From Demequina maris (GTDB taxonomy: Bacteria; Actinomycetota; Actinomycetes; Actinomycetales; Demequinaceae), in the NCBI RefSeq assembly GCF_000971155.1, contig NZ_BBLX01000005.1, positions 1 through 64,000 of the forward strand: a stretch of DNA of 64,000 bases. Direction: 5' to 3'. Position numbers and translations under genes: made by a program. Of the stretch, positions 1 through 64,000 are shown one piece after another. The notes beneath the pieces were generated by a model. That model had not been told where the DNA came from and ran no database searches. It saw only the letters and a list, made by a program, of their open reading frames with translations. Within the stretch, counting starts at the first letter, position 1; every line of letters begins with the position of its first letter.

Positions 1-1917
1 GGCGGCGGCCGCGCCGACGCCGACCGGCACGCGCGGCTCGGCGGGCACGGATGCGCGCTCGGGCTCGGGCACGGTGACCGGGGCGAAGCGCGGAGCCGCG
101 GCCGGCGCCTCGACGCGCACCGGCTCGGCGGCTCGGGCGGCCGCCGGGACGGGGACGGGGCGCGCCGGGCGGGCCGGCTCCGGCGCGACGGCCGGCACCG
201 ACGCGAGGACGGGCGCGAAGGACGGCAGCGGCTCCAGGGCGCGCGCCGCGATCGCGGCGGCCACCTCGGCCGGCCGTGCCACGACGACCGCGGGCTCCGG
301 CGGCGCCTCGGGAAGGACGATGCGGTCCGGCGTCACGCTCCGTCCGCGGCGCAGCGCGCGCGCCTCGCGCCGCGCGGCGAGGAGGAACGCGCCGAGGATG
401 ACGGTGTTCGTGACGTTCCACGCGGTCGCGAGCGTGAAGACGCCGTTGTTCCAGTCGCGCCATCCCGCGACGATCGACGTGAGGAACAGGAACACGAAGA
501 ACAGCACCTGCGGGACGATGAAGTTGAACGGCGAGCGTGCCTTGGTGCTGCCGGTCGAGACCCAACCGACGTCACGGTTGGTGAAGGCGTTGACGAGCGC
601 CTTGAGGTAGATGGGGAACGACACGGTCGCGAGCGTGAGCGTCTGCCAGCGGAAGGTGCCCAGCGTGAACCAGGCGAGGCCGATCTGCATGACGTAGAAG
701 CCCGCGTAGAACACCAGCCAGGTCGTCACGGAGATCGACAGCGCCATGGGGCGCAGGTCGAGATAGATCTCGAGCGGCGGCACCAGCAGGAGCAGCAGCG
801 GGGTGATGCCCGTGAGGTAGAACGTCGCCGTCACGAAGTACTGGATGCGCTGGTCCGCGGTGAGGTTGCGGCGCGGGCTCAGCGGGTTGTGGGTGAGCAT
901 GATCTCGAAGCCGCCGGTCGCCCAGCGCAGCTGCTGCTTCGCGTAGGCCTCGACCGTGTCGGGGGCGTCGCCGATCGCGAGCACCTCCGGGATGAACACG
1001 GTGCGCCAGCCCCGCTCGTGCAGCAGCAGGGACGTCCACACGTCCTCGGACTTCGAGTCGGTGTAGATCCCGCCGACGTCGTCGGTCGCGGCGCGCCGGA
1101 AGACCACGTTGGTCCCCACGCAGAACGCCGCGTTGAAGCGGTTCCTGCCGGGCTGGACGAAGCGGTAGAACACGGTCTGCATGTAGCCCGCGCCCTTGGC
1201 GATCGTCGTGTGGAGGTTGCCGTAGGTCTGCGGCGTCTGCACGAACGCGACCTTCTCGTCGGCGAAGAACGGCACCGTCTCGAGGAGGAATCGCCGGTCG
1301 GGCACGAAGTCCGCGTCGAAGACCGCGAAGAACTCGCCCTTGGCGAGCGTCAGCGCGTGGTTGATGTTGCCCGCCTTCGCGCCGGCGTTGGTGAGCCGGC
1401 GCACGTAGCGGGCGCCCAGCTCGGCGGCGAGGTCACGCACCTCGTCGCTGTGGCCGTCGTCGAGCACCCAGGTGCGGTGGCGGCCCTCGATCGCGAGCGC
1501 ACCCGCGACCGTGCGGCGCACGATGTCGATCGGTTCCCCGTACACCGTGACGAACACGTCGACCGTGATGCGCCTGCCCGCGAGCTGCATCGGCCAGTCG
1601 GTCGGGTCGCCGGTGGTCGAGCGCCCGAGCAGGGAGTCACGCGCCTGATGGAAGGCGAAGTCCCGCGGGTCGACGGTCCCCGCGAGGATCGTCCACATCG
1701 ACAGCAGCGCGTGGAAGACCAGCACCGACTCGGCGGAGATCACCAGCAGCCACGGGATCACGTCGCCGCGGTTGGCGGGGTTGAGGAGGAAGAACGAGTA
1801 TCCGAGGATCCCGATGGTCGCGAGGATCACCAGCAGCGTCATCACGGGGGAGGGCCCCGAGTGGCGCGCGGCGATCGGCGCGGGTGCGGGCGTGGGGGCG
1901 GCGTCGGGCGATCGCAT
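1..1917 (-). CDS. Cellulose-synthase-like family 2 glycosyltransferase (C-terminus cut by window edge)
   Basis: Processive inner-membrane glycosyltransferase that probably polymerises a surface or extracellular polysaccharide from a nucleotide sugar. The protein has two N-terminal membrane segments (about residues 25-80), then a GT-A domain with the metal-binding Asp-Ala-Asp at 201-203, an S-E-D-V-W motif where the catalytic TED/SED motif lies, and Gln-Leu-Arg-Trp at 329-332, the QxxRW acceptor-site motif of cellulose and hyaluronan synthases. Several more membrane helices follow, then a long Pro/Ala/Val-rich cytoplasmic tail that is still open at base 1, so the true end is outside the window. 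The ATG at 1917 is preceded by a promoter (2045-2075). Product identity is unknown: no PilZ domain or partner gene is visible here. Confidence 0.85.
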   Translation of the reverse strand, partial: MRSPDAAPTPAPAPIAARHSGPSPVMTLLVILATIGILGYSFFLLNPANRGDVIPWLLVISAESVLVFHALLSMWTILAGTVDPRDFAFHQARDSLLGRSTTGDPTDWPMQLAGRRITVDVFVTVYGEPIDIVRRTVAGALAIEGRHRTWVLDDGHSDEVRDLAAELGARYVRRLTNAGAKAGNINHALTLAKGEFFAVFDADFVPDRRFLLETVPFFADEKVAFVQTPQTYGNLHTTIAKGAGYMQTVFYRFVQPGRNRFNAAFCVGTNVVFRRAATDDVGGIYTDSKSEDVWTSLLLHERGWRTVFIPEVLAIGDAPDTVEAYAKQQLRWATGGFEIMLTHNPLSPRRNLTADQRIQYFVTATFYLTGITPLLLLLVPPLEIYLDLRPMALSISVTTWLVFYAGFYVMQIGLAWFTLGTFRWQTLTLATVSFPIYLKALVNAFTNRDVGWVSTGSTKARSPFNFIVPQVLFFVFLFLTSIVAGWRDWNNGVFTLATAWNVTNTVILGAFLLAARREARALRRGRSVTPDRIVLPEAPPEPAVVVARPAEVAAAIAARALEPLPSFAPVLASVPAVAPEPARPARPVPVPAAARAAEPVRVEAPAAAPRFAPVTVPEPERASVPAEPRVPVGVGAAAA

Positions 1918-2044
1918 GATCGGCTCCTCTGGTCGCACGCGAGTGGTCGCGCGGGCGGGCGGGGGGCTCGGATCGGCGACTGTGGCGATGGCGCACCCGG
2001 GACGGGGCACCCTGCGGGTCGTTCATGGTCTCGCTGGCGAAGCC

Positions 2045-2075
2045 ACTGTAGTCACGAAACGGACGAATCGGTCAA
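2045..2075 (-). promoter_or_regulatory. Putative sigma-70-type promoter of the glycosyltransferase
   Basis: On the minus strand TTGACC (2070-2075) is followed after 19 bases by TACAGT (2045-2050). The spacer is slightly long. It lies about 130 bases upstream of the glycosyltransferase ATG in an otherwise gene-free gap. Confidence 0.45.
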
Positions 2076-2092
2076 GTGATTCCGGAAGTTGC

Positions 2093-2122
2093 GATCGTTC
2101 GCGCCGATCGCGGCGCACGATC
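2093..2122 (-). terminator. Stem-loop downstream of cysH
   Basis: Two stacked stems, GATCGT/ACGATC outside and GCGCCG/CGGCGC inside, with loop ATCG. It lies 7 bases after the cysH stop and is the likely end of the sir-cysH transcript. There is no U tract, as usual in this genome. Confidence 0.55.
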
Positions 2123-2128
2123 AGGGCG

Positions 2129-2857
2129 TCACGCGACGTGGATGCCGCACTCCGTCTTGTCCTGCCCCGACCACCGTCCGGCGCGGCGGTCCTCGCCCGG
2201 GGCGACCTGCCGCGTGCACGGCCAGCAGCCGATGCTGGGGTACCCCTGGGCGACCAGCGGGTTGCGGGGGAGGCCGTTGCGGTCCTCGTAGGACTCGACC
2301 GCCGCATCGTCCCAGAGCGCGAGCGGGTTGATCTTGACGAGCCCGTGCTTCGCGTCCCACGACACGACGGGCAGCTCGGACCGGGTGATCGCGTCGACGC
2401 GGCGCGCGCCCGTGACCCACGCCGTGTACCCCTCGAGCGCCCGGCGCAGCGGGTCGACCTTGCGCAGCTGGCAGCACAGGCCCGGGTCGCGCGCGAAGAG
2501 ATCCTTGCCGTGCTCGGCGTCCTGCTCCGCGACCGTGCGCTCGGGGGTCACGTCGACGATCGTGATGGGGAACGATGCGGCGGCCGCGTCCCGCGTCGCG
2601 AGCGTCTCCTGGAAGTGGTAGCCGGTCTCGAGGAACAGGACGTCGACGCCCTCGAGGCGCGTCCCGAACAGGTGGGGCAGGATCGTGTCCTGCATCGAGG
2701 CGGCGACGGCGAGGTCGTGCCCGAAGGTCGCGACCGCCCAGTCCGCGACGTGCTCGGCGGAGGCGGAGAGCAGTCGCGCGTTGACGTCGGCGCACGTCTC
2801 CGCGTTCCACTCGGCGGGGTTGAGCAGCGTCAGCGACGCCGCTCCCGACAGGTTCAT
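2129..2857 (-). CDS. cysH: Phosphoadenylyl-/adenylyl-sulfate reductase
   Basis: Cytoplasmic thiol-dependent reductase that converts APS (or PAPS) to sulfite, the first reductive step of sulfate assimilation. The 242-residue protein carries the Cys-Cys pair at 128-129 and Cys211/Cys214 (G-C-W-P-C-T), the four [4Fe-4S] ligands that mark the APS-reducing bacterial type. The catalytic Cys237 is in the C-terminal E-C-G-I-H motif. By family knowledge cluster-containing enzymes usually act on APS, so APS reductase is the better guess. Its ATG overlaps the sir stop codon by four bases, indicating translational coupling in a sir-cysH operon. Confidence 0.95.
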   Translation of the reverse strand: MNLSGAASLTLLNPAEWNAETCADVNARLLSASAEHVADWAVATFGHDLAVAASMQDTILPHLFGTRLEGVDVLFLETGYHFQETLATRDAAAASFPITIVDVTPERTVAEQDAEHGKDLFARDPGLCCQLRKVDPLRRALEGYTAWVTGARRVDAITRSELPVVSWDAKHGLVKINPLALWDDAAVESYEDRNGLPRNPLVAQGYPSIGCWPCTRQVAPGEDRRAGRWSGQDKTECGIHVA

Positions 2858-4641
2858 CGGATCAGCTCCTCATCCACCCGGAAGGCCCAGTCGGCGAACT
2901 GCTCGCCGGCCTCGCGCGTCGCGAGGTAGTTCCGGGTCACGCGCTCGACGTACTCCGGCATGCCGTGCTGCGTGACCTTGTGCGCGCGGATCTTGCGACC
3001 GAAGTCGTTGTCCTCGCCACGGCCGAGGCGGCCGCCGAGGTGCACCTGGAAGCCGGGCACCTGCTCGCCCGACTCCTCGTCGAGGACCAGCTGACCCTTG
3101 AAGCCGATGTCCGCGACCTGGATGCGCGCGCACGAGTTGGGGCAGCCGTTGACGTGGACGGTGATGGGGGAGTCGAGCGTGGGGAAGGCCGCGTCGAGCG
3201 TCTTCACCACCTCGCGGGCCGTGGCCTTCGTCTCGACGATCGCGAGCTTGCAGTACTCGATCCCGGTGCAGGCCATGACGTTGCGCGCGAACTCGCCGGG
3301 CTGCGCCTCGAGCTCGAGAGCCCGCAGCCCGTTGACCACGTCGTTGACCTTGTCCTTGGGCACGTCGAGGATGAGGATCTTCTGCAGCGGCGTGAGCCGG
3401 ATCCGGTCGGAGCCCGCGGCCTCGGCGATGTCGGCGATCGCGGCGAGCTTGACGCCCGAGATGCGGCCCGCGACGGGGGCGGCGCCGATGTAGAAGCGGC
3501 CGTCCTTCTGCTCGTGGATGCCGACGTGGTCGCCGCGGTCGCCCGGCTTCGCGACCTCGGGGCCCGGGCCGTCGGGCAGCTTCCAGCCGAGGTAGTCGTC
3601 CTCGAGCACCTGGCGGAACTTCTCCGCGCCCCACGCCTTCACGAGGAACTTGAGGCGGGCCCGGGTGCGGAGGCGACGGTAGCCGTGGTCGCGGAAGATC
3701 CCGATGACGCCGGCCCACACGTCCGGCACCTTCGCGGGCTCGACGAAGGCGCCGAGGCGCTGGCCCAGGTGCGGGTTGATGCTGAGGCCGCCGCCGACCC
3801 ACAGGTCGTAGCCGAGCCCCAGCTCGGGGTGCTCGACCGCGACGAACGCGATGTCCTGCACCTCGTGCACGATGTCCGGGATGCGGGTGCCGGAGATCGC
3901 GGACTTGAACTTGCGCGGCAGGTTCGAGAACTCGGGGTTGCCGATGCCGCGGTCGATGATCGCCTGGATCTGCGGGGTCGGGTCGAGCAGCTCGTCCTTG
4001 GCGACGCCCGCGACGGGCGAGCCGAGGATGACGCGGGGGCTGTCGCCGCAGGCCTCGGTGGTGAACAGGCCCACCTCCTCGACGCGGCGGAAGATCTCGG
4101 GGACGTCCTCGATGCGGATCCAGTGGAGCTGGATGTTCTGGCGGTCCGACACGTCGGCGGTGTCCCGACCGAACTCCTGCGAGATCCCCGCGATCGCGCG
4201 GGCCTGGGCGACCGACAGCTGGCCGCCGTCGGAGCGGACCCGGAGCATGAAGTACTCGTCGTCCAGCTGGTGCGGCTCGAGCACCGCGGTCCGGCCGCCG
4301 TCGATCCCGGGCCGGCGCTGCGTGTACAGCCCCCACCAGCGGAAGCGGCCGCGCAGGTCGGTCGGCGGGATCGACCAGAAGCCCCACTTCGAGTACATGG
4401 TCTCGATGCGGTGGCGGACCTCGAGCGGGTCCGCGGTCGCCTTGAACTCCTCGTTCGGGTTGAGCGGGGTGCGGTCGCCCGCGGCCCACTGGCCGTCCTT
4501 CGAGGCGGTGTTCTTGCGGGCCGCCGCCTCGCGGGTGCGGATGAGGCGGGCCTCCTCGCGCTGGCGGCGACGCTCGTCGGCCTCCGTGGCGCCCTGCGGG
4601 GCAGGGGGGACGGCACCGGTGTGGTCTGTCGTGGTGCTCAC
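2854..4641 (-). CDS. sir: Ferredoxin-dependent assimilatory sulfite reductase
   Basis: Six-electron reduction of sulfite to sulfide using siroheme and a [4Fe-4S] cluster, with ferredoxin as donor. The 595-residue protein has the duplicated nitrite/sulfite reductase fold. Cluster ligands are visible as Cys458-x5-Cys464 (C-T-G-I-E-Y-C) and Cys500-x3-Cys504 (N-G-C-P-N-S-C), the standard C-x5-C...C-x3-C pattern. Start is GTG at 4641 with an AGGAG ribosome site. It is first in the operon with cysH. fprA (7775) in the same neighbourhood can deliver electrons to the ferredoxin. Assimilatory nitrite reductase is the alternative, but adjacency to cysH favours sulfite. Confidence 0.93.
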   Translation of the reverse strand: MSTTTDHTGAVPPAPQGATEADERRRQREEARLIRTREAAARKNTASKDGQWAAGDRTPLNPNEEFKATADPLEVRHRIETMYSKWGFWSIPPTDLRGRFRWWGLYTQRRPGIDGGRTAVLEPHQLDDEYFMLRVRSDGGQLSVAQARAIAGISQEFGRDTADVSDRQNIQLHWIRIEDVPEIFRRVEEVGLFTTEACGDSPRVILGSPVAGVAKDELLDPTPQIQAIIDRGIGNPEFSNLPRKFKSAISGTRIPDIVHEVQDIAFVAVEHPELGLGYDLWVGGGLSINPHLGQRLGAFVEPAKVPDVWAGVIGIFRDHGYRRLRTRARLKFLVKAWGAEKFRQVLEDDYLGWKLPDGPGPEVAKPGDRGDHVGIHEQKDGRFYIGAAPVAGRISGVKLAAIADIAEAAGSDRIRLTPLQKILILDVPKDKVNDVVNGLRALELEAQPGEFARNVMACTGIEYCKLAIVETKATAREVVKTLDAAFPTLDSPITVHVNGCPNSCARIQVADIGFKGQLVLDEESGEQVPGFQVHLGGRLGRGEDNDFGRKIRAHKVTQHGMPEYVERVTRNYLATREAGEQFADWAFRVDEELIR

Positions 4642-4817
4642 TGCTGCTCCTGTGGGTGTCGGGGCGGGAGCTGCGGCGTGACGAGGTTGCGCTCGTCAGG
4701 CCGAGCGCCCTGGATGGATGGAGAGGTCGATCCGTGGGCGTCTCAGGCCGACAGACACATGGCACAGCAAACGCGGCACTGGAGTGCACGCTGGTTCGCC
4801 GAGATCGCCATGGCCGA

Positions 4818-4834
4818 GATGATGACACATCATC
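4818..4834. promoter_or_regulatory. Palindromic operator candidate upstream of sir
   Basis: GATGATG-ACA-CATCATC, a perfect inverted repeat with 7-base arms. It is AT-rich in a GC-rich gap and lies about 180 bases upstream of the sir GTG. The shape suits a dimeric regulator of sulfur assimilation, but the regulator is not identified. Confidence 0.4.
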
Positions 4835-4871
4835 CGGGACCTTGGGAACCCCTCCGGGTCCGAACCGTGTG

Positions 4872-4917
4872 CTATCAGGGAGGGCGCCTACCAGGCAATA
4901 TGCCCCCGGGGGTGTGC
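4872..4917 (+). repeat. Conserved intergenic element, copy A
   Basis: Shares with 7601-7648, in the same order and spacing apart from two bases, the blocks CTAT, GGAGGGC, CTACCAG, ATGCCCCC and GGGGTGTGC. Both copies lie on the plus strand 115-130 bases before a rightward gene (here the DUF4037 gene). Function unknown; a regulatory site or leader RNA is the natural reading. Confidence 0.5.
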
Positions 4918-5032
4918 AGGGGCGGGGCCTTCGGCCCGGTCCGCGCGTGCCGCCGCGACCTACCATCGCGAGGGTGGCGCCGTGTGCGTCGCACCCCTTC
5001 TGACGTCTCCCGGAACCCGAGGACCAGCGACG

Positions 5033-6943
5033 ATGGACTCAGCCGCGGCCGCCTTCGACCCCGCCGCCTTCCTGCGCGGGCTCGACGCGCTCCACGCCGG
5101 CGGCTATGGCCCCGACGCGATCGAGGGGTACCTGGGCGACGCGCTCGCGACGGCGGGCGACGACCCCGCGGCCCGGCTCCAGATCCTCAACGAGGCGATG
5201 GGCCACCATCGCGCCGTGAGCCGGCACGACGACGCGCTCCGCGAGGCGGCGGAGGCGCTCGCCCTCGTCGAACGGCTCGGGCTCGCGGGCACCGAGGCCC
5301 ACGCGACCACCCTCGTCAACGCGGCGACCGCGCATCGTGCCGCCGGGCGGCAGGAGGAGGCGCTCGCGCTCTACGGCGACGCGCGCGCGGCCGCCGCGCG
5401 GGCCTACCCTGCGGGTGACCGCCGGCTCGCAGCGCTGCGCAACAACCTCGCGCTCGCGCTGGGGGAGAGCGGCGACCATGCGGGGGCGCGCGACGAGCTG
5501 GCCGCGGCGCTCGCGATCCTCGAGTCCGCGTCGGTGGACCCCGGCACGGACCTCGACATCGCCGCCACACGCTCCAACCTCGCGCTCGAGTGCCTGGCGC
5601 TCGGCCTCGAGGACGAGGCACGGGCCCACACCGGCGCCGCGCTGGCCATCGTGCGCGCCGGCGGCCACCGCGAGGACCCTCATGCGGCCGCGATGCTCGC
5701 GAGCCACGCGCAGGCCTGCCTGCTCGCGGGCCGCCCCGCCGAGGCCGTCGACCTCTACGCCGAGGCGCTCGCGATCGTGGCGCGCGCGTACGGCGAGGGC
5801 TCCGACGCCCACGCGATCACCGCCGACAACCTCGCGGCCGCGCGCCGCGCCCTGGCCGCGACGGGGCCCGCGGGGAGCGGGCCGGCGGACGCTGCGCCCG
5901 CCGCCGCATCGTCCCCGCCGGAGGCGGTGCCCGCCGGCCTCACGGGCATGGACCTCGCCCGCGAGCTGTGGGAGGACCACGTGCGGCCGATGCTGGCCGA
6001 GCGTTACCCCGCGCACCGCGGACGCATCGCGGCCGGCCTCGTCGGCCACGGGTCCGAGTGCTACGGCTTCGACGACGCCCTCTCCCGCGACCACGACTTC
6101 GGCCCGGGCCTGTGCCTGTGGCTCACCGCCGCGGACCACGCCGAGATCGGCGCCGCGCTGCAGGCGGACTACGACGCGCTGCCCGCCGTGCTCCACGGCA
6201 TCGGACCGCGGGTCGCGACCGCGAGGGCCCAGGGGGCAGGGCGGCGCGTCGGCGTGTTCGAGATCGGGGAGTTCTTCACCTCCGTCGCGGGGCGGCCCGA
6301 GGCGCCGGCCGCGACCAGCCCCCACGAGTGGATGATGCTCGACGAGGCGACGCTCGCGGCCGCCACCAACGGCGTGGTGCTCTCGGACCCGCTCGGCGCG
6401 TTCAGCGCCGTCCGCAACGGCTTCCGCCGGATGCCCGAGGACGTGCGTCTCGCGCGGATCGCGCAGCGCGTCGGGATGGTCGCGCAGGCGGGCCAGTACA
6501 ACGTGCCCCGGATGCTCGACCGTGGGGACGGAGAGGCCGCATGGCTCGCGGTGGGCGAGCTCGAGCGCGCCGCCGCCTCGCTCGTGCTCCTGCTCAACGG
6601 GCCCAACGCGGCGGGGTACCTGCCGTACTACAAGTGGCGCTTCGCGGCGCTGCGCCGCCTCGCCGCGCGCCCGGCCTCGCGCCTGCCCGAGGTGCATCGC
6701 GACCTGTCCGAGATCCTCCGCCTGGCCTCCGCCGCGTGCCTCGGCGGCGCCGGCTTCGGCGAGGGCGGCGCCGGCGCGGGTCCCGCGCGCGAGCGGCTCG
6801 AGGCCGCCATCGAGCGGATGTCCGCGCGCTTCGTCGCCGAGCTCCGCGCGCAGGGGCTGTCGCGCTCGGACGCGACCTTCCTCGAGCACCACCGCGGCGA
6901 GGTGCAGTCCCGCATCCGCGACCCGTGGCTGAGGGCGCTGTGA
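5033..6943 (+). CDS. TPR-repeat protein with C-terminal DUF4037 (nucleotidyltransferase-like) domain
   Basis: Function unknown. Residues about 20-300 are Ala-rich helical repeats of the tetratricopeptide type (recurring N-L-A-L and A-x-x-x-Y-x-x-A-L-A patterns). A Pro/Ala linker (about 285-310) follows. The C-terminal half has the DUF4037 signature near residues 338-358: Gly-His-Gly-Ser-Glu-Cys-Tyr-Gly-Phe, then Ser-Arg-Asp-His-Asp-Phe-Gly. That Gly-Ser plus Asp-x-Asp arrangement resembles a nucleotidyltransferase active site, which is an inference. I chose ATG 5033 over an upstream in-frame ATG at 4982 because the extra 17 residues look non-coding. Its stop overlaps the next gene's GTG by four bases, so the two are coupled. 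Confidence 0.8.
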   Translation: MDSAAAAFDPAAFLRGLDALHAGGYGPDAIEGYLGDALATAGDDPAARLQILNEAMGHHRAVSRHDDALREAAEALALVERLGLAGTEAHATTLVNAATAHRAAGRQEEALALYGDARAAAARAYPAGDRRLAALRNNLALALGESGDHAGARDELAAALAILESASVDPGTDLDIAATRSNLALECLALGLEDEARAHTGAALAIVRAGGHREDPHAAAMLASHAQACLLAGRPAEAVDLYAEALAIVARAYGEGSDAHAITADNLAAARRALAATGPAGSGPADAAPAAASSPPEAVPAGLTGMDLARELWEDHVRPMLAERYPAHRGRIAAGLVGHGSECYGFDDALSRDHDFGPGLCLWLTAADHAEIGAALQADYDALPAVLHGIGPRVATARAQGAGRRVGVFEIGEFFTSVAGRPEAPAATSPHEWMMLDEATLAAATNGVVLSDPLGAFSAVRNGFRRMPEDVRLARIAQRVGMVAQAGQYNVPRMLDRGDGEAAWLAVGELERAAASLVLLLNGPNAAGYLPYYKWRFAALRRLAARPASRLPEVHRDLSEILRLASAACLGGAGFGEGGAGAGPARERLEAAIERMSARFVAELRAQGLSRSDATFLEHHRGEVQSRIRDPWLRAL

Positions 6944-7572
6944 GCGGGGACGAGGCGGCACGGCTCGCCAAGGCCGAGGCGGTGGTGCGCCACGAGTTCG
7001 CCCAGTTCCAGCACGTGCGCGGCGAGGACGGCCGCGCCGACTGCCAGGACGACTGGCCGACGTTCCGCGCGATGCGCCTCAGCCAGTTCCTCGAGTGGAC
7101 GCCCCGGCTGCTCGACAGCTACGCCGACGACCTCGACGTCGCCGACGCGACCGGCCGGAACCTGCTGACCGAGAAGTACGCGCGGATGATGCGCTCGACC
7201 GCCCCCGAGCGCTACGCGCGCGACATCGCGCCGCACCTGCCGCCGCTGTCGTCGACGCGCGTCGCCCTGCAGGAGCGCATTGTCGCCACCCAGGTGGCGT
7301 GGGCGCGCGACTTCCGCACGCGGTACCCGCGCCTGGGCGCGGGCATGCGGGTGCTCACGACCTCCGAGGACACGGCGGACGCGACGTCGCTCGAGACGTA
7401 CCTGCGCGGCGAGCTCGGGACCTACTCGACGCGCACCCTCCGGCTCTACGCCGAGCTGGTCGACGGCGTCGCCGCCGCCGGCGGGAACCTCACCGAACGC
7501 GCCGTCGCGCGCACCGCCGGCTACGCCGGATTCGCGGATCTCGAGGCCGCCGAGGAGGCGCAGCGCGGCTGA
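6940..7572 (+). CDS. DUF4125 family protein
   Basis: 210-residue cytoplasmic protein of unknown function. It has no signal peptide or membrane segment. Features consistent with DUF4125 are the E-x-x-x-F-x-x-V-x-x-E start region, a central Leu-Glu-Trp motif (S-Q-F-L-E-W) and Asn-Leu-Leu-Thr-Glu-Lys-Tyr-Ala-Arg-Met-Met. DUF4125 proteins are known as frequent neighbours or fusion partners of DUF4037 proteins, and here the GTG start overlaps the stop of the DUF4037 gene (GTGA). The two products probably act together. The family call rests on recalled pattern only. Confidence 0.7.
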   Translation: MSGDEAARLAKAEAVVRHEFAQFQHVRGEDGRADCQDDWPTFRAMRLSQFLEWTPRLLDSYADDLDVADATGRNLLTEKYARMMRSTAPERYARDIAPHLPPLSSTRVALQERIVATQVAWARDFRTRYPRLGAGMRVLTTSEDTADATSLETYLRGELGTYSTRTLRLYAELVDGVAAAGGNLTERAVARTAGYAGFADLEAAEEAQRG

Positions 7573-7600
7573 TCGCGGCGCCGTCGCGGCCCCGTCCGTC

Positions 7601-7648
7601 CTATACCCTGGAGGGCATCTACCAGCCGTGATGCCCCCAGGGGTGTGC
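7601..7648 (+). repeat. Conserved intergenic element, copy B
   Basis: Second copy of the element at 4872-4917, about 130 bases before the fprA GTG. In this copy GGGCAT (7613-7618) can pair with ATGCCC (7630-7635), so it could also be an RNA hairpin. It lies just upstream of the fprA promoter (7660-7691). Confidence 0.5.
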
Positions 7649-7659
7649 GCCCGCGGGGG

Positions 7660-7691
7660 TTGACGAGAGGCCCGGTCGCCGTGTCTATACT
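7660..7691 (+). promoter_or_regulatory. Putative fprA promoter
   Basis: TTGACG (7660-7665) and TATACT (7686-7691) with a 20-base spacer. Both hexamers are close to consensus, but the spacer is long. The predicted leader is about 80 bases with a small CGCCC/GGGCG hairpin. Confidence 0.5.
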
Positions 7692-7774
7692 CTGGTGGCG
7701 TTCGCCCGGAGCGGGCGTGGCGAGCAGCGCACCCCTCCCCGGAATCCCCGCCCAGCAACTCTGAGGAGACCGCC

Positions 7775-9169
7775 GTGACCACCGAGCGCCCGCTCCGTGT
7801 CGCCATCATCGGCGCCGGCCCCGCCGGCACGTACGCCGCCGACATCCTGTCCAAGACCGACCTCAACGTGTCGATCGACATCATCGAGCGGCTGCCCGCG
7901 CCGTTCGGCCTGGTCCGCTACGGCGTCGCTCCCGACCACCCGCGCATCAAGCAGATCATCGTCGCCCTCGCGAACGTGATCGGCCGCGGCGACATCCGCC
8001 TGCTCGCCAACGTCAACGTGGGCGAGGACATCTCCCTCGAGGAGCTCCGCGAGCACTACGACGCCGTCATCTTCGCGACGGGCTCCTTCAAGGATGCCGA
8101 CCTCGACATCCCTGGTATCGACCTGGAGGGCTCGTTCGGCGCGGCCGACTTCGTGTCCTGGTACGACGGCCACCCGGACGTGCCGCGGACGTGGCCGCTC
8201 GACGCCAGGGAGGTCGCCGTCTTCGGCGTCGGCAACGTCGCCCTCGACGTGGCACGCATCCTCGCGAAGCACGTCAAGGACCTCATGCCGACCGAGATCC
8301 CCGCGAACGTGGTCGAGGGCCTCTCGGCCTCGCCCGTGACCGACGTGCACGTCTTCGGCCGCCGCGGCCCCGCGCAGGTGAAGTTCTCGCCGCTCGAGCT
8401 GCGCGAGCTGGGCCATGTGCCGGACGTCGACATCGTCGTGTACCCGGAGACGGACTACGAGTTCGACGAGGCCTCGCTGGAGTTCGCCGAGACCAACAAG
8501 CAGCAGAAGCAGGTGGTCAAGACCCTGACCGACTACGCGCTCAAGGAGCCCGGCACCGCCTCGCGACGCATCCACCTCCACTTCCTCCAGAGCCCCCACG
8601 AGGTGCTCGGCGAGGACGGCAAGGTCGTGGGCGTGCGCGTCGAGCGCACCGCGCTGCAGGGCGACGGCACGGTCAAGGGCACGGGCGAGTTCATCGACTA
8701 CCCGGTCCAGGCCGTGTACCGCGCGGTGGGCTACTGGGGCACCGAGATCGAGGGCATCCCGTTCAACGGCGTCAAGGGCACCATCCGCAACGAGGGCGGC
8801 CGCGTGGTGGACGAGTCCGGCGAGCACCTGCCGGGCTACTACGCGACGGGCTGGATCAAGCGCGGGCCGGTCGGCCTCATCGGCCACACCAAGTCCGACG
8901 CCTCCGAGACGATCGCGAACCTCGTCGAGGACGCCCCCGCCCTCTACGCCGAGACCAAGGCGACGCCCGCGGGCCTCAGCCCCGACAACGTGCTGCGCCT
9001 GCTCAAGTCGCGCGGCGTGCCGGTCGTGCAGTGGGCGGACTGGGAGATCCTCGACGCGCACGAGCGCGCTATCGGCGAGCCGCACGGCCGCGAGCGCATC
9101 AAGGTGGTGCCGCGCGAGCGCATGACCGAGATCGCGCTCAGCCGCATCGCGGACAACGTCTCTCCCTGA
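7775..9169 (+). CDS. fprA: FprA-type NADPH-ferredoxin reductase
   Basis: FAD enzyme of the adrenodoxin-reductase family that passes electrons from NADPH to ferredoxin. The 464-residue protein opens with the FAD-binding Rossmann motif Gly-Ala-Gly-Pro-Ala-Gly and has F-G-L-V-R-Y-G-V-A-P-D-H, an NADP-binding G-V-G-N-V-A-L-D motif near residue 150 and the C-terminal G-W-I-K-R-G-P family signature. Start is GTG 7775 with GAGGAG upstream. Ferredoxin-dependent sulfite reductase is encoded close by, so reducing power for sulfur assimilation is a likely, though not exclusive, role. A strong terminator follows, so it is probably transcribed alone. Confidence 0.93.
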   Translation: MTTERPLRVAIIGAGPAGTYAADILSKTDLNVSIDIIERLPAPFGLVRYGVAPDHPRIKQIIVALANVIGRGDIRLLANVNVGEDISLEELREHYDAVIFATGSFKDADLDIPGIDLEGSFGAADFVSWYDGHPDVPRTWPLDAREVAVFGVGNVALDVARILAKHVKDLMPTEIPANVVEGLSASPVTDVHVFGRRGPAQVKFSPLELRELGHVPDVDIVVYPETDYEFDEASLEFAETNKQQKQVVKTLTDYALKEPGTASRRIHLHFLQSPHEVLGEDGKVVGVRVERTALQGDGTVKGTGEFIDYPVQAVYRAVGYWGTEIEGIPFNGVKGTIRNEGGRVVDESGEHLPGYYATGWIKRGPVGLIGHTKSDASETIANLVEDAPALYAETKATPAGLSPDNVLRLLKSRGVPVVQWADWEILDAHERAIGEPHGRERIKVVPRERMTEIALSRIADNVSP

Positions 9170-9205
9170 CGCGCGACGCGACTCCCGCTGAGAGAAGTGG
9201 GACAT

Positions 9206-9243
9206 GGGGCCGATGCGACGGACGTGACCGTCGCATCGGCCCC
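9206..9243 (+). terminator. Terminator after fprA
   Basis: Perfect 15-bp stem: GGGGCCGATGCGACG (9206-9220) pairs with CGTCGCATCGGCCCC (9229-9243), 8-base loop. The following GTTCCGT is only weakly T-rich. Confidence 0.8.
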
Positions 9244-9399
9244 GTTCCGTCTCAGGAGGCACCTCCGCCATCGGGAGTCCGCGGGGGCCTCCCGCCCGCG
9301 CGGTGGCACCCCGTGCCGCCGAGTTCTGGCACCATTCCTCCCGTGGGGAACCGGCACGGGCTGACGCGCGTTCTCCGTCCGAGGGAAAACGGAGGACAC

Positions 9400-10278
9400 G
9401 TGGGCGGCAGGAAGTACTTCAACGGGCTCAAGACCACCGGTCTGTTCGTGCTGCTGTGGGCGGTGATGCTCACGCTGGGCACGTTCATCGGCGGCGGCCA
9501 GTACCTCTGGCTCTTCGCGCTCCTGTCGGTCGCCGGCACCGCGTTCGGCTACTGGAACTCCGCGTCGCTGGCGATCCGCGCGATGCACGCCCGGCCCGTC
9601 ACCGAGGTCGAGCAGCCCGCCATGTACCGCATCGTGCGCGACCTCAGCCGCGAGGCGAACCAGCCGATGCCGCAGCTGTACGTGTCGCCCACCGCCGCGC
9701 CGAACGCCTTCGCGACCGGCCGCAACCCGCAGAACTCCGCCGTCTGCTGCACCGAGGGCATCCTCGAGCTGCTCGACGAGCGCGAGCTGCGCGGCGTGCT
9801 CGGCCACGAGCTCATGCACGTCTACAACCGCGACATCCTCATCGGCTCGGTCGCCGCGGCGTTCGCGGGCATGATCACCGCGGTCGCGCAGATGCTCTTC
9901 TTCTTCGGCGGCGGCCAGTCGAACCGCGAGAACCCGCTCGGCGCGATCGGCCTGCTCGCGATGCTCATCCTCGCGCCGCTCGCCGCCTCGCTCATCCGGC
10001 TCGCGATCTCGCGCACCCGCGAGTACGACGCCGACGAGGACGGGGCGTCCCTCACCGGGGACCCGCTCGCCCTCGCCTCGGCGCTGCGCAAGCTCGAGCA
10101 GGGCACGCGCGCGCGCCCGCTCAAGGACACGCCCCAGCTGGAGAACGTGTCGCACATGATGATCGCGAACCCGTTCCGCGGCGAGGGTCTCGCGAACCTG
10201 TTCGCCACGCACCCGCCCATGGACCAGCGCATCGCGCGTCTCGAGGATATGGCACGCAACCGGGGCTACCTGCGGTAA
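9400..10278 (+). CDS. htpX: HtpX-like M48 membrane zinc metalloprotease
   Basis: Membrane protease for quality control of damaged membrane proteins. The 292-residue protein has two N-terminal membrane helices (about residues 12-55), the zinc motif His136-Glu-Leu-Met-His140, further hydrophobic segments (about 150-200) and the third ligand Glu208 in R-E-Y-D-A-D-E. Start is GTG 9400 with GGAGG at 9391; upstream in-frame starts lie inside or just beyond fprA and are not credible. It is monocistronic or followed by the isochorismatase-like gene after 50 bases. Confidence 0.93.
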   Translation: MGGRKYFNGLKTTGLFVLLWAVMLTLGTFIGGGQYLWLFALLSVAGTAFGYWNSASLAIRAMHARPVTEVEQPAMYRIVRDLSREANQPMPQLYVSPTAAPNAFATGRNPQNSAVCCTEGILELLDERELRGVLGHELMHVYNRDILIGSVAAAFAGMITAVAQMLFFFGGGQSNRENPLGAIGLLAMLILAPLAASLIRLAISRTREYDADEDGASLTGDPLALASALRKLEQGTRARPLKDTPQLENVSHMMIANPFRGEGLANLFATHPPMDQRIARLEDMARNRGYLR

Positions 10279-10328
10279 CGCGCTCCCTCACCGGCTCCGA
10301 TGTCGGCGCCCGGCCGTACCGTGGTCCC

Positions 10329-10883
10329 ATGACGACGCTCGAGGGACGCACCGGCACCGCGGTCGTGGTGATCGACATGCAGCGCGACGTGGTCGCGCAG
10401 GCCGTGGACCGCGACGGCGTGATCGCGCGGATCGCCGGGCTGGTGGCCCGCGCGCGCACGGCCGGCGTCCCGGTGGTCTGGGTGCAGGACACCCTCGACG
10501 GCGCGCAGGGGAGCGACGGTTGGCGGCTGGTCGACGCGCTCGTGCCGGGCGAGGACGAGGCGGTCGTGGCGAAGGAGCACGGCGACGCGTTCGAGGGCAC
10601 GGAGCTCGAGGATGTGCTCGCCGGTCTCGCGGCCGGGCGTCTCGTCGTGTGCGGCGCGCAGACCGATGCGTGCGTGCGCTCCACCCTCCACGGCGCGTTC
10701 GTGCGCGGGTACGACGTCACGCTCGTCGAGGACGCCCATACGACCGCGGATCTCACCTCGTACGGGGCGCCGCCGCCCGCACAGGTCATCGCCCACACCA
10801 ACCTCTACTGGCGCTATCAGACGGGGCCCGGCCGGGTCGCCGAGGTCGTCGCGGCGGACCAGGTGGTGCTGGCGGGCGGGTGA
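10329..10883 (+). CDS. Isochorismatase-family cysteine hydrolase
   Basis: 184-residue cytoplasmic hydrolase of the nicotinamidase/isochorismatase superfamily. The catalytic triad is visible: Asp in V-V-I-D-M-Q (about 16), Lys in V-A-K-E-H (about 83) and the nucleophile Cys in T-D-A-C-V-R (about 114). The substrate cannot be told from sequence; the best general guess is a small amide or vinyl ether. TACCGT at 10317-10322 ends six bases before the ATG, so the mRNA may be leaderless. It converges on the next gene, whose stop is 8 bases away. Confidence 0.85.
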   Translation: MTTLEGRTGTAVVVIDMQRDVVAQAVDRDGVIARIAGLVARARTAGVPVVWVQDTLDGAQGSDGWRLVDALVPGEDEAVVAKEHGDAFEGTELEDVLAGLAAGRLVVCGAQTDACVRSTLHGAFVRGYDVTLVEDAHTTADLTSYGAPPPAQVIAHTNLYWRYQTGPGRVAEVVAADQVVLAGG

Positions 10884-10890
10884 GGCCGGC

Positions 10891-11535
10891 TCAGCGGGCG
10901 TGGCGCGTGAACGTGAGGTGCGTGACGCCGCTCGGCGTGGTCGCGGAGGCGACGTCGAAGCGCTCCTCGAGGCCCTCGAGCCCGGTCCACAGGCTGGCGC
11001 CGCGCCCGAGGATCACGGGCACCACCACGACGTGAAGCAGGTCGACCAGGTCCTCCGCGAGGAACTCCCGCACCGTCGTCGGGCCGCCGCCCAGGCGCAC
11101 ATCGAGGCCGCCCGCGAGCTCGCGCGCCGTGGCCAGCGCCTCCGCCGGCGGCGCGTCCATGAAGTGGAACGTCGTGTCGCCCATCGCCAACGGGGCGCGC
11201 GGCCGGTGCGTGAGCACGATGACCGGGGTATGGAAGGGTGGCTCCTCGCCCCACCACCCTCGCCACCCCGCATCGTCCTGCCAGCCGGGCGGGCCGAACT
11301 TGCCGGCCCCCATGATCTCCGCGCCGATGCCCTCGCCCCAGCGCGCGGCGAAGGCGTCGTCGGGCGTGGCGGGCGCGTCGGGCTCGCCGATGTTGGCATG
11401 GAACGTCGCGGTCGCCTTGAACCACTCCATGAGCCTCATGCCGGCGTGGCCGAACGGCGCGTCGAGGCTCTGACCTTCGCCCGTCGCGAAGCCGTCGAGC
11501 GACACGGCGAGGTTGTGCACCCGGACCAGGGACAT
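10891..11535 (-). CDS. Dihydrofolate-reductase-like (RibD C-terminal domain) protein
   Basis: 214-residue protein of the RibD_C/DHFR-like fold, an NADPH-dependent reductase family. The opening S-L-D-G-F motif and the late G-G-G-P-T-T and G-R-G-A-S-L-W motifs are typical. These stand-alone actinobacterial proteins have no proven substrate and are not the folate enzyme. Start ATG 11535. One copy of GGACGATGC is inside the gene (11270-11278), read as Asp-Asp-Ala. Confidence 0.82.
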   Translation of the reverse strand: MSLVRVHNLAVSLDGFATGEGQSLDAPFGHAGMRLMEWFKATATFHANIGEPDAPATPDDAFAARWGEGIGAEIMGAGKFGPPGWQDDAGWRGWWGEEPPFHTPVIVLTHRPRAPLAMGDTTFHFMDAPPAEALATARELAGGLDVRLGGGPTTVREFLAEDLVDLLHVVVVPVILGRGASLWTGLEGLEERFDVASATTPSGVTHLTFTRHAR

Positions 11536-11643
11536 GCCTGCAGTGTGCCACCGGCACGCTCGCCGCGCGGACCGGGCCGCGACGGGGCAGGCTGGAGGGG
11601 TGCGGCGGCGACCGGCGTCACCGCGGCGGAAGGCGGTGCGACG

Positions 11644-12003
11644 ATGCACGAGGTCGAGAGGCTCGAACGTCAGGCGTGGGAGGAGCTCTCCGGCGGCGAT
11701 CCGCGCGCGTTCTTCGGGCGCGTCCTCGCGTCCGACGCGGTCATGCTGCTGCCCGACGTGGGTCTGCTGGAGCGGGACGAGTCCATCGACTCGATGGCGA
11801 CGACCCAGCCGTGGGACGTCCACACGCTGGAGGACATGCGCGTCCTCGCGCCGTCCGAGGACGTCGCAGTCGTGGTCTACCGTGCGCGGGCGATCCGCTG
11901 GGACATGCAGCACGTCACCCACGTGTCGAGCACCTATGTGCGGCTGGACCGCGAGTGGCGGCTGCTGGTGCACCAGCAGACCGCCGCCTCGCACCCGTCC
12001 TAG
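11644..12003 (+). CDS. NTF2-like (SnoaL/DUF4440-type) small protein
   Basis: 119 residues with the cone-shaped NTF2-like pattern: N-terminal helix with W-E-E-L, a middle D-A-V-M-L-L strand, and a C-terminal [16 protein letters not shown] strand pair. Members bind small ligands or act as polyketide or steroid isomerases, and no function can be assigned. Transcribed divergently from the DHFR-like gene. Its last four bases overlap the stop of yajQ on the other strand. Confidence 0.75.
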
Positions 12004-12491
12004 CGGAAGTTGACGAACTGCAGCGCGGCGTCGACGTCCGCGCCCTTGAGCAGGGCGATGGTCGCCTGCAGGTCGTCGCGCGACTTCGAGGTCACCCGCA
12101 GCTCGTCGCCCTGGATCAGGGCCTTGACGGACTTGGGGCCCTCGTCGCGGACCAGCTTGGTGAGCTTCTTCGCGACGTCCTGAGCGATGCCCTCCTTGAC
12201 CTTCGCCGCGAGGCGGTACTCCTTGCCGGACGGCACCGGCTCGCCCCACTCGAGGGCCTTCATCTCGATCTGGCGCTTGGCGAGCTTGCCGATGAACACG
12301 TCGAGCACCGCCTTGACGCGCTCCGGGCTGTTCGCCTTCATGAGGATGTCCTCGCCCGAGAACTCGATCGAGGCGCCGACCCCCTTGAAGTCGTAGCGCT
12401 GCGCGATCTCCTTGGCCGCCTGGTTGAGGGCGTTGTCGACCTCCTGGCGGTCCACCTTGGACACCACGTCGAAGCTGCTGTCGCCTGCCAT
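12000..12491 (-). CDS. YajQ family nucleotide-binding protein
   Basis: 163-residue cytoplasmic protein of the YajQ family (two ferredoxin-like RNP folds), reported to bind cyclic di-GMP in some bacteria. Hallmarks are the start S-S-F-D-V-V-S, R-Y-D-F-K-G, and the conserved C-terminus [11 protein letters not shown] 12491 is preceded by GGAGATGAG, which settles the start; upstream in-frame codons run toward the tRNA and are not needed. Confidence 0.92.
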
Positions 12492-12613
12492 CTCATCTCC
12501 TTCCGGGCGCCGTCGGAGCGGCGCCGCCACGTCTCGGGAGCCTGTCCCGGGCGCGATTCGCGTCGGGGGCTCGATCCTTGCTATCCTTCCATGCGCGCCG
12601 CTTGCGGCGCATC

Positions 12614-12695
12614 GGCAGGTTGCCCGAGCGGCCAAAGGGAGCTGACTGTAAATCAGCCGTCATCGACTTCGGGGGTTCGAATCCCTCACCTGCCA
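12614..12695 (+). tRNA. tRNA-Tyr (GTA)
   Basis: Acceptor arms GGCAGGT and ACCTGCC pair. Anticodon stem GCTGA/TCAGC holds loop CTGTAAA with anticodon GTA at 12648-12650. A long variable arm gives the class II length of 82 bases. The 3' CCA is not encoded. A terminator follows at once. Confidence 0.95.
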
Positions 12696-12703
12696 CCCAA
12701 GGC

Positions 12704-12733
12704 GAAGCGCCCCTCCTCCGGGAGGGGCGCTTC
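12704..12733. terminator. Terminator shared by tRNA-Tyr and the SGNH gene
   Basis: Perfect 13-bp stem GAAGCGCCCCTCC/GGAGGGGCGCTTC with loop TCCG (12717-12720). It lies between two convergent genes and can serve both. Confidence 0.85.
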
Positions 12734-12754
12734 CGCGTTCCCGGGCGGTGCCGC

Positions 12755-13636
12755 TCAGACCTCCAGCTCGCGGTAGATCAGCGTCGCCATGAGCGCGTTG
12801 CCCGCGTTGGTCTGATGGATGTCGTCGGACGACACCAGGTTGAGCGGATCCGCCCCCGGCACCCCGGTGGCCGCGTACGCGCTCGAGATGTCGAGGAAGA
12901 GCCGCGACGCGGGCTTGAGGTTGGCGACCCGCCGCAGCGCGTCCCCGTAGCTCGACCAGCCGTACGCCGTGGGCGAGGACACGTCGAGGCGCTGGTATGC
13001 GTGCACGAGGACGTGCACGAACGGCGCCGGGAGCCGCGCGTCGAGGTAGGCCAGCCGCGTCGTGAGCTCGCTCTGATAGGTCGTCGGCGACTTCTGCGCG
13101 GCGAAGTCGTTGGACCCGACCATGTGGAACATCACCGCGGGCCCGAGGTCCGCGATCGCGGTGCACATCGCGTTGGTCAGGTAGGTGTTGGCCTGGGTGT
13201 TGGTGATCCCGCAGTTGTAGGCGTGCACGCCGGCGGCGGTGCGCTGCGTGAACGAGGCGGACGTGGAGGCCTGGATCGCCGTCTCGCCGCCCGACGTCGA
13301 GTACTGCGCGCGCAGCCGCGTGACGAAGCGCGCGACCCAGCCGGTGGCCGCCGAGTTCGCCGTGGTCGACGAGCCGGCGAAGACGAGCGCCACGGGAGCG
13401 GACTCCCAGGTGGACAGCGCGGCGCGCAGGATGTCGGCGGCGCCCCGGCGCGACACGTACGACTCGGTCAGGGCCTCGTCGTTGACGAAGGCCGGCAGCA
13501 GCACGAAGGTCGTGCTGCCGTCGCCGATGCGGTAACGGCCGGTGTCCGTCTCGTACCCGGGCTCGCCCGCCGCGAGCACCGGGTTGGCCGTCTGCCACTG
13601 CGACCAGGTGCCGCGCCTCAGCTTGATCGTCGTCAT
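12755..13636 (-). CDS. SGNH/GDSL-like hydrolase with phage-tail-type N-terminal domain
   Basis: 293 residues. The first 50 match the short domain found at the N-terminus of phage tail-fibre and tropism proteins: L-R-R-G-T near residue 6, N-P-V-L-A-A-G-E-P-G-Y-E-T-D-T-G, then I-G-D-G-S-T. The rest looks like an SGNH esterase: A-G-S-S-T-T for the nucleophile Ser block, G-S-N-D for the Asn block and D-x-I-H for the catalytic Asp/His near the end. No signal peptide is evident. The ATG at 13636 has GGGGA upstream. It is last in a three-gene leftward set with two secreted proteins. Substrate unknown; a cell-wall or polysaccharide ester is a guess. Confidence 0.75.
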   Translation of the reverse strand: MTTIKLRRGTWSQWQTANPVLAAGEPGYETDTGRYRIGDGSTTFVLLPAFVNDEALTESYVSRRGAADILRAALSTWESAPVALVFAGSSTTANSAATGWVARFVTRLRAQYSTSGGETAIQASTSASFTQRTAAGVHAYNCGITNTQANTYLTNAMCTAIADLGPAVMFHMVGSNDFAAQKSPTTYQSELTTRLAYLDARLPAPFVHVLVHAYQRLDVSSPTAYGWSSYGDALRRVANLKPASRLFLDISSAYAATGVPGADPLNLVSSDDIHQTNAGNALMATLIYRELEV

Positions 13637-13666
13637 GTGCCGTCCCCGCGCATCGTCCGGCCCCGG

Positions 13667-13813
13667 TCAGGGGCAGCCGCCGTCGATCTCGTCGCCCGGC
13701 GCATCGTCCGGCGCCGCGGGCGCGGGCGTGGACGATGCGGCGGCGGGGGCGGCCGTGACGGCCGCGCCTCCGCCGACGAGCAGGGCCGTGAGCACGAGCC
13801 GACGGGCGATCAT
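13667..13813 (-). CDS. Very small secreted peptide, hypothetical
   Basis: 48 residues: a basic start (M-I-A-R-R), a hydrophobic core to about residue 20 and an A-P-A-A-A-S cleavage region. The predicted mature acidic, Pro/Ala-rich tail of about 22 residues has a single Cys two residues from the end. Not recognised. Its ATG overlaps the stop of the preceding collagen-like gene by four bases (ATGA), which supports translation. Two GGACGATGC words (13701 and 13730) lie in it in opposite orientation. Confidence 0.5.
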   Translation of the reverse strand: MIARRLVLTALLVGGGAAVTAAPAAASSTPAPAAPDDAPGDEIDGGCP

Positions 13814-14190
13814 GGCGTCCCTCCATCGATGACCGAGGCCGTCGCGCCCCCGGTGCCCTGCAGGCTGTCGAGCCAGTCGTCGACGGTGCCGTCGAAGCCC
13901 TGCTCGACGGCCACCTCGTAGGCGGACAGGCCGTCGGTGCCGGCGTAACCGCGGTAGCCGCGCGGGCCGCGCTGGTTGAGGCTCTTGCGCTTGGTCCCCG
14001 TGGGGCAGCGGCCGGAGGCCTTGGGTGTGACGATCTTGTTGTTGACCACGTCGACGCATGCGTACACGGACGTGGTCGTCGTGCCCGCGCTCGCGGCGAG
14101 CGCGCCGCCGCCGACGAGGCCGACGGCCATTGCCGCACCGAGCGCGACAACCCCCCAGGTTCTCCGCATGAAACGGAACATACCGCGCAT
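13810..14190 (-). CDS. Secreted protein with short collagen-like and tail-fibre-like segment
   Basis: 126 residues. A signal peptide spans about residues 1-34 (hydrophobic V-V-A-L-G-A-A-M-A-V-G). Two Cys residues in the mature part could form a disulfide. A short Gly-x-y run (G-P-R-G-Y-R-G-Y-A-G) follows, then S-A-Y-E-V-A-V-E-Q-G-F-D-G-T-V-D-D-W, a pattern common in actinobacterial and phage tail-fibre or collagen-like proteins. Candidate starts are ATG 14190, 14181 and 14169; none has a clear ribosome site. First gene of a coupled leftward set ending in the SGNH hydrolase. Role unknown. Confidence 0.65.
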   Translation of the reverse strand: MRGMFRFMRRTWGVVALGAAMAVGLVGGGALAASAGTTTTSVYACVDVVNNKIVTPKASGRCPTGTKRKSLNQRGPRGYRGYAGTDGLSAYEVAVEQGFDGTVDDWLDSLQGTGGATASVIDGGTP

Positions 14191-14253
14191 ATCGGCATGC
14201 GCGCTAGGGGCGGATGGGCCGAATCCGCGCGCGGATGTGCACCTTCACATCGC

Positions 14254-14275
14254 GAGGGCCGCCGGGGCGGCCCTC
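14254..14275 (-). terminator. Terminator after the sugar porter
   Basis: GAGGGCCGCC (14254-14263) and GGCGGCCCTC (14266-14275) form a perfect stem with a minimal loop, about 20 bases past the porter stop. Confidence 0.65.
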
Positions 14276-14294
14276 AGGGCTGTCGAGGGCCGGT

Positions 14295-15761
14295 TCAGAC
14301 GCCTGCGGCGGCGTTCTCCACGGTGTGGGCGTCCGCATCGTCCCGCATGTCCTCGAGCTCGACGCCGCGGGTCTCGGGCACGCGCGCCATCACGAAGAAG
14401 AAGGACAGCAGCGCCATCGCGGCGTAGAAGCCGTAGGCGAGCACGAGGGACAGGTCCGCGAGGCCCGGGAAGGACACGGTGATGAGGAAGTTCGCGGCCC
14501 ACTGGGCGGCGGCGGCGACCGCGAGGGCCGTGGCGCGCATGTGGTTGGGGAACATCTCGCCGAGCAGCACCCACACGACCGGGCCCCACGAGGCCGCGAA
14601 GAAGACGACGAACGCGTTGGCGGCGATGAGCGCGGCCGTGGCCCAGCCGCCCTCGAGCGCGGTGTCCCCGGCGGCGTTCGTGGTCGCGTTCGCGAACGCG
14701 ATCGCCATGGTCGCGAGCGAGACGAACATGCCCGCGGAGCCGATGAGCAGGAGGAGGCGACGGCCGATGCGGTCGACCAGCGAGATCGCGATGATCGTCG
14801 CGACGATGTTCGTGAGCGACGTGATGGTCGACGTGGTGAAGGCGTCGGACTCGTCGAAGCCGACCGACTGCCACAGCGTGGTCGAGTAGTAGAAGATCAC
14901 GTTGATGCCCACGAGCTGCTGGAACATCGACAGCAGGATGCCGGTCCACACGATCGGGTGCAGGCCCCACGCGTGGCCCCGGAGGTCGCGCATCGAGCGC
15001 TTCTCGTCGCTGCCGAGCGAGAAGCGGATCTGGGAGATCTTGTGCTGCGGGTCGGTCTCGCCGGTGTAGTCGGCGAGGATCCGCGCCGCCTCGTCGTCGC
15101 GGTGCTTCGCGACGAGGTACCGGGGCGACTCGGGCAGCCGTAGCGCCGCGACGCCGTAGATGATCGCCGGGATCGCGGCCGCGAGGAACATCCAGCGCCA
15201 CGCCTCGAGGCCTGCCCACAGGTCCTCGGAGGCGCCGCCCGCGCTCGACGCGAGCATCTCGTCGCTCAGCAGCGCGGCGAAGATGCCGAGCACGATCGCC
15301 ATCTGCTGGAGCGAGCCGAGCCGTCCACGGAAGGTCGCGGGCGCGACCTCGGCGATGTAGGCGGGCGCGATCACGGAGGCGGCGCCGATCGCGAGGCCGC
15401 CGAGGATGCGCCAGCCGATGAGGTCCCACACCCCGAACGCGAAGCCCGAGCCGAGGGCCGACAGGAAGAACATGATCGCCGAGATCACCATGACGCGGAT
15501 GCGGCCGTACCGGTTCGCGAGGCCGCCCGCGAACCACGCGCCGACGGCGCAGCCGAGCAGCGCGGACGCGACCGCGAAGCCGGTGAACGTGTCGCCGAGG
15601 TCGAACTCGCCCTGGATGGAGTCGACCGCGCCGTTGATCACCGACGAGTCGAAGCCGAACAGGAAGCCGCCGAGCGCGGCGCCGATGCTGATCGCGACGA
15701 CCCGTCCATGGAGGCGGGGTGCCGCCGTCGGGGAAGGCTGCTGTGTCACGGCGGGCTCCAA
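14295..15761 (-). CDS. Sugar porter family MFS transporter
   Basis: 488-residue inner-membrane carrier with about 12 helices, likely a sugar/proton symporter. Family marks are G-F-L-F-G-F-D near residue 35, G-R-I-R in the first cytoplasmic loop, P-E-S-P-R-Y-L after helix 6, Q-Q-L-V-G-I-N in helix 7 (sugar binding), G-R-R in the matching C-terminal loop, and P-E-T-R-G after helix 12. The ATG start lies just below an inverted repeat (15765-15788). Substrate unknown. It is followed by its own terminator. Confidence 0.9.
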   Translation of the reverse strand: MEPAVTQQPSPTAAPRLHGRVVAISIGAALGGFLFGFDSSVINGAVDSIQGEFDLGDTFTGFAVASALLGCAVGAWFAGGLANRYGRIRVMVISAIMFFLSALGSGFAFGVWDLIGWRILGGLAIGAASVIAPAYIAEVAPATFRGRLGSLQQMAIVLGIFAALLSDEMLASSAGGASEDLWAGLEAWRWMFLAAAIPAIIYGVAALRLPESPRYLVAKHRDDEAARILADYTGETDPQHKISQIRFSLGSDEKRSMRDLRGHAWGLHPIVWTGILLSMFQQLVGINVIFYYSTTLWQSVGFDESDAFTTSTITSLTNIVATIIAISLVDRIGRRLLLLIGSAGMFVSLATMAIAFANATTNAAGDTALEGGWATAALIAANAFVVFFAASWGPVVWVLLGEMFPNHMRATALAVAAAAQWAANFLITVSFPGLADLSLVLAYGFYAAMALLSFFFVMARVPETRGVELEDMRDDADAHTVENAAAGV

Positions 15762-15764
15762 TCA

Positions 15765-15788
15765 CGGGACCCCGACGACGCGGTCCCG
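15765..15788. promoter_or_regulatory. Inverted repeat before the sugar porter start
   Basis: CGGGACC (15765-15771) and GGTCCCG (15782-15788), 10-base spacing, ending three bases upstream of the porter ATG. It could be a repressor site or an mRNA hairpin hiding the ribosome site. Confidence 0.4.
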
Positions 15789-15922
15789 ACCTCTCCATCG
15801 CCGCGCCTCGGCGGCGCGACCCATAACGCCGAAACTATCGCCAACCGGGGCGGATCGCCCGCCGAAGCCCCCGCTCAGGGGCGCGTGTCGGCGATGGTGA
15901 CGATGCCACGGGAGGCGTGCGG

Positions 15923-17377
15923 TCAGTGCCCGCCCATGAACGGCGCCATCGCCCGCGCGGCGAGGCTGTCGCGCCCGGTCGCGCGCTCCTCGGCGTCCGC
16001 GGCGGACATCGCGCGCAGCCCGGCGTTGACGCCGAGCCAGCGGACCGGCTCGGGCTCCCATCGCGGCGACCGGTGGCCGACCCAGGGCAGCGTCGTGAGG
16101 CCCGTGTCCTCGCCGAGGACGAGGTCGCGCAGAGTGCGCCCCGCGAGGTTCGTCGTGGTGACGCCGTCCCCGACGTAGCCGCCCGCCCAGCCCATCCCGG
16201 TGTCCGGGTCCAGGCCCACCGAGGCGTGCCAGTCGCGCGCGATCCCGAGCGCGCCTCCCCACGCGTGGGTGATCTCGACGTCCCGCAGGACGGGGAGCAG
16301 GTCGACGAGCGTGCGATGCAGCTTCGCGTGCACGCGGGCGGCCGCGCGCGGGTCGAGCCGGGTCGACGATCCGAGGCGGTACGGGGCGCCGCGCCCGCCG
16401 AAGACGATGCGGTCGTCGGCGGTGCGCTGCCCGTAGATGATGAGGTGGCGGCCGTCGGTGAACGTCTCGCGGCGCGCGAGGCCGATCTCGTCCCACATGC
16501 CTGCCGGCAGCGGAGCGGTGGCGATGATGAGCGAGTGCACGGGCACCACGTCGCGGCCGTGCCCCGGCAGCCCGGGGGTGTAGCCCTCGGTCGCGCGGAT
16601 GACGTGCGCGGCGGTCAGGGCGCCGCGCGGCGTCTCGACGCGGTGCGGCACGATGCGCGTCGCGGGCGTGAGCTCGTGGACCCGCACGCCGCGCTCGCGG
16701 ACGGCCCGCACCAGGCCCCGCACCAGGCGGCCCGGGTGGACCGCCGCGCAGTCCGGCGTGTAGGTGCCGCCGAGGACGCCCGCGGCGTCGATGTGCGCGC
16801 GTGCGGCCTCGGCGTCGAGCAGCACGAGGTCGTCCTCGCCGCGGCCCCAGGCGCGTGCCTCCCGGACCTCGAGGCGCGCGCGCTCGAGCTGCGTTGACGT
16901 GCGCGCGAGCGTCACGGTGCCGCCCTTGGCCAGACGCGCATCGATGCCGGCGTCCGCCGCCGCGCGGATCACCTCGTCGACGGAGGCGCGCATCGCGGCG
17001 TGCTGCCGCAGCGCCCCGTCGCGGTCGGCGTCGCGGGCGAGGGTGGCGAGCGAGCTCGGGAACAGCGCGGACGCCCACCCGCCGTTGCGCCCCGACGCGC
17101 CGAATCCGGCGATCTCCCGCTCGACGATCGCGATGCGCAGGTCGGGCCGCGCCTCGGCGAGGTAGTACGCGGTCCACAGCCCGGTGAAGCCGGCGCCGAC
17201 GATCGCGACGTCCACCTCGCGGTCGCCCGCGAGGGGGTCCGCCGCGACGAGGTCGTCGCCCGACGTGGCCAGCCAGAGCGAGACCGAGGCATAGGCGCGG
17301 GCGCGGTCGGACGGATCGTCCGGCGCGGGGCGGCGGCCGGGCCGCGCGGAACGTGCCGCATCGTCGTGCGTGTTCAT
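15923..17377 (-). CDS. FAD-dependent amine oxidoreductase (PuuB-like, DAO family)
   Basis: 484-residue oxidoreductase, probably acting on gamma-glutamylputrescine or a related amine. The N-terminal FAD motif V-A-I-V-G-A-G-F-T-G lies near residue 55, followed by G-A-S-G-R-N-G-G-W, the covalent or near-flavin motif seen in PuuB/OrdL proteins. The C-terminal G-W-A-G-G-Y-V-G-D-G-V closes the flavin site. The ATG at 17377 heads a gene divergent from the polyamine importer across a 210-base region with two palindromes. Context with the importer and a class III aminotransferase supports polyamine breakdown; other glycine- or sarcosine-oxidase-like activity remains possible. Confidence 0.82.
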   Translation of the reverse strand: MNTHDDAARSARPGRRPAPDDPSDRARAYASVSLWLATSGDDLVAADPLAGDREVDVAIVGAGFTGLWTAYYLAEARPDLRIAIVEREIAGFGASGRNGGWASALFPSSLATLARDADRDGALRQHAAMRASVDEVIRAAADAGIDARLAKGGTVTLARTSTQLERARLEVREARAWGRGEDDLVLLDAEAARAHIDAAGVLGGTYTPDCAAVHPGRLVRGLVRAVRERGVRVHELTPATRIVPHRVETPRGALTAAHVIRATEGYTPGLPGHGRDVVPVHSLIIATAPLPAGMWDEIGLARRETFTDGRHLIIYGQRTADDRIVFGGRGAPYRLGSSTRLDPRAAARVHAKLHRTLVDLLPVLRDVEITHAWGGALGIARDWHASVGLDPDTGMGWAGGYVGDGVTTTNLAGRTLRDLVLGEDTGLTTLPWVGHRSPRWEPEPVRWLGVNAGLRAMSAADAEERATGRDSLAARAMAPFMGGH

Positions 17378-17397
17378 GGCCTCAGTGTGGCGATTCT

Positions 17398-17412
17398 CAT
17401 GTCTGAAACATG
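17398..17412. promoter_or_regulatory. Palindrome in the amine oxidase/importer divergent promoter (site 1)
   Basis: CATGT-CTGAA-ACATG, 20-35 bases upstream of the oxidoreductase ATG. Operator candidate for coordinated control of polyamine genes. Confidence 0.4.
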
Positions 17413-17460
17413 CCTGCAACCTCCGCGCCCGGACAAGTCGTTTCGCGCGCGTAAATTCTC

Positions 17461-17475
17461 CGGCCAAATCGGCCG
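17461..17475. promoter_or_regulatory. Palindrome in the amine oxidase/importer divergent promoter (site 2)
   Basis: CGGCC-AAATC-GGCCG in the AT-richer middle of the divergent region. Operator candidate; regulator unknown. Confidence 0.35.
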
Positions 17476-17504
17476 ATAACCCGTGTCAACGCGTTGTTCA
17501 CCTC

Positions 17505-17533
17505 TTGTTGAGCCCCAGGGGGCATGCCACTAT
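17505..17533 (+). promoter_or_regulatory. Putative promoter of the polyamine importer
   Basis: TTGTTG (17505-17510), 17-base spacer, CACTAT (17528-17533), about 55 bases before the substrate-binding protein GTG. Confidence 0.4.
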
Positions 17534-17587
17534 CTCCCCACTCGATGAAGTCCGAACGGGTTCATGCCCGGAGCGAAGGAGGTCGAC

Positions 17588-18772
17588 GTGTCCGAGGTCA
17601 CGCCGCCGGAGGATGGCAAGAAGAAGGGCGTCTCGCGCCGCGGACTGATGATCGGGGGCGCCGCCGGTGTCGCCGGTCTCGGTGCGGTCTACCTGATGGG
17701 ACGCGGGGGCGGTGGCGACGACGCCGCGGCGGGCTGTGTCACGACGGATCTGTCGGACACCGAGTCCGTGCTCAACATGTCGAACTGGCCCGAGTACATC
17801 GACGAGGACGACGGCGACTACGTGTCGACGCTGACGGCCTTCCAGGAGGAGTCGGGCATCGACGTCACGTACACGCCCGACGTCAACGACAACGTCGAGT
17901 TCTTCGCGAAGGTCCGCAACCAGCTCGGCGCCTGCCAGCCGACCGGCCGCGACATGTTCGTCCTCACCGACTGGATGGCCGCGCGCATGATCGACGCGGG
18001 CTGGATCCAGCAGCTCGACAAGGCGAACGTCCCCAACCTCGACAAGAACCTCATCTCGTCGCTGCAGGGCGTGGGCTGGGACCCGAACCGCGACTACTCC
18101 GCGCCGTGGCAGTCGGGCTTCACCGGCATCGCCTACAACAAGTCGCTCGTCGGCGAGGTCACCAACATGAACGACCTCCTCACGCGCACCGACCTGCGCG
18201 GCAAGGTGACGATGCTCACCGAGATGCGCGACACCATGGGCCTGATGCTGCTCGCGGACGGTGCCGACCCGGCCAACTTCAGCGACGACGAGTGGGGCAA
18301 CGCGCTCGACAAGATCTCGAAGGCGCGCGCGGACGGTCAGATCCGTGCGTTCACCGGCAACGAGTACATCAACGACCTCGCCAACGGCAACATCGCGGCC
18401 TGCGTCGCGTGGTCGGGCGACGTCGCCGCCGCCGAGGACGAGAACCTGGTCTTCCTGCCCCCGGAGGAGGGCATGATGATCTGGTCGGACAACATGATCG
18501 TCCCGGTCCAGGGCACCCACAAGGCCAACGCCGAGAAGCTCATCGACTACTACTACCGTCCCGACGTCGCCGCCAAGCTCGCGGCCTACGTCTGGTACGT
18601 CTGCCCCGTCGAGGGCGCGCAGGCCGAGATGGAGAAGATCGACCCGTCGCTCGTCGACAACCCCCTCATCTTCCCGACCGCCGAGTACCTCGCCCAGACG
18701 CACGGCTTCATGGCGCTGGACGAGGCGAAGGCCTCTCAGTACGAGAAGGACTTCGCGAATGTCTCTGGCTGA
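17588..18772 (+). CDS. Putrescine/spermidine ABC transporter substrate-binding protein
   Basis: 394-residue extracytoplasmic binding protein of the PotD/PotF type that captures polyamine for the PotABC-like importer. A twin-arginine export signal (S-R-R-G-L-M-I-G-G, about residues 18-26) is followed by a hydrophobic stretch and a weak lipobox around A-A-A-G-C. The mature part opens with N-M-S-N-W-P-E-Y-I-D, the usual start of this family. I chose GTG 17588 over ATG 17564 because AAGGAGGT sits just before it. The stop overlaps the ATPase gene by 14 bases; four genes form one operon. Confidence 0.9.
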   Translation: MSEVTPPEDGKKKGVSRRGLMIGGAAGVAGLGAVYLMGRGGGGDDAAAGCVTTDLSDTESVLNMSNWPEYIDEDDGDYVSTLTAFQEESGIDVTYTPDVNDNVEFFAKVRNQLGACQPTGRDMFVLTDWMAARMIDAGWIQQLDKANVPNLDKNLISSLQGVGWDPNRDYSAPWQSGFTGIAYNKSLVGEVTNMNDLLTRTDLRGKVTMLTEMRDTMGLMLLADGADPANFSDDEWGNALDKISKARADGQIRAFTGNEYINDLANGNIAACVAWSGDVAAAEDENLVFLPPEEGMMIWSDNMIVPVQGTHKANAEKLIDYYYRPDVAAKLAAYVWYVCPVEGAQAEMEKIDPSLVDNPLIFPTAEYLAQTHGFMALDEAKASQYEKDFANVSG

Positions 18773-19907
18773 CCAGGCCCGTGGGGACCTCAAGCTCACC
18801 GGTCTCCACAAGCGGTACCCCAACGGGTTCGTCGCGGTCGAGTCGCTCGACCTGGTGATCCCCCAGGGCTCGTTCTTCGCGCTGCTCGGCCCCTCGGGCT
18901 GCGGCAAGACCACGACGCTGCGCATGGTCGCCGGTCTCGAGGAGGCCACCAAGGGCACCATCCACATCGGCGACCAGGACATCACCTACGCGCGGCCGTA
19001 CAAGCGGCCTGTCAACACGGTGTTCCAGAACTACGCCCTCTTCCCGCACCTCACCATCGCGGAGAACGTCGCGTTCGGCCCCACGCGCCGCGGCGCGAAG
19101 GACCCCGCGAAGGAGGTCAAGGAGATCCTGGCGCTCACCGAGCTGACCGAGCAGGCCGCGAAGAAGCCCGCGCAGCTGTCCGGAGGACAGCAGCAGCGCG
19201 TGGCCCTGGCCCGCGCGATCATCAACCGCCCGGACGTCCTGCTGCTCGACGAGCCGCTCGGCGCGCTGGACCTCAAGCTGCGTCGCGCGATGCAGATCGA
19301 GCTCAAGCGCATCCAGGAGGAGGTGGGCCTCACCTTCGTGCACGTCACGCACGACCAGGAGGAGGCCATGACGATGGCCGACACGGTCGCCGTCATGAAC
19401 AAGGGCCGCATCGAGCAGATGGGGGCGCCGTACGACCTGTACACGAACCCCCAGACCACGTTCGTGGCCAACTTCCTCGGCCGCTCGAACCTCATCAAGG
19501 CGAAGGTCCTCGGGCGCGAGGGCACCGGGGCCGATGCGGTGGTCAAGGTCGACATGCACGGCACGATCGCGACGATCAAGGCCAGCAAGGTCCACACGGA
19601 CTCCGACCAGGGCTGGGTGGGCATCCGCCCCGAGAAGGTCCTCATCCAGCCCGAGGGCCAGGCGATCGACGCGCCGGGCGCCGCCCTGTCGGGCGCCGTC
19701 GTGGTCGACGCCAGCTACATCGGCGTCTCGACCGACTACACGCTGCGCATGCCGTGGGGCCAGGAGATCACCTGCTTCGAGCAGAACACCGGCCGGCGCG
19801 GCGGGCTCATCCCCGTCGGCACCAAGGTCGACGTGTCCTGGCGTCCCGAGTTCGCGTTCCTGCTCGACTCGTCGCAGGACGTCGAGGCGGGCCTCGAGGA
19901 GGACTGA
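18759..19907 (+). CDS. potA: Polyamine ABC transporter ATP-binding protein
   Basis: 382-residue ATPase driving polyamine import. Walker A G-P-S-G-C-G-K-T-T, Q-loop F-Q-N-Y-A-L-F-P-H, signature L-S-G-G-Q-Q-Q-R-V-A and Walker B L-L-L-D-E-P with the D-loop L-G-A-L-D-L-K are all present. A C-terminal TOBE/OB-type regulatory domain (about residues 240-375) is typical of PotA. It overlaps the binding-protein gene and is followed after one base by the first permease. Confidence 0.92.
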   Translation: MSLADQARGDLKLTGLHKRYPNGFVAVESLDLVIPQGSFFALLGPSGCGKTTTLRMVAGLEEATKGTIHIGDQDITYARPYKRPVNTVFQNYALFPHLTIAENVAFGPTRRGAKDPAKEVKEILALTELTEQAAKKPAQLSGGQQQRVALARAIINRPDVLLLDEPLGALDLKLRRAMQIELKRIQEEVGLTFVHVTHDQEEAMTMADTVAVMNKGRIEQMGAPYDLYTNPQTTFVANFLGRSNLIKAKVLGREGTGADAVVKVDMHGTIATIKASKVHTDSDQGWVGIRPEKVLIQPEGQAIDAPGAALSGAVVVDASYIGVSTDYTLRMPWGQEITCFEQNTGRRGGLIPVGTKVDVSWRPEFAFLLDSSQDVEAGLEED

Positions 19908-19908
19908 C

Positions 19909-20772
19909 GTGGACTCCCTTCAGCGGGTGTTCGGCAAGAACGCCGCCTACTGGCTCATCGGGCCGGCAGCGCTGTGGCTCGCGGTCTTCTTCGCGTTCCC
20001 GATGCTGTCGCTCCTGACGACGTCGCTGTCCGACCCGGCGGGCTCGCCCATCACCGGGTACACGCTCACCTGGCGCGTCCAGAACTACATCGAGGTGCTG
20101 GGCGACTACTGGCCGTACATGATGCGGTCGCTGCTGTACGCCGGCATCGCGACCCTCCTGTGCCTCGTCCTCGGCTACGTGCTCGCGTACGCGATCGCGT
20201 TCAAGGCGGGCCGCTGGAAGACCGTCATGCTCGTGCTCGTCATCGCGCCGTTCTTCACGTCGTTCCTGGTGCGCACGCTGTCGTGGAAGCTCATCCTCGC
20301 GGACAACGGCTTCATCGTGAACACGCTCCAGACGCTGCACATCCTCGGCGAGGACGGGCGCCTGCTCGCCACGCCGTTCGCGGTGATCATGGGCCTCACG
20401 TACAACTTCCTGCCGTTCACGATCCTGCCGCTGTACACGAGCCTCGAGAAGATCGATCCGAAGCTCAACGAGGCGGCCGCGGACCTGTACGCGAGCCCGT
20501 TCCAGCGCTTCACCAAGATCGTCTGGCCGCTGTCGCTGCCCGGCGTGGTCGGCGGCACGCTGCTCACGTTCATCCCGGCGACCGGCGACTACATCAACGC
20601 CTCGCTGCTCGGCAGTCCGAACACGCAGATGGTCGGCAACAAGATCCAGCAGCTGTTCACGACGGCGAACGACTATCCGCACGCGGCGGCGCTGTCGGTG
20701 CTGCTGATGGCGATCATCGTCGGCATGGTGCTCGTCTACGTGCGCCGTGCCGGAACGGAGGAGCTGCTGTGA
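19909..20772 (+). CDS. potB: Polyamine ABC transporter permease, PotB-type
   Basis: 287-residue inner-membrane permease with about six helices. The ATPase-contact loop E-A-A-A-D-L-Y-A-S-P (about residue 183) is the EAA motif of BPD permeases. Start GTG 19909 is one base after the ATPase stop, with GAGGA upstream. The stop overlaps the next GTG by three bases. Confidence 0.9.
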   Translation: MDSLQRVFGKNAAYWLIGPAALWLAVFFAFPMLSLLTTSLSDPAGSPITGYTLTWRVQNYIEVLGDYWPYMMRSLLYAGIATLLCLVLGYVLAYAIAFKAGRWKTVMLVLVIAPFFTSFLVRTLSWKLILADNGFIVNTLQTLHILGEDGRLLATPFAVIMGLTYNFLPFTILPLYTSLEKIDPKLNEAAADLYASPFQRFTKIVWPLSLPGVVGGTLLTFIPATGDYINASLLGSPNTQMVGNKIQQLFTTANDYPHAAALSVLLMAIIVGMVLVYVRRAGTEELL

Positions 20773-21593
20773 TCACCCGTCTGGGCCGCTGGATCGGCAA
20801 GCACCTCATGCTGACGCTCGGCATCCTGGTGCTGGTCTACATGTACATCCCGAACATGATCGTCGCGCTGATGTCGTTCAACGACTCGTCGCAGTCGCGC
20901 AACCTCTACCAGTTCCAGTCCTTCACCTGGGACAACTGGCTGAACCCGTGCGAGCCGCAGGGCATGTGCGAGTCGCTGCGCGTCAGCATCAGCATCGGCC
21001 TGCTCGCGACGCTCGTCGCGACGGCCATCGGCACCCTCGCGGCCTTCGCCCTCGTGCGGCACCGCTTCGAGGGGCGCTCCACCGCCAACCTGATGATCTT
21101 CCTGCCGATGGCCACGCCGGAGATCGTCATGGGCTCGTCGCTGCTGGCGCTGTTCGTCGCGGCGGGCTTCGGCGGCCAGCTCGGCTTCTGGACCATCCTC
21201 ATCGCGCACATCATGTTCTGCATCTCGTTCGTGGTGGTGACGGTCCGTTCGCGCCTGGCCGGCCTCGACTCGAACCTCGAGAAGGCCGCGATGGACCTCT
21301 ACGCGAACGAGTGGCAGACGTTCTGGCGCATCACGTTCCCGCTGGTGTTCCCGGGCATCCTGTCCGCCGCCCTGCTGGCGTTCTCGCTGTCGTTCGACGA
21401 CTTCATCATCACGAACCTCAACTCGGGCACCACGGTGACCTTCCCGATGTTCGTGTGGGGTGCCGCGCAGCGCGGCGTCCCGATGCAGGTCAACGTCATC
21501 GGCACGTTGATGTTCATCCTCGCGCTCGCCATCGTGATCGGTGGAGAGGTCGCGGCGCGGCGACGCGCCAAGGGCAAGGCCGCGGCGCTCTGA
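20769..21593 (+). CDS. potC: Polyamine ABC transporter permease, PotC-type
   Basis: 274-residue partner permease with about six helices. The EAA-like loop is E-K-A-A-M-D-L-Y-A-N and the PotC-type F-S-L-S-F-D-D-F-I-I-T helix follows it. GTG 20769 overlaps the PotB stop. The operon ends with a strong terminator 20 bases downstream. Confidence 0.9.
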   Translation: MITRLGRWIGKHLMLTLGILVLVYMYIPNMIVALMSFNDSSQSRNLYQFQSFTWDNWLNPCEPQGMCESLRVSISIGLLATLVATAIGTLAAFALVRHRFEGRSTANLMIFLPMATPEIVMGSSLLALFVAAGFGGQLGFWTILIAHIMFCISFVVVTVRSRLAGLDSNLEKAAMDLYANEWQTFWRITFPLVFPGILSAALLAFSLSFDDFIITNLNSGTTVTFPMFVWGAAQRGVPMQVNVIGTLMFILALAIVIGGEVAARRRAKGKAAAL

Positions 21594-21611
21594 GCCGCCA
21601 CCGCTGACGAC

Positions 21612-21645
21612 GAAGGGCCCCGATCCGTGAGGATCGGGGCCCTTC
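21612..21645. terminator. Terminator of the polyamine importer operon
   Basis: Perfect 15-bp stem GAAGGGCCCCGATCC/GGATCGGGGCCCTTC with loop GTGA (21627-21630). The 137 bases from here to the convergent aminotransferase stop contain one GGACGATGC word (21724-21732) and no gene. Confidence 0.85.
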
Positions 21646-21782
21646 TCGCGTCCTGCGGCCGGCCCGGGTGCCGGGTCGTGCGCGCATCGGTCCGACGGGC
21701 GTGCCGGAACCGGCCCGCAGGTCGGACGATGCGCGGAACGCTCCGACGTGCGAGCCGGCCCTCGGACGGGTCGGCGCGGGCG

Positions 21783-23165
21783 CTACAGCAGCGCGTACGC
21801 GCGCGTGATGACGTCGCGCAGGATCCGCTCGATCTCGTCGAACTCGGCCTGGCCGATGACGAGCGGCGGCGACAGCTGGATCACCGGGTCGCCGCGGTCG
21901 TCGGCACGGCAGTACAGGCCGGCGGCGTAGAGCTCCTTGGACAGGAAGCCGTGGAGCACGCGCTCGCACTCCTCGTCGGACAGCGACTCCTTGGTCGCCT
22001 TGTCCTTGACGAGCTCGATGCCGTAGAAGAAGCCGTCGCCGCGCACGTCGCCGACCATCGGCAGGTCGAGCAGGCGCTCGAGAGTCGCGCGGAAGGCGGG
22101 TGCCGTCTCGCGCACGTGCTCGAGCACGCCCTCGGTCTCGAAGATCTCGAGGTTCTTGAGCGCGACCGCCGCGGCCACCGGGTGGCCGGCGAACGTGTAG
22201 CCGTGCGCGAACATCTCGCCCTTCTCGAGGAACGGCGCCATGAGCCGGTCGGTGGCTATCATCGCGCCCATGGGCGCGTAGCCGGACGTGAGGCCCTTGG
22301 CGGACGTGATGATGTCCGGGAGGTAGTCGAAGCGCGTCGCGCCGAACATCTCGCCCAGGCGGCCGTACGCGCAGATGACCTCGTCGGACACGAGCAGCAC
22401 GTCGTGGCGGTCGCAGATCTCGCGCACCCGCTGCCAGTAGCCGGGCGGCGGCGGGAAGCATCCGCCGGCGTTCTGCACGGGCTCGAGGAAGACCGCGGCG
22501 ACGGTGTCGGCGCCCTCGTTGAGGATCGCGACCTCGATCTGGTCCGCGGCCCAGCGGCCGAAGGCCTCCGGGTCCGAGCCGTCGTGGAGGCCGTGGGTGA
22601 TCTCGTCGGCGCGGTAGATGTTCGTGTTGGGCACGCGGAAGGTCGACGGCACGAGCGGCTCGAACTGCGCCTTGAGGCCGGGCAGCCCGGTGATCGACAG
22701 GGCGCCGTGCGGCGTGCCGTGGTACGCGACGTTGCGGCTGATGACCTTGTGCTTCATCGGCTTGCCGACGAGCTTGAAGTAGTTCTTCGCGAGCTTCCAC
22801 GCGGACTCGACGGCCTCGCCGCCGCCGCTGGTGAAGAACACGCGGTTGAGGTCGCCGGGCGCGAGGTGCGCGAGGCGCTCGGCGAGCTCGATCGCGGTCG
22901 GGTGCGCGTACGACCACAGCGGGTGGAAGGCGAGCTGGCGCGCCTGCGCGGCGGCCGCCTCGGCGATGTCCTCGCGCCCGTGGCCGAGCTGGTTGACGAA
23001 GAGGCCGCCCAGGCCGTCGAGGTAGCGCCGGCCCTGCGCGTCGTAGATGTAGGCGCCCTCGCCGCGCACGATGACGGGGACGTCCTCGGTCGCGTAGCGG
23101 GAGTGCTGCGTGAAGTGCATCCAGAGGTGGTCCTTGGCCGCCTGCTGGAGATGTGCGTGATCCAT
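21783..23165 (-). CDS. Class III aminotransferase, putrescine/omega-amino-acid:pyruvate type
   Basis: 460-residue PLP enzyme. Marks are the N-terminal L-D-G-L-G-G-L-F-V-N segment, T-S-G-G-G-E-A-V-E-S phosphate region, D-E-V-I-C-A-Y-G-R-L-G around the cofactor Asp, and S-A-K-G-L-T-S-G-Y-A-P with the Schiff-base Lys near residue 285. It resembles SpuC putrescine:pyruvate transaminase, fitting the adjacent polyamine importer. Beta-alanine:pyruvate transaminase is the main alternative. Start ATG 23165; longer in-frame extensions into the upstream gene are not supported. Confidence 0.88.
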   Translation of the reverse strand: MDHAHLQQAAKDHLWMHFTQHSRYATEDVPVIVRGEGAYIYDAQGRRYLDGLGGLFVNQLGHGREDIAEAAAAQARQLAFHPLWSYAHPTAIELAERLAHLAPGDLNRVFFTSGGGEAVESAWKLAKNYFKLVGKPMKHKVISRNVAYHGTPHGALSITGLPGLKAQFEPLVPSTFRVPNTNIYRADEITHGLHDGSDPEAFGRWAADQIEVAILNEGADTVAAVFLEPVQNAGGCFPPPPGYWQRVREICDRHDVLLVSDEVICAYGRLGEMFGATRFDYLPDIITSAKGLTSGYAPMGAMIATDRLMAPFLEKGEMFAHGYTFAGHPVAAAVALKNLEIFETEGVLEHVRETAPAFRATLERLLDLPMVGDVRGDGFFYGIELVKDKATKESLSDEECERVLHGFLSKELYAAGLYCRADDRGDPVIQLSPPLVIGQAEFDEIERILRDVITRAYALL

Positions 23166-23283
23166 CCACCTATGCTTCCGGGCCGGGCGCGCCCCGCGCA
23201 ACCGACGGGATGGCGGGCGTTCGGGCAGGTCGCGACGGAACGTCTGGCGCGGGGGAGACGCGCCGTCCCTCCGCCGACGCCTC

Positions 23284-24543
23284 CTACGCGGCCTCGAGCG
23301 CGTCGGCGAGGGCGGCGGCGAGGTCGCCGCGGGGCGCGACCTCGATCGTGTCGAGGCCGAGCCAGCCGGCCATGAGACGCAGCTCGGCCGCCAGCGCGAC
23401 GGCGACCTCCGCATCGTCCCGCCGCCGTCCGCCGGGCGCCCGGCCGGGCTCCCGCCAGGTCGCCTCCGCCGACAGCACCCCCTCCTTGCGCCGGGCCTTG
23501 AGGTCCACGCGCGCCTCGAAGCGGTCGCCGTGGAGGAACAGCAGGCAGTAGTAGCCGAACTCGCGCTTGGCGGCCGGCGTGTAGATCTCGATCCGATAGT
23601 CCACGCCGAACATCCGCAGCAGCCGTGGGCGGTACCAGCACACCGGGTCGAACGGGCTGAGCAGGGACGATGCGGTGGCGCGGCCGGGGTCGGCTGCGTC
23701 GGACGCGAGCAGCGCGGGGTCGCGCCAGCCCTCGACATCGACCCACGAGGCGAGGCCGCGCTCGACGGCGGACTCCGCCCATGCGGCGCCGCGCGGGCCC
23801 GTGCCCGAGGTCGCGGGGGAGGTGAGGCGGAAGTGGTCGGCGAGGTCGCGCACGGTGCCGATCCCGGTGGCCGCGAGGGCGCGGTCGAACAGCGCCTGCT
23901 GCGCGTCCTCGGGCGGCAGCGCCCACGCGTCGCCGTCGTGCGCGCCGACGTGGCCCCAGGCGCGCTCGGGCGCGTCGTACGTGCGGCGGAAGTGGTCCGC
24001 GCGGCTGGCGGCCACCTCGCCGGTCATGAACAGGTACTCGAGCGCCGTCTTGACGTGGCTCTCGTCCCACCACGGGCCGCGGCGGCCCTCGCGCGGGGCC
24101 AGGTGCTCGAGGTCGGCCGCGGTGACGGGGCCGTGGGCGGCCACGGCCTCGCGCACCTGGTCCAGCAGGCCCGGCCGCTCGGCCTCGAGACTGCCGAGCG
24201 CGCGCGCCTTCCACGAGCTCGAGCGGCGCATGCGGTGGTGCAGCGCGGGCAGCAGGTCGCGGGGCATCACCGAGGCCTCGTGCCCCCAGTGCTCGAAGTT
24301 CTCCGCCGAGCCCCACAGCCACGCGTCGAAGCGGTCGCGGTCGTAGGGGCCGAAGCGCGAGTACAGCGGCAGGTGGTGGGCGCGGGCGAGCACGTTCACG
24401 GAGTCGAGCTGCAGCACCCCCTGGCGCTCCAGGTACGCGCGGAAGCGCGCCGGGCCGGGCCGGCCCGCGAGCCGGCGGCGGGCGAGGGACTGGGCCGCGA
24501 GGTGGATGCGGCGGGCCTCCGCGGCGCTGAGGGACTCGGTCAC
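23284..24543 (-). CDS. AlkX/YcaQ-like winged-helix DNA glycosylase (HTH_42)
   Basis: About 419 residues, three tandem winged-helix-like units typical of the HTH_42 family, which unhooks bulky alkyl adducts and interstrand crosslinks. The Q-L-D near residue 45 in V-L-Q-L-D-S-V-N-V matches the QxD catalytic motif of the AlkX (YcaQ) branch rather than the QxQ of AlkZ self-resistance enzymes. The H-x-L-P-L-Y-S-R-F-G segment that follows is also conserved. Start uncertain: GTG 24543 begins at the usual family position; an in-frame GTG at 24573 would add ten residues. Stand-alone gene next to a tRNA pair. Confidence 0.82.
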   Translation of the reverse strand: MTESLSAAEARRIHLAAQSLARRRLAGRPGPARFRAYLERQGVLQLDSVNVLARAHHLPLYSRFGPYDRDRFDAWLWGSAENFEHWGHEASVMPRDLLPALHHRMRRSSSWKARALGSLEAERPGLLDQVREAVAAHGPVTAADLEHLAPREGRRGPWWDESHVKTALEYLFMTGEVAASRADHFRRTYDAPERAWGHVGAHDGDAWALPPEDAQQALFDRALAATGIGTVRDLADHFRLTSPATSGTGPRGAAWAESAVERGLASWVDVEGWRDPALLASDAADPGRATASSLLSPFDPVCWYRPRLLRMFGVDYRIEIYTPAAKREFGYYCLLFLHGDRFEARVDLKARRKEGVLSAEATWREPGRAPGGRRRDDAEVAVALAAELRLMAGWLGLDTIEVAPRGDLAAALADALEAA

Positions 24544-24608
24544 GCAGGCCACTCTAGAAGGCCCATCCGACACTCTCCCTGGGCGTTCTCCCCGCCCGAG
24601 GAGCCGAT

Positions 24609-24638
24609 TTCACTTTTGGCCCGGAGTGCGTGTAACCT
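24609..24638 (+). promoter_or_regulatory. Putative tRNA-Thr promoter
   Basis: TTCACT (24609-24614), 18-base spacer, TAACCT (24633-24638), ending 10 bases before the tRNA. Confidence 0.4.
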
Positions 24639-24648
24639 ATTCCGGCCA

Positions 24649-24721
24649 GCCCCGATAGCTCAGTCGGCAGAGCGTTTCCATGGTAAGGAAAAGGTCCAGG
24701 GTTCGATTCCCTGTCGGGGCT
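24649..24721 (+). tRNA. tRNA-Thr (GGT)
   Basis: Acceptor GCCCCGA/TCGGGGC; anticodon stem TTTCC/GGAAA with loop ATGGTAA, anticodon GGT at 24682-24684. CCA is encoded at 24722-24724. 48 bases before tRNA-Met, probably one transcript with it and rpmG. Confidence 0.95.
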
Positions 24722-24769
24722 CCAAGTCTGTCGTCATGTACGATGGATCGCCGCCGCAAGGCGGCTCGC

Positions 24770-24843
24770 GGCGGGGTAGCTCAGCTGGTTAGAGCGCACG
24801 ACTCATAATCGTGAGGTCGCGGGTTCGAGCCCCGCCCTCGCTA
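24770..24843 (+). tRNA. tRNA-Met (CAT)
   Basis: Acceptor GGCGGGG/CCTCGCT with two G-U pairs; anticodon stem CACGA/TCGTG, loop CTCATAA, anticodon CAT at 24804-24806. The paired end of the acceptor stem fits an elongator rather than an initiator. CCA not encoded. The Thr-Met-rpmG order is common in actinobacteria. Confidence 0.93.
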
Positions 24844-24910
24844 CGGATTCAGGCAGACGCCTGATCATGCGCCTTCGCGAGGCGCGTCCCTACAAGGCTG
24901 GGAGAGAACC

Positions 24911-25075
24911 ATGGCCAAGAACGACGTTCGTCCGAAGATCACGCTCGCGTGCACCGAGTGCAAGGACCGCAACTACATCACGCGCAAGAACCGCCGCAAC
25001 AACCCTGACCGTGTGGAGCTCTCCAAGTTCTGCCGGAAGTGCGGCAAGCACACCGCGCACCGCGAGACGCGCTAA
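24911..25075 (+). CDS. rpmG: 50S ribosomal protein L33, zinc-ribbon form
   Basis: 54-residue large-subunit protein. Two C-x-x-C knuckles (C-T-E-C and C-R-K-C) make it the zinc-binding (C+) form. It begins [10 protein letters not shown] and ends H-R-E-T-R. ATG 24911 has GGAGAG upstream. It follows tRNA-Met by 67 bases. In many relatives hadA-hadB come directly after rpmG; here 3.9 kb of other genes intervene. Confidence 0.95.
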
Positions 25076-25093
25076 GCAGCAGCTTCGATCGCA

Positions 25094-25126
25094 GGCCCGT
25101 CGCCCCTCCCGGGGGGCGGCGGGCCT
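25094..25126 (+). terminator. Terminator after rpmG
   Basis: GGCCCGTCGCCCC (25094-25106) against GGGGCGGCGGGCC with one G-U pair and a short loop, followed by TTCGT. Confidence 0.75.
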
Positions 25127-25177
25127 TCGTCGTTCCCGGGGGACCGGCGCATCGCCCGCCCACGCGCGGCGCGCGCG

Positions 25178-25744
25178 TCAGGCGAGGTCGACCCCGGCGA
25201 CGGCCGACGCCGAGTCGAGGAACGCCTCGCGGATGTTCTCGGCACCGTCCAGGTAGCCGCCCACGAGCGCGGCGTCCCTCAGCATCACGAGCGCCGCGGC
25301 CACCCTCTCGGGGTCGGACGCACCCGCGCCCGCGGCGGCCTGCGTGAGCACCCCGCGGAACCATGCCCGGTGCGTCGCGATGAGGCGGCGCACGGCGCTC
25401 GCCTCGTCGGGGTACTCCGCCGCCGCGTTGATGAAGGGGCAGCCGCGCGTGTGGCGCCGCGCGACGTCCTCGGCGATGCCGTGCACCGCGGCCCGCAGCG
25501 GATCGGGGCTCCCGCCGGCGGCCGCCACCTGCGCGCGGATACCGCGGTCCTCGCGTTCGAGGTACGCGACCACCAGGTCCTCCTTGCCCCCGAAGTGGCG
25601 GTACATGGTCGCGCGCGACATGCCCGCCTCAGACAGGATCCGGTCGACGCCCACCGAGTGGATCCCCTCGCGGTAGAAGAGGTCGGAGGCGGTCGCCGCG
25701 AGGCGCTCGCGGGCGTCCTGGGCGGGGGCTGCAGGGGTCGTCAT
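25178..25744 (-). CDS. TetR/AcrR family transcriptional regulator
   Basis: 188-residue one-component repressor. The N-terminal helix-turn-helix reads R-I-L-S-E-A-G-M-S-R-A-T-M-Y-R-H-F-G and continues G-K-E-D-L. The C-terminal ligand domain contains R-G-C-P-F-I-N-A-A-A-E-Y, a feature of YxaF/LmrA-like TetR proteins. ATG 25744 chosen at the family-typical distance before the HTH. It is divergent from the alpha/beta hydrolase, and two palindromes between them (25760-25773, 25826-25839) are the likely operators. The ligand is probably linked to the hydrolase substrate but is unknown. Confidence 0.9.
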   Translation of the reverse strand: MTTPAAPAQDARERLAATASDLFYREGIHSVGVDRILSEAGMSRATMYRHFGGKEDLVVAYLEREDRGIRAQVAAAGGSPDPLRAAVHGIAEDVARRHTRGCPFINAAAEYPDEASAVRRLIATHRAWFRGVLTQAAAGAGASDPERVAAALVMLRDAALVGGYLDGAENIREAFLDSASAVAGVDLA

Positions 25745-25759
25745 CTCGGTCACCCTAGT

Positions 25760-25773
25760 GGAACGCTCGTTCC
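25760..25773. promoter_or_regulatory. TetR operator candidate 1
   Basis: GGAACGCTCGTTCC, sharing GAACG-N-TCGTTC with site 2, placed just upstream of the regulator ATG where it can autorepress. Confidence 0.65.
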
Positions 25774-25825
25774 CCTTGGAACATGCCCGCAAAGAATTTC
25801 CGCTCGTCCGGGAATGAATGCGACT

Positions 25826-25839
25826 AGAACGATCGTTCT
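25826..25839. promoter_or_regulatory. TetR operator candidate 2
   Basis: AGAACGATCGTTCT, a perfect 14-base palindrome about 50 bases upstream of the hydrolase ATG. It shares GAACG-N-TCGTTC with site 1. Confidence 0.7.
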
Positions 25840-25889
25840 CTCACACGTCCGGGTCGAGGGATCCGGCGAGACCCGACAAGGAGACCACC

Positions 25890-26753
25890 ATGACCACCAC
25901 GCTCACCGCCCAGGAAGTCCGCCAGATCGACGCCGCCAACGCGTCCGGCCGCCCCACGGCGCTTCTCATCCACGGGCTCTGGCTGCTCGCGAGCAGCTGG
26001 GACGCCTGGCAGGAGAGGCTCGAGGGCGCCGGCTACGCCGTCGTGGTCGCCCGTTGGCCCGAGGAGCCGCAGGACGTCGAGGACGCGCGCGACCGCCTCG
26101 AGGCCCTCGCCGGCGTCGGCGTCCAGGAGGTGACCGACCACGTGGCGCGGATCGCCCGCGCGCTGGACCGGCGTCCGCTCGTGATCGGCCACTCGTTCGG
26201 CGGCCTGCTCGCCCAGCGGATCGCCGACCTGGGTCTCGCCGCCGCGACCGTCGCGATCGACCCCGCCCCGTTCAAGGGCGTGCTGCCGCTGCCCGCATCG
26301 ACCCTCAAGGCCGCGTTCCCGGTGCTCGGCAACCCCGCGAACCGCACGCGCACCGTGACGCTCACCTTCGACCAGTTCCGCTACGGCTTCGCCAACGCGG
26401 TGCCCGAGGATGAGGCCCGGGCGCTCTACGCGCAGCACCACGTCGCCGCCCCGGGCCGGCCGCTCTTCCAGGCCGCCACGGCGAACCTCACCGCCGGCAC
26501 TGCCACCCGGCTCGACACGCGCAACCCGGCGCGCGGACCGCTGCTGGTGATCTCCGGCGAGAAGGACACCATCGTGCCCCGCGCCGTCGCGCACGCCGCG
26601 TACCGCCTCCAGTCGCGCAACGACTCCGCCACCGAGTTCCTGGAGATCCCCGGGCGCGGCCACTCGCTCGTGATCGACAGCGGCTGGGACGAGGTGGCCG
26701 ACGCCGCGCTCGCCTTCGCCGCGCGACACCTCGAGGTCCGCTCCGCGCTCTGA
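25890..26753 (+). CDS. Alpha/beta hydrolase
   Basis: 287-residue cytoplasmic hydrolase. Oxyanion segment L-I-H-G-L-W, nucleophile elbow G-H-S-F-G-G (Ser near 106), acid in I-S-G-E-K-D-T and catalytic His in G-R-G-H-S-L-V are all present. Substrate unknown. ATG 25890 follows AAGGAG; an in-frame ATG at 25818 would start inside the operator region and is rejected. Divergent from and probably controlled by the TetR regulator. Confidence 0.87.
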   Translation: MTTTLTAQEVRQIDAANASGRPTALLIHGLWLLASSWDAWQERLEGAGYAVVVARWPEEPQDVEDARDRLEALAGVGVQEVTDHVARIARALDRRPLVIGHSFGGLLAQRIADLGLAAATVAIDPAPFKGVLPLPASTLKAAFPVLGNPANRTRTVTLTFDQFRYGFANAVPEDEARALYAQHHVAAPGRPLFQAATANLTAGTATRLDTRNPARGPLLVISGEKDTIVPRAVAHAAYRLQSRNDSATEFLEIPGRGHSLVIDSGWDEVADAALAFAARHLEVRSAL

Positions 26754-26768
26754 CCGCGACACGACCCC

Positions 26769-26805
26769 ACGGGCGCCGCCCCCGATCCTCGGGGGCGGCG
26801 CCCGT
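26769..26805 (+). terminator. Terminator after the alpha/beta hydrolase
   Basis: Perfect 17-bp stem: ACGGGCGCCGCCCCCGA (26769-26785) with TCGGGGGCGGCGCCCGT (26789-26805), loop TCC. Confidence 0.85.
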
Positions 26806-26860
26806 CGCGTCGCGGCGGGCCTGCGAGGACGTCCGGTTCCCGTGTGGGAGGCTCGCGCAC

Positions 26861-27832
26861 GTGGACGATGCGGGGTCGCGCGGGGTGCGGCGGGTGACGT
26901 GGCGCGGGGTCGCGGTAGTGCTGGGCTGGCTCGCGCTCGCCGCGCTGCTGGTGCCCGTGGCGCTGCGGCTGACGGGCTGGGAGCGCGGTCCGCTCGCGTA
27001 CGTCGTGCCGCTCGTCCCGTGGGTCGTGCTCGGCGCGCTCGTGCCCGCCGTGCTGGCGCTGCTCGGGCGGGCGTGGGTGCTGCTGGGCGCCTCCATCGCG
27101 ACCGCGGCGCTGTGCGCCGCATGGGTGGCGCCGCTCTTCGTCGCGACGCCCGCCTCGGGGGACGTGGAGCTCACCGTCGCCAGCGTGAACCTGCGCGCGG
27201 GGGCGGGCGATCCCGAGGCGGTCGTCCGCCTGGTCCGGGAGAGCGGCGCGGATCTGCTGTCGGTGCAGGAGCTCACGCCCGAGGCCGTCGCCGCGCTCGA
27301 CGAGGCGGGGCTCGGCAAGCTGCTGCCGTACTCCGCGGTGCTGGCGGACGCGATCTGGGCCGGGACCGGGCTGTGGTCCGCGCACCCCATCACGGGGTGG
27401 GAGGGCCTCGACGGCTACACGTTCCGGCAGGTGCGGGCGACCGTCGAGCTGCCGTCCGGGTCGGTCACCGTGCTCGCGGTGCATCCGGCGGCGCCGCAGC
27501 TGCTCGTCCACCGGGCCTGGAGCGCGGAGACGGCGGCGCTCGTCGACGTCCTCGACGGCATCGACGGCCCGGTGATCGCCGCCGGCGACCTCAACACGTC
27601 GCGGGACCACGCGGTGTTCCGTGACCTCGAGTCGCGGGGCTTCGTCGACGCCGCGGACGAGGCGGGCGCCGGCCTCGTCCCCACCTTCCCGCAGGACCGC
27701 ACGCCGCCTCCGCTGGTCGCGATCGACCACGTGGTGACGCGTGACCTCGACCTGGTCGCGACGTCGCTCACGACGGTCGTGGTGCCGGGCTCCGACCACC
27801 GCGCGCTGGTGGTGGGCTACTCGGCGCCGTGA
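26861..27832 (+). CDS. Membrane-anchored endonuclease/exonuclease/phosphatase (EEP) family protein, copy 1
   Basis: 323 residues. Three N-terminal membrane helices (about 15-100) place a C-terminal EEP (DNase I-like) domain outside the cell. Active-site marks are A-S-V-N-L, S-V-Q-E-L (Glu), G-D-L-N-T and the terminal S-D-H-R-A-L-V. Members hydrolyse phosphodiesters of nucleic acid or lipid headgroups; the substrate is not known here. GTG 26861 with GGGAGG upstream. Followed after 41 bases by a paralogue. Confidence 0.82.
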   Translation: MDDAGSRGVRRVTWRGVAVVLGWLALAALLVPVALRLTGWERGPLAYVVPLVPWVVLGALVPAVLALLGRAWVLLGASIATAALCAAWVAPLFVATPASGDVELTVASVNLRAGAGDPEAVVRLVRESGADLLSVQELTPEAVAALDEAGLGKLLPYSAVLADAIWAGTGLWSAHPITGWEGLDGYTFRQVRATVELPSGSVTVLAVHPAAPQLLVHRAWSAETAALVDVLDGIDGPVIAAGDLNTSRDHAVFRDLESRGFVDAADEAGAGLVPTFPQDRTPPPLVAIDHVVTRDLDLVATSLTTVVVPGSDHRALVVGYSAP

Positions 27833-27873
27833 CCGCTCTGTCCCTTTCGTCCCCGGCGTGACAGACTCCCGTC

Positions 27874-28908
27874 ATGGGGGAGCCGGGGGTCGAGCAGCGC
27901 GACGGGAGGGTCGCCTCGGTGCTGTCCGCGCTGGGGCGCGGGCTCACCGTGCTCGCGCGCACCTTCGCGATCATGGCCCTGGTCGCGGTGCTCATCCCGG
28001 TGGCTGCGCGCTTCGCCGGCTGGGAGGGCGGCCCGCTCGCGGTGATCGTCTCGCTCATGCCGTGGGTGACCCTCGCGTGCCTCGTGCCGGTCGTGCTTTC
28101 GCTCCTCGCGCGCGACTGGATCCTCCTGACCGTGTGCGTCGCCGTGGCGGCGCTGTGCCTGTGGTGGATCGCGCCGATCTTCGTCGCGTCCACCGCCTCC
28201 GGCCCGGTCGCGCTGCGGGTGGTGACGTTCAGCCTCGCCAACGGGCAGGCCGACGCCGGGGCGGTGGTCGACCTCGTGCGCGAGAACGACCTCGATTTGC
28301 TCGCCCTCACCGAGCTCACGCCGGAGGCGCAGGCGCGGCTCGAGGCGGCGGGGCTCGACGAGCTGCTGCCGTACTCCGTCGAGTACCCCGACGAGCTCAA
28401 GTACGGCACCGGCGTATGGTCGCGACGCCCGCTGGAGGACGCCGAATCCCTGCCCGGCTTCACCGCCCAGGCGATCCGCGCGGAGACGACGCTCGGCGAT
28501 GACCGGCTCACGGTCATCGTCGCGCACCCAGAGTCGCCCGGGGTATTCGACCACTCGGACTGGGACGCGGACCTCGTCGCGCTCAAGGACGTGCTCGCGG
28601 TCGAGGAGGGCCCCGTGCTGGTGGCCGGGGACCTCAACACCACGCGCGACCACCGCGGCTTCCGGCAGATCGAGGGCTTCGGCTACGTCGACGCGGTGGA
28701 CGATGCGGGCGCCGGCTTCGTCGCGACCTACCCGAGCGACAGCTTCGCCCGGCACCACGTGCCCGGGCCGGAGCTGCTCGCGGAGCCGCTCGTCGCGATC
28801 GACCACATCCTGGTCAAGGACGCGGGCATCGTCGCCGCCGAGGTGGAGGCGGTCGAGATGCCGTGGTCGGACCATCGTGCGCTCGTCGCGGTGTACCGGG
28901 AGCCCTGA
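27874..28908 (+). CDS. Membrane-anchored EEP family protein, copy 2
   Basis: 344 residues, same layout as the preceding gene: three N-terminal helices and an exported EEP domain ending W-S-D-H-R-A-L-V-A-V. Differences are at the first metal/phosphate motif (F-S-L-A-N-G instead of V-N-L-R) and Q-E changed to T-E, while G-D-L-N-T and S-D-H remain. The two genes look like a tandem duplication with divergence. Catalytic activity is likely, but the motif change leaves some doubt. Confidence 0.8.
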   Translation: MGEPGVEQRDGRVASVLSALGRGLTVLARTFAIMALVAVLIPVAARFAGWEGGPLAVIVSLMPWVTLACLVPVVLSLLARDWILLTVCVAVAALCLWWIAPIFVASTASGPVALRVVTFSLANGQADAGAVVDLVRENDLDLLALTELTPEAQARLEAAGLDELLPYSVEYPDELKYGTGVWSRRPLEDAESLPGFTAQAIRAETTLGDDRLTVIVAHPESPGVFDHSDWDADLVALKDVLAVEEGPVLVAGDLNTTRDHRGFRQIEGFGYVDAVDDAGAGFVATYPSDSFARHHVPGPELLAEPLVAIDHILVKDAGIVAAEVEAVEMPWSDHRALVAVYREP

Positions 28909-28939
28909 CCCGGCCGCGCGGCCCCGCGCTCTTCCTGGG

Positions 28940-28945
28940 TAGGGT
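28940..28945 (+). promoter_or_regulatory. -10 hexamer of a leaderless hadA promoter
   Basis: TAGGGT ends six bases before the hadA GTG, so transcription would start at or next to the start codon. No ribosome site precedes the GTG, which fits. Confidence 0.5.
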
Positions 28946-28951
28946 GGCATC

Positions 28952-29398
28952 GTGCCAGTGAACATCGACGCCGTGGGTCGCGCGTACGGCCCTCACGAGC
29001 CCTACGAGGTCACGCGGATCAAGATCCGCGAGTTCGCCGACGCGGTGGACGCCCGCTCCTTCGCGCACCGCAGCGAGGAGGCCGCGCGCGCCGAGGGCTA
29101 CCCCGACGTGGTCGCGCCCACCACGTTCGCCGTCGTCATCGCGCAGCAGGCCGAGTTCCACGTGGTCGTCGACCCCGAGGTGGGCGTCGACTTCTCGCGC
29201 GTGGTGCACGCCGACGAGCGCTTCACGCACCACCGGCCGATCATCGCCGGGGACCTCATCTCCGCGACCGTGCACATCGACGACATCAAGCAGCGCGGCG
29301 GCATCTCGATGGTGACGACGCGCACCGAGCTGTCCGACGAGGACGGCGCGCCCGTGTCCACCGTGACGAGCACCCTCGCGGTGCGCGAGGAGGCCTGA
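28952..29398 (+). CDS. hadA: MaoC-like N-terminal dehydratase, HadA-type subunit
   Basis: 148-residue hot-dog fold protein, the structural partner of the catalytic HadB subunit of a (3R)-hydroxyacyl-ACP dehydratase. It has the FAS1-like dehydratase (MaoC N-term) pattern with A-P-T-T-F and a late R-T-E-L strand, and lacks the catalytic Asp/His motif. The stop shares one base with the hadB ATG. In mycobacteria HadAB extends fatty acids; in this lineage the role in lipid synthesis is inferred. Confidence 0.82.
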   Translation: MPVNIDAVGRAYGPHEPYEVTRIKIREFADAVDARSFAHRSEEAARAEGYPDVVAPTTFAVVIAQQAEFHVVVDPEVGVDFSRVVHADERFTHHRPIIAGDLISATVHIDDIKQRGGISMVTTRTELSDEDGAPVSTVTSTLAVREEA

Positions 29399-29829
29399 TG
29401 AGCAGCGAGAACGGACCCGCGTTCGACGCGCTCGAGGTGGGCGAGGTGGTCGCCGAGCGCGCCGTCGAGCTCACGCGCGACAGCCTCGTGCGCTACGCGG
29501 GCGCCTCGGGCGACTTCAACCCGATCCACTACAACGAGGTGGTCGCGGAGTCCGTCGGGCTGCCCGGCGTCATCGCGCACGGCATGCTCACCATGGGCAC
29601 CGCCGCCTCGGTGGTCGAGGAGTGGGCCGGCCCGGGCAACGTCGTCGACCTGCAGACGCGCTTCACGCGCCCCGTCCCGGTGCCCGCGATCGGCGAGGCC
29701 GCCGTGTCGTTCACCGCGAAGGTGGGCGCCCTGGACGCCGAGACGCGCACTGCCCGCATCGACGTCACCGTCGAGCACGACGGCCAGAAGGTGCTCGGGA
29801 AGGCGCAGGCGGTCGTCTCCTGCACGTGA
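29398..29829 (+). CDS. hadB: MaoC-like hydratase, HadB-type catalytic subunit
   Basis: 143-residue hot-dog protein with the hydratase-2 motif Y-A-G-A-S-G-D-F-N-P-I-H-Y (catalytic Asp and His near 41-46) and G-V-I-A-H-G-M-L-T. Together with HadA it would dehydrate (3R)-hydroxyacyl thioesters. Its ATG overlaps the hadA stop by one base. The usual next gene, murB, lies 5.7 kb away. Confidence 0.88.
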   Translation: MSSENGPAFDALEVGEVVAERAVELTRDSLVRYAGASGDFNPIHYNEVVAESVGLPGVIAHGMLTMGTAASVVEEWAGPGNVVDLQTRFTRPVPVPAIGEAAVSFTAKVGALDAETRTARIDVTVEHDGQKVLGKAQAVVSCT

Positions 29830-29834
29830 ACCGC

Positions 29835-29858
29835 GTCACCGCGTGACACGAGGTGTCA
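29835..29858. promoter_or_regulatory. Overlapping inverted repeats upstream of the purine permease
   Basis: GTCAC-CGC-GTGAC (29835-29847) overlaps TGACAC-GAG-GTGTCA (29844-29858). Likely protein-binding site about 150 bases before the permease start; a terminator for hadB is less likely because arms are short. Confidence 0.4.
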
Positions 29859-29934
29859 TCGAGGGGGTCCGCGACCCGGTAGGGTGACCGCGCGAGATCC
29901 GGTCGCGCGTCCATGGCGCATGCGGCTTTAGCGT

Positions 29935-29989
29935 CGCTCCCCCGGGATCGCACCATCCCCGGGAGAGCGTCGATGACGCGCGCTCTCCC
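29935..29989 (+). promoter_or_regulatory. Leader with two mutually exclusive hairpins before the purine permease
   Basis: GGGAGAGCG (29961-29969) can pair back with the CGCTCCCCCGGGAT segment at 29935-29948 (imperfect stem) or forward with CGCTCTCCC (29981-29989, perfect 9 bp). The second hairpin ends about eight bases before the AAAGAGGA ribosome site. This is the layout of an attenuator or riboswitch expression platform, but no purine-riboswitch core was recognised upstream. Confidence 0.4.
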
Positions 29990-30007
29990 CTGCGTGAAAG
30001 AGGACGC

Positions 30008-31471
30008 ATGAGCGCCACCACCCAGGAGCGGACCGGTCCCGTCGGTCGCATCGACTTCTACTTCGAGATCACCAAGCGTGGCTCGACCATCGGCCAGGAG
30101 ATCCGCGGCGGTCTCACCACGTTCTTCACGATGGCGTACATCGTCGTGCTGAACCCCATCATCATCGGCACCGTCGCGGACGGCACCGGCACCTACCTGG
30201 GCGGCGGAAGCGAGCCGAACCTCGCCCTGGTCGCAGCGGCCACCGCGCTCGTCGCCGGCCTGCTGTCCATCGCCATGGGCGTGTGGGCGCGCTTCCCGCT
30301 CGCGCTCGCCGCGGGCCTGGGCCTCAACGCGTTCGTCGCGTACGGCATCGCGGCGCGCGAGGGCATGAGCTGGCCCGAGGCCATGGGCTTCGTGGTCATC
30401 GAGGGCCTCGTCATCACGCTGCTCGTGCTGAGCGGCTTCCGGAAGGCCGTGTTCGCGGCCGTCCCGGCCTTCCTCAAGCAGGCCATCGCGGTCGGCATCG
30501 GCCTCTTCCTCGCGTTCATCGGCCTGTTCGATGCCGGCATGGTGCGCATCCCCGCGAGCGGCGCCACGCCCACGGAGTTCGGCATCGGCGGCTACATCGC
30601 GTCGTGGCCGATGCTCGTCTTCGTCGTCGGCCTGCTCACCGCGGTCATCCTCATGGTGCGCAAGGTGCGCGGCGCGCTCCTCATCTCGATCGCCGTCGCG
30701 ACCGCGCTCGCGATGCTGATCCAGGGCGTCGTCAAGCTCGGCGCCGACCCGGCCGTCGCGAACGACTGGGCGCTCGTCGTCCCCGAGATCCCCGCATCGA
30801 TCGCCTCCGTGCCGGACTTCTCGCTCGTGGGCCAGGTCGACCTCTTCGGCGGCTTCACCACGCTGCCCGTGCTCACCGCGCTGCTCCTCGTGTTCTCGCT
30901 GCTGATGGCGGACTTCTTCGACACCATGGGCACCATGACCGCCGTGGGTGCGGAGGCGGGCCTCAACGACGAGGAGGGCAACCCGGAGCGCTCGCAGCAG
31001 ATCCTGCTCGTCGACTCGATCGGCGCGGCCGCGGGCGGCTTCGGCTCGGTCTCCTCGAACACGTCCTACATCGAGTCCGCGTCCGGCGTGGGTGACGGTG
31101 CCCGCACGGGCCTCGCCTCGGTGGTGACGGGTATCGCGTTCCTGCTGTCGACGTTCCTCACGCCGCTGTACGCCATGGTGCCGTTCGAGGCGGCGACGCC
31201 GGTCCTCGTGGTCGTCGGCTTCCTCATGGTGTCGCAGGTCGCCGGCATCGACTGGAAGGACTACCGGATCGCCATCCCCGCGTTCCTCACGTTCATCCTC
31301 ATGCCGTTCGGCTACTCGATCTCGGTCGGCATCGGCGCGGGCTTCATCTCGTTCGTGGTGCTCCAGGTCGCGACCGGCGCGGCGCGCAAGGTGCACCCGC
31401 TGATGTGGGGCACCGCGGCGGCCTTCGCGATCTACTTCGCGATGGGCCCCATCCTCAACCTGCTGGGCTGA
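30008..31471 (+). CDS. NCS2 (AzgA/PbuG-type) purine permease
   Basis: 487-residue inner-membrane importer for adenine, guanine or hypoxanthine with about 12-14 helices. Family marks are I-R-G-G-L-T-T-F-F-T-M-A-Y-I near residue 33, A-A-G-L-G-L-N-A-F, D-F-F-D-T-M-G-T and N-T-S-Y-I-E-S-A-S-G-V, as in the AzgA branch. ATG 30008 has AAAGAGGA upstream and a structured leader. Single-gene transcript ending in a clear terminator. Confidence 0.92.
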   Translation: MSATTQERTGPVGRIDFYFEITKRGSTIGQEIRGGLTTFFTMAYIVVLNPIIIGTVADGTGTYLGGGSEPNLALVAAATALVAGLLSIAMGVWARFPLALAAGLGLNAFVAYGIAAREGMSWPEAMGFVVIEGLVITLLVLSGFRKAVFAAVPAFLKQAIAVGIGLFLAFIGLFDAGMVRIPASGATPTEFGIGGYIASWPMLVFVVGLLTAVILMVRKVRGALLISIAVATALAMLIQGVVKLGADPAVANDWALVVPEIPASIASVPDFSLVGQVDLFGGFTTLPVLTALLLVFSLLMADFFDTMGTMTAVGAEAGLNDEEGNPERSQQILLVDSIGAAAGGFGSVSSNTSYIESASGVGDGARTGLASVVTGIAFLLSTFLTPLYAMVPFEAATPVLVVVGFLMVSQVAGIDWKDYRIAIPAFLTFILMPFGYSISVGIGAGFISFVVLQVATGAARKVHPLMWGTAAAFAIYFAMGPILNLLG

Positions 31472-31489
31472 CCCCCGCATCGTCCGTCG

Positions 31490-31522
31490 CGGCCCCGGTC
31501 CTCCTCGCGAGGGCCGGGGCCG
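31490..31522 (+). terminator. Terminator after the purine permease
   Basis: 14-bp stem from CGGCCCCGGTCCTC to GAGGGCCGGGGCCG with one G-T pair and loop CTCGC. Confidence 0.75.
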
Positions 31523-31548
31523 TGCGGCGTCCGGACGTCGCATCGATC

Positions 31549-31624
31549 GCGGATCGGACCGACATCGGGGTGCTTTCGCGCACGCCGGCAGGACGTTGCG
31601 CGGATCGGTGCGACCTCGGGGTGC
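31549..31624. repeat. 25-base direct repeat between purine permease and lacI-type gene
   Basis: Units at 31549-31573 and 31600-31624 both run GCGGATCGG..CGAC.TCGGGGTGC and match at 22 of 25 bases, with a 51-base period. No gene is visible in 31523-31661. Could be an intergenic repeat element or tandem protein sites. Confidence 0.5.
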
Positions 31625-31661
31625 GGCGATGGCGGGCGCGTGGGCCCGGAGCACGAGCCGC

Positions 31662-32726
31662 TCAGCGCGGCGCGGGCGCGGTGGTCGAGCCGATGCGCAG
31701 CTCGAGCGGCATGACCACCGGCTCGGGCGACTGGCCCGCGAGGAGGGCCTTGACCTCGGCCGCGAGCGCGTGGCCCTTGGCCTCCGCGTCCTGCACCTGC
31801 GTCGTGAGCTCGTGCGGCGCGATCCAGGGCAGCTCGAGCCCGTCGAAGCCGGTGACGGACAGCTGCTGCGGCACCGCGATCTCGAGCTCGCGCGCCGCGA
31901 GGATCGCCCCGCCGGCGAGCAGGTCGGACTGGCACACGAGCGCGGTCGGGCGCGGCTCGGCGGCCAGCGCGAGGTGCGCGGCCGCGATGCCCTCCGCGAC
32001 GATCGATGCGCGCGCCTCGACCACGACGCACGGCTCGACGCCGGCGTCGGCGAAGGCCTCGAGGCGGCGGTGCACGGGCGTCCAGGCGGTCTTGGACAGC
32101 GCCTCGTCGAGCCCGATCACGCGCGTCTCGCCGTCGAGGCCGGCGGGCAGCGTGATGGTGCCGATGCGCTCGTGGCCCAGCTCGACCAGGTGGCGGATGA
32201 GGGCCGCGGTCGCGGCCCGGTCGTCGATCTCGAGCACGCCCGCCCCGGCAGGCGCCTCGCCCTCCATCACCACCATCGGCAGCCCGCGGCGGCGGAGGAT
32301 ATCGATCGCGGGCTCGTCGTCGTGGTCGCGCACGCGCAGCAGCACGGCGGCGTCCATAGCGGCGGTCTCGAGCAGGCTGCGCTCGCCCGGCTCCCCGGTG
32401 GGGGTGGGGATGAGCAGCACGCCCAGGCCCATCTGGCCGAGGTCGCCCACGAGGCCGTCCATGATGCGCAGCATCAGCGGGTCGCGGAAGGACAGCTGGA
32501 GACGCTCATGGATGACGAGCCCCACCACGCCGGTGCGCCCCGACCGCAGCGCCCGCGCGTGCGGCGCCGGGCCCGCGTAGCCGAGCTCCTCGGCCGCGCG
32601 CTCGACCTTCGCCCGGGTCTCCGCGGACAGCGGTCCGGCGCCCGAGTACGTCAGGGATACAGTGGACAGCGATACGCCCGCCCTCGCGGCGACGTCGGCC
32701 ATCGTCGGTCGGCGTGTGCGCGTCAC
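31662..32726 (-). CDS. LacI family transcriptional regulator
   Basis: 354-residue regulator. The N-terminal HTH is T-M-A-D-V-A-A-R-A-G-V-S-L-S-T-V-S, followed by the hinge-helix region and a periplasmic-binding-protein-like sugar-sensing domain ending near A-L-L-A-G. GTG 32726 is used; an in-frame ATG at 32702 would start at M-A-D-V. Divergent from an MFS carrier, its most likely target. Effector unknown. Confidence 0.9.
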   Translation of the reverse strand: MTRTRRPTMADVAARAGVSLSTVSLTYSGAGPLSAETRAKVERAAEELGYAGPAPHARALRSGRTGVVGLVIHERLQLSFRDPLMLRIMDGLVGDLGQMGLGVLLIPTPTGEPGERSLLETAAMDAAVLLRVRDHDDEPAIDILRRRGLPMVVMEGEAPAGAGVLEIDDRAATAALIRHLVELGHERIGTITLPAGLDGETRVIGLDEALSKTAWTPVHRRLEAFADAGVEPCVVVEARASIVAEGIAAAHLALAAEPRPTALVCQSDLLAGGAILAARELEIAVPQQLSVTGFDGLELPWIAPHELTTQVQDAEAKGHALAAEVKALLAGQSPEPVVMPLELRIGSTTAPAPR

Positions 32727-32768
32727 GCGGCTCCCCCTCGGCTCGGTCAGACCCCAGGGTAGCGCCGC

Positions 32769-32785
32769 GCGCCCGCGCCGGGCGC
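32769..32785. promoter_or_regulatory. Palindrome between lacI-type gene and MFS carrier
   Basis: GCGCCCG-CGC-CGGGCGC, perfect 7-base arms. Possible operator of the LacI-type regulator, but all-GC palindromes arise easily in this genome. Confidence 0.3.
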
Positions 32786-32822
32786 ACCCGCACGTCCACC
32801 CCGACGCCCACCCGAGGGAGCC

Positions 32823-34172
32823 ATGACCCACGACGCCGCCCGGATCGCCTCCGCCCGCCGAGGCGTGCTCGCGATCTTCTGGATCATGGGCGTCTTCATG
32901 GCGACCCTCGTGTCGCGCTACCCGACCATCACGCGGCTGCTCGACGTCTCCACGGGCGAGCTCGCGCGGCTGCTGCTGTTCGGCGCGCTCGGCGCCCTGT
33001 GCGCGCTGCTCGTCACGGGCTGGTCCGTCGCCCGCTTCGGCACGCGCGCGCTCCTCGCGTGGTGGGCGTGGGGCCACCTGCTCGCCTTCTCGCTGCTCGG
33101 CGCGGCGACCGCATGGGGGTCGCAGCCGCTGTTCGCGGCCGCGTACTTCCTGGTCTCGTTCGGCTTCGCCTTCACCAACGTGAGCATGAACGCCGAGGCG
33201 GCGGAGGTCGAGCGTGCCATGGGGCGGGCGGTCATGCCCCAGTTCCACGCCTCGTTCTCGGTCGGCCTCGCGATGGGGCTCGCGCTCGGCGCCTGGATCT
33301 CGCACCTCGGCATCTCGCCGGTGTGGCACTTCGTCGGCGTCGGGCTCGCGCTCACCGTCGCGCGGCTCGCGGTGCTGCCGGCCGCCGTCCTCGACGGCTC
33401 CCCGCGTCCGGACGAGGCGCGGCCCGGCCTGGGCGGCCCGTTCGCCGCCGCGCGCGACGAGTACCGTGACCGCCGCGTCGTGCTCATCGGGCTCATCGTC
33501 TTCTCCGCCGCGACGGTCGAGGGCGCCGCGTCGCAGTGGGCCTCGCTCGCCGTCGTCGAGGCCTTCGACCAGCCGGAGGCCGTGGGCGACCTCCTGTACT
33601 GGCTGTTCGTCGTCGCCATGGTGACGGTGCGCTGGTGGGGCGCCCCCATCATCGGGAGGCTCGGGCGCGTGGTGTCGCTGCGGGTGTCCGCGGTGCTCGT
33701 CGCGGCCGGCGTCACGATGTTCGCCTTCGCGCCCGCGCTGTGGCTCGTGCCCGCCGCGATGTTGCTGTGGGGCCTCGGCGCCGCCCTGGGGGTCCCCATC
33801 GGCTTCTCGGCCGCGTCCGACGACCCTCGCCGCGCCGCCGCCCGCGTCGCCGCCGTGTCCTCGTTCTCCACGATCGCCGGCCTCGTCATGCCGCAGGTCA
33901 TCGGCCACCTCGGCGACGTCGTGGAGCTGCGCGTCGCGCTGCTCGTCGTGGTCGCGGCGGCCGTCCTGTCCTTCGCCCTGGCACGCGCGGTGCGCGCGGC
34001 CGGGCCGCTGTTCCGCTCCCGTCGCGCCCTCGAGCGCCGCGAGCGGGCCGCCGCGATGGAGGCCGAGGTCGAGCGCGACGCGGCCGCCGCGATCCTCGCC
34101 GACGGCGTCGAGCCGGTCCAGGCGCTTCCCGAGGAGGGTGCGCCCACCGCTCCGGAGCCGCCCCGCTCCTGA
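32823..34172 (+). CDS. MFS transporter, copy 1
   Basis: 449-residue membrane carrier with about 12 helices and a charged, Glu/Arg-rich cytoplasmic C-terminal tail (about residues 395-449). It resembles the YbjJ-like group: S-R-Y-P-T near helix 1, F-T-N-V-S-M-N-A-E-A and M-P-Q-F-H-A-S-F-S in helices 4-5. Substrate unknown. ATG 32823 just after GGGAGCC. Divergent from a LacI regulator that may control it. Confidence 0.85.
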   Translation: MTHDAARIASARRGVLAIFWIMGVFMATLVSRYPTITRLLDVSTGELARLLLFGALGALCALLVTGWSVARFGTRALLAWWAWGHLLAFSLLGAATAWGSQPLFAAAYFLVSFGFAFTNVSMNAEAAEVERAMGRAVMPQFHASFSVGLAMGLALGAWISHLGISPVWHFVGVGLALTVARLAVLPAAVLDGSPRPDEARPGLGGPFAAARDEYRDRRVVLIGLIVFSAATVEGAASQWASLAVVEAFDQPEAVGDLLYWLFVVAMVTVRWWGAPIIGRLGRVVSLRVSAVLVAAGVTMFAFAPALWLVPAAMLLWGLGAALGVPIGFSAASDDPRRAAARVAAVSSFSTIAGLVMPQVIGHLGDVVELRVALLVVVAAAVLSFALARAVRAAGPLFRSRRALERRERAAAMEAEVERDAAAAILADGVEPVQALPEEGAPTAPEPPRS

Positions 34173-34245
34173 TGACTCCAGGCGACATGCCTGCTAGCGT
34201 CGTGTAGGTCCCGGACGCTGGGGGACGATGCGGAGGGGGAGCCGC

Positions 34246-35493
34246 ATGGAGCCACCGCAGGTCGACGCGCGCCGTGTGCGCGCCGCGAGGATCGCCGTCC
34301 TCGTGTTCTTCGTGGGCATGGGCCTCATGCTCGGCACGTACGTGTCGCGCGTGCCGAGCGTGCGCGATGCGCTCGGCGTCACGCCGGCCGGGCTCGCGGC
34401 GCTGTTCATCGTCGGCTCCGTCGGCGGGCTCGTCGCGTTCTCCGTCCTCGGCGGGCTCGTCGCCCGGATCGGCTCGCTCGCGCTGATCCGCGTCGCCTCG
34501 GTCGCGACCATGCTCTCGTTCTGCGCGATGGGGCTCGCGGCGCACCTGGGGACGCCGCTCGGCTTCGCCGTCGCGCTGTTCTTCGCGCTGGGCGCGTTCG
34601 AGACCGTCAACGCGCTCTCCAACGCGGAGGCCGCGACGATCGAGCGCCACGTCGGGCGCTCCATCCTGTCCCAGTTCCACGCCGCGTTCTCGCTCGCGGT
34701 CCTCGCCGGCGTGGGGCTCGGCGCGCTGTACTCGCACGCGGGGGTCGCGGTCGGCGTCCACTACGCGGTCAACGTCACGGTCGTGGGTGCCGTGTACCTC
34801 GCGCTCGCCGGCACCGCGATCCTCGACGGCCGCCCGCCCGCGCCCGAGACCGTCGAGAGCAGGGACGGGATGTTCGTGACCCTCAAGGTCGCGGCGCGCG
34901 AGCGGCGCACGCTGGCGCTGGGGTTCATCCTGTTCTGCGCGTTCACCGTCGAGATGGGCGCGGCCAACTGGGTGCCGCTGGCGATCGTCGACGACTTCGG
35001 CCGCACCGAGGCGCTCGCGGCGGGCTTCTACGCGTTCCTCGTGGTGGCGCAGAGCAGCGTCCGCATCATGGGCACGAGCGTCGTCGACCGCCTCGGCCGC
35101 GTCGCCGTGCTGCGCACGTGCGGGGTGCTGGTCGCCGTCGGCTCCCTCATCTTCGCGTTCACGCCGGCCTTCTGGGGCGTGCCCCTTGCCATGCTCGTGT
35201 GGGGCGCCGGCGTGTCCATGGGCTACCCGCTCGCGATCTCCGCCGCCGCCGACGACCGCACCCACGCGACCGCCCGCGTCGCCGCCGTCGCGGCCTTCGG
35301 CACGATCGCGGGCCTCACCATGCCGCAGGTGACCGGCCTCATCGCGGAGCACATCGAGCTGCGCAAGGCGCTGCTCGTCGCGGTGGTCGCGGCGGTCGCG
35401 ATGATCGTGCTCGCGCCCGCGGCGCGCCCCCTCGAGGCCGCCCCCGAGGCCCTGCGGGAGGAGGACGCCGGCGCGGATACCCTGGGGCCATGA
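34246..35493 (+). CDS. MFS transporter, copy 2
   Basis: 415-residue carrier, paralogue of the preceding one: the equivalent segments read V-S-R-V-P-S, N-A-L-S-N-A-E-A-A and Q-F-H-A-A-F-S-L. About 12 helices. ATG 34246 is preceded by GGAGGGGGA and chosen over 34228. A likely promoter is TGACTC (34174-34179) and TAGCGT (34195-34200). The stop overlaps the murB ATG by four bases, so murB can be translated from this message as well as from its own promoter. Confidence 0.85.
   Translation: MEPPQVDARRVRAARIAVLVFFVGMGLMLGTYVSRVPSVRDALGVTPAGLAALFIVGSVGGLVAFSVLGGLVARIGSLALIRVASVATMLSFCAMGLAAHLGTPLGFAVALFFALGAFETVNALSNAEAATIERHVGRSILSQFHAAFSLAVLAGVGLGALYSHAGVAVGVHYAVNVTVVGAVYLALAGTAILDGRPPAPETVESRDGMFVTLKVAARERRTLALGFILFCAFTVEMGAANWVPLAIVDDFGRTEALAAGFYAFLVVAQSSVRIMGTSVVDRLGRVAVLRTCGVLVAVGSLIFAFTPAFWGVPLAMLVWGAGVSMGYPLAISAAADDRTHATARVAAVAAFGTIAGLTMPQVTGLIAEHIELRKALLVAVVAAVAMIVLAPAARPLEAAPEALREEDAGADTLGP
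35478..35483 (+). promoter_or_regulatory. -10 hexamer of a possible leaderless murB promoter
   Basis: TACCCT ends six bases before the murB ATG. The same spacing is seen at hadA and at the isochorismatase-like gene. Confidence 0.35.
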
Positions 35494-36536
35494 ATCTCGC
35501 CTCCCTCACGACCCTGCGCGTCGGCGGCCCGGCGCGCGAGCTCATCGAGGCGGACAGCGAGGCGGCCCTCATCGACGCGGTGCGCGCCGCGGACGCCGAC
35601 GGGACCCCGCTGCTCGTGGTCGGAGGCGGTTCGAACCTGCTCGTCGCGGACGAGGGCTTCGACGGTGTCGTGGTGCGCGATGCGCGGGAGGACGTGTCGC
35701 TCGTGAACGACGGCGCGTGCGGCGGGCTGTCGATCACCGCGACCGCGGGCACGCGCTGGGACCGGCTGGTCGCGCAGGCCGTCGAGTCGGAGTGGAGCGG
35801 CTTCGAGGCGCTGTCGGGCATCCCGGGCTCGACGGGCGCCACGCCGATGCAGAACGTGGGCGCGTACGGGGCCGAGGTCAAGGACCTCGTCGCGGTGATC
35901 CGCACGTGGGACCGTGAGGCGGGCTCCGTGAGGACGCTGCCGCTCGTCAAGGCGGAGTTCGGCTACCGCGACTCCATGCTCAAGCGCAGCATGACGCACG
36001 GCCCGTGGGGCCCCACCCCGCGCTACGTGGTCCTCGACGTCACGTTCCACACCCGGATGGCGAGCCTGTCCGCGCCGGTGCGCTACCAGCAGCTCGCGAC
36101 GGCGCTCGACGTCGAGCTCGGCGCGCGCGTGCCCATCACCGAGGTGCGCGAGGCCGTGCTGGCGCTGCGGTCCGCGAAGGGCATGGTGCTGGACCCCGCC
36201 GACCACGACACGTGGAGCGCCGGGTCCTTCTTCACCAACCCGATCGTGCCGGACGATGCGGTCCCCGCGGGGGCGCCGCGCTACCCGGCCGCGGACGGCC
36301 TGGTGAAGACGTCGGCCGCGTGGCTCATCGAGCACGCCGGCTTCTCCAAGGGCTTCGCGGTCGCGCCCGACGCGCCAGCGTCGCTATCGACCAAGCACAC
36401 GCTCGCGCTCACCAACCGCGGCGACGCGACCGCCGCGGACATCGTCGCGCTCGCCCGCGCGGTGCGCGACGGGGTGCGGGAGCGCTTCGGGATCTCCCTG
36501 GTGCCGGAGCCGGTCGCGGTCGGCCTCGAGATCTAG
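35490..36536 (+). CDS. murB: UDP-N-acetylenolpyruvoylglucosamine reductase
   Basis: Cytoplasmic FAD enzyme, second step of peptidoglycan precursor synthesis (NADPH reduction to UDP-MurNAc). 348 residues. Marks are T-T-L-R-V-G-G-P-A near the start, the flavin motif G-G-G-S-N-L-L-V, S-G-I-P-G-S-T-G-A-T-P-M-Q-N-V-G-A-Y-G and the C-terminal S-A-G-S-F-F-T-N-P with the proton-donor Ser. This is the type I, actinobacterial/Gram-negative form. A terminator follows after 136 bases. Confidence 0.97.
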   Translation: MNLASLTTLRVGGPARELIEADSEAALIDAVRAADADGTPLLVVGGGSNLLVADEGFDGVVVRDAREDVSLVNDGACGGLSITATAGTRWDRLVAQAVESEWSGFEALSGIPGSTGATPMQNVGAYGAEVKDLVAVIRTWDREAGSVRTLPLVKAEFGYRDSMLKRSMTHGPWGPTPRYVVLDVTFHTRMASLSAPVRYQQLATALDVELGARVPITEVREAVLALRSAKGMVLDPADHDTWSAGSFFTNPIVPDDAVPAGAPRYPAADGLVKTSAAWLIEHAGFSKGFAVAPDAPASLSTKHTLALTNRGDATAADIVALARAVRDGVRERFGISLVPEPVAVGLEI

Positions 36537-36554
36537 CGCTCCCACCCGCCCGTC

Positions 36555-36656
36555 CCCGACACTCCGAACGGAGCCGGCCCCGGTCCGCCCGCGTGTCGCG
36601 CGGATGCGAGGCCGGTCGACCGGCGTGTCGCGATGGATTCCGTTGGCACTGTCGGG
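36555..36656. repeat. Imperfect inverted repeat after murB
   Basis: Arms 36555-36572 and 36639-36656 match at 15 of 18 bases (CCCGACA...CAACGGA type). Between them lies GGCCGGTCGACCGGC-like symmetry. No gene in 36537-36724. Confidence 0.35.
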
Positions 36657-36672
36657 AGGGGGCGGGGACGCG

Positions 36673-36707
36673 GACGGGCCCCGGGGAGCTGGTCCCCGGG
36701 GCCCGTC
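36673..36707. terminator. Terminator between murB and the ABC permease
   Basis: Perfect 15-bp stem GACGGGCCCCGGGGA/TCCCCGGGGCCCGTC with loop GCTGG. It stands between convergent genes. A GGACGATGC word overlaps its right end (36708-36716). Confidence 0.85.
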
Positions 36708-36724
36708 GCATCGTCCCTCCGCGC

Positions 36725-39259
36725 TCAGCCGTCGAACGCGATGGCCTGCAGGATGTCGAGCTTCGCCGCCCGTCGCGCGGGCCACACGGCGGCCAGCACG
36801 CCGGCCAGCGCGGCGGCGATCGTGTAGATCAGCAGCCACACCCACGGGATCGTGATGGTGGTGAAGCCGAAGTCCTCGAGCGCCCGCACGAGCGCCGCGC
36901 CGAGGCCCACGCCGAGGATCATGCCGAGGACCGTGCCGAACACGGCCATCACCATGGACTCGATGCGGATCATGCGGCGGATCGACCGGCGTCGCACGCC
37001 GACCGCCCGCAGCAGCCCGATCTCGCGGGTGCGCTCCGTCACCGACAGCAGCAGCGTGTTGGCCACGCCGAGCAGCGCGATGATGAGCGCCGCGCCGAGC
37101 ATCGCGGAGATGATCCCGAGCAGCAGGTCGATGAACTGGTTCGCGAGCTGCTCGAACTCCCCGGGCGACTGGAGCACCACGAGCGGGTAGTCGACGGCGA
37201 GCGCCTCCAGGATCTGGTCCTGCGCCGCGGTGGCGTCCACGCCCTCGTCGAGCACGACCATGGACTGCGCGATGGGGTAGTCGCCGAGCAGCTCGTGGCC
37301 GGTGTCCTCGTCCACCCACACCTGCGCGTCGCCCTCGTTGAGGTACTTGCCCGTGATGGTGAGGGTCGCCGAGCCCTCGGGGCCCTCGACCGTGATGTCG
37401 TCGCCGACCTCGAAGCCGGCCTCGACCATCGACGGGTCGATGAAGGCGCCGCCGTCCATCTGGTCGAAGTCGGGCTCGTTGTTGTAGTCGAACGCGAGGT
37501 CCGCGGTCTCGGGGTCGATCACGCCGACGTTCGTGGTGGCGCCGTCGACGAGGACCGTGCCGAGGCCGGTGGAGGTGACGTACGCGACGCCGTCCTCGCC
37601 CTCGATGACCTCGATCGCGCCCTCGGGGATCGCGCCCTGCGACGTGAACACGAAGAAGTCCGCGCTGTTGCCCTTGAACTGCTCGGTGACGAGCGACTTC
37701 ATCGACTCCGTGAAGGTCGCGACGAGCGCGAGCAGCATCACGCCGATCATCAGCGCCGCCGCGGTGTTGGCGCTGCGGCGCGGCTCACGGTGGATGTTGT
37801 TCGCCGCGAGCTTGCCGTCCACCCGGAACACCCGGGTGAGCGTCGCCTTGAGGCCGTACGCGAGCGGCACGAGCACCTGCGCCGCGAGCAGCGTCACGCC
37901 GATGATGAGGATCATCGCGCCGGCGCCCACCGGGATGTACGGCTTCTCGATGCCCAGGTAGAGGCCCGCGACGATCGCGAGCACGCCCAGCAGGGTGAGG
38001 GCGCCGCCGACGACGTTGCGCAGGCGCAGCGGCTTCTTGGACTCCGTCGCGGACTCGCGCAGCGCCTCCATCGGGGAGATGGTCGAGGCGTGGATCGCGG
38101 GCATGATCGCGGCGATGATCGTCACGAGCGCGCCGAGGCCGTAGCCCCACAGGACCGCGTCGATCGGCAACGTGACCGTGCCGAAGATGTCGCCCGAGAA
38201 GGCCTCGACGAGCGTGGACAGGCCCAGCGCGCCGAGGTAGCCGAGCGCGATGCCGATGGTCGACGAGACGACCGCGACGACGAGCGCCTCGAGCAGGATC
38301 ATCGTGCGGAGCTGGCGACCGGAGACGCCGATCGCGCGCAGCAGCCCGAACTCGCGGGTGCGCTGCGTGACGATGATGCGGAACGTGTTGACGATGATGT
38401 ACGCGCCGACGAACAGCGCGATGAGCGCGAACGCGATCGCGAAGATGTCGATGTACTGGAGCAGCTCGTCGAACTGCTCGGTCTGCTCGGCCGCCTTCGC
38501 CTCGCCGGTGATCGCGCGGGTGTCGGGCGGCAGGATCGCGCCGATCGCCTCGGCGACGGCGTCCTGGTCGGCGCCGTCCTCGACGATCACGCTGACCTGC
38601 TCGTAGCCGTCGTCGCCGTTGATCGCCGCGGAACGCGCGTCGGTCATGTAGCCGAGCGTCGCCCCCTGGAGCGAGTTGGACTCGCCGAAGCGCACGAGGC
38701 CCACGAGGGTGAACTCCTCGACGCCGGCCTCGGTCGCGACGGACACCGTGTCGCCGATGGCGTAGCCCAGGCGTGGTGCCGCGTCGAGGTCGAGCACGAT
38801 CTCGTCGTCCGCGGTGGGACCGTCGCCCTCGACCAGGGTCGCCTGATCGACGCGCGGGTCGCCGGCCCAGTTGAACAGCTGGCTCGGCGGGCCGCCGCCG
38901 GCCATCACGTCGTTGGTGGGCTCGAAGTCGGCGGCGAGGACGCTGCCCATGACCTGGCGGCCGCCCCACGCGGAGGCGACGCCGTCGACCGCGGCGACGT
39001 CCTCGACGTCGGCGTGGGAGAACAGCGACTCGGTCGCGGCGAACGGGTCCTCGTCGGCCGGGTCGGCGTCGGGGTCGGCCTCGACGATCACGTCGGTGCC
39101 CGCGTAGATCTCCTCGAACAGCTTGGTGAAGCCGCTCGAGAGCGCGTTCGTGAGGGTGAACGTGGTGGCCGCGAGCGCCACGCCGAGCGCGACCGCGACC
39201 GCCGTGAGCACCAGCCTCTTGGGGTTGTGCTTGACGGACTTGACTGCGAGCCGGAACAT
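36725..39259 (-). CDS. FtsX-like ABC transporter permease (MacB-type export/lipoprotein)
   Basis: 844-residue membrane protein with a duplicated MacB/FtsX layout: one N-terminal helix, a large extracytoplasmic domain (about 45-260), three helices, a second extracytoplasmic domain (about 500-720) and three C-terminal helices ending A-R-R-A-A-K-L-D. Each half has the R-T-R-E-[FI]-G-L-L-R-A motif that contacts the ATPase. Such systems move lipids or peptides or transduce force to cell-wall enzymes; the substrate is unknown. Start ATG 39259 touches the stop of its ATPase. Confidence 0.88.
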   Translation of the reverse strand: MFRLAVKSVKHNPKRLVLTAVAVALGVALAATTFTLTNALSSGFTKLFEEIYAGTDVIVEADPDADPADEDPFAATESLFSHADVEDVAAVDGVASAWGGRQVMGSVLAADFEPTNDVMAGGGPPSQLFNWAGDPRVDQATLVEGDGPTADDEIVLDLDAAPRLGYAIGDTVSVATEAGVEEFTLVGLVRFGESNSLQGATLGYMTDARSAAINGDDGYEQVSVIVEDGADQDAVAEAIGAILPPDTRAITGEAKAAEQTEQFDELLQYIDIFAIAFALIALFVGAYIIVNTFRIIVTQRTREFGLLRAIGVSGRQLRTMILLEALVVAVVSSTIGIALGYLGALGLSTLVEAFSGDIFGTVTLPIDAVLWGYGLGALVTIIAAIMPAIHASTISPMEALRESATESKKPLRLRNVVGGALTLLGVLAIVAGLYLGIEKPYIPVGAGAMILIIGVTLLAAQVLVPLAYGLKATLTRVFRVDGKLAANNIHREPRRSANTAAALMIGVMLLALVATFTESMKSLVTEQFKGNSADFFVFTSQGAIPEGAIEVIEGEDGVAYVTSTGLGTVLVDGATTNVGVIDPETADLAFDYNNEPDFDQMDGGAFIDPSMVEAGFEVGDDITVEGPEGSATLTITGKYLNEGDAQVWVDEDTGHELLGDYPIAQSMVVLDEGVDATAAQDQILEALAVDYPLVVLQSPGEFEQLANQFIDLLLGIISAMLGAALIIALLGVANTLLLSVTERTREIGLLRAVGVRRRSIRRMIRIESMVMAVFGTVLGMILGVGLGAALVRALEDFGFTTITIPWVWLLIYTIAAALAGVLAAVWPARRAAKLDILQAIAFDG

Positions 39260-40002
39260 CAGTGCCCCATCTGCTTCATGCGGTCGAGCACGCGGTCCGC
39301 GGTGGGCTCGCGCATCTCGTCCACGATGCGGCCGTCCGCGAGGAACAGCACGCGGTCCGAGTAGGACGCGGCGGTCGGGTCGTGCGTGACCATCACGATG
39401 GTCTGGCCGAACTCCTTGACCGCGCGGCGCATGAAGCCGAGCAGCTCCGCGCCCGAGCGCGAGTCGAGGTTGCCGGACGGCTCGTCCGCGAAGATCAGCT
39501 CGGGACGGGCGACGAGCGCGCGGGCCACCGCGACGCGCTGCTGCTGGCCGCCCGAGAGCTCGGCGGGCAGGTGCGTGAGGCGGTCGCCGAGGCCGAGGAT
39601 CGCGATGATCTCCTCGAACCACTGCGGGTCGACGTCGCGGCCCGCGATATCGAGCGGCAGGGTGATGTTCTCGCGCGCGCTGAGCGACGGGATGAGGTTG
39701 AAGGCCTGGAAGACGAAGCCGATCTTGTCGCGGCGGACCTGCGTGATCTTGTCCTCGGACAGGCCGGTGATCTGCTGCTCGCCGATCCACGACTCGCCCG
39801 CGGTGAGCCGGTCGAGACCCGCGAGGGTGTGGAGCAGGGTGGACTTGCCGGAGCCGGACGGCCCCATGATCGCGGTGAACTCGGACTGCGCGATGTCGAC
39901 GTCGAGCCCGTCGAGGGCGCGGACCGCCGCGTCGCCCGAGCCGTAGTCCTTGGTGCCGCCGCGCATGGACGCGGCGATCGTCACGGTGCTGGTGGTGGTC
40001 AT
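39259..40002 (-). CDS. ABC transporter ATP-binding protein, MacB/LolD type
   Basis: 247-residue ATPase partner of the FtsX-like permease. Walker A G-P-S-G-S-G-K-S-T, signature L-S-G-G-Q-Q-Q-R-V-A, Walker B L-I-F-A-D-E-P and the subfamily-typical S-G-N-L-D-S. ATG 40002 with AGGAACC upstream. It is first in a two-gene operon, 104 bases downstream of a NarL-type two-component system on the same strand that may control it. Confidence 0.92.
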   Translation of the reverse strand: MTTTSTVTIAASMRGGTKDYGSGDAAVRALDGLDVDIAQSEFTAIMGPSGSGKSTLLHTLAGLDRLTAGESWIGEQQITGLSEDKITQVRRDKIGFVFQAFNLIPSLSARENITLPLDIAGRDVDPQWFEEIIAILGLGDRLTHLPAELSGGQQQRVAVARALVARPELIFADEPSGNLDSRSGAELLGFMRRAVKEFGQTIVMVTHDPTAASYSDRVLFLADGRIVDEMREPTADRVLDRMKQMGH

Positions 40003-40106
40003 GGTTCCTCCCGAAGTCGATGCCTCGGTCAGTCTGGCGCGGCGGGCGCGCCCACGGCATCGTCCTCGAGGACGGTTTGTCGGGGTCCGTCTCAGGGATG
40101 ACCCTG

Positions 40107-40775
40107 CTAGGGCCGGGGCAGGACGATGCCGGAGTCGTACGCCTCGACCACGGCCTGCACGCGGTCGCGCACCCCGAGCTTGGTGAGGATGTGGCTGACG
40201 TGCGTCTTGACGGTGGTGGCGGACACGAACAGCTCGGCGGCGATCTCCTGGTTCGACAGGCCGCGTGCCATGAGCCGGAGGACCTCGACCTCCCGGTCGG
40301 ACAGGTCGCCGACCGCGTCCGCGGGCGGGTCGGCGTCCTCGACGGTGCCCGGCGAGGTGCGGGCGAACTGCTCGATCACGCGCCGCGTCACCTCGGGCGC
40401 GAGCAGCGCCTCGCCGGCCGCGACCACCCTGACCGCGGCGACGAGGGCGTCGCCGTCGACGCTCTTGAGGAGGAATCCCGAGGCGCCCGCGCGGAGGGCC
40501 TCGTAGACGTACTCGTCGTCGTCGAAGGTCGTGAGGATGACGATGCGCGTGCCGGGGTGCGCGGCGAGGACCTCGCGGGTCGCGGTGAGGCCGTCCATGC
40601 CGGGCATGCGGACGTCCATGAGGACCACGTCGGGGGAGTGCTCGGCGACGATGCGCGCCGCCTCGACGCCCGACGTCGCCTCGGCGACCACCGTGATGTC
40701 GTCCTCGGACTCGAGGATCATGCGCAGGCCCACGCGGACCATCGCCTGGTCGTCCACCAGGGCCACCCGGATCAT
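40107..40775 (-). CDS. NarL/FixJ family response regulator
   Basis: 222 residues. The receiver domain has acidic pair D8-D9 and phospho-acceptor Asp54 (L-M-D-V-R-M-P-G) and the switch Lys in F-L-L-K-S. The C-terminal LuxR-type HTH reads L-S-D-R-E-V-E-V-L and T-V-K-T-H-V-S-H-I. Start ATG 40775 overlaps the kinase stop by four bases. Likely targets are itself and the neighbouring ABC exporter, by position only. GGACGATGC lies in its last codons (40121). Confidence 0.94.
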   Translation of the reverse strand: MIRVALVDDQAMVRVGLRMILESEDDITVVAEATSGVEAARIVAEHSPDVVLMDVRMPGMDGLTATREVLAAHPGTRIVILTTFDDDEYVYEALRAGASGFLLKSVDGDALVAAVRVVAAGEALLAPEVTRRVIEQFARTSPGTVEDADPPADAVGDLSDREVEVLRLMARGLSNQEIAAELFVSATTVKTHVSHILTKLGVRDRVQAVVEAYDSGIVLPRP

Positions 40776-42007
40776 CGTCCGCCCTTCGTCGCGCTCGCGG
40801 GCCGGTTGCCCACCTGGTCGTCGCCGGACGGCAGCACCGCGCGCACGCGGAAGCCGCCTCCTGATCGAGGACCGTACTCGAGGGTGCCGCCGAGCGCGTG
40901 GACCCGCTCGGCCATGCCGCGCAGGCCGTGGCCGCCGCTCTGGCGGGCCGCGTCGGAGATCACGCCGCGACCGTCGTCCTCGACCAGCACGGTGACCTCG
41001 CTGGCCTGCCGCTCGACGCTGACGAGCGCTCGCGCGCCGGGGCCCGCGTGCTTCATCGCGTTGGTCAGCGACTCCTGGACCACCCGGTAGGCGCTCAGCT
41101 CGACGCCCGCGGGCACGTGAGCGGTGCCGGAGATGCTGAGCTCCACGGGCAGGCCCGCGTCCTCGACCTGCTGCGCGAGCCCGGGGATCGCGGCGAGCGA
41201 CGGCATGGGCTCGAGCTCCGCGGCGGCACGGTCGCGGTCCGCGGTGTCGACGGCGTCCTGCTCGGTCGCGCGGAGGACGCCGATCATGCGCTGCATCTCG
41301 GTCAGCCCCGTCCGGCCCGAGGTGGCGATCGTCTCGAGCGCCTGCGTCACGCGCGGGTCGGCGTCGCGGGCGAGGCGCCGCGCGCCCTCCGCCTGGAGCG
41401 TCATCACCGTGATCTCGTGGGCGACGACGTCGTGCAGCTCGCGCGCGATGCGGGCCCGCTCGGCGCGCACGGCATCCGCGGCGATCACCCGCTGCGCCTG
41501 CTCGCGGCGGTCCTGCGCGAGCTCGAGCTCGGTGAGGCGCTCGCGGCGGCGGTAGTCGACGAAGCCGACCATCATCGGCACCACGACCGCGAGGCTCACG
41601 GCGACGAGCGAGGTCCAGTCCACGTAGTCGGTGACCACCAGGCCGGTCGTGGTCCACACGAGCATGAGGGCGAGCACCGCGCCGCCGTGGGCGAGCGCCT
41701 GGCGGCGCGGCGTGTAGGCGGCGATGCCGTAGAGCGCGAGGTAGATCGCGAGCGACGCGGCGGTGTCGGGATAGCCGAGCCCCACGCTCGCGATCCAGGG
41801 GACGAGCACGGCCCACACGACGATGCGCGGGTAGCGCTGGCGCCACGCGAGCGGCGCCACCTGGAGCACGAGCAGCGCGTAGCCCCACGTGTCGGGCTCG
41901 CGCGCGCCGATCCCGTAGTCCGCGCTGATGCCGACGCCGATGAGGCCGAGCACCAGGAGCGACACCGCGATCGCGACATCGCCCCAACGAGGCGGTTTGA
42001 CGTCCAT
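40772..42007 (-). CDS. Sensor histidine kinase, HisKA_3 (NarX/DesK-like) type
   Basis: 411-residue membrane kinase with about five N-terminal helices (residues 10-150), a short coiled coil, the dimerisation motif R-E-L-H-D-V-V-A-H-E with the phospho-His near residue 195, and a HATPase domain with D-D-G-R-G-V and G-G-H-G-L-R-G-M. No large extracellular sensor, so it probably senses membrane state or a lipophilic compound. Start ATG 42007. Partner is the NarL-type regulator. Confidence 0.92.
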   Translation of the reverse strand: MDVKPPRWGDVAIAVSLLVLGLIGVGISADYGIGAREPDTWGYALLVLQVAPLAWRQRYPRIVVWAVLVPWIASVGLGYPDTAASLAIYLALYGIAAYTPRRQALAHGGAVLALMLVWTTTGLVVTDYVDWTSLVAVSLAVVVPMMVGFVDYRRRERLTELELAQDRREQAQRVIAADAVRAERARIARELHDVVAHEITVMTLQAEGARRLARDADPRVTQALETIATSGRTGLTEMQRMIGVLRATEQDAVDTADRDRAAAELEPMPSLAAIPGLAQQVEDAGLPVELSISGTAHVPAGVELSAYRVVQESLTNAMKHAGPGARALVSVERQASEVTVLVEDDGRGVISDAARQSGGHGLRGMAERVHALGGTLEYGPRSGGGFRVRAVLPSGDDQVGNRPASATKGGR

Positions 42008-42063
42008 CCGGCCAGCGTAGGGCGCGAGGGCGGCCGCGGCATCGTCCGCGAGGACGACCGCCG

Positions 42064-42717
42064 TCACCCGTGGAAGCGGTAGCCGACGCCGCGCACGGTC
42101 TCGATCGCGTCCGCGCCGAGGCGGGTGCGCAGGTAGCGCACGTACACGTCGAGGACGTTGTCCCGCGACGCGGATCCCCACACCGCGTCGAGCGCCTCGG
42201 CGCGGGTGACGACCCGGTCCGCGTGCTCCATCAGCAGCTGCGCGAGCTGGAGCTCGCGCGGGCTCAGCGCTACGGGCTCCCCGTCGCAGGTGAGGCTCCG
42301 GGCGACGGGGTCGAGCGCGCACCGGCCCACCCGCACGGTCGGGTCCTCGGGCGCGGCCTCGCGGGCACGGGCGCGCAGCCGGATCCGGGCGAGGAGCTCG
42401 TCGAACGAGAACGGCTTGGGCATGTAGTCGTCCGCGCCCCGCTCGAGCCCGCGGACGGTGTCCTCGGCGGAGGTGCGCGCGGTGAGGATGATGACCGGCA
42501 GGTCCGAGCCCGCCGCGCGGAGGCGTCGCAGCACCGTGAAGCCCTCCTGGTCGGGCAGCCCGATGTCGAGGATCATGAGGTCGTGGTCGCCGTCGAGCGC
42601 GGCGGCGAGACCCTCGCGGCCGGTGCGGGCGTGGTCCATGTCGATGCCGGCGGTGCGCAGCCCGTCGCGCAGCGTCGCCACGAGGCGCTGCTCGTCCTCC
42701 ACCAGCAGCACGCGCAT
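42064..42717 (-). CDS. OmpR/PhoB family response regulator
   Basis: 217 residues. Receiver acidic residues E8-D9, phospho-acceptor Asp51 (L-D-I-G-L-P), switch Lys in Y-M-P-K-P-F-S. The winged-helix output has L-S-P-R-E-L-Q-L and ends R-G-V-G-Y-R-F. ATG 42717 shares one base with the kinase stop. Expected targets are the two upstream small secreted protein genes, which share an 18-base site (44702-44719, 45003-45020). Confidence 0.94.
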   Translation of the reverse strand: MRVLLVEDEQRLVATLRDGLRTAGIDMDHARTGREGLAAALDGDHDLMILDIGLPDQEGFTVLRRLRAAGSDLPVIILTARTSAEDTVRGLERGADDYMPKPFSFDELLARIRLRARAREAAPEDPTVRVGRCALDPVARSLTCDGEPVALSPRELQLAQLLMEHADRVVTRAEALDAVWGSASRDNVLDVYVRYLRTRLGADAIETVRGVGYRFHG

Positions 42718-44120
42718 CAGGCCTCCGTCCACGGCACGCGGATCGCGAACGTCGAGCCGCGCCCGGGCATCGACTCGACCTCGAGGGTGCCGCCGTGCGC
42801 CTGGGCGATCGCGCCGACGATGGGCAGACCGAGCCCGAGCCCCTCCGCATCGGGGTCGAGGCGCACGAAGCGCTCGCGGATGCGGGCCACGTGCTCGGGC
42901 GGGATGCCGCGTCCCTCGTCGGAGACGCGCAGCACGAGGTCGGCGCCGTCGTGCACGCTCGCGAGGCGGACCTCGGACCCGTCCGCGGAGAACTTCACCG
43001 CGTTCGCCGCCAGCTGGAGCCATGCCTGGGTGAGGCGCTGGGCGTCGACCACAGCCGTCCCCTCGGCACGCGCCTCGACGCGCCACCCGCGGTCGCCGAG
43101 CGCCGCCATCCGCGTCGCGGCGGCGTCGGTGAGGTCGCCGATGTCGGCGGAACCGAGCCGGAGGAACTCCGGGCGGTCGGCCTTCGCGAGGGTCACGAGG
43201 TCCTCGACGAGCCGCGACATGTCGGCGGCCACGTCGAGGAGCTCGTCCCGGGTGGCCTCGACCTGCTCGGGGTCGCGCGGCTCGAGCAGCTCGAGGCGCG
43301 CCCGGATCACCGTGAGCGGGGTGCGGAGCTCGTGCGACGCATCGTCCAGCAGGCGCCGCTGGTCGGCGAAGGCGCCCTCGAGGCGGTCGAGCATGGCGTT
43401 GACGGTCTGCGACAGGCGTGCGAGGTCGTCGTCCCCGACGATCGGCACGCGGTCGGTGAGGTCGGACTCGCCGATGCGGCGTGCGGTGCGGTCGAGCAGG
43501 CGGATGGGCTCCATGAGGCGACCGACCGTGAGGAAGCCGACGATCCCGACCGCGGCGACGGCGAGCACCGCGACGATCGCGTACACCGTGAAGGTCGCGC
43601 GCAGGTCGCCCAGGCGGGCGCCCTCGTCGATCGCGACGGCGAAGACCGCGACGCGCGCGCCGGTCGAGTCGAGGAACGGGATCGCGGCGGTGGCGTACGA
43701 CGTGACGGGGGTGTCGATCCGCCGGACCTCGACCGCGGTCGTGGTGTCGGTCCAGAGGGCGTCGAGCAGCGCCGCATCGTCCTCGAGCCGCAGCCGGGTG
43801 TCGCTTGCGGGGGCGTAGCGGGCCCGCCCGTCGACGATGGCCACGGCGCCCTCGTCGGTGGTGCCGGTGAAGCGGGCGACGGCGTCGCGCATGAGCGTGT
43901 CGATCCCGGTGGGGTCGTTCTCCGCGATCCACCGGAGGTAGTCGTCGGCCTGCGCCGCCAGCTCGTCGGTGACGGTGCGCTCGACCACGTCGCGCTCGAT
44001 CAGGAAGGCGGTGGTGCCGGCGACCGCGAGCGAGACGGCGCTGAGGGAGACCAGGTAGATCACCACGCGGGCGCGCACGGAGCCCGCGCGGCCGCGCGAC
44101 TGCCGGGACCGTGAGTTCAT
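42717..44120 (-). CDS. Sensor histidine kinase, HisKA/OmpR-system type
   Basis: 467 residues. Two membrane helices (about 18-40 and 155-180) bracket an extracytoplasmic sensor of about 115 residues. A HAMP domain follows, then the HisKA motif D-D-A-S-H-E-L-R-T-P-L with the phospho-His, N-box A-N-A-V-K-F, D-E-G-R-G-I-P and L-G-L-G-L-P. ATG 44120 preferred; an in-frame GTG lies two codons upstream. The Asp-Asp-Ala of the HisKA motif is written with a GGACGATGC word (43339). Confidence 0.93.
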   Translation of the reverse strand: MNSRSRQSRGRAGSVRARVVIYLVSLSAVSLAVAGTTAFLIERDVVERTVTDELAAQADDYLRWIAENDPTGIDTLMRDAVARFTGTTDEGAVAIVDGRARYAPASDTRLRLEDDAALLDALWTDTTTAVEVRRIDTPVTSYATAAIPFLDSTGARVAVFAVAIDEGARLGDLRATFTVYAIVAVLAVAAVGIVGFLTVGRLMEPIRLLDRTARRIGESDLTDRVPIVGDDDLARLSQTVNAMLDRLEGAFADQRRLLDDASHELRTPLTVIRARLELLEPRDPEQVEATRDELLDVAADMSRLVEDLVTLAKADRPEFLRLGSADIGDLTDAAATRMAALGDRGWRVEARAEGTAVVDAQRLTQAWLQLAANAVKFSADGSEVRLASVHDGADLVLRVSDEGRGIPPEHVARIRERFVRLDPDAEGLGLGLPIVGAIAQAHGGTLEVESMPGRGSTFAIRVPWTEA

Positions 44121-44149
44121 CGTCACCTTCCGGCGCCACGCTACCGGGA

Positions 44150-44680
44150 TCAGTCGTCGTCGTGCTCGGTCTCGTGCGTCCCGGAGTCGTCGTCCGAGTC
44201 GTCGTGCGCGTCGTCAGAGCCGTCGTCGGTCGAGGAGCGGTCGTCGGAGCGCTCGGCGTGCTCCGCGTCGTCCGAGGAGTCGTCGTCGCCCGAGCGGGGC
44301 GCGGTGCCGAGGCGGGTGTCGCCCGGCGGCAGCGCGACGTCGTCGTCGTCCACGCCGCCCTCGTGATCGTCGTCGTGGTCGTCGTCGAGGTCGTCGACCG
44401 ACGGGCTGTGGGGCACCGTCGCGAGGACGTCGTCCGACGACCTGCCGGATCCGCTCGAGCCGCCCGAGTCGTCGCGCGAGTCGGGGGAGGAGGACGAGGA
44501 CGAGGACGTCTCGGGGGTGGAGGAGGAGCTGCTCTCGACGACGACCGCGTCGCCCACGGTGGGGTCGGGGTCCGCGTCGGAGGAGGAGCGGGCGATGGCG
44601 GTGGCGCCGACGCCCACGCCGATGAGGATCGCGGACGAGGCCGCGATGGTGGCCGCGAATCGTGCTGCTGAGGTGTTCAT
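44150..44680 (-). CDS. Acidic Ser/Asp-rich exported or membrane-anchored protein
   Basis: 176 residues, not recognised as a family. An N-terminal hydrophobic segment (about 8-30, A-A-T-I-A-A-S-S-A-I-L-I-G) acts as signal or anchor. The rest is low complexity: Ser runs (about 50-70) and Asp/His/Glu clusters, with about a third of all residues Asp or Glu. Such tails can bind cations or form a disordered surface spacer. It lies directly upstream of the OmpR-type kinase on the same strand and has the shared operator (44702-44719) before it. Metal or cation sensing is speculation. Confidence 0.65.
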   Translation of the reverse strand: MNTSAARFAATIAASSAILIGVGVGATAIARSSSDADPDPTVGDAVVVESSSSSTPETSSSSSSSPDSRDDSGGSSGSGRSSDDVLATVPHSPSVDDLDDDHDDDHEGGVDDDDVALPPGDTRLGTAPRSGDDDSSDDAEHAERSDDRSSTDDGSDDAHDDSDDDSGTHETEHDDD

Positions 44681-44701
44681 GACCCCAGGATCGTCCGCGG
44701 C

Positions 44702-44719
44702 CTCTGAGAGTCCTCTCAG
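44702..44719 (-). promoter_or_regulatory. Shared operator, copy A
   Basis: Minus strand CTGAGAGGACTCTCAGAG. It matches copy B (45003-45020) at 14 of 18 bases and contains an 8-bp inverted repeat. It lies about 25 bases before the ATG of the acidic protein gene. Candidate site of the adjacent OmpR-type regulator. Confidence 0.55.
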
Positions 44720-44970
44720 ACGGCCGGCTCGTCCTCGTCGTCGCGGCCCTTGCGCACCGTGACGTCCTGCGTGGGCATCACCGCGGGCAGGTCGACGGGC
44801 GGGCGCAGCGAGTGCGGCGGATCGTCGCGGTCGGCGGGCGTGCTGGCCGGCGCATCGTCCTCCGCGCCGAGGGAGGCGCGCGGGGTCGCCCCCGCGGCGG
44901 ACGCGGCGCCCACGAGGAGCGAGCCGGCGGCGAGGAACGTCACGGCGAGGCGGGTGGCGGTGTGCTTCAT
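44716..44970 (-). CDS. Small secreted acidic protein
   Basis: 84 residues. Signal peptide with hydrophobic V-T-F-L-A-A-G-S-L-L-V-G and cleavage region A-S-A-A-G-A near residue 28. The mature part is Pro/Asp-rich with a basic-acidic C-terminus (R-K-G-R-D-D-E-D-E). Family not recognised. Same operon direction as the acidic Ser/Asp protein and kinase, with its own copy of the operator upstream (45003-45020). Confidence 0.6.
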   Translation of the reverse strand: MKHTATRLAVTFLAAGSLLVGAASAAGATPRASLGAEDDAPASTPADRDDPPHSLRPPVDLPAVMPTQDVTVRKGRDDEDEPAV

Positions 44971-45002
44971 GACGTCAGCATGCGTCCCGGACCCTGGGAG
45001 CC

Positions 45003-45020
45003 CGCCGAGAGCCCGCTCAG
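45003..45020 (-). promoter_or_regulatory. Shared operator, copy B
   Basis: Minus strand CTGAGCGGGCTCTCGGCG, about 35 bases before the small secreted protein ATG and 10 bases past the ABC permease stop. Counterpart of 44702-44719. Confidence 0.5.
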
Positions 45021-45029
45021 GGGCGGCTG

Positions 45030-45848
45030 TCAGTTGTCGTCGTGGCGCGTCCAGCGGAACGTGCGCACCGCGAGCACGAGCCCCACGATCACCCAGATCG
45101 TCAGCACGATCGCGGTCGCGGGGTGCTGCCACGAGCCGTTGACCTCGGCGGACTCGAAGCTCTCCGGGAGGAACACCGAGCGCATGCCCTGCGCGAGCCA
45201 CTTGAGCGGGAAGATCGCCGCGACGTGCTGGAGGAACGTGGGGATCTGCGTGTAGACGAGGAAGACGCCCGACGTGAACTGCAGGAACAGCACGATCGGC
45301 GTGATGATCGCCGAGCCCGCCTTCGCGTTGCGCAGCAGCGAGGACATCGCGATGCCGAGGGTCGTGGACGCGGCGGTGCCGAGCAGGAACACCCACGTGA
45401 ACGTCCACCAGCCGGAGCCGGACGGCAGCGTCGCGTCGTACATCACGACGCCGATCGCGACGAGCGCGGCGACCTGGACCACCGAGACGATGAGCACCTG
45501 CGCGACCTTCGCCGCGAAGAACGCGGTGGGCGGCAGCGGCGTGCCGTGGACGCGCTTGAGCACGTCCTCGTCGCGATCGATCGCGATCGACATCGCGAGC
45601 GACTGGAAGCCGGTGTTGAGGATGCCGGAGGCGACCATGCCGGGCAGGAAGTACGCCGCGAAGGTCACGCCGGGGGCGATCTCCTGCCCGCCGAACACCG
45701 AGCCGAACAGCACCAGCAGCATCATCGGGAAGAAGAAGATGAAGACCATCTGCTCGCGGCTGCGCAGGAACTCCTTGAGCTCGACCACGAGCCGGCTGCG
45801 GGTCATCGAGGTCCACGTGGGCGCGGACGATGCGGTGACGGCGGTCAT
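45030..45848 (-). CDS. ABC-2 type transporter permease
   Basis: 272-residue exporter membrane subunit with six helices in the usual ABC-2 spacing, starting near F-F-F-P-M-M-L-L-V-L-F-G (about 38) and ending in a helix before R-T-F-R-W-T-R. Overlaps its ATPase gene by four bases. Substrate unknown; drugs, lipids or polysaccharide are typical. Its N-terminal Ala-Ser-Ser is encoded by a GGACGATGC word on the opposite strand (45825). Confidence 0.9.
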   Translation of the reverse strand: MTAVTASSAPTWTSMTRSRLVVELKEFLRSREQMVFIFFFPMMLLVLFGSVFGGQEIAPGVTFAAYFLPGMVASGILNTGFQSLAMSIAIDRDEDVLKRVHGTPLPPTAFFAAKVAQVLIVSVVQVAALVAIGVVMYDATLPSGSGWWTFTWVFLLGTAASTTLGIAMSSLLRNAKAGSAIITPIVLFLQFTSGVFLVYTQIPTFLQHVAAIFPLKWLAQGMRSVFLPESFESAEVNGSWQHPATAIVLTIWVIVGLVLAVRTFRWTRHDDN

Positions 45849-46720
45849 GCCTGGGCCTCCTCGGTCTCGCGGGCGGCGCTCGCGGCGTCGTCGATGAGCT
45901 GGAGGTAGACGTCCTCGAGGGACGGATGGACCACCTCGAGCCCCGCGATCTCGCCGTCGTGGCGCGCGAGCAGGTCGCGCAGCAGCGCGGTGGGCGTCGC
46001 GGTCTCCTCCACGCGCCGCGTGCCTCCCTCGGTCCAGGTCACGCGCGCGGCGGACGCGCGCGAGCGGAGGCCGGCGGGGGTGTCGAGCGCGACCATGCGG
46101 CCCGCGGCGATGATGCCGATGCGGTCGGCCAGGTGGTCGGCCTCGTCGAGGTAGTGCGTGGTGAGCAGGATCGTGGTGCCGTCGCCCCGCAGCCCGTCGA
46201 TGAGGGTCCAGAACTGGCGGCGCGCCTCGGGGTCGAATCCCGTGGTGGGCTCGTCGAGGAACACCAGCTCGGGCCGGCCGATCACCGCGAGCGCGACGTC
46301 GAGGCGGCGGCGCTGGCCGCCCGACAGGGTCGCGGGCTTGGCGCCGGCCTTCTCGGTGAGGCCCACGGCGTCGAGCGTCTCGTCGACGTCGCGGGGGTCG
46401 GGGTAGAGGCTCGCGGCGTAGCGCAGCGATTCGGCGGCCGTGAGGGCGCCGTGCTCGGACGTGCCCTGGAGCATCACGCCCACGCGGGTGCGCCAGTGCC
46501 GGGGCGCGTGCTGCGGGTCCGCGCCGAGCACGGTGACGTCGCCCGCCGTGCGCTTGCGGAAGCCCTCGAGGATCTCGACGGTGGTGGACTTGCCCGCGCC
46601 GTTCGGGCCCAGCAGCGCGAACACCTCGCCCGTCGGGATCTCGAGGTCGATGCCGTCGACGGCGTGCAGGTCGCCGTAGTGCTTGTGCAGCCCCGCGATG
46701 GAGATGGCCGGTTCGGTCAT
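45845..46720 (-). CDS. ABC transporter ATP-binding protein (DrrA/NatA-like)
   Basis: 291-residue ATPase of the ABC-2 exporter. Walker A G-P-N-G-A-G-K-S-T, signature L-S-G-G-Q-R-R-R-L-D, Walker B L-V-F-L-D-E-P-T-T-G-F-D, then H-Y-L-D-E-A. The C-terminal extension (about 220-291) is usual for this group. ATG 46720 is chosen at the family start; in-frame extension upstream runs into a terminator. Confidence 0.93.
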   Translation of the reverse strand: MTEPAISIAGLHKHYGDLHAVDGIDLEIPTGEVFALLGPNGAGKSTTVEILEGFRKRTAGDVTVLGADPQHAPRHWRTRVGVMLQGTSEHGALTAAESLRYAASLYPDPRDVDETLDAVGLTEKAGAKPATLSGGQRRRLDVALAVIGRPELVFLDEPTTGFDPEARRQFWTLIDGLRGDGTTILLTTHYLDEADHLADRIGIIAAGRMVALDTPAGLRSRASAARVTWTEGGTRRVEETATPTALLRDLLARHDGEIAGLEVVHPSLEDVYLQLIDDAASAARETEEAQA

Positions 46721-46768
46721 GCCGTCGAGCCTAGCCACGCATCGTCGCTGGTGCCTCGTCCGGACGAC

Positions 46769-46808
46769 GGAAGGCCCGCATCGTCCGCGGGGACGATGCG
46801 GGCCTTCC
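46769..46808 (-). terminator. Terminator after the aminotransferase, built from two GGACGATGC words
   Basis: Perfect 18-bp stem: 46769-46786 pairs with 46791-46808, loop GCGG. The central nine pairs of each arm next to the loop are GCATCGTCC and GGACGATGC. It lies 20 bases past the aminotransferase stop. Confidence 0.9.
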
Positions 46809-46827
46809 GGTCGCTTCTCGGGTGCGC

Positions 46828-48039
46828 CTATTGCGCGAGCAGCCTCTGGATGCGGGTGACGCCCTCGACGAGGTCGTCGTCGCCGAGCGCGTAGCTGAGG
46901 CGCAGGAAGCCGGACGGGCCGAAGGCCTCGCCGGGCACCACGGCCACCTCGGCCTGCTCGAGGATCACGGTGGCGAGGTCCGCGGACGACGTGATCTCGA
47001 CGCCGCCGACGGTGCGGCCGATGAGGCCCTCGACCGACGGGTACGCGTAGAACGCGCCCTTCGGGGTGGGGCACACGACGCCGTCGATCGCGCGGAGCAT
47101 GTCGACCATCGTGCGGCGGCGGCGGTCGAAGGCCTCGCGCATCTCGTGGACCTCCTCGAGGCCGCCCTCGAGGGCCGCGATCGCGGCACGCTGGCTGACG
47201 TTCGCGACGTTGCTCGTGAGGTGGCTCTGGAAGTTGGAGGCCGCCTTGGTGACGTCGGCGGGCGCGATCATCCATCCCACGCGCCAGCCGGTCATGGCGT
47301 AGGTCTTGGCGACGCCGTTGACGACGATGCACTGGTCGGCGAGCTCGGGCACCGCGCGGACGATCGGGGTGAAGACCGCGTCGTCGTAGAGGAGGTGCTC
47401 GTAGATCTCGTCGGTGATCACCCAGATGCCGTGCTCGACGGCCCACTCGCCGATCGCCTTGGTCTGCTCGGGGGAGTAGACCGCGCCGGTCGGGTTCGAG
47501 GGGCTGCAGAACAGCAGCGCCTTGGTCTTGTCGGTGCGGGCGGCCTCGAGCTGCTCGACCGTGACGAGGTAGCCCTGGTCGGCGCCGGCGAAGACCTCGA
47601 CCGGGGTGCCGCCGGCGAGCGAGATCGCCTCGGGGTAGGTGGTCCAGTACGGCGCGGGGAGGAGGACCTCGTCGCCCGGGTCGACGATGCTGGCGAAGGC
47701 CTGGAACACGGCCTGCTTGCCGCCGTTGGTCACCACGACGTTGGCGGGGTCGACCTCGTAGCCGGAGTCGCGCAGCGTCTTCGCGGCGATGGCCTTCTTG
47801 AGCTCGGGCAGGCCCGTCGCGGGCGTGTAGCGGTGGTTCTTGGGGTCGTGCACGGCCGCCGCGGCGGCGTCCACGATGAACTCCGGTGTCGGGAAGTCGG
47901 GCTCGCCGGCGCCGAACCCGATGACGGGGCGGCCGGCGGCCTTCAGCGCCTTCGCCTTCGAGTCGACGGCGAGGGTGGCGGACGGCGCGATGGCGCCGAG
48001 GCGGGCAGAGACGCGGCGGGCGGGCTTCATGGGGGTCAT
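46828..48039 (-). CDS. Pyridoxal-phosphate aminotransferase, aspartate aminotransferase type
   Basis: 403-residue fold-type I enzyme (class I/II). Marks are G-A-G-E-P-D-F-P-T near residue 43, N-G-G-K-Q-A for the phosphate, S-P-S-N-P-T-G, D-E-I-Y-E-H for the cofactor Asp, and [11 protein letters not shown] with the Schiff-base Lys near 245. Aspartate:2-oxoglutarate is the expected reaction. Its place upstream of tRNA-Trp and secE is common in actinobacteria. A single transcript with its own terminator. Confidence 0.93.
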
Positions 48040-48082
48040 TGTTCCACCTCGCGTGGCGCGCGGCGGCCCGCCCGCGTCCCGC

Positions 48083-48496
48083 CTAGGCGAGGGCGCGCGC
48101 CTTCAGCCTCTCGAATTCCTCCGGGGTGATCGCTCCGGAGTCCAGCAGCTCCTTCGCGCGCGCGATCTCGGTGGACGGCTGGCGGGTGAGCGTCTCGATG
48201 TCGGCGTCGTCGTACATGAGGCTGCGTGTGTAGTCGACCTCCTCCGCGCGGTAGTCCCGCGCCGCGGCCATGTCGCGCTCCGCCATGCCCCGACCCCGCG
48301 CAAGGAGGTAGATGAGCGCCCCGAGCATCGGCAGCAGGATCAGGAGCAGCGTCCACAGGATCTTGCCGCCGACGCCGAGCTCCTCGTCGCGCCACGCGTC
48401 GATGACGAACTTGATGATCAGGAAGATGAACAGGATCCAGATGGTGAGCCACAGCGACCACCAGAGGATGTTGAGGAAGTTCGCGAAGAAGTCCAT
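48083..48496 (-). CDS. Membrane protein with PLD-N-type helices and C-terminal SHOCT motif
   Basis: 137 residues. Two N-terminal helices (about 8-32 and 44-68, very Trp/Leu/Ile-rich) match the phospholipase D nuclease N-terminal region, which is only a membrane anchor. The C-terminal 30 residues read [14 protein letters not shown] and E-E-F-E-R-L-K, the SHOCT helix pair thought to mediate oligomerisation. No catalytic domain. Function unknown. Confidence 0.83.
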
Positions 48497-48675
48497 GACG
48501 ATGCCCCTCTCGCCGGCGGCGCCATGCCGCCCGGTCGATTCTCACGCTATGCCCGGACGCGTCCGGATGCGCGAGATGCCCCGGATGATGTCCACGGGGT
48601 CGCGAGGCGCCCTGATTCTCCCCATCTGCGAGGGAGTTCTGCGACCCCAGTCTGGTCCGCGCGCACGCTCGCCTC

Positions 48676-49566
48676 ATGGATCCGGTCAGCCTCGTGACGG
48701 TCAACGGCGACGTGATGAGACGGGCTGACGCGGTCGCTGCCGGAGTGAGCCGCCATGCGATCGATCGTGCGCTCGCGGGCGGCGAGCTCATCGCGCCCGC
48801 ACATGGCGTCCTGGCGTTGCCCGCCTTGACGCCGGCCGCGCTCGCGGCAGCGTCCGCACGAGCCCGGCTGACGTGCGTGTCCGCGGTCGCGCAGGCGGGG
48901 CTTCCCGTGATGGGACGTCCCCGCCTGACCCACGTCGCCACCTCGACGCGCGGTCACGGGCCCCGGGCGCGCGGGGCGCTGCGGGTCCACTTCGCGAGCG
49001 AGGTCGGGCGCTCGCTCGCTCCCATGCCGGTCGCGGCGGCGCTCGACCACGCGGGTCGTTGCGTGGGCGAACGCGCCCATCTCGTCATGCTCGACGCCGC
49101 ACTGCGGGCGGGCCTGGTCAAGGGCGGCGATCTTGCGAGCTGGACGGCCACCGGCGGTCGGCGGCGCTCCTGGCTGCTCGAGCACTGCGATCCGCGCGCC
49201 GAATCGGCTCAGGAGACGCTGGCGCGGATCGACCTGGTCGAGGGTGGGCTGCGTGCGGTCCCGCAGGTGTACGTGGATGGTGTCGGCCGGGTGGACCTGA
49301 TGGTGGAGGGCGTGCTCGCGTTGGAGATCGACGGGCGCGGCTATCACGACGGAGATGACGCGTTCACACGCGATCGCCGGCGCGACCGCACGATGCTCAG
49401 GGGCGGGGTGCCGACAGCGCGGTTCACCGCGGCTGAGATCGAGCGCGCGCGTCGAGGCGAGCTGGCGCGCGAGGTACGAGGCATCCTCGGTGCGCTTGGC
49501 CAGCGGGTGCAGGCGGCTCGGAAAGCGGGCGGATCGCCACCTCGCCCGCGTTTCGGGTCGCTGTGA
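48676..49566 (+). CDS. AbiEi-antitoxin-like winged helix with DUF559/PD-(D/E)XK-like C-terminal domain
   Basis: 296 residues. The N-terminal 60 residues form a helix-turn-helix with A-A-G-V-S-R-H-A-I-D as in AbiEi-like antitoxin domains. The C-terminal 110 residues carry A-E-S-A-Q-E-T-L-A-R, G-R-V-D-L-M-V and L-A-L-E-I-D-G-R-G-Y-H, then F-x-x-D-R-R-R-D, a nuclease-like D...ExD core seen in DUF559/Vsr-fold proteins. No toxin gene is adjacent. Defence or DNA repair is possible, but unproven. Its last six codons lie in a 64-base repeat (49545-49608). Confidence 0.72.
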   Translation: MDPVSLVTVNGDVMRRADAVAAGVSRHAIDRALAGGELIAPAHGVLALPALTPAALAAASARARLTCVSAVAQAGLPVMGRPRLTHVATSTRGHGPRARGALRVHFASEVGRSLAPMPVAAALDHAGRCVGERAHLVMLDAALRAGLVKGGDLASWTATGGRRRSWLLEHCDPRAESAQETLARIDLVEGGLRAVPQVYVDGVGRVDLMVEGVLALEIDGRGYHDGDDAFTRDRRRDRTMLRGGVPTARFTAAEIERARRGELAREVRGILGALGQRVQAARKAGGSPPRPRFGSL

Positions 49567-49745
49567 CGCGGTTTGCGGGTGGATCGCGCATCGACCCGCG
49601 ATCCAGGTCGTGGTGGGCGCGGCGCCACGCATGGGATCGGGAGAGCCGCAGGTCCTCGAACGCGGGTCGATCGCTGATCGACCCGCGTTTCGGGTCGCCG
49701 TGACCCGGTTTGCGGGTGGATCGCGCATCGGCCCGCGATCCGGGT
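49545..49745. repeat. Pair of 64-base direct repeats with internal palindromes
   Basis: Units 49545-49608 and 49682-49745 differ at only 4 of 64 bases. The first starts inside the preceding gene and includes its stop. Each holds GGATCGCG...CGCGATCC symmetry. Between them 49660-49688 is a perfect 13-bp hairpin that runs into the second copy. The rest of 49567-49963 shows no gene. Confidence 0.75.
49660..49688. repeat. Perfect hairpin inside the 49.6-kb repeat region
   Basis: ACGCGGGTCGATC (49660-49672), loop GCT, GATCGACCCGCGT (49676-49688). It may terminate the AbiEi-like gene or be part of a REP-like element. Confidence 0.6.
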
Positions 49746-49838
49746 TGGAGCGACCGGTGGTCGGGGCGCATCCTGAGGGGCGCTAGGCTGTCCGAGCGCA
49801 CATGGCGGGCGGCGACGAGGCCGGCCCACGGGCACGGG

Positions 49839-49868
49839 TTCGACTTCCCGGCTCGAACCGCGTAACAT
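49839..49868 (+). promoter_or_regulatory. Putative promoter of the tRNA-Trp/secE/nusG unit
   Basis: TTCGAC (49839-49844), 18-base spacer, TAACAT (49863-49868), about 95 bases upstream of tRNA-Trp. Confidence 0.45.
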
Positions 49869-49963
49869 GTGACGTCGGCGATTGACGTTCGTCAGGCTGG
49901 TCCGCGCCCTCGAGGCGGGGATCACCGGACGGGATCGAGCGCCGCGGGGGTGAAGACCCCCGA

Positions 49964-50036
49964 AGGGCAGTGGCGCAATTGGTAGCGCACCGGTCTCCAA
50001 AACCGGCGGTTGTGGGTTCGAGTCCCTCCTGCCCTG
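49964..50036 (+). tRNA. tRNA-Trp (CCA)
   Basis: Acceptor AGGGCAG/CTGCCCT; anticodon stem CCGGT/ACCGG, loop CTCCAAA, anticodon CCA at 49997-49999. The T stem has one T-T mismatch. 3' CCA not encoded. Directly precedes secE, the conserved actinobacterial order. Confidence 0.95.
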
Positions 50037-50085
50037 CGTACGCGGGGATCTCCCGTGAGCGCAATCCAGAGAGAAGGACTTTTCG

Positions 50086-50343
50086 GTGAGCGAATCTGCC
50101 GTGACGGATTCCGGAGAGAAGGACCCGCGGCACGAGTCGCGCGAGGGTCTCAACATCTTCGGACGCATCGCGCTGTTCGTGCGCCAGGTCATCTCCGAGC
50201 TGCGACGTGTGGTCACCCCCACGCGCCAGGAGCTGATCCGCTACATCTGGATCGTTCTCGGCTTCGTGGCCGTCATGATGATCCTGGTGTTCGCGCTGGA
50301 CCTCGTGTTCGGCTGGATCTCGGCGAAGGTGTTCGGCGGCTGA
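50086..50343 (+). CDS. secE: Preprotein translocase subunit SecE
   Basis: 85-residue single-helix subunit that stabilises SecY in the Sec channel. The amphipathic V-R-Q-V-I-S-E-L-R-R-V-V-T-P-T hinge (about 33-47) precedes one membrane helix (about 53-76). GTG 50086 with AGAGAAGGA upstream. Followed by nusG after 23 bases. Confidence 0.95.
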   Translation: MSESAVTDSGEKDPRHESREGLNIFGRIALFVRQVISELRRVVTPTRQELIRYIWIVLGFVAVMMILVFALDLVFGWISAKVFGG

Positions 50344-50366
50344 GGCCGCTACTAGGGGAGTGAGTG

Positions 50367-51086
50367 ATGAGCGACGACAAGACTGACGAGACCGTGTCCG
50401 TGGACGAGGCGACCCTCGCCGAGGAGACGGTGGATGTCGACGCGCCCGCCGAGGCGCCCGTCGACGAGACCCCCATCGACGCGCCGCCGGCCGACCCGGT
50501 CGCCGAGTTCAAGGCGAAGCTGCGCACCCTCGAGGGTGACTGGTACGTCGTCCACAGCTACTCGGGCCACGAGAAGCGCGTGAAGCAGGCGATCGAGCAC
50601 CGCATCGAGAGCCTCCACATGGAGGACTACATCTTCCAGGTCGAGGTGACGATGGAGGAGGTCGCCGAGATCAAGGGCGGCCAGCGCAAGCTCGTCACCC
50701 GCGTCCGGATGCCCGGATACGTCCTGGTGCGCATGTACCTCACGGACGAGTCCTGGGGCGCCGTGCGCAACACCCCGGGCGTCACCGGCTTCGTCGGCCA
50801 CGCCCACAACCCCGTCCCGCTCACCATCGACGAGGTGTACTCGATGCTGGCGCCCAAGGAGGTGGCCGAGGCGGCCGCCGCCGAGGAGACCGCCACGCAG
50901 CAGGCGCCCGTCGAGGTCGAGTTCGAGGTCGGCGAGTCGGTCACCGTCATCGACGGCCCGTTCGCGACCCTCCCGGGCACGATCTCGGAGATCTCGGCTG
51001 AGTCCCAGAAGCTCCACGTGCTCGTCTCCATCTTCGGCCGGGAGACCCCGGTCGAGCTGTCGTTCACGCAGGTCACCAAGATCTAG
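50367..51086 (+). CDS. nusG: Transcription termination/antitermination factor NusG
   Basis: 239 residues. An acidic Ala/Asp/Glu extension (about 1-50) typical of actinobacteria precedes the NGN domain ([20 protein letters not shown]). The C-terminal KOW domain ([11 protein letters not shown]) binds Rho or S10. ATG 50367 is preferred to the in-frame GTG one codon upstream; AGGGGAG precedes it. Confidence 0.97.
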
Positions 51087-51146
51087 TTCGCGACAGCGAA
51101 CCTGCGGCCGCCAAGCCGCACAGGCAACAAGATAAGGACCCTCAAC

Positions 51147-51581
51147 ATGGCACCCGCGAAGAAGAAGAAGGTCACTGGGCTGATCAAGCTTCAGATCCAG
51201 GCCGGCGCCGCCAACCCTGCCCCGCCGGTCGGTCCGGCGCTCGGTCAGCACGGCGTCAACATCATGGAGTTCTGCAAGGCGTACAACGCCGCGACCGAGT
51301 CGCAGCGTGGCAACGTCGTGCCCGTCGAGATCACGGTGTACGAGGACCGCTCGTTCACGTTCGTGCTCAAGACCCCTCCGGCCGCCGAGCTCATCAAGAA
51401 GGCTGCCGGCGTCGCCAAGGGCTCGGGCACCCCGCACACCGCCAAGGTCGGCAACCTGACCGAGGCCCAGGTGCGTGAGATCGCCGAGGCCAAGATGGCC
51501 GACCTCAACGCCAACGACATCGACGCCGCCGCGAAGATCATCGCCGGCACCGCCCGCTCCATGGGCATCACGGTCTCCTAA
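51147..51581 (+). CDS. rplK: 50S ribosomal protein L11
   Basis: 144-residue protein of the GTPase-associated stalk base, the thiostrepton site with 23S rRNA. Opening [11 protein letters not shown] and the Pro-rich [12 protein letters not shown] are diagnostic. A small GTTCGC/GCGAAC hairpin (51087-51102) lies in the gap after nusG. Confidence 0.97.
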
Positions 51582-51648
51582 GGACCACACCACCCCAGTG
51601 GGAGGGCCGCGCTGGCCCGCAACCACGAACTGCAAAGGAAGATCGCAG

Positions 51649-52347
51649 ATGACCAAGCGCTCCAAGGCTTACCGCGACGCAGCCCAGCTCGTCGACCGCA
51701 GCCAGCTGTACACGCCGCTCGAGGCCCTCCGCCTCGCGCAGAAGACGTCCTCGAAGAACACCGACTCGACCATCGACGTCGTGTTCAAGCTCGGCGTCGA
51801 CCCCCGTCACGCGGACCAGATGGTCCGTTCCACCGTCATCCTGCCGAACGGCACCGGCAAGACCGCCAGGGTCCTGGTCTTCGCCAACGGTGACAAGGCA
51901 GAGGCCGCCCGCGAGGCGGGCGCCGACATCGTCGGTGGTGACGAGCTCATCACCGAGGTCGCGGAGGGTCGCGCGGACTTCGACGCCGTCGTCGCCACCC
52001 CCGACCTCATGGGCAAGGTGGGTCGCCTGGGCCGCGTGCTCGGCCCCCGCGGCCTCATGCCGAACCCCAAGACGGGCACCGTGACGATGGACGTGGCCAA
52101 GGCCGTGTCCGACATCAAGGGCGGAAAGATCGAGTTCCGCGTCGACAAGCACGCCAACCTGCACACCGTGCTGGGCAAGGCGTCGTTCGGCGACGCGAAG
52201 CTGCTCGAGAACTACCAGGCCGTCATCGACGAGGTGCTCCGCGCCAAGCCGTCGGCCTCGAAGGGTCGTTACATCATCAAGGCCGCCATCTCCGCGACGC
52301 AGGGCCCGGGCATCCCGGTCGACGCGCTCGCGAAGGCCGAGGCGTAA
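51649..52347 (+). CDS. rplA: 50S ribosomal protein L1
   Basis: 232-residue protein of the L1 stalk, which helps E-site tRNA release and often represses its own operon. Marks are [16 protein letters not shown] and the ending A-A-I-S-A-T. ATG 51649 with AAGGAAG upstream; in-frame upstream codons lie in rplK. Confidence 0.97.
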
Positions 52348-52381
52348 CACCCCGCCCCAGCTGGCAACAGACTCTCTGGCA

Positions 52382-52406
52382 GCCCGACCGGCGATCCCGG
52401 TCGGGC
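52382..52406 (+). terminator. Terminator 1 after rplA
   Basis: GCCCGACCGG/CCGGTCGGGC with loop CGATC, 35 bases past the rplA stop. Confidence 0.75.
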
Positions 52407-52458
52407 CGCGGAGAAGGGCCGCCCACGCGACGCCACAGCGTCCCAAGCGCGGCCCACC

Positions 52459-52488
52459 GGCCCGGCTCCCCTCAAGGGGAGCCGGGCC
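52459..52488 (+). terminator. Terminator 2 after rplA
   Basis: GGCCCGGCTCCCCT/AGGGGAGCCGGGCC, near-continuous 14-bp stem with a TCAA-type loop, then CTCTCGCTTT. A strong second stop that separates rplKA from rplJL transcription. Confidence 0.85.
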
Positions 52489-52565
52489 CTCTCGCTTTCC
52501 CGGGGGGACGCTGCGCGGGCGACGGCCCGCCTCGAGGCCTCCCCGCATCGTCCCGCCGGAACGAT

Positions 52566-52594
52566 TTGCGGACGATGCGCGGGTCGCGTACTAT
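52566..52594 (+). promoter_or_regulatory. Promoter of rplJ-rplL
   Basis: TTGCGG (52566-52571), 17-base spacer, TACTAT (52589-52594). A GGACGATGC word (52570-52578) overlaps the -35 end and spacer. The implied leader is about 220 bases. Confidence 0.65.
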
Positions 52595-52599
52595 GGACG

Positions 52600-52821
52600 A
52601 GCCCAAGACCGCCGGTCGTCGGGCCCGGTTCTTCCGGGTTCGGCCGAAGTCCCGCTCATGCGGGGTCCAGCGCAGGTGAAGCTGACAGCGCCGAGTGCGC
52701 GAACGTCTGGGCGGCCCACGGGCCGCCCTTTCTGTTTGCGGACCAGGCCCCCGGCCCCGCCTGCGCGGGGCCTTTCTCATGTGGGGGATGGGACGGGCGG
52801 TCATCCGAAGGAAGGACAAAC
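52600..52821 (+). ncRNA. rplJ leader (L10-leader type) with tandem hairpins
   Basis: About 220-base leader with strong secondary structure. GGGCGGCCC/GGGCCGCCC (52709-52728) is followed by TTTCTGTTTG and GGCCCCGC/GCGGGGCC (52753-52772) by TTTCTC, the only clear U-tract terminators in the window. This fits autogenous control by the L10-(L7/L12) complex, as known for rplJ leaders. The L10 binding kink-turn was not resolved by eye. Confidence 0.6.
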
Positions 52822-53343
52822 ATGGCGACGCCAGACAAGGTGAACGCTGTTGCGGAGATCGCGGACCAGTTCCGTGCCTCCTCGGCGGTGCTGATCACCG
52901 AGTACCGCGGCCTCTCCGTCCCGCAGCTCGCGAAGCTGCGCGGTGAGATCCGCGGCGCCGCGACCTACAAGGTCGCGAAGAACACTCTGACGGCGCTCGC
53001 GGCCAAGGACGCCGGCATCGAGGGTCTCGACGACCTTCTGACCGGCCCCACGGCCATCGCATTCGTGACCGGTGACCCGGTCGAGGCTGCGAAGGGTCTC
53101 AAGGCTTTTGCCAAGGAGAACGACAAGCTCGTCATCAAGGGCGGCGTTCTCGAGGGCAAGGTGATCTCTGCTGATGAGGTCAAGAAGCTGGCGGACCTCG
53201 AGTCCCGCGAGGTTCTGCTCGCCAAGGCTGCCGGCGCCATGAAGGCGTCGCTCTTTGGTGCTGCATACCTGTTCCAGGCACCGCTTGCTCAGGCAGCGCG
53301 CGCCGTCGACGCCCTGCGTGCGAAGCAGGAAGACGCGGCCTAA
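52822..53343 (+). CDS. rplJ: 50S ribosomal protein L10
   Basis: 173-residue stalk anchor that carries L7/L12 dimers and binds 23S rRNA with L11. Marks are Y-R-G-L-S-V, K-V-A-K-N-T-L and an Ala-rich C-terminal helix for L7/L12. ATG 52822 with GAAGGA upstream. Its leader suggests attenuation. Confidence 0.97.
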
Positions 53344-53400
53344 GGGCCGCACCCCACTACACACATCTGCTTCACGCAGGCAAGAGAGAAGGAAGTCATC

Positions 53401-53787
53401 ATGGCTAAGCTCACCACCGAGGAGCTCATCGAGCAGTTCAAGGAGCTCTCGCTCATCGAGCTCTCGGAGTTCGTGAAGGCGTTCGAGGAGACCTTCGAGG
53501 TCACCGCCGCCGCTCCGGTCGCCGTTGCCGCTGCCCCCGCCGCCGGCGGCGAGGCCGCTGCCGAGGTCGAGGAGAAGGACGAGTTCGACGTCATCCTCGC
53601 CGCGGTCGGCGACAAGAAGATCCAGGTCATCAAGGAGGTGCGCGCGCTCACGTCGCTCGGCCTCGGTGAGGCCAAGGCGCTCGTGGACGAGGCCCCCAAG
53701 GCCATCCTCGAGGGCGCGAAGAAGGACGACGCCGAGAAGGCCAAGGCTCAGCTCGAGGCCGCCGGCGCCACCGTCGAGCTCAAGTAA
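53401..53787 (+). CDS. rplL: 50S ribosomal protein L7/L12
   Basis: 128-residue acidic stalk protein that recruits translational GTPases. N-terminal dimer helix ([13 protein letters not shown]), an Ala-rich flexible hinge (about 36-55) and the C-terminal domain with K-I-Q-V-I-K-E-V-R and [21 protein letters not shown] precedes the ATG. Confidence 0.98.
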
Positions 53788-53813
53788 GCTCGCTTCGGCA
53801 TAGCCGCACTTCT

Positions 53814-53849
53814 GAACGGGGTCGGGTCCGCAAGGGCCCGGCCCCGTTC
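53814..53849 (+). terminator. Terminator after rplL
   Basis: GAACGGGG pairs with CCCCGTTC and the stem continues inward (with two G-U pairs) to a GCAA tetraloop, 16 pairs in all. Confidence 0.85.
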
Positions 53850-53864
53850 TGCCGTACTCGGCGG

Positions 53865-53912
53865 GGGACGATGCGTCGGCGAGGGGCCCCTCGCGCGCCC
53901 GCGCATCGTCCC
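53865..53912. repeat. Nested inverted repeats between rplL and rpoB
   Basis: Outer arms are GGGACGATGCG (53865-53875) and CGCATCGTCCC (53902-53912), two oppositely oriented copies of the GGACGATGC word. Inside is the perfect palindrome GCGAGGGGCCCCTCGC (53879-53894). It is downstream of the rplL terminator and about 55 bases upstream of the rpoB -35. Confidence 0.7.
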
Positions 53913-53965
53913 GGGTCGCAATTCGGGAACGTGCGGCGTGTCGGCTGGCGCAGGGCGCAGCGGAC

Positions 53966-53994
53966 TGGACAAACCTTGCGCCCGCCTGTAGTCT
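53966..53994 (+). promoter_or_regulatory. rpoB-rpoC promoter
   Basis: TGGACA (53966-53971), 17-base spacer, TAGTCT (53989-53994), giving a leader of about 135 bases before the TTG start. A second, weaker pair is TTGCGC (54001-54006) with CATATG (54025-54030). Confidence 0.55.
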
Positions 53995-54134
53995 GACGAC
54001 TTGCGCTGTCTATCGCCCTGCCCTCATATGCCTACCTGGCGTGCGTCCGCTTGTAGCGGGTTTCGCCCCAGGATCCGGTGGAGCCGCGGCTAGGCATCGT
54101 GGTCACGCACGATCATAAAGGGAAGGAACCACCC

Positions 54135-57608
<3,474 letters not shown>

Positions 57609-57681
57609 CGAGCCCCGAGCTCAACTCCATACAGGACAAGTTTTGGTGCCGGCATCCCGCCGGCAGTAAGGAAGTAGAACC

Positions 57682-61551
<3,870 letters not shown>

Positions 61552-61586
61552 CAACCGACGGGGCCGGGCGGGCGTGATGTCCGCTT

Positions 61587-61615
61587 TTGACGGCGGCGCG
61601 GAGCACAGGTATCTT
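61587..61615 (+). promoter_or_regulatory. Promoter of the rpsL-rpsG-fusA (str) operon
   Basis: TTGACG (61587-61592), 17-base spacer, TATCTT (61610-61615), the best consensus promoter in the window. Leader about 130 bases. Confidence 0.7.
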
Positions 61616-61752
61616 AGATGCTTGTGCCCGCGTCGCCGGGCCCCCGAGTCGCGCCTGCGGTGCGACACCCGATGGAACGACACGCCCGGGCGCGGGGGTC
61701 GGGCCGACACGAATAAAACGTTCCCGCAGAACCACAGAGACACGGAGAAGTA

Positions 61753-62127
61753 GTGCCTACGATTCAGCAGCTGGTCAGGAAGGGCCGCCACCCCAAGGCC
61801 TCGAAGACCAAGACCCCGGCTCTTCAGTCGAGCCCCCAGCGTCGCGGCGTGTGCACGCGCGTCTACACGACCACCCCCAAGAAGCCGAACTCGGCGCTCC
61901 GCAAGGTGGCCCGTGTCCGTCTGTCCACCGGCATCGAGGTCACCGCGTACATCCCCGGTGAGGGCCACAACCTCCAGGAGCACTCGATCGTGCTCGTGCG
62001 CGGCGGCCGTGTGAAGGACCTCCCCGGTGTCCGTTACAAGATCATCCGTGGCTCGCTCGACACCCAGGGTGTCAAGAACCGCAAGCAGGCTCGCAGCCGC
62101 TACGGCGCGAAGATGGAGAAGAAGTAA
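61753..62127 (+). CDS. rpsL: 30S ribosomal protein S12
   Basis: 124-residue decoding-centre protein. Lys43 in P-K-K-P-N-S-A-L and the later V-K-D-L-P-G loop are wild type, so no streptomycin-resistance change is seen. GTG 61753 with GGAGAAG upstream. The stop shares one base with the rpsG ATG. Confidence 0.98.
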
Positions 62128-62597
62128 TGCCTCGCAAGGGACCGGCCCCCAAGCGGCCGATCATCAACGACCCCGTCTACGGCGCGCCGGTCGTCACGCA
62201 GCTCATCAACAAGGTCCTCCTCGACGGCAAGAAGTCGACGGCCGAGGCCATCGTGTACGGCGCGCTCGAGGGCGTCCGTGAGAAGTCGGGTCAGGACCCG
62301 GTCGTCGTGCTCAAGCGCGCGCTGGACAACATCCGCCCGGCCCTCGAGGTCCGCAGCCGCCGCGTCGGTGGCGCGACCTACCAGGTCCCCGTCGACGTGC
62401 GCCCCGTGCGTCAGACCACGCTCGGCCTGCGCTGGCTGGTCGACTTCTCGCGCCAGCGTCGCGAGAAGACCATGACCGAGCGCCTCATGAACGAGATCCT
62501 CGACGCGTCCAACGGCCTCGGCGCCGCGGTCAAGCGCCGCGAGGACATGCACAAGATGGCCGAGTCGAACAAGGCCTTCGCGCACTACCGCTGGTAG
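62127..62597 (+). CDS. rpsG: 30S ribosomal protein S7
   Basis: 156-residue primary 16S binder that nucleates the 30S head. Starts P-R-K-G-P-A-P-K-R and ends [10 protein letters not shown] as usual. ATG overlaps the rpsL stop; fusA follows after 40 bases. Confidence 0.98.
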
Positions 62598-62637
62598 TCG
62601 CAGGCCCCTCTCGACGGAAACTCAAGGAGATCCTCAC

Positions 62638-64000
62638 GTGGCACAGGACGTGCTCACGGACCTGAAGAAGGTCCGCAACATCGGCATCATGGCTCACATC
62701 GATGCCGGCAAGACGACCACCACCGAGCGCATCCTGTTCTACACGGGTGTCAACTACAAGATCGGTGAGACCCACGACGGCGCGTCGACGACCGACTGGA
62801 TGGAGCAGGAGCAGGAGCGCGGCATCACCATCACCTCCGCCGCGGTGACCTGCTTCTGGAACGACAACCAGATCAACATCATCGACACCCCGGGTCACGT
62901 CGACTTCACCGTCGAGGTGGAGCGCTCGCTCCGCGTGCTCGACGGCGCGGTCGCGGTGTTCGACGGCAAGGAGGGCGTGGAGCCCCAGTCGGAGACCGTG
63001 TGGCGCCAGGCGGACAAGTACGACGTCCCGCGCATCTGCTTCGTCAACAAGATGGACAAGCTCGGTGCGGACTTCTACTTCACCGTCGACACCATCAAGT
63101 CGCGCCTCGGTGCGAAGCCGCTCGTCATCCAGCTGCCCATCGGCGCGGAGAACGACTTCCTGGGCGTCATCGACCTGGTGCAGATGAAGGCCCTCGTGTG
63201 GCCCGGCGACGCCAAGGGCGACGTGACCATGGGCGCCAAGTACGAGATCGAGGAGATCCCCGCGGACCTGGCCGACAAGGCCGAGGAGTACCGCGCGGAG
63301 CTGCTCGAGACCGTCGCGGAGTCCGACGAGACGCTGCTCGAGAAGTACCTCGGCGGCGAGGACCTCACCGTCGACGAGATCAAGGCCGCCATCCGCAAGA
63401 TGACGATCAACTCGGAGCTCTACCCGGTGCTCTGCGGCTCGGCGTTCAAGAACCGCGGCGTGCAGCCCATGCTCGACGCGGTCGTGGACTACCTCCCGGG
63501 CCCGCTCGACGTCCCCGCCATCCAGGGCCACGACGTCCGTGACGAGGAGAAGATCGTGGAGCGTCACGCCGACGCCGACGAGCCCTTCTCGGCCCTCGCG
63601 TTCAAGGTCGTCGCGCACCCGTTCTTCGGTCGCCTCACCTACATCCGCGTGTACTCGGGCAAGCTCGAGTCGGGTGCGCAGATCATCAACTCGACCAAGG
63701 GCAAGAAGGAGCGCATCGGGAAGATCTTCCAGATGCACGCCAACAAGGAGAACCCGGTCGACGGCGTGACCGCGGGCCACATCTACGCGGTGATCGGCCT
63801 CAAGGACACCACCACCGGTGACACCCTGTGCGACTCGAACGACCAGGTCGTCCTCGAGTCGATGACCTTCCCCGAGCCCGTGATCCACGTGGCGGTCGAG
63901 CCCAAGACCAAGGGCGACCAGGAGAAGATGTCGGTCGCGATCCAGAAGCTCGCCGAGGAGGACCCGACCTTCCGCGTCCGCCTCGACGAGGAGACCGGCC
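62638..64000 (+). CDS. fusA: Elongation factor G (3' end outside window)
   Basis: Ribosomal translocase. 454 residues are present: G1 [10 protein letters not shown], switch I R-G-I-T-I-T, G3 D-T-P-G-H-V-D-F and G4 N-K-M-D, then domain II. GTG 62638 with AAGGAGA upstream. The frame is open at the right edge. Confidence 0.97.

Follow-up and report, generated by a model that had tools for sequence, protein, structure and literature searches.

The OmpR-type response regulator encoded on the minus strand of the Demequina maris window (the whole 64,000-nucleotide stretch analysed here) probably activates its own operon directly, a reading to which we assign a probability of about 0.8, through an operator made of five-base half-sites. 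In the predicted mechanism, the regulator (42064-42717) would bind head-to-tail, CTNAG-like half-sites with an 11-bp step in the place of a -35 element, and the bound protein would switch on a leaderless promoter that opens a gene 2-kinase-regulator operon, with positive autoregulation of that operon as the outcome. A weaker operator of three half-sites would bring in gene 1, while in relatives the regulator would activate a few other genes and, in one subclade, also a structured RNA of ~95 nt. The minus-strand order of the locus is ABC ATPase, ABC-2 permease, gene 1, gene 2, sensor kinase and OmpR-type regulator, with the following features.

45845-46780, minus strand: ABC transporter ATPase (start approximate)
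45030-45848, minus strand: ABC-2 permease, upstream of gene 1
44994-45020, minus strand: gene 1 operator, CTGAG-N6-CTCGG-N6-CCCAG, three half-sites with an 11-bp period, the last 23 nt before the ATG
44977-44982, minus strand: predicted gene 1 -10 hexamer, CATGCT, with the same geometry as at gene 2
44716-44970, minus strand: gene 1, a small, probably exported, acidic protein of 84 aa (pI 4.68)
44704-44719, minus strand: gene 2 operator, CTGAG-N6-CTCAG, the sole perfect operator plus -10 match in the genome, with counterparts in 26/26 genomes carrying the regulator
44687-44692, minus strand: predicted gene 2 -10 hexamer, GATCCT, 11 nt after CTCAG and 6 nt before the ATG
44150-44680, minus strand: gene 2, a probably exported, Asp/Ser/His-rich, acidic protein of 176 aa (pI 4.05)
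42717-44120, minus strand: sensor histidine kinase with HAMP, HisKA and HATPase_c domains and a predicted extracytoplasmic Cache/PAS-like domain
42064-42717, minus strand: OmpR-type response regulator with Response_reg and Trans_reg_C domains

Gene 2 is the conserved neighbour of the kinase-regulator pair. Of 12 genomes read, 11 have the ABC-2 permease at the locus, G011 being the exception. Neither small protein matched Pfam at E 0.001 or showed homology to a described accessory protein family, and their export was judged by eye from the N-terminal segments. Directly downstream of the OmpR-type pair, on the same strand, lies a second two-component system, a kinase with a LuxR-type regulator (window 40107-42010). 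A search of window positions 39000-47500 against Rfam gave no matches.

A sequence-only reading of this DNA had proposed that two similar 18-mers form a shared operator before two genes for acidic exported proteins, beside a two-component system. Both 18-mers are present on the minus strand (44702-44719 and 45003-45020) and are identical at 14 of 18 positions; the two open reading frames are followed on the same strand by the kinase and the OmpR-type regulator, and both small proteins are acidic. The distance from 18-mer to ATG, given as 25-35 bases, is 21 and 32 bases from the coordinates. The motif itself is real, with CTGAG-N6-CTCAG at gene 2 as its unit, but the gene 1 copy had been paired one 11-bp repeat out of register, since gene 1 has three half-sites at 11-bp steps and it is the last of them (CCCAG, not CTCGG) that occupies the canonical place. 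The gene 1 half-sites are weaker than those of gene 2. Similarity of the 18-mers within the window is on its own poor evidence: the joint pattern (up to three mismatches) had six matches against 2.49 expected, and 6 of 100 shuffles reached six. What places the site above chance is its conservation in all 26 regulator-carrying genomes at nearly fixed geometry.

That conservation was followed through 44 genomes of the genus, comprising 26 that carry an orthologue of the regulator (64-100% identity) and 18 non-carriers, among them G020; another two of the 44 match only through a sister paralogue. The scan of relatives suggested by the earlier reading located a site in every carrier, where it precedes a gene that lies upstream of the kinase and encodes a small, probably exported protein. 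The exact sequence CTGAG-N6-CTCAG is present in 24 of the 26, and the distal half-site is imperfect in the other two, G005 having one mismatch and G041 reading CTGAG-N6-ATAAG-N6-CTCAG; the half-sites are 11 bp apart in all 26. Three-half-site layouts also occur in G041 and G050. The gap from CTCAG to ATG is 23 nt in 16 carriers, 24 nt in nine and 25 nt in one. An alignment of the 26 promoters showed no variation in the proximal CTCAG or in the A and T of an nAnnnT hexamer, the putative -10 element, which lies 11 nt downstream of CTCAG in each of them. Conservation extends to the distal half-site, to a single base flanking each half-site on either side and to the start codon; most of the N6 spacer and the flanks are variable. 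From this arrangement the gene 2 promoter would be leaderless, with transcription predicted to start at the A of the ATG or at most two bases away.

Gene 1 is an extra: together with its operator it was seen in G000, G023, G046 and G049, and the second small genes of G041 and G001 are different ones. These second small genes were left out of the site count, as were near sites inside the permease gene (G040, G055, G010, G051, G042), one site before the kinase (G055) and alternative registers (G041, G050). In two loci, L033 (G004) and L111 (G047), a second perfect site lies ~300-370 bp further upstream than that of the small gene and has no obvious gene of its own. At L119 (G042) the kinase and regulator frames are interrupted, with two TGA codons in the regulator and a kinase frame that is only short; this genome is rated 50% complete, and the frame breaks reflect either sequencing error or decay.

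G020 is a natural loss of the system. Only approximately residues 120-217 of the regulator remain there, a 10-kb stretch contains no match to the kinase or small gene and no site with one mismatch or fewer, and the strict site is absent from the whole genome. A LuxR pair also adjoins this truncated regulator.

The operator also changes with the regulator. In a tree of 54 regulators, those of the 26 carriers form one clade (100/98), opposite 22 sister sequences from Demequina paralogues, Georgenia, Oceanitalea and others, which are grouped with weak support (82/70). The scan of the sister loci reached as far as 4.2 kb upstream of the regulator start and 3.6 kb downstream of it, contig permitting. 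Within this stretch CTGAG-N6-CTCAG was found in none of the 22, while ATGAG-N6-CTCAT was found in 17, not always beside a small gene; neither site was found in five, two of which are cut by the contig end. Thus, the outer base of the site follows the regulator clade, which indicates that operator and regulator change together. The putative recognition helix, NVLDVYxRYLR against NVVDVYVRYLR, hardly differs between the two clades, which fits the TGAG-N6-CTCA core that their sites share. We examined 13 sister sites, from 13 of the 22 loci, that lie 0.7-1.5 kb downstream of the regulator. The number of bases matching CTCA averages 2.77 of 4 at +11 and 3.62 of 4 at +22, with a mean over 44 offsets of 1.05; sister operators would often consist of up to four half-sites at 11-bp steps. 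G029 is off-pattern, and G025 and G032 have mixed sites.

Strict sites elsewhere led, in 14 genomes that all carry the regulator, to an RNA element of ~95 nt located upstream of tyrS (L051:3308-3403 and 13 further loci). Each of the 14 promoters reads CTGAG-N6-CTCAG-N11-TANNNT-(6-8 nt)-GTCGCTGG, where TANNNT is the putative -10. A covariance model of the 14 copies, searched in the 44 genomes, returned the same 14 genomes and no others; because the copies had been found through the site, the independent result here is that no RNA copy without a site was recovered. The RNA is present in 14/26 carriers versus 0/18 non-carriers (Fisher test, p 0.00014), but the RNA genomes form one clade of the regulator tree, so that the co-occurrence amounts to about one event and we do not take the test as proof. 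Among 297 genomes sampled from the order, the RNA was found in 12, all of this genus.

In the structure named for this RNA, 97.8% of pairs are standard and five pairs are changed on both sides. Its covariation score is above that of 500/500 shuffles; five both-side-changed pairs were reached by 16/500 shuffles, and the number of further pair types by 490/500. RNAalifold preferred another inner part, with four both-side-changed pairs, and a 15-pair outer stem is common to both structures. A conserved ACCCCTCAGC stretch is unpaired in the named structure, and a pyrimidine-rich tail comes after several of the copies. An Rfam search of six of the 14 loci, with E values up to 5, gave no match at the RNA. 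The element is probably a new, structured RNA, and the resemblance of its promoter to that of the small gene suggests control by the regulator.

Across the genus we counted 57 strict sites, of which 25 are at the locus (in 23 of the 26 carriers), 29 are elsewhere in carriers and three are in the 18 non-carriers. An off-locus strict site is present in 19/26 carriers versus 3/18 non-carriers (p 0.0005); with the RNA promoters removed, the comparison becomes 11/26 versus 3/18 (p 0.10). RNA promoters account for 14 of the 29 off-locus sites in carriers. Four of the 15 others combine a -10 at N11 with a start codon at 24-25 nt, and they precede an uncharacterised gene in G008, G010 and G055 and a DedA/VTT gene in G054. 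The uncharacterised gene (MGHVLHVW...) has a predicted leaderless operator promoter in three genomes (L133:2594-3022, L056 and L061), and its L133 copy had no Pfam match. Two acyltransferase genes (G015, G042) start at 24 nt and have no -10 at N11. Ferric-reductase (G004, G047, G057) and recombinase-like (G004, G047) neighbours were rejected as targets, having neither a -10 nor a start at the right distance, and the remaining four sites were unconvincing. Neighbouring genes were called with a simple GC3-based script; the DedA/VTT, acyltransferase, uncharacterised-gene and ferric-reductase assignments rest on Pfam searches of one example each, and the other labels were given by eye.

In the genome of the window, YCTGAGN6CTCAGR occurs once, as it does in G023 and in G011, always at this locus, and the full promoter pattern including the -10 is matched perfectly only at 44687-44719 in the 2.97 Mb of its 22 contigs. 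Near matches to the promoter (two mismatches or fewer) numbered 28, compared with 35 in a reversed control; since they do not exceed the control, no regulon beyond the locus can be claimed in this genome. A wider regulon there was rejected on these counts, and two places with one mismatch were unconvincing.

The main output of the system may be the exported low-complexity proteins, whose site of action could be the cell surface or the sensor. The small proteins of 25 of the 26 carriers have pI values of 4.05-4.96; the G042 value of 5.02 is unreliable, as the reading runs through the frame problem. One putative role, to which we give close to an even chance, is that of effectors rather than regulators, perhaps as surface binders of cations or cationic peptides. 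The low pI values agree with this role, an ABC-2 transporter adjoins the locus, and two other candidate targets encode DedA/VTT and acyltransferase membrane proteins; speaking against it, the charge is not common to all sister systems, one Georgenia protein having 6% Asp+Glu. At least 11 of the 22 sister loci contain a small gene whose low-complexity product begins with a hydrophobic segment, and what these products have in common is that N-terminal segment and the low-complexity tail.

The sequence-only reading had favoured another putative role, in which the sensor domain of the kinase receives feedback from the exported acidic proteins. This would add to the regulatory model and not replace it, and we consider it rather unlikely. 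The predicted structure of the sensor domain (pLDDT 91.8) gave Z scores of 9.3-9.4 to WalK sensor crystal structures and 9.2 to KinD in a fold search, with many other Cache domains at Z 7-9, so the model resembles extracytoplasmic Cache/PAS domains such as those of WalK and KinD. In keeping with feedback, a small protein of exported type (as judged by eye) is encoded beside the kinase in the carriers, and in the 26-row alignment the average likeness is 43% over the N-terminal 34 residues compared with 24% for the rest. However, neither sequence nor structure gave a sign of contact between sensor and small protein, and the tails diverge widely and are not acidic in every sister system.

Direct control by the adjacent regulator, the simplest model of the earlier reading, is well supported by the comparative sequence data on several counts: the site accompanies the regulator in all carriers, its outer base tracks the clade, the half-sites follow 11-bp steps, the same promoter precedes the RNA in regulator carriers only, and the strict site is missing from G020, where a regulator remnant persists. 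The receiver and Trans_reg_C domains are those of an OmpR/PhoB-type protein, the 11-bp half-site steps agree with the 10-11 bp of that type, and the operator occupies the -35 place, 11 nt from the putative -10, at 26/26 small-gene and 14/14 RNA promoters. The main rival is that the regulator binds there and represses, the operator covering the -35 region and blocking polymerase until a signal arrives. Such an overlap with the place of the -35 box is what we observe, but the 26 aligned promoters contain no conserved -35 hexamer apart from the operator. A half-site that ends 11 nt before the -10 is the layout of PhoB-type activation, and this layout recurs at the small-gene and RNA promoters and at four of the 15 other off-locus sites, which makes repression improbable. 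CTGAG-N6-CTCAG can also be read as a palindrome, so that another dimeric regulator, unlinked to the locus, is conceivable, with the two-component system as one of its targets; some strict sites do lie near unrelated genes. Against this stand the tracking of the adjacent regulator's clade by the presence and outer base of the site, the scarcity of strict sites in non-carriers (18 genomes have three, all of them lacking a -10 at the set distance) and the tandem 11-bp array of the sister sites, which is not a simple palindrome, and we regard an unlinked regulator as a long shot. That the repeat is a hairpin, a terminator or chance, as the near-perfect dyad at gene 2 and the weak within-window statistic might suggest, is scarcely credible given its conservation in 26/26 carriers, the near-fixed distance to the -10 and ATG and the free spacer.

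The preferred reading, direct activation, has parallels in known systems. At E. coli promoters activated by PhoB, the operator lies just upstream of the -10. The Demequina operator is likewise placed and shares 11-nt direct repeat units with the PHO box of Streptomyces (PMC6988585). Its sequence differs, and no phosphate genes are among the targets seen. The Streptomyces AfsQ1 site, GTnAC-n6-GTnAC, is similar in having two five-base half-sites, six free bases between them and an 11-bp step (PMC6988585). The Demequina half-sites are CTNAG (CTGAG/CTCAG), not GTNAC, and the targets are others. CpxP-CpxA is a case of a kinase with an accessory extracytoplasmic protein. HbpS-SenS-SenR is another (PMC4991794), and in both, as in Demequina, where export was called by eye, a small exported protein accompanies the kinase. 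Unlike these, the Demequina protein is of low complexity and without a Pfam match, and its action on the sensor is putative. Mcr7 of Mycobacterium tuberculosis is a PhoP-dependent RNA (PMC4038636) and resembles the predicted Demequina control in that a response regulator drives a small RNA in an actinobacterium; the ~95-nt Demequina RNA lacks an Rfam family at the six loci searched. Among the papers listed by literature searches, some of them run with the letters of the motif, none dealt with the motif or with Demequina signalling, which is no proof of absence in print.

On a broader and more tentative view, which we think less likely than its opposite, these loci would represent a module found across several actinobacterial families, in which an OmpR-type pair and an operator with an 11-bp step are combined with an exported, probably disordered low-complexity partner that tunes or reports on the sensor; regulator and operator would co-diverge into insulated paralogues, and in one Demequina subclade the module would extend to a dedicated structured RNA. 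For an uncharacterised two-component family, the analysis supplies an operator that can be tested and a predicted output, to which one clade adds a new RNA. The shared operator offers a way to find the exported low-complexity proteins, which matched no family model. Moreover, two paralogous regulators, sometimes in one genome, are paired with operators distinct in their outer base pair and in half-site number, and the system is thus a case for how two-component pairs stay insulated after duplication.
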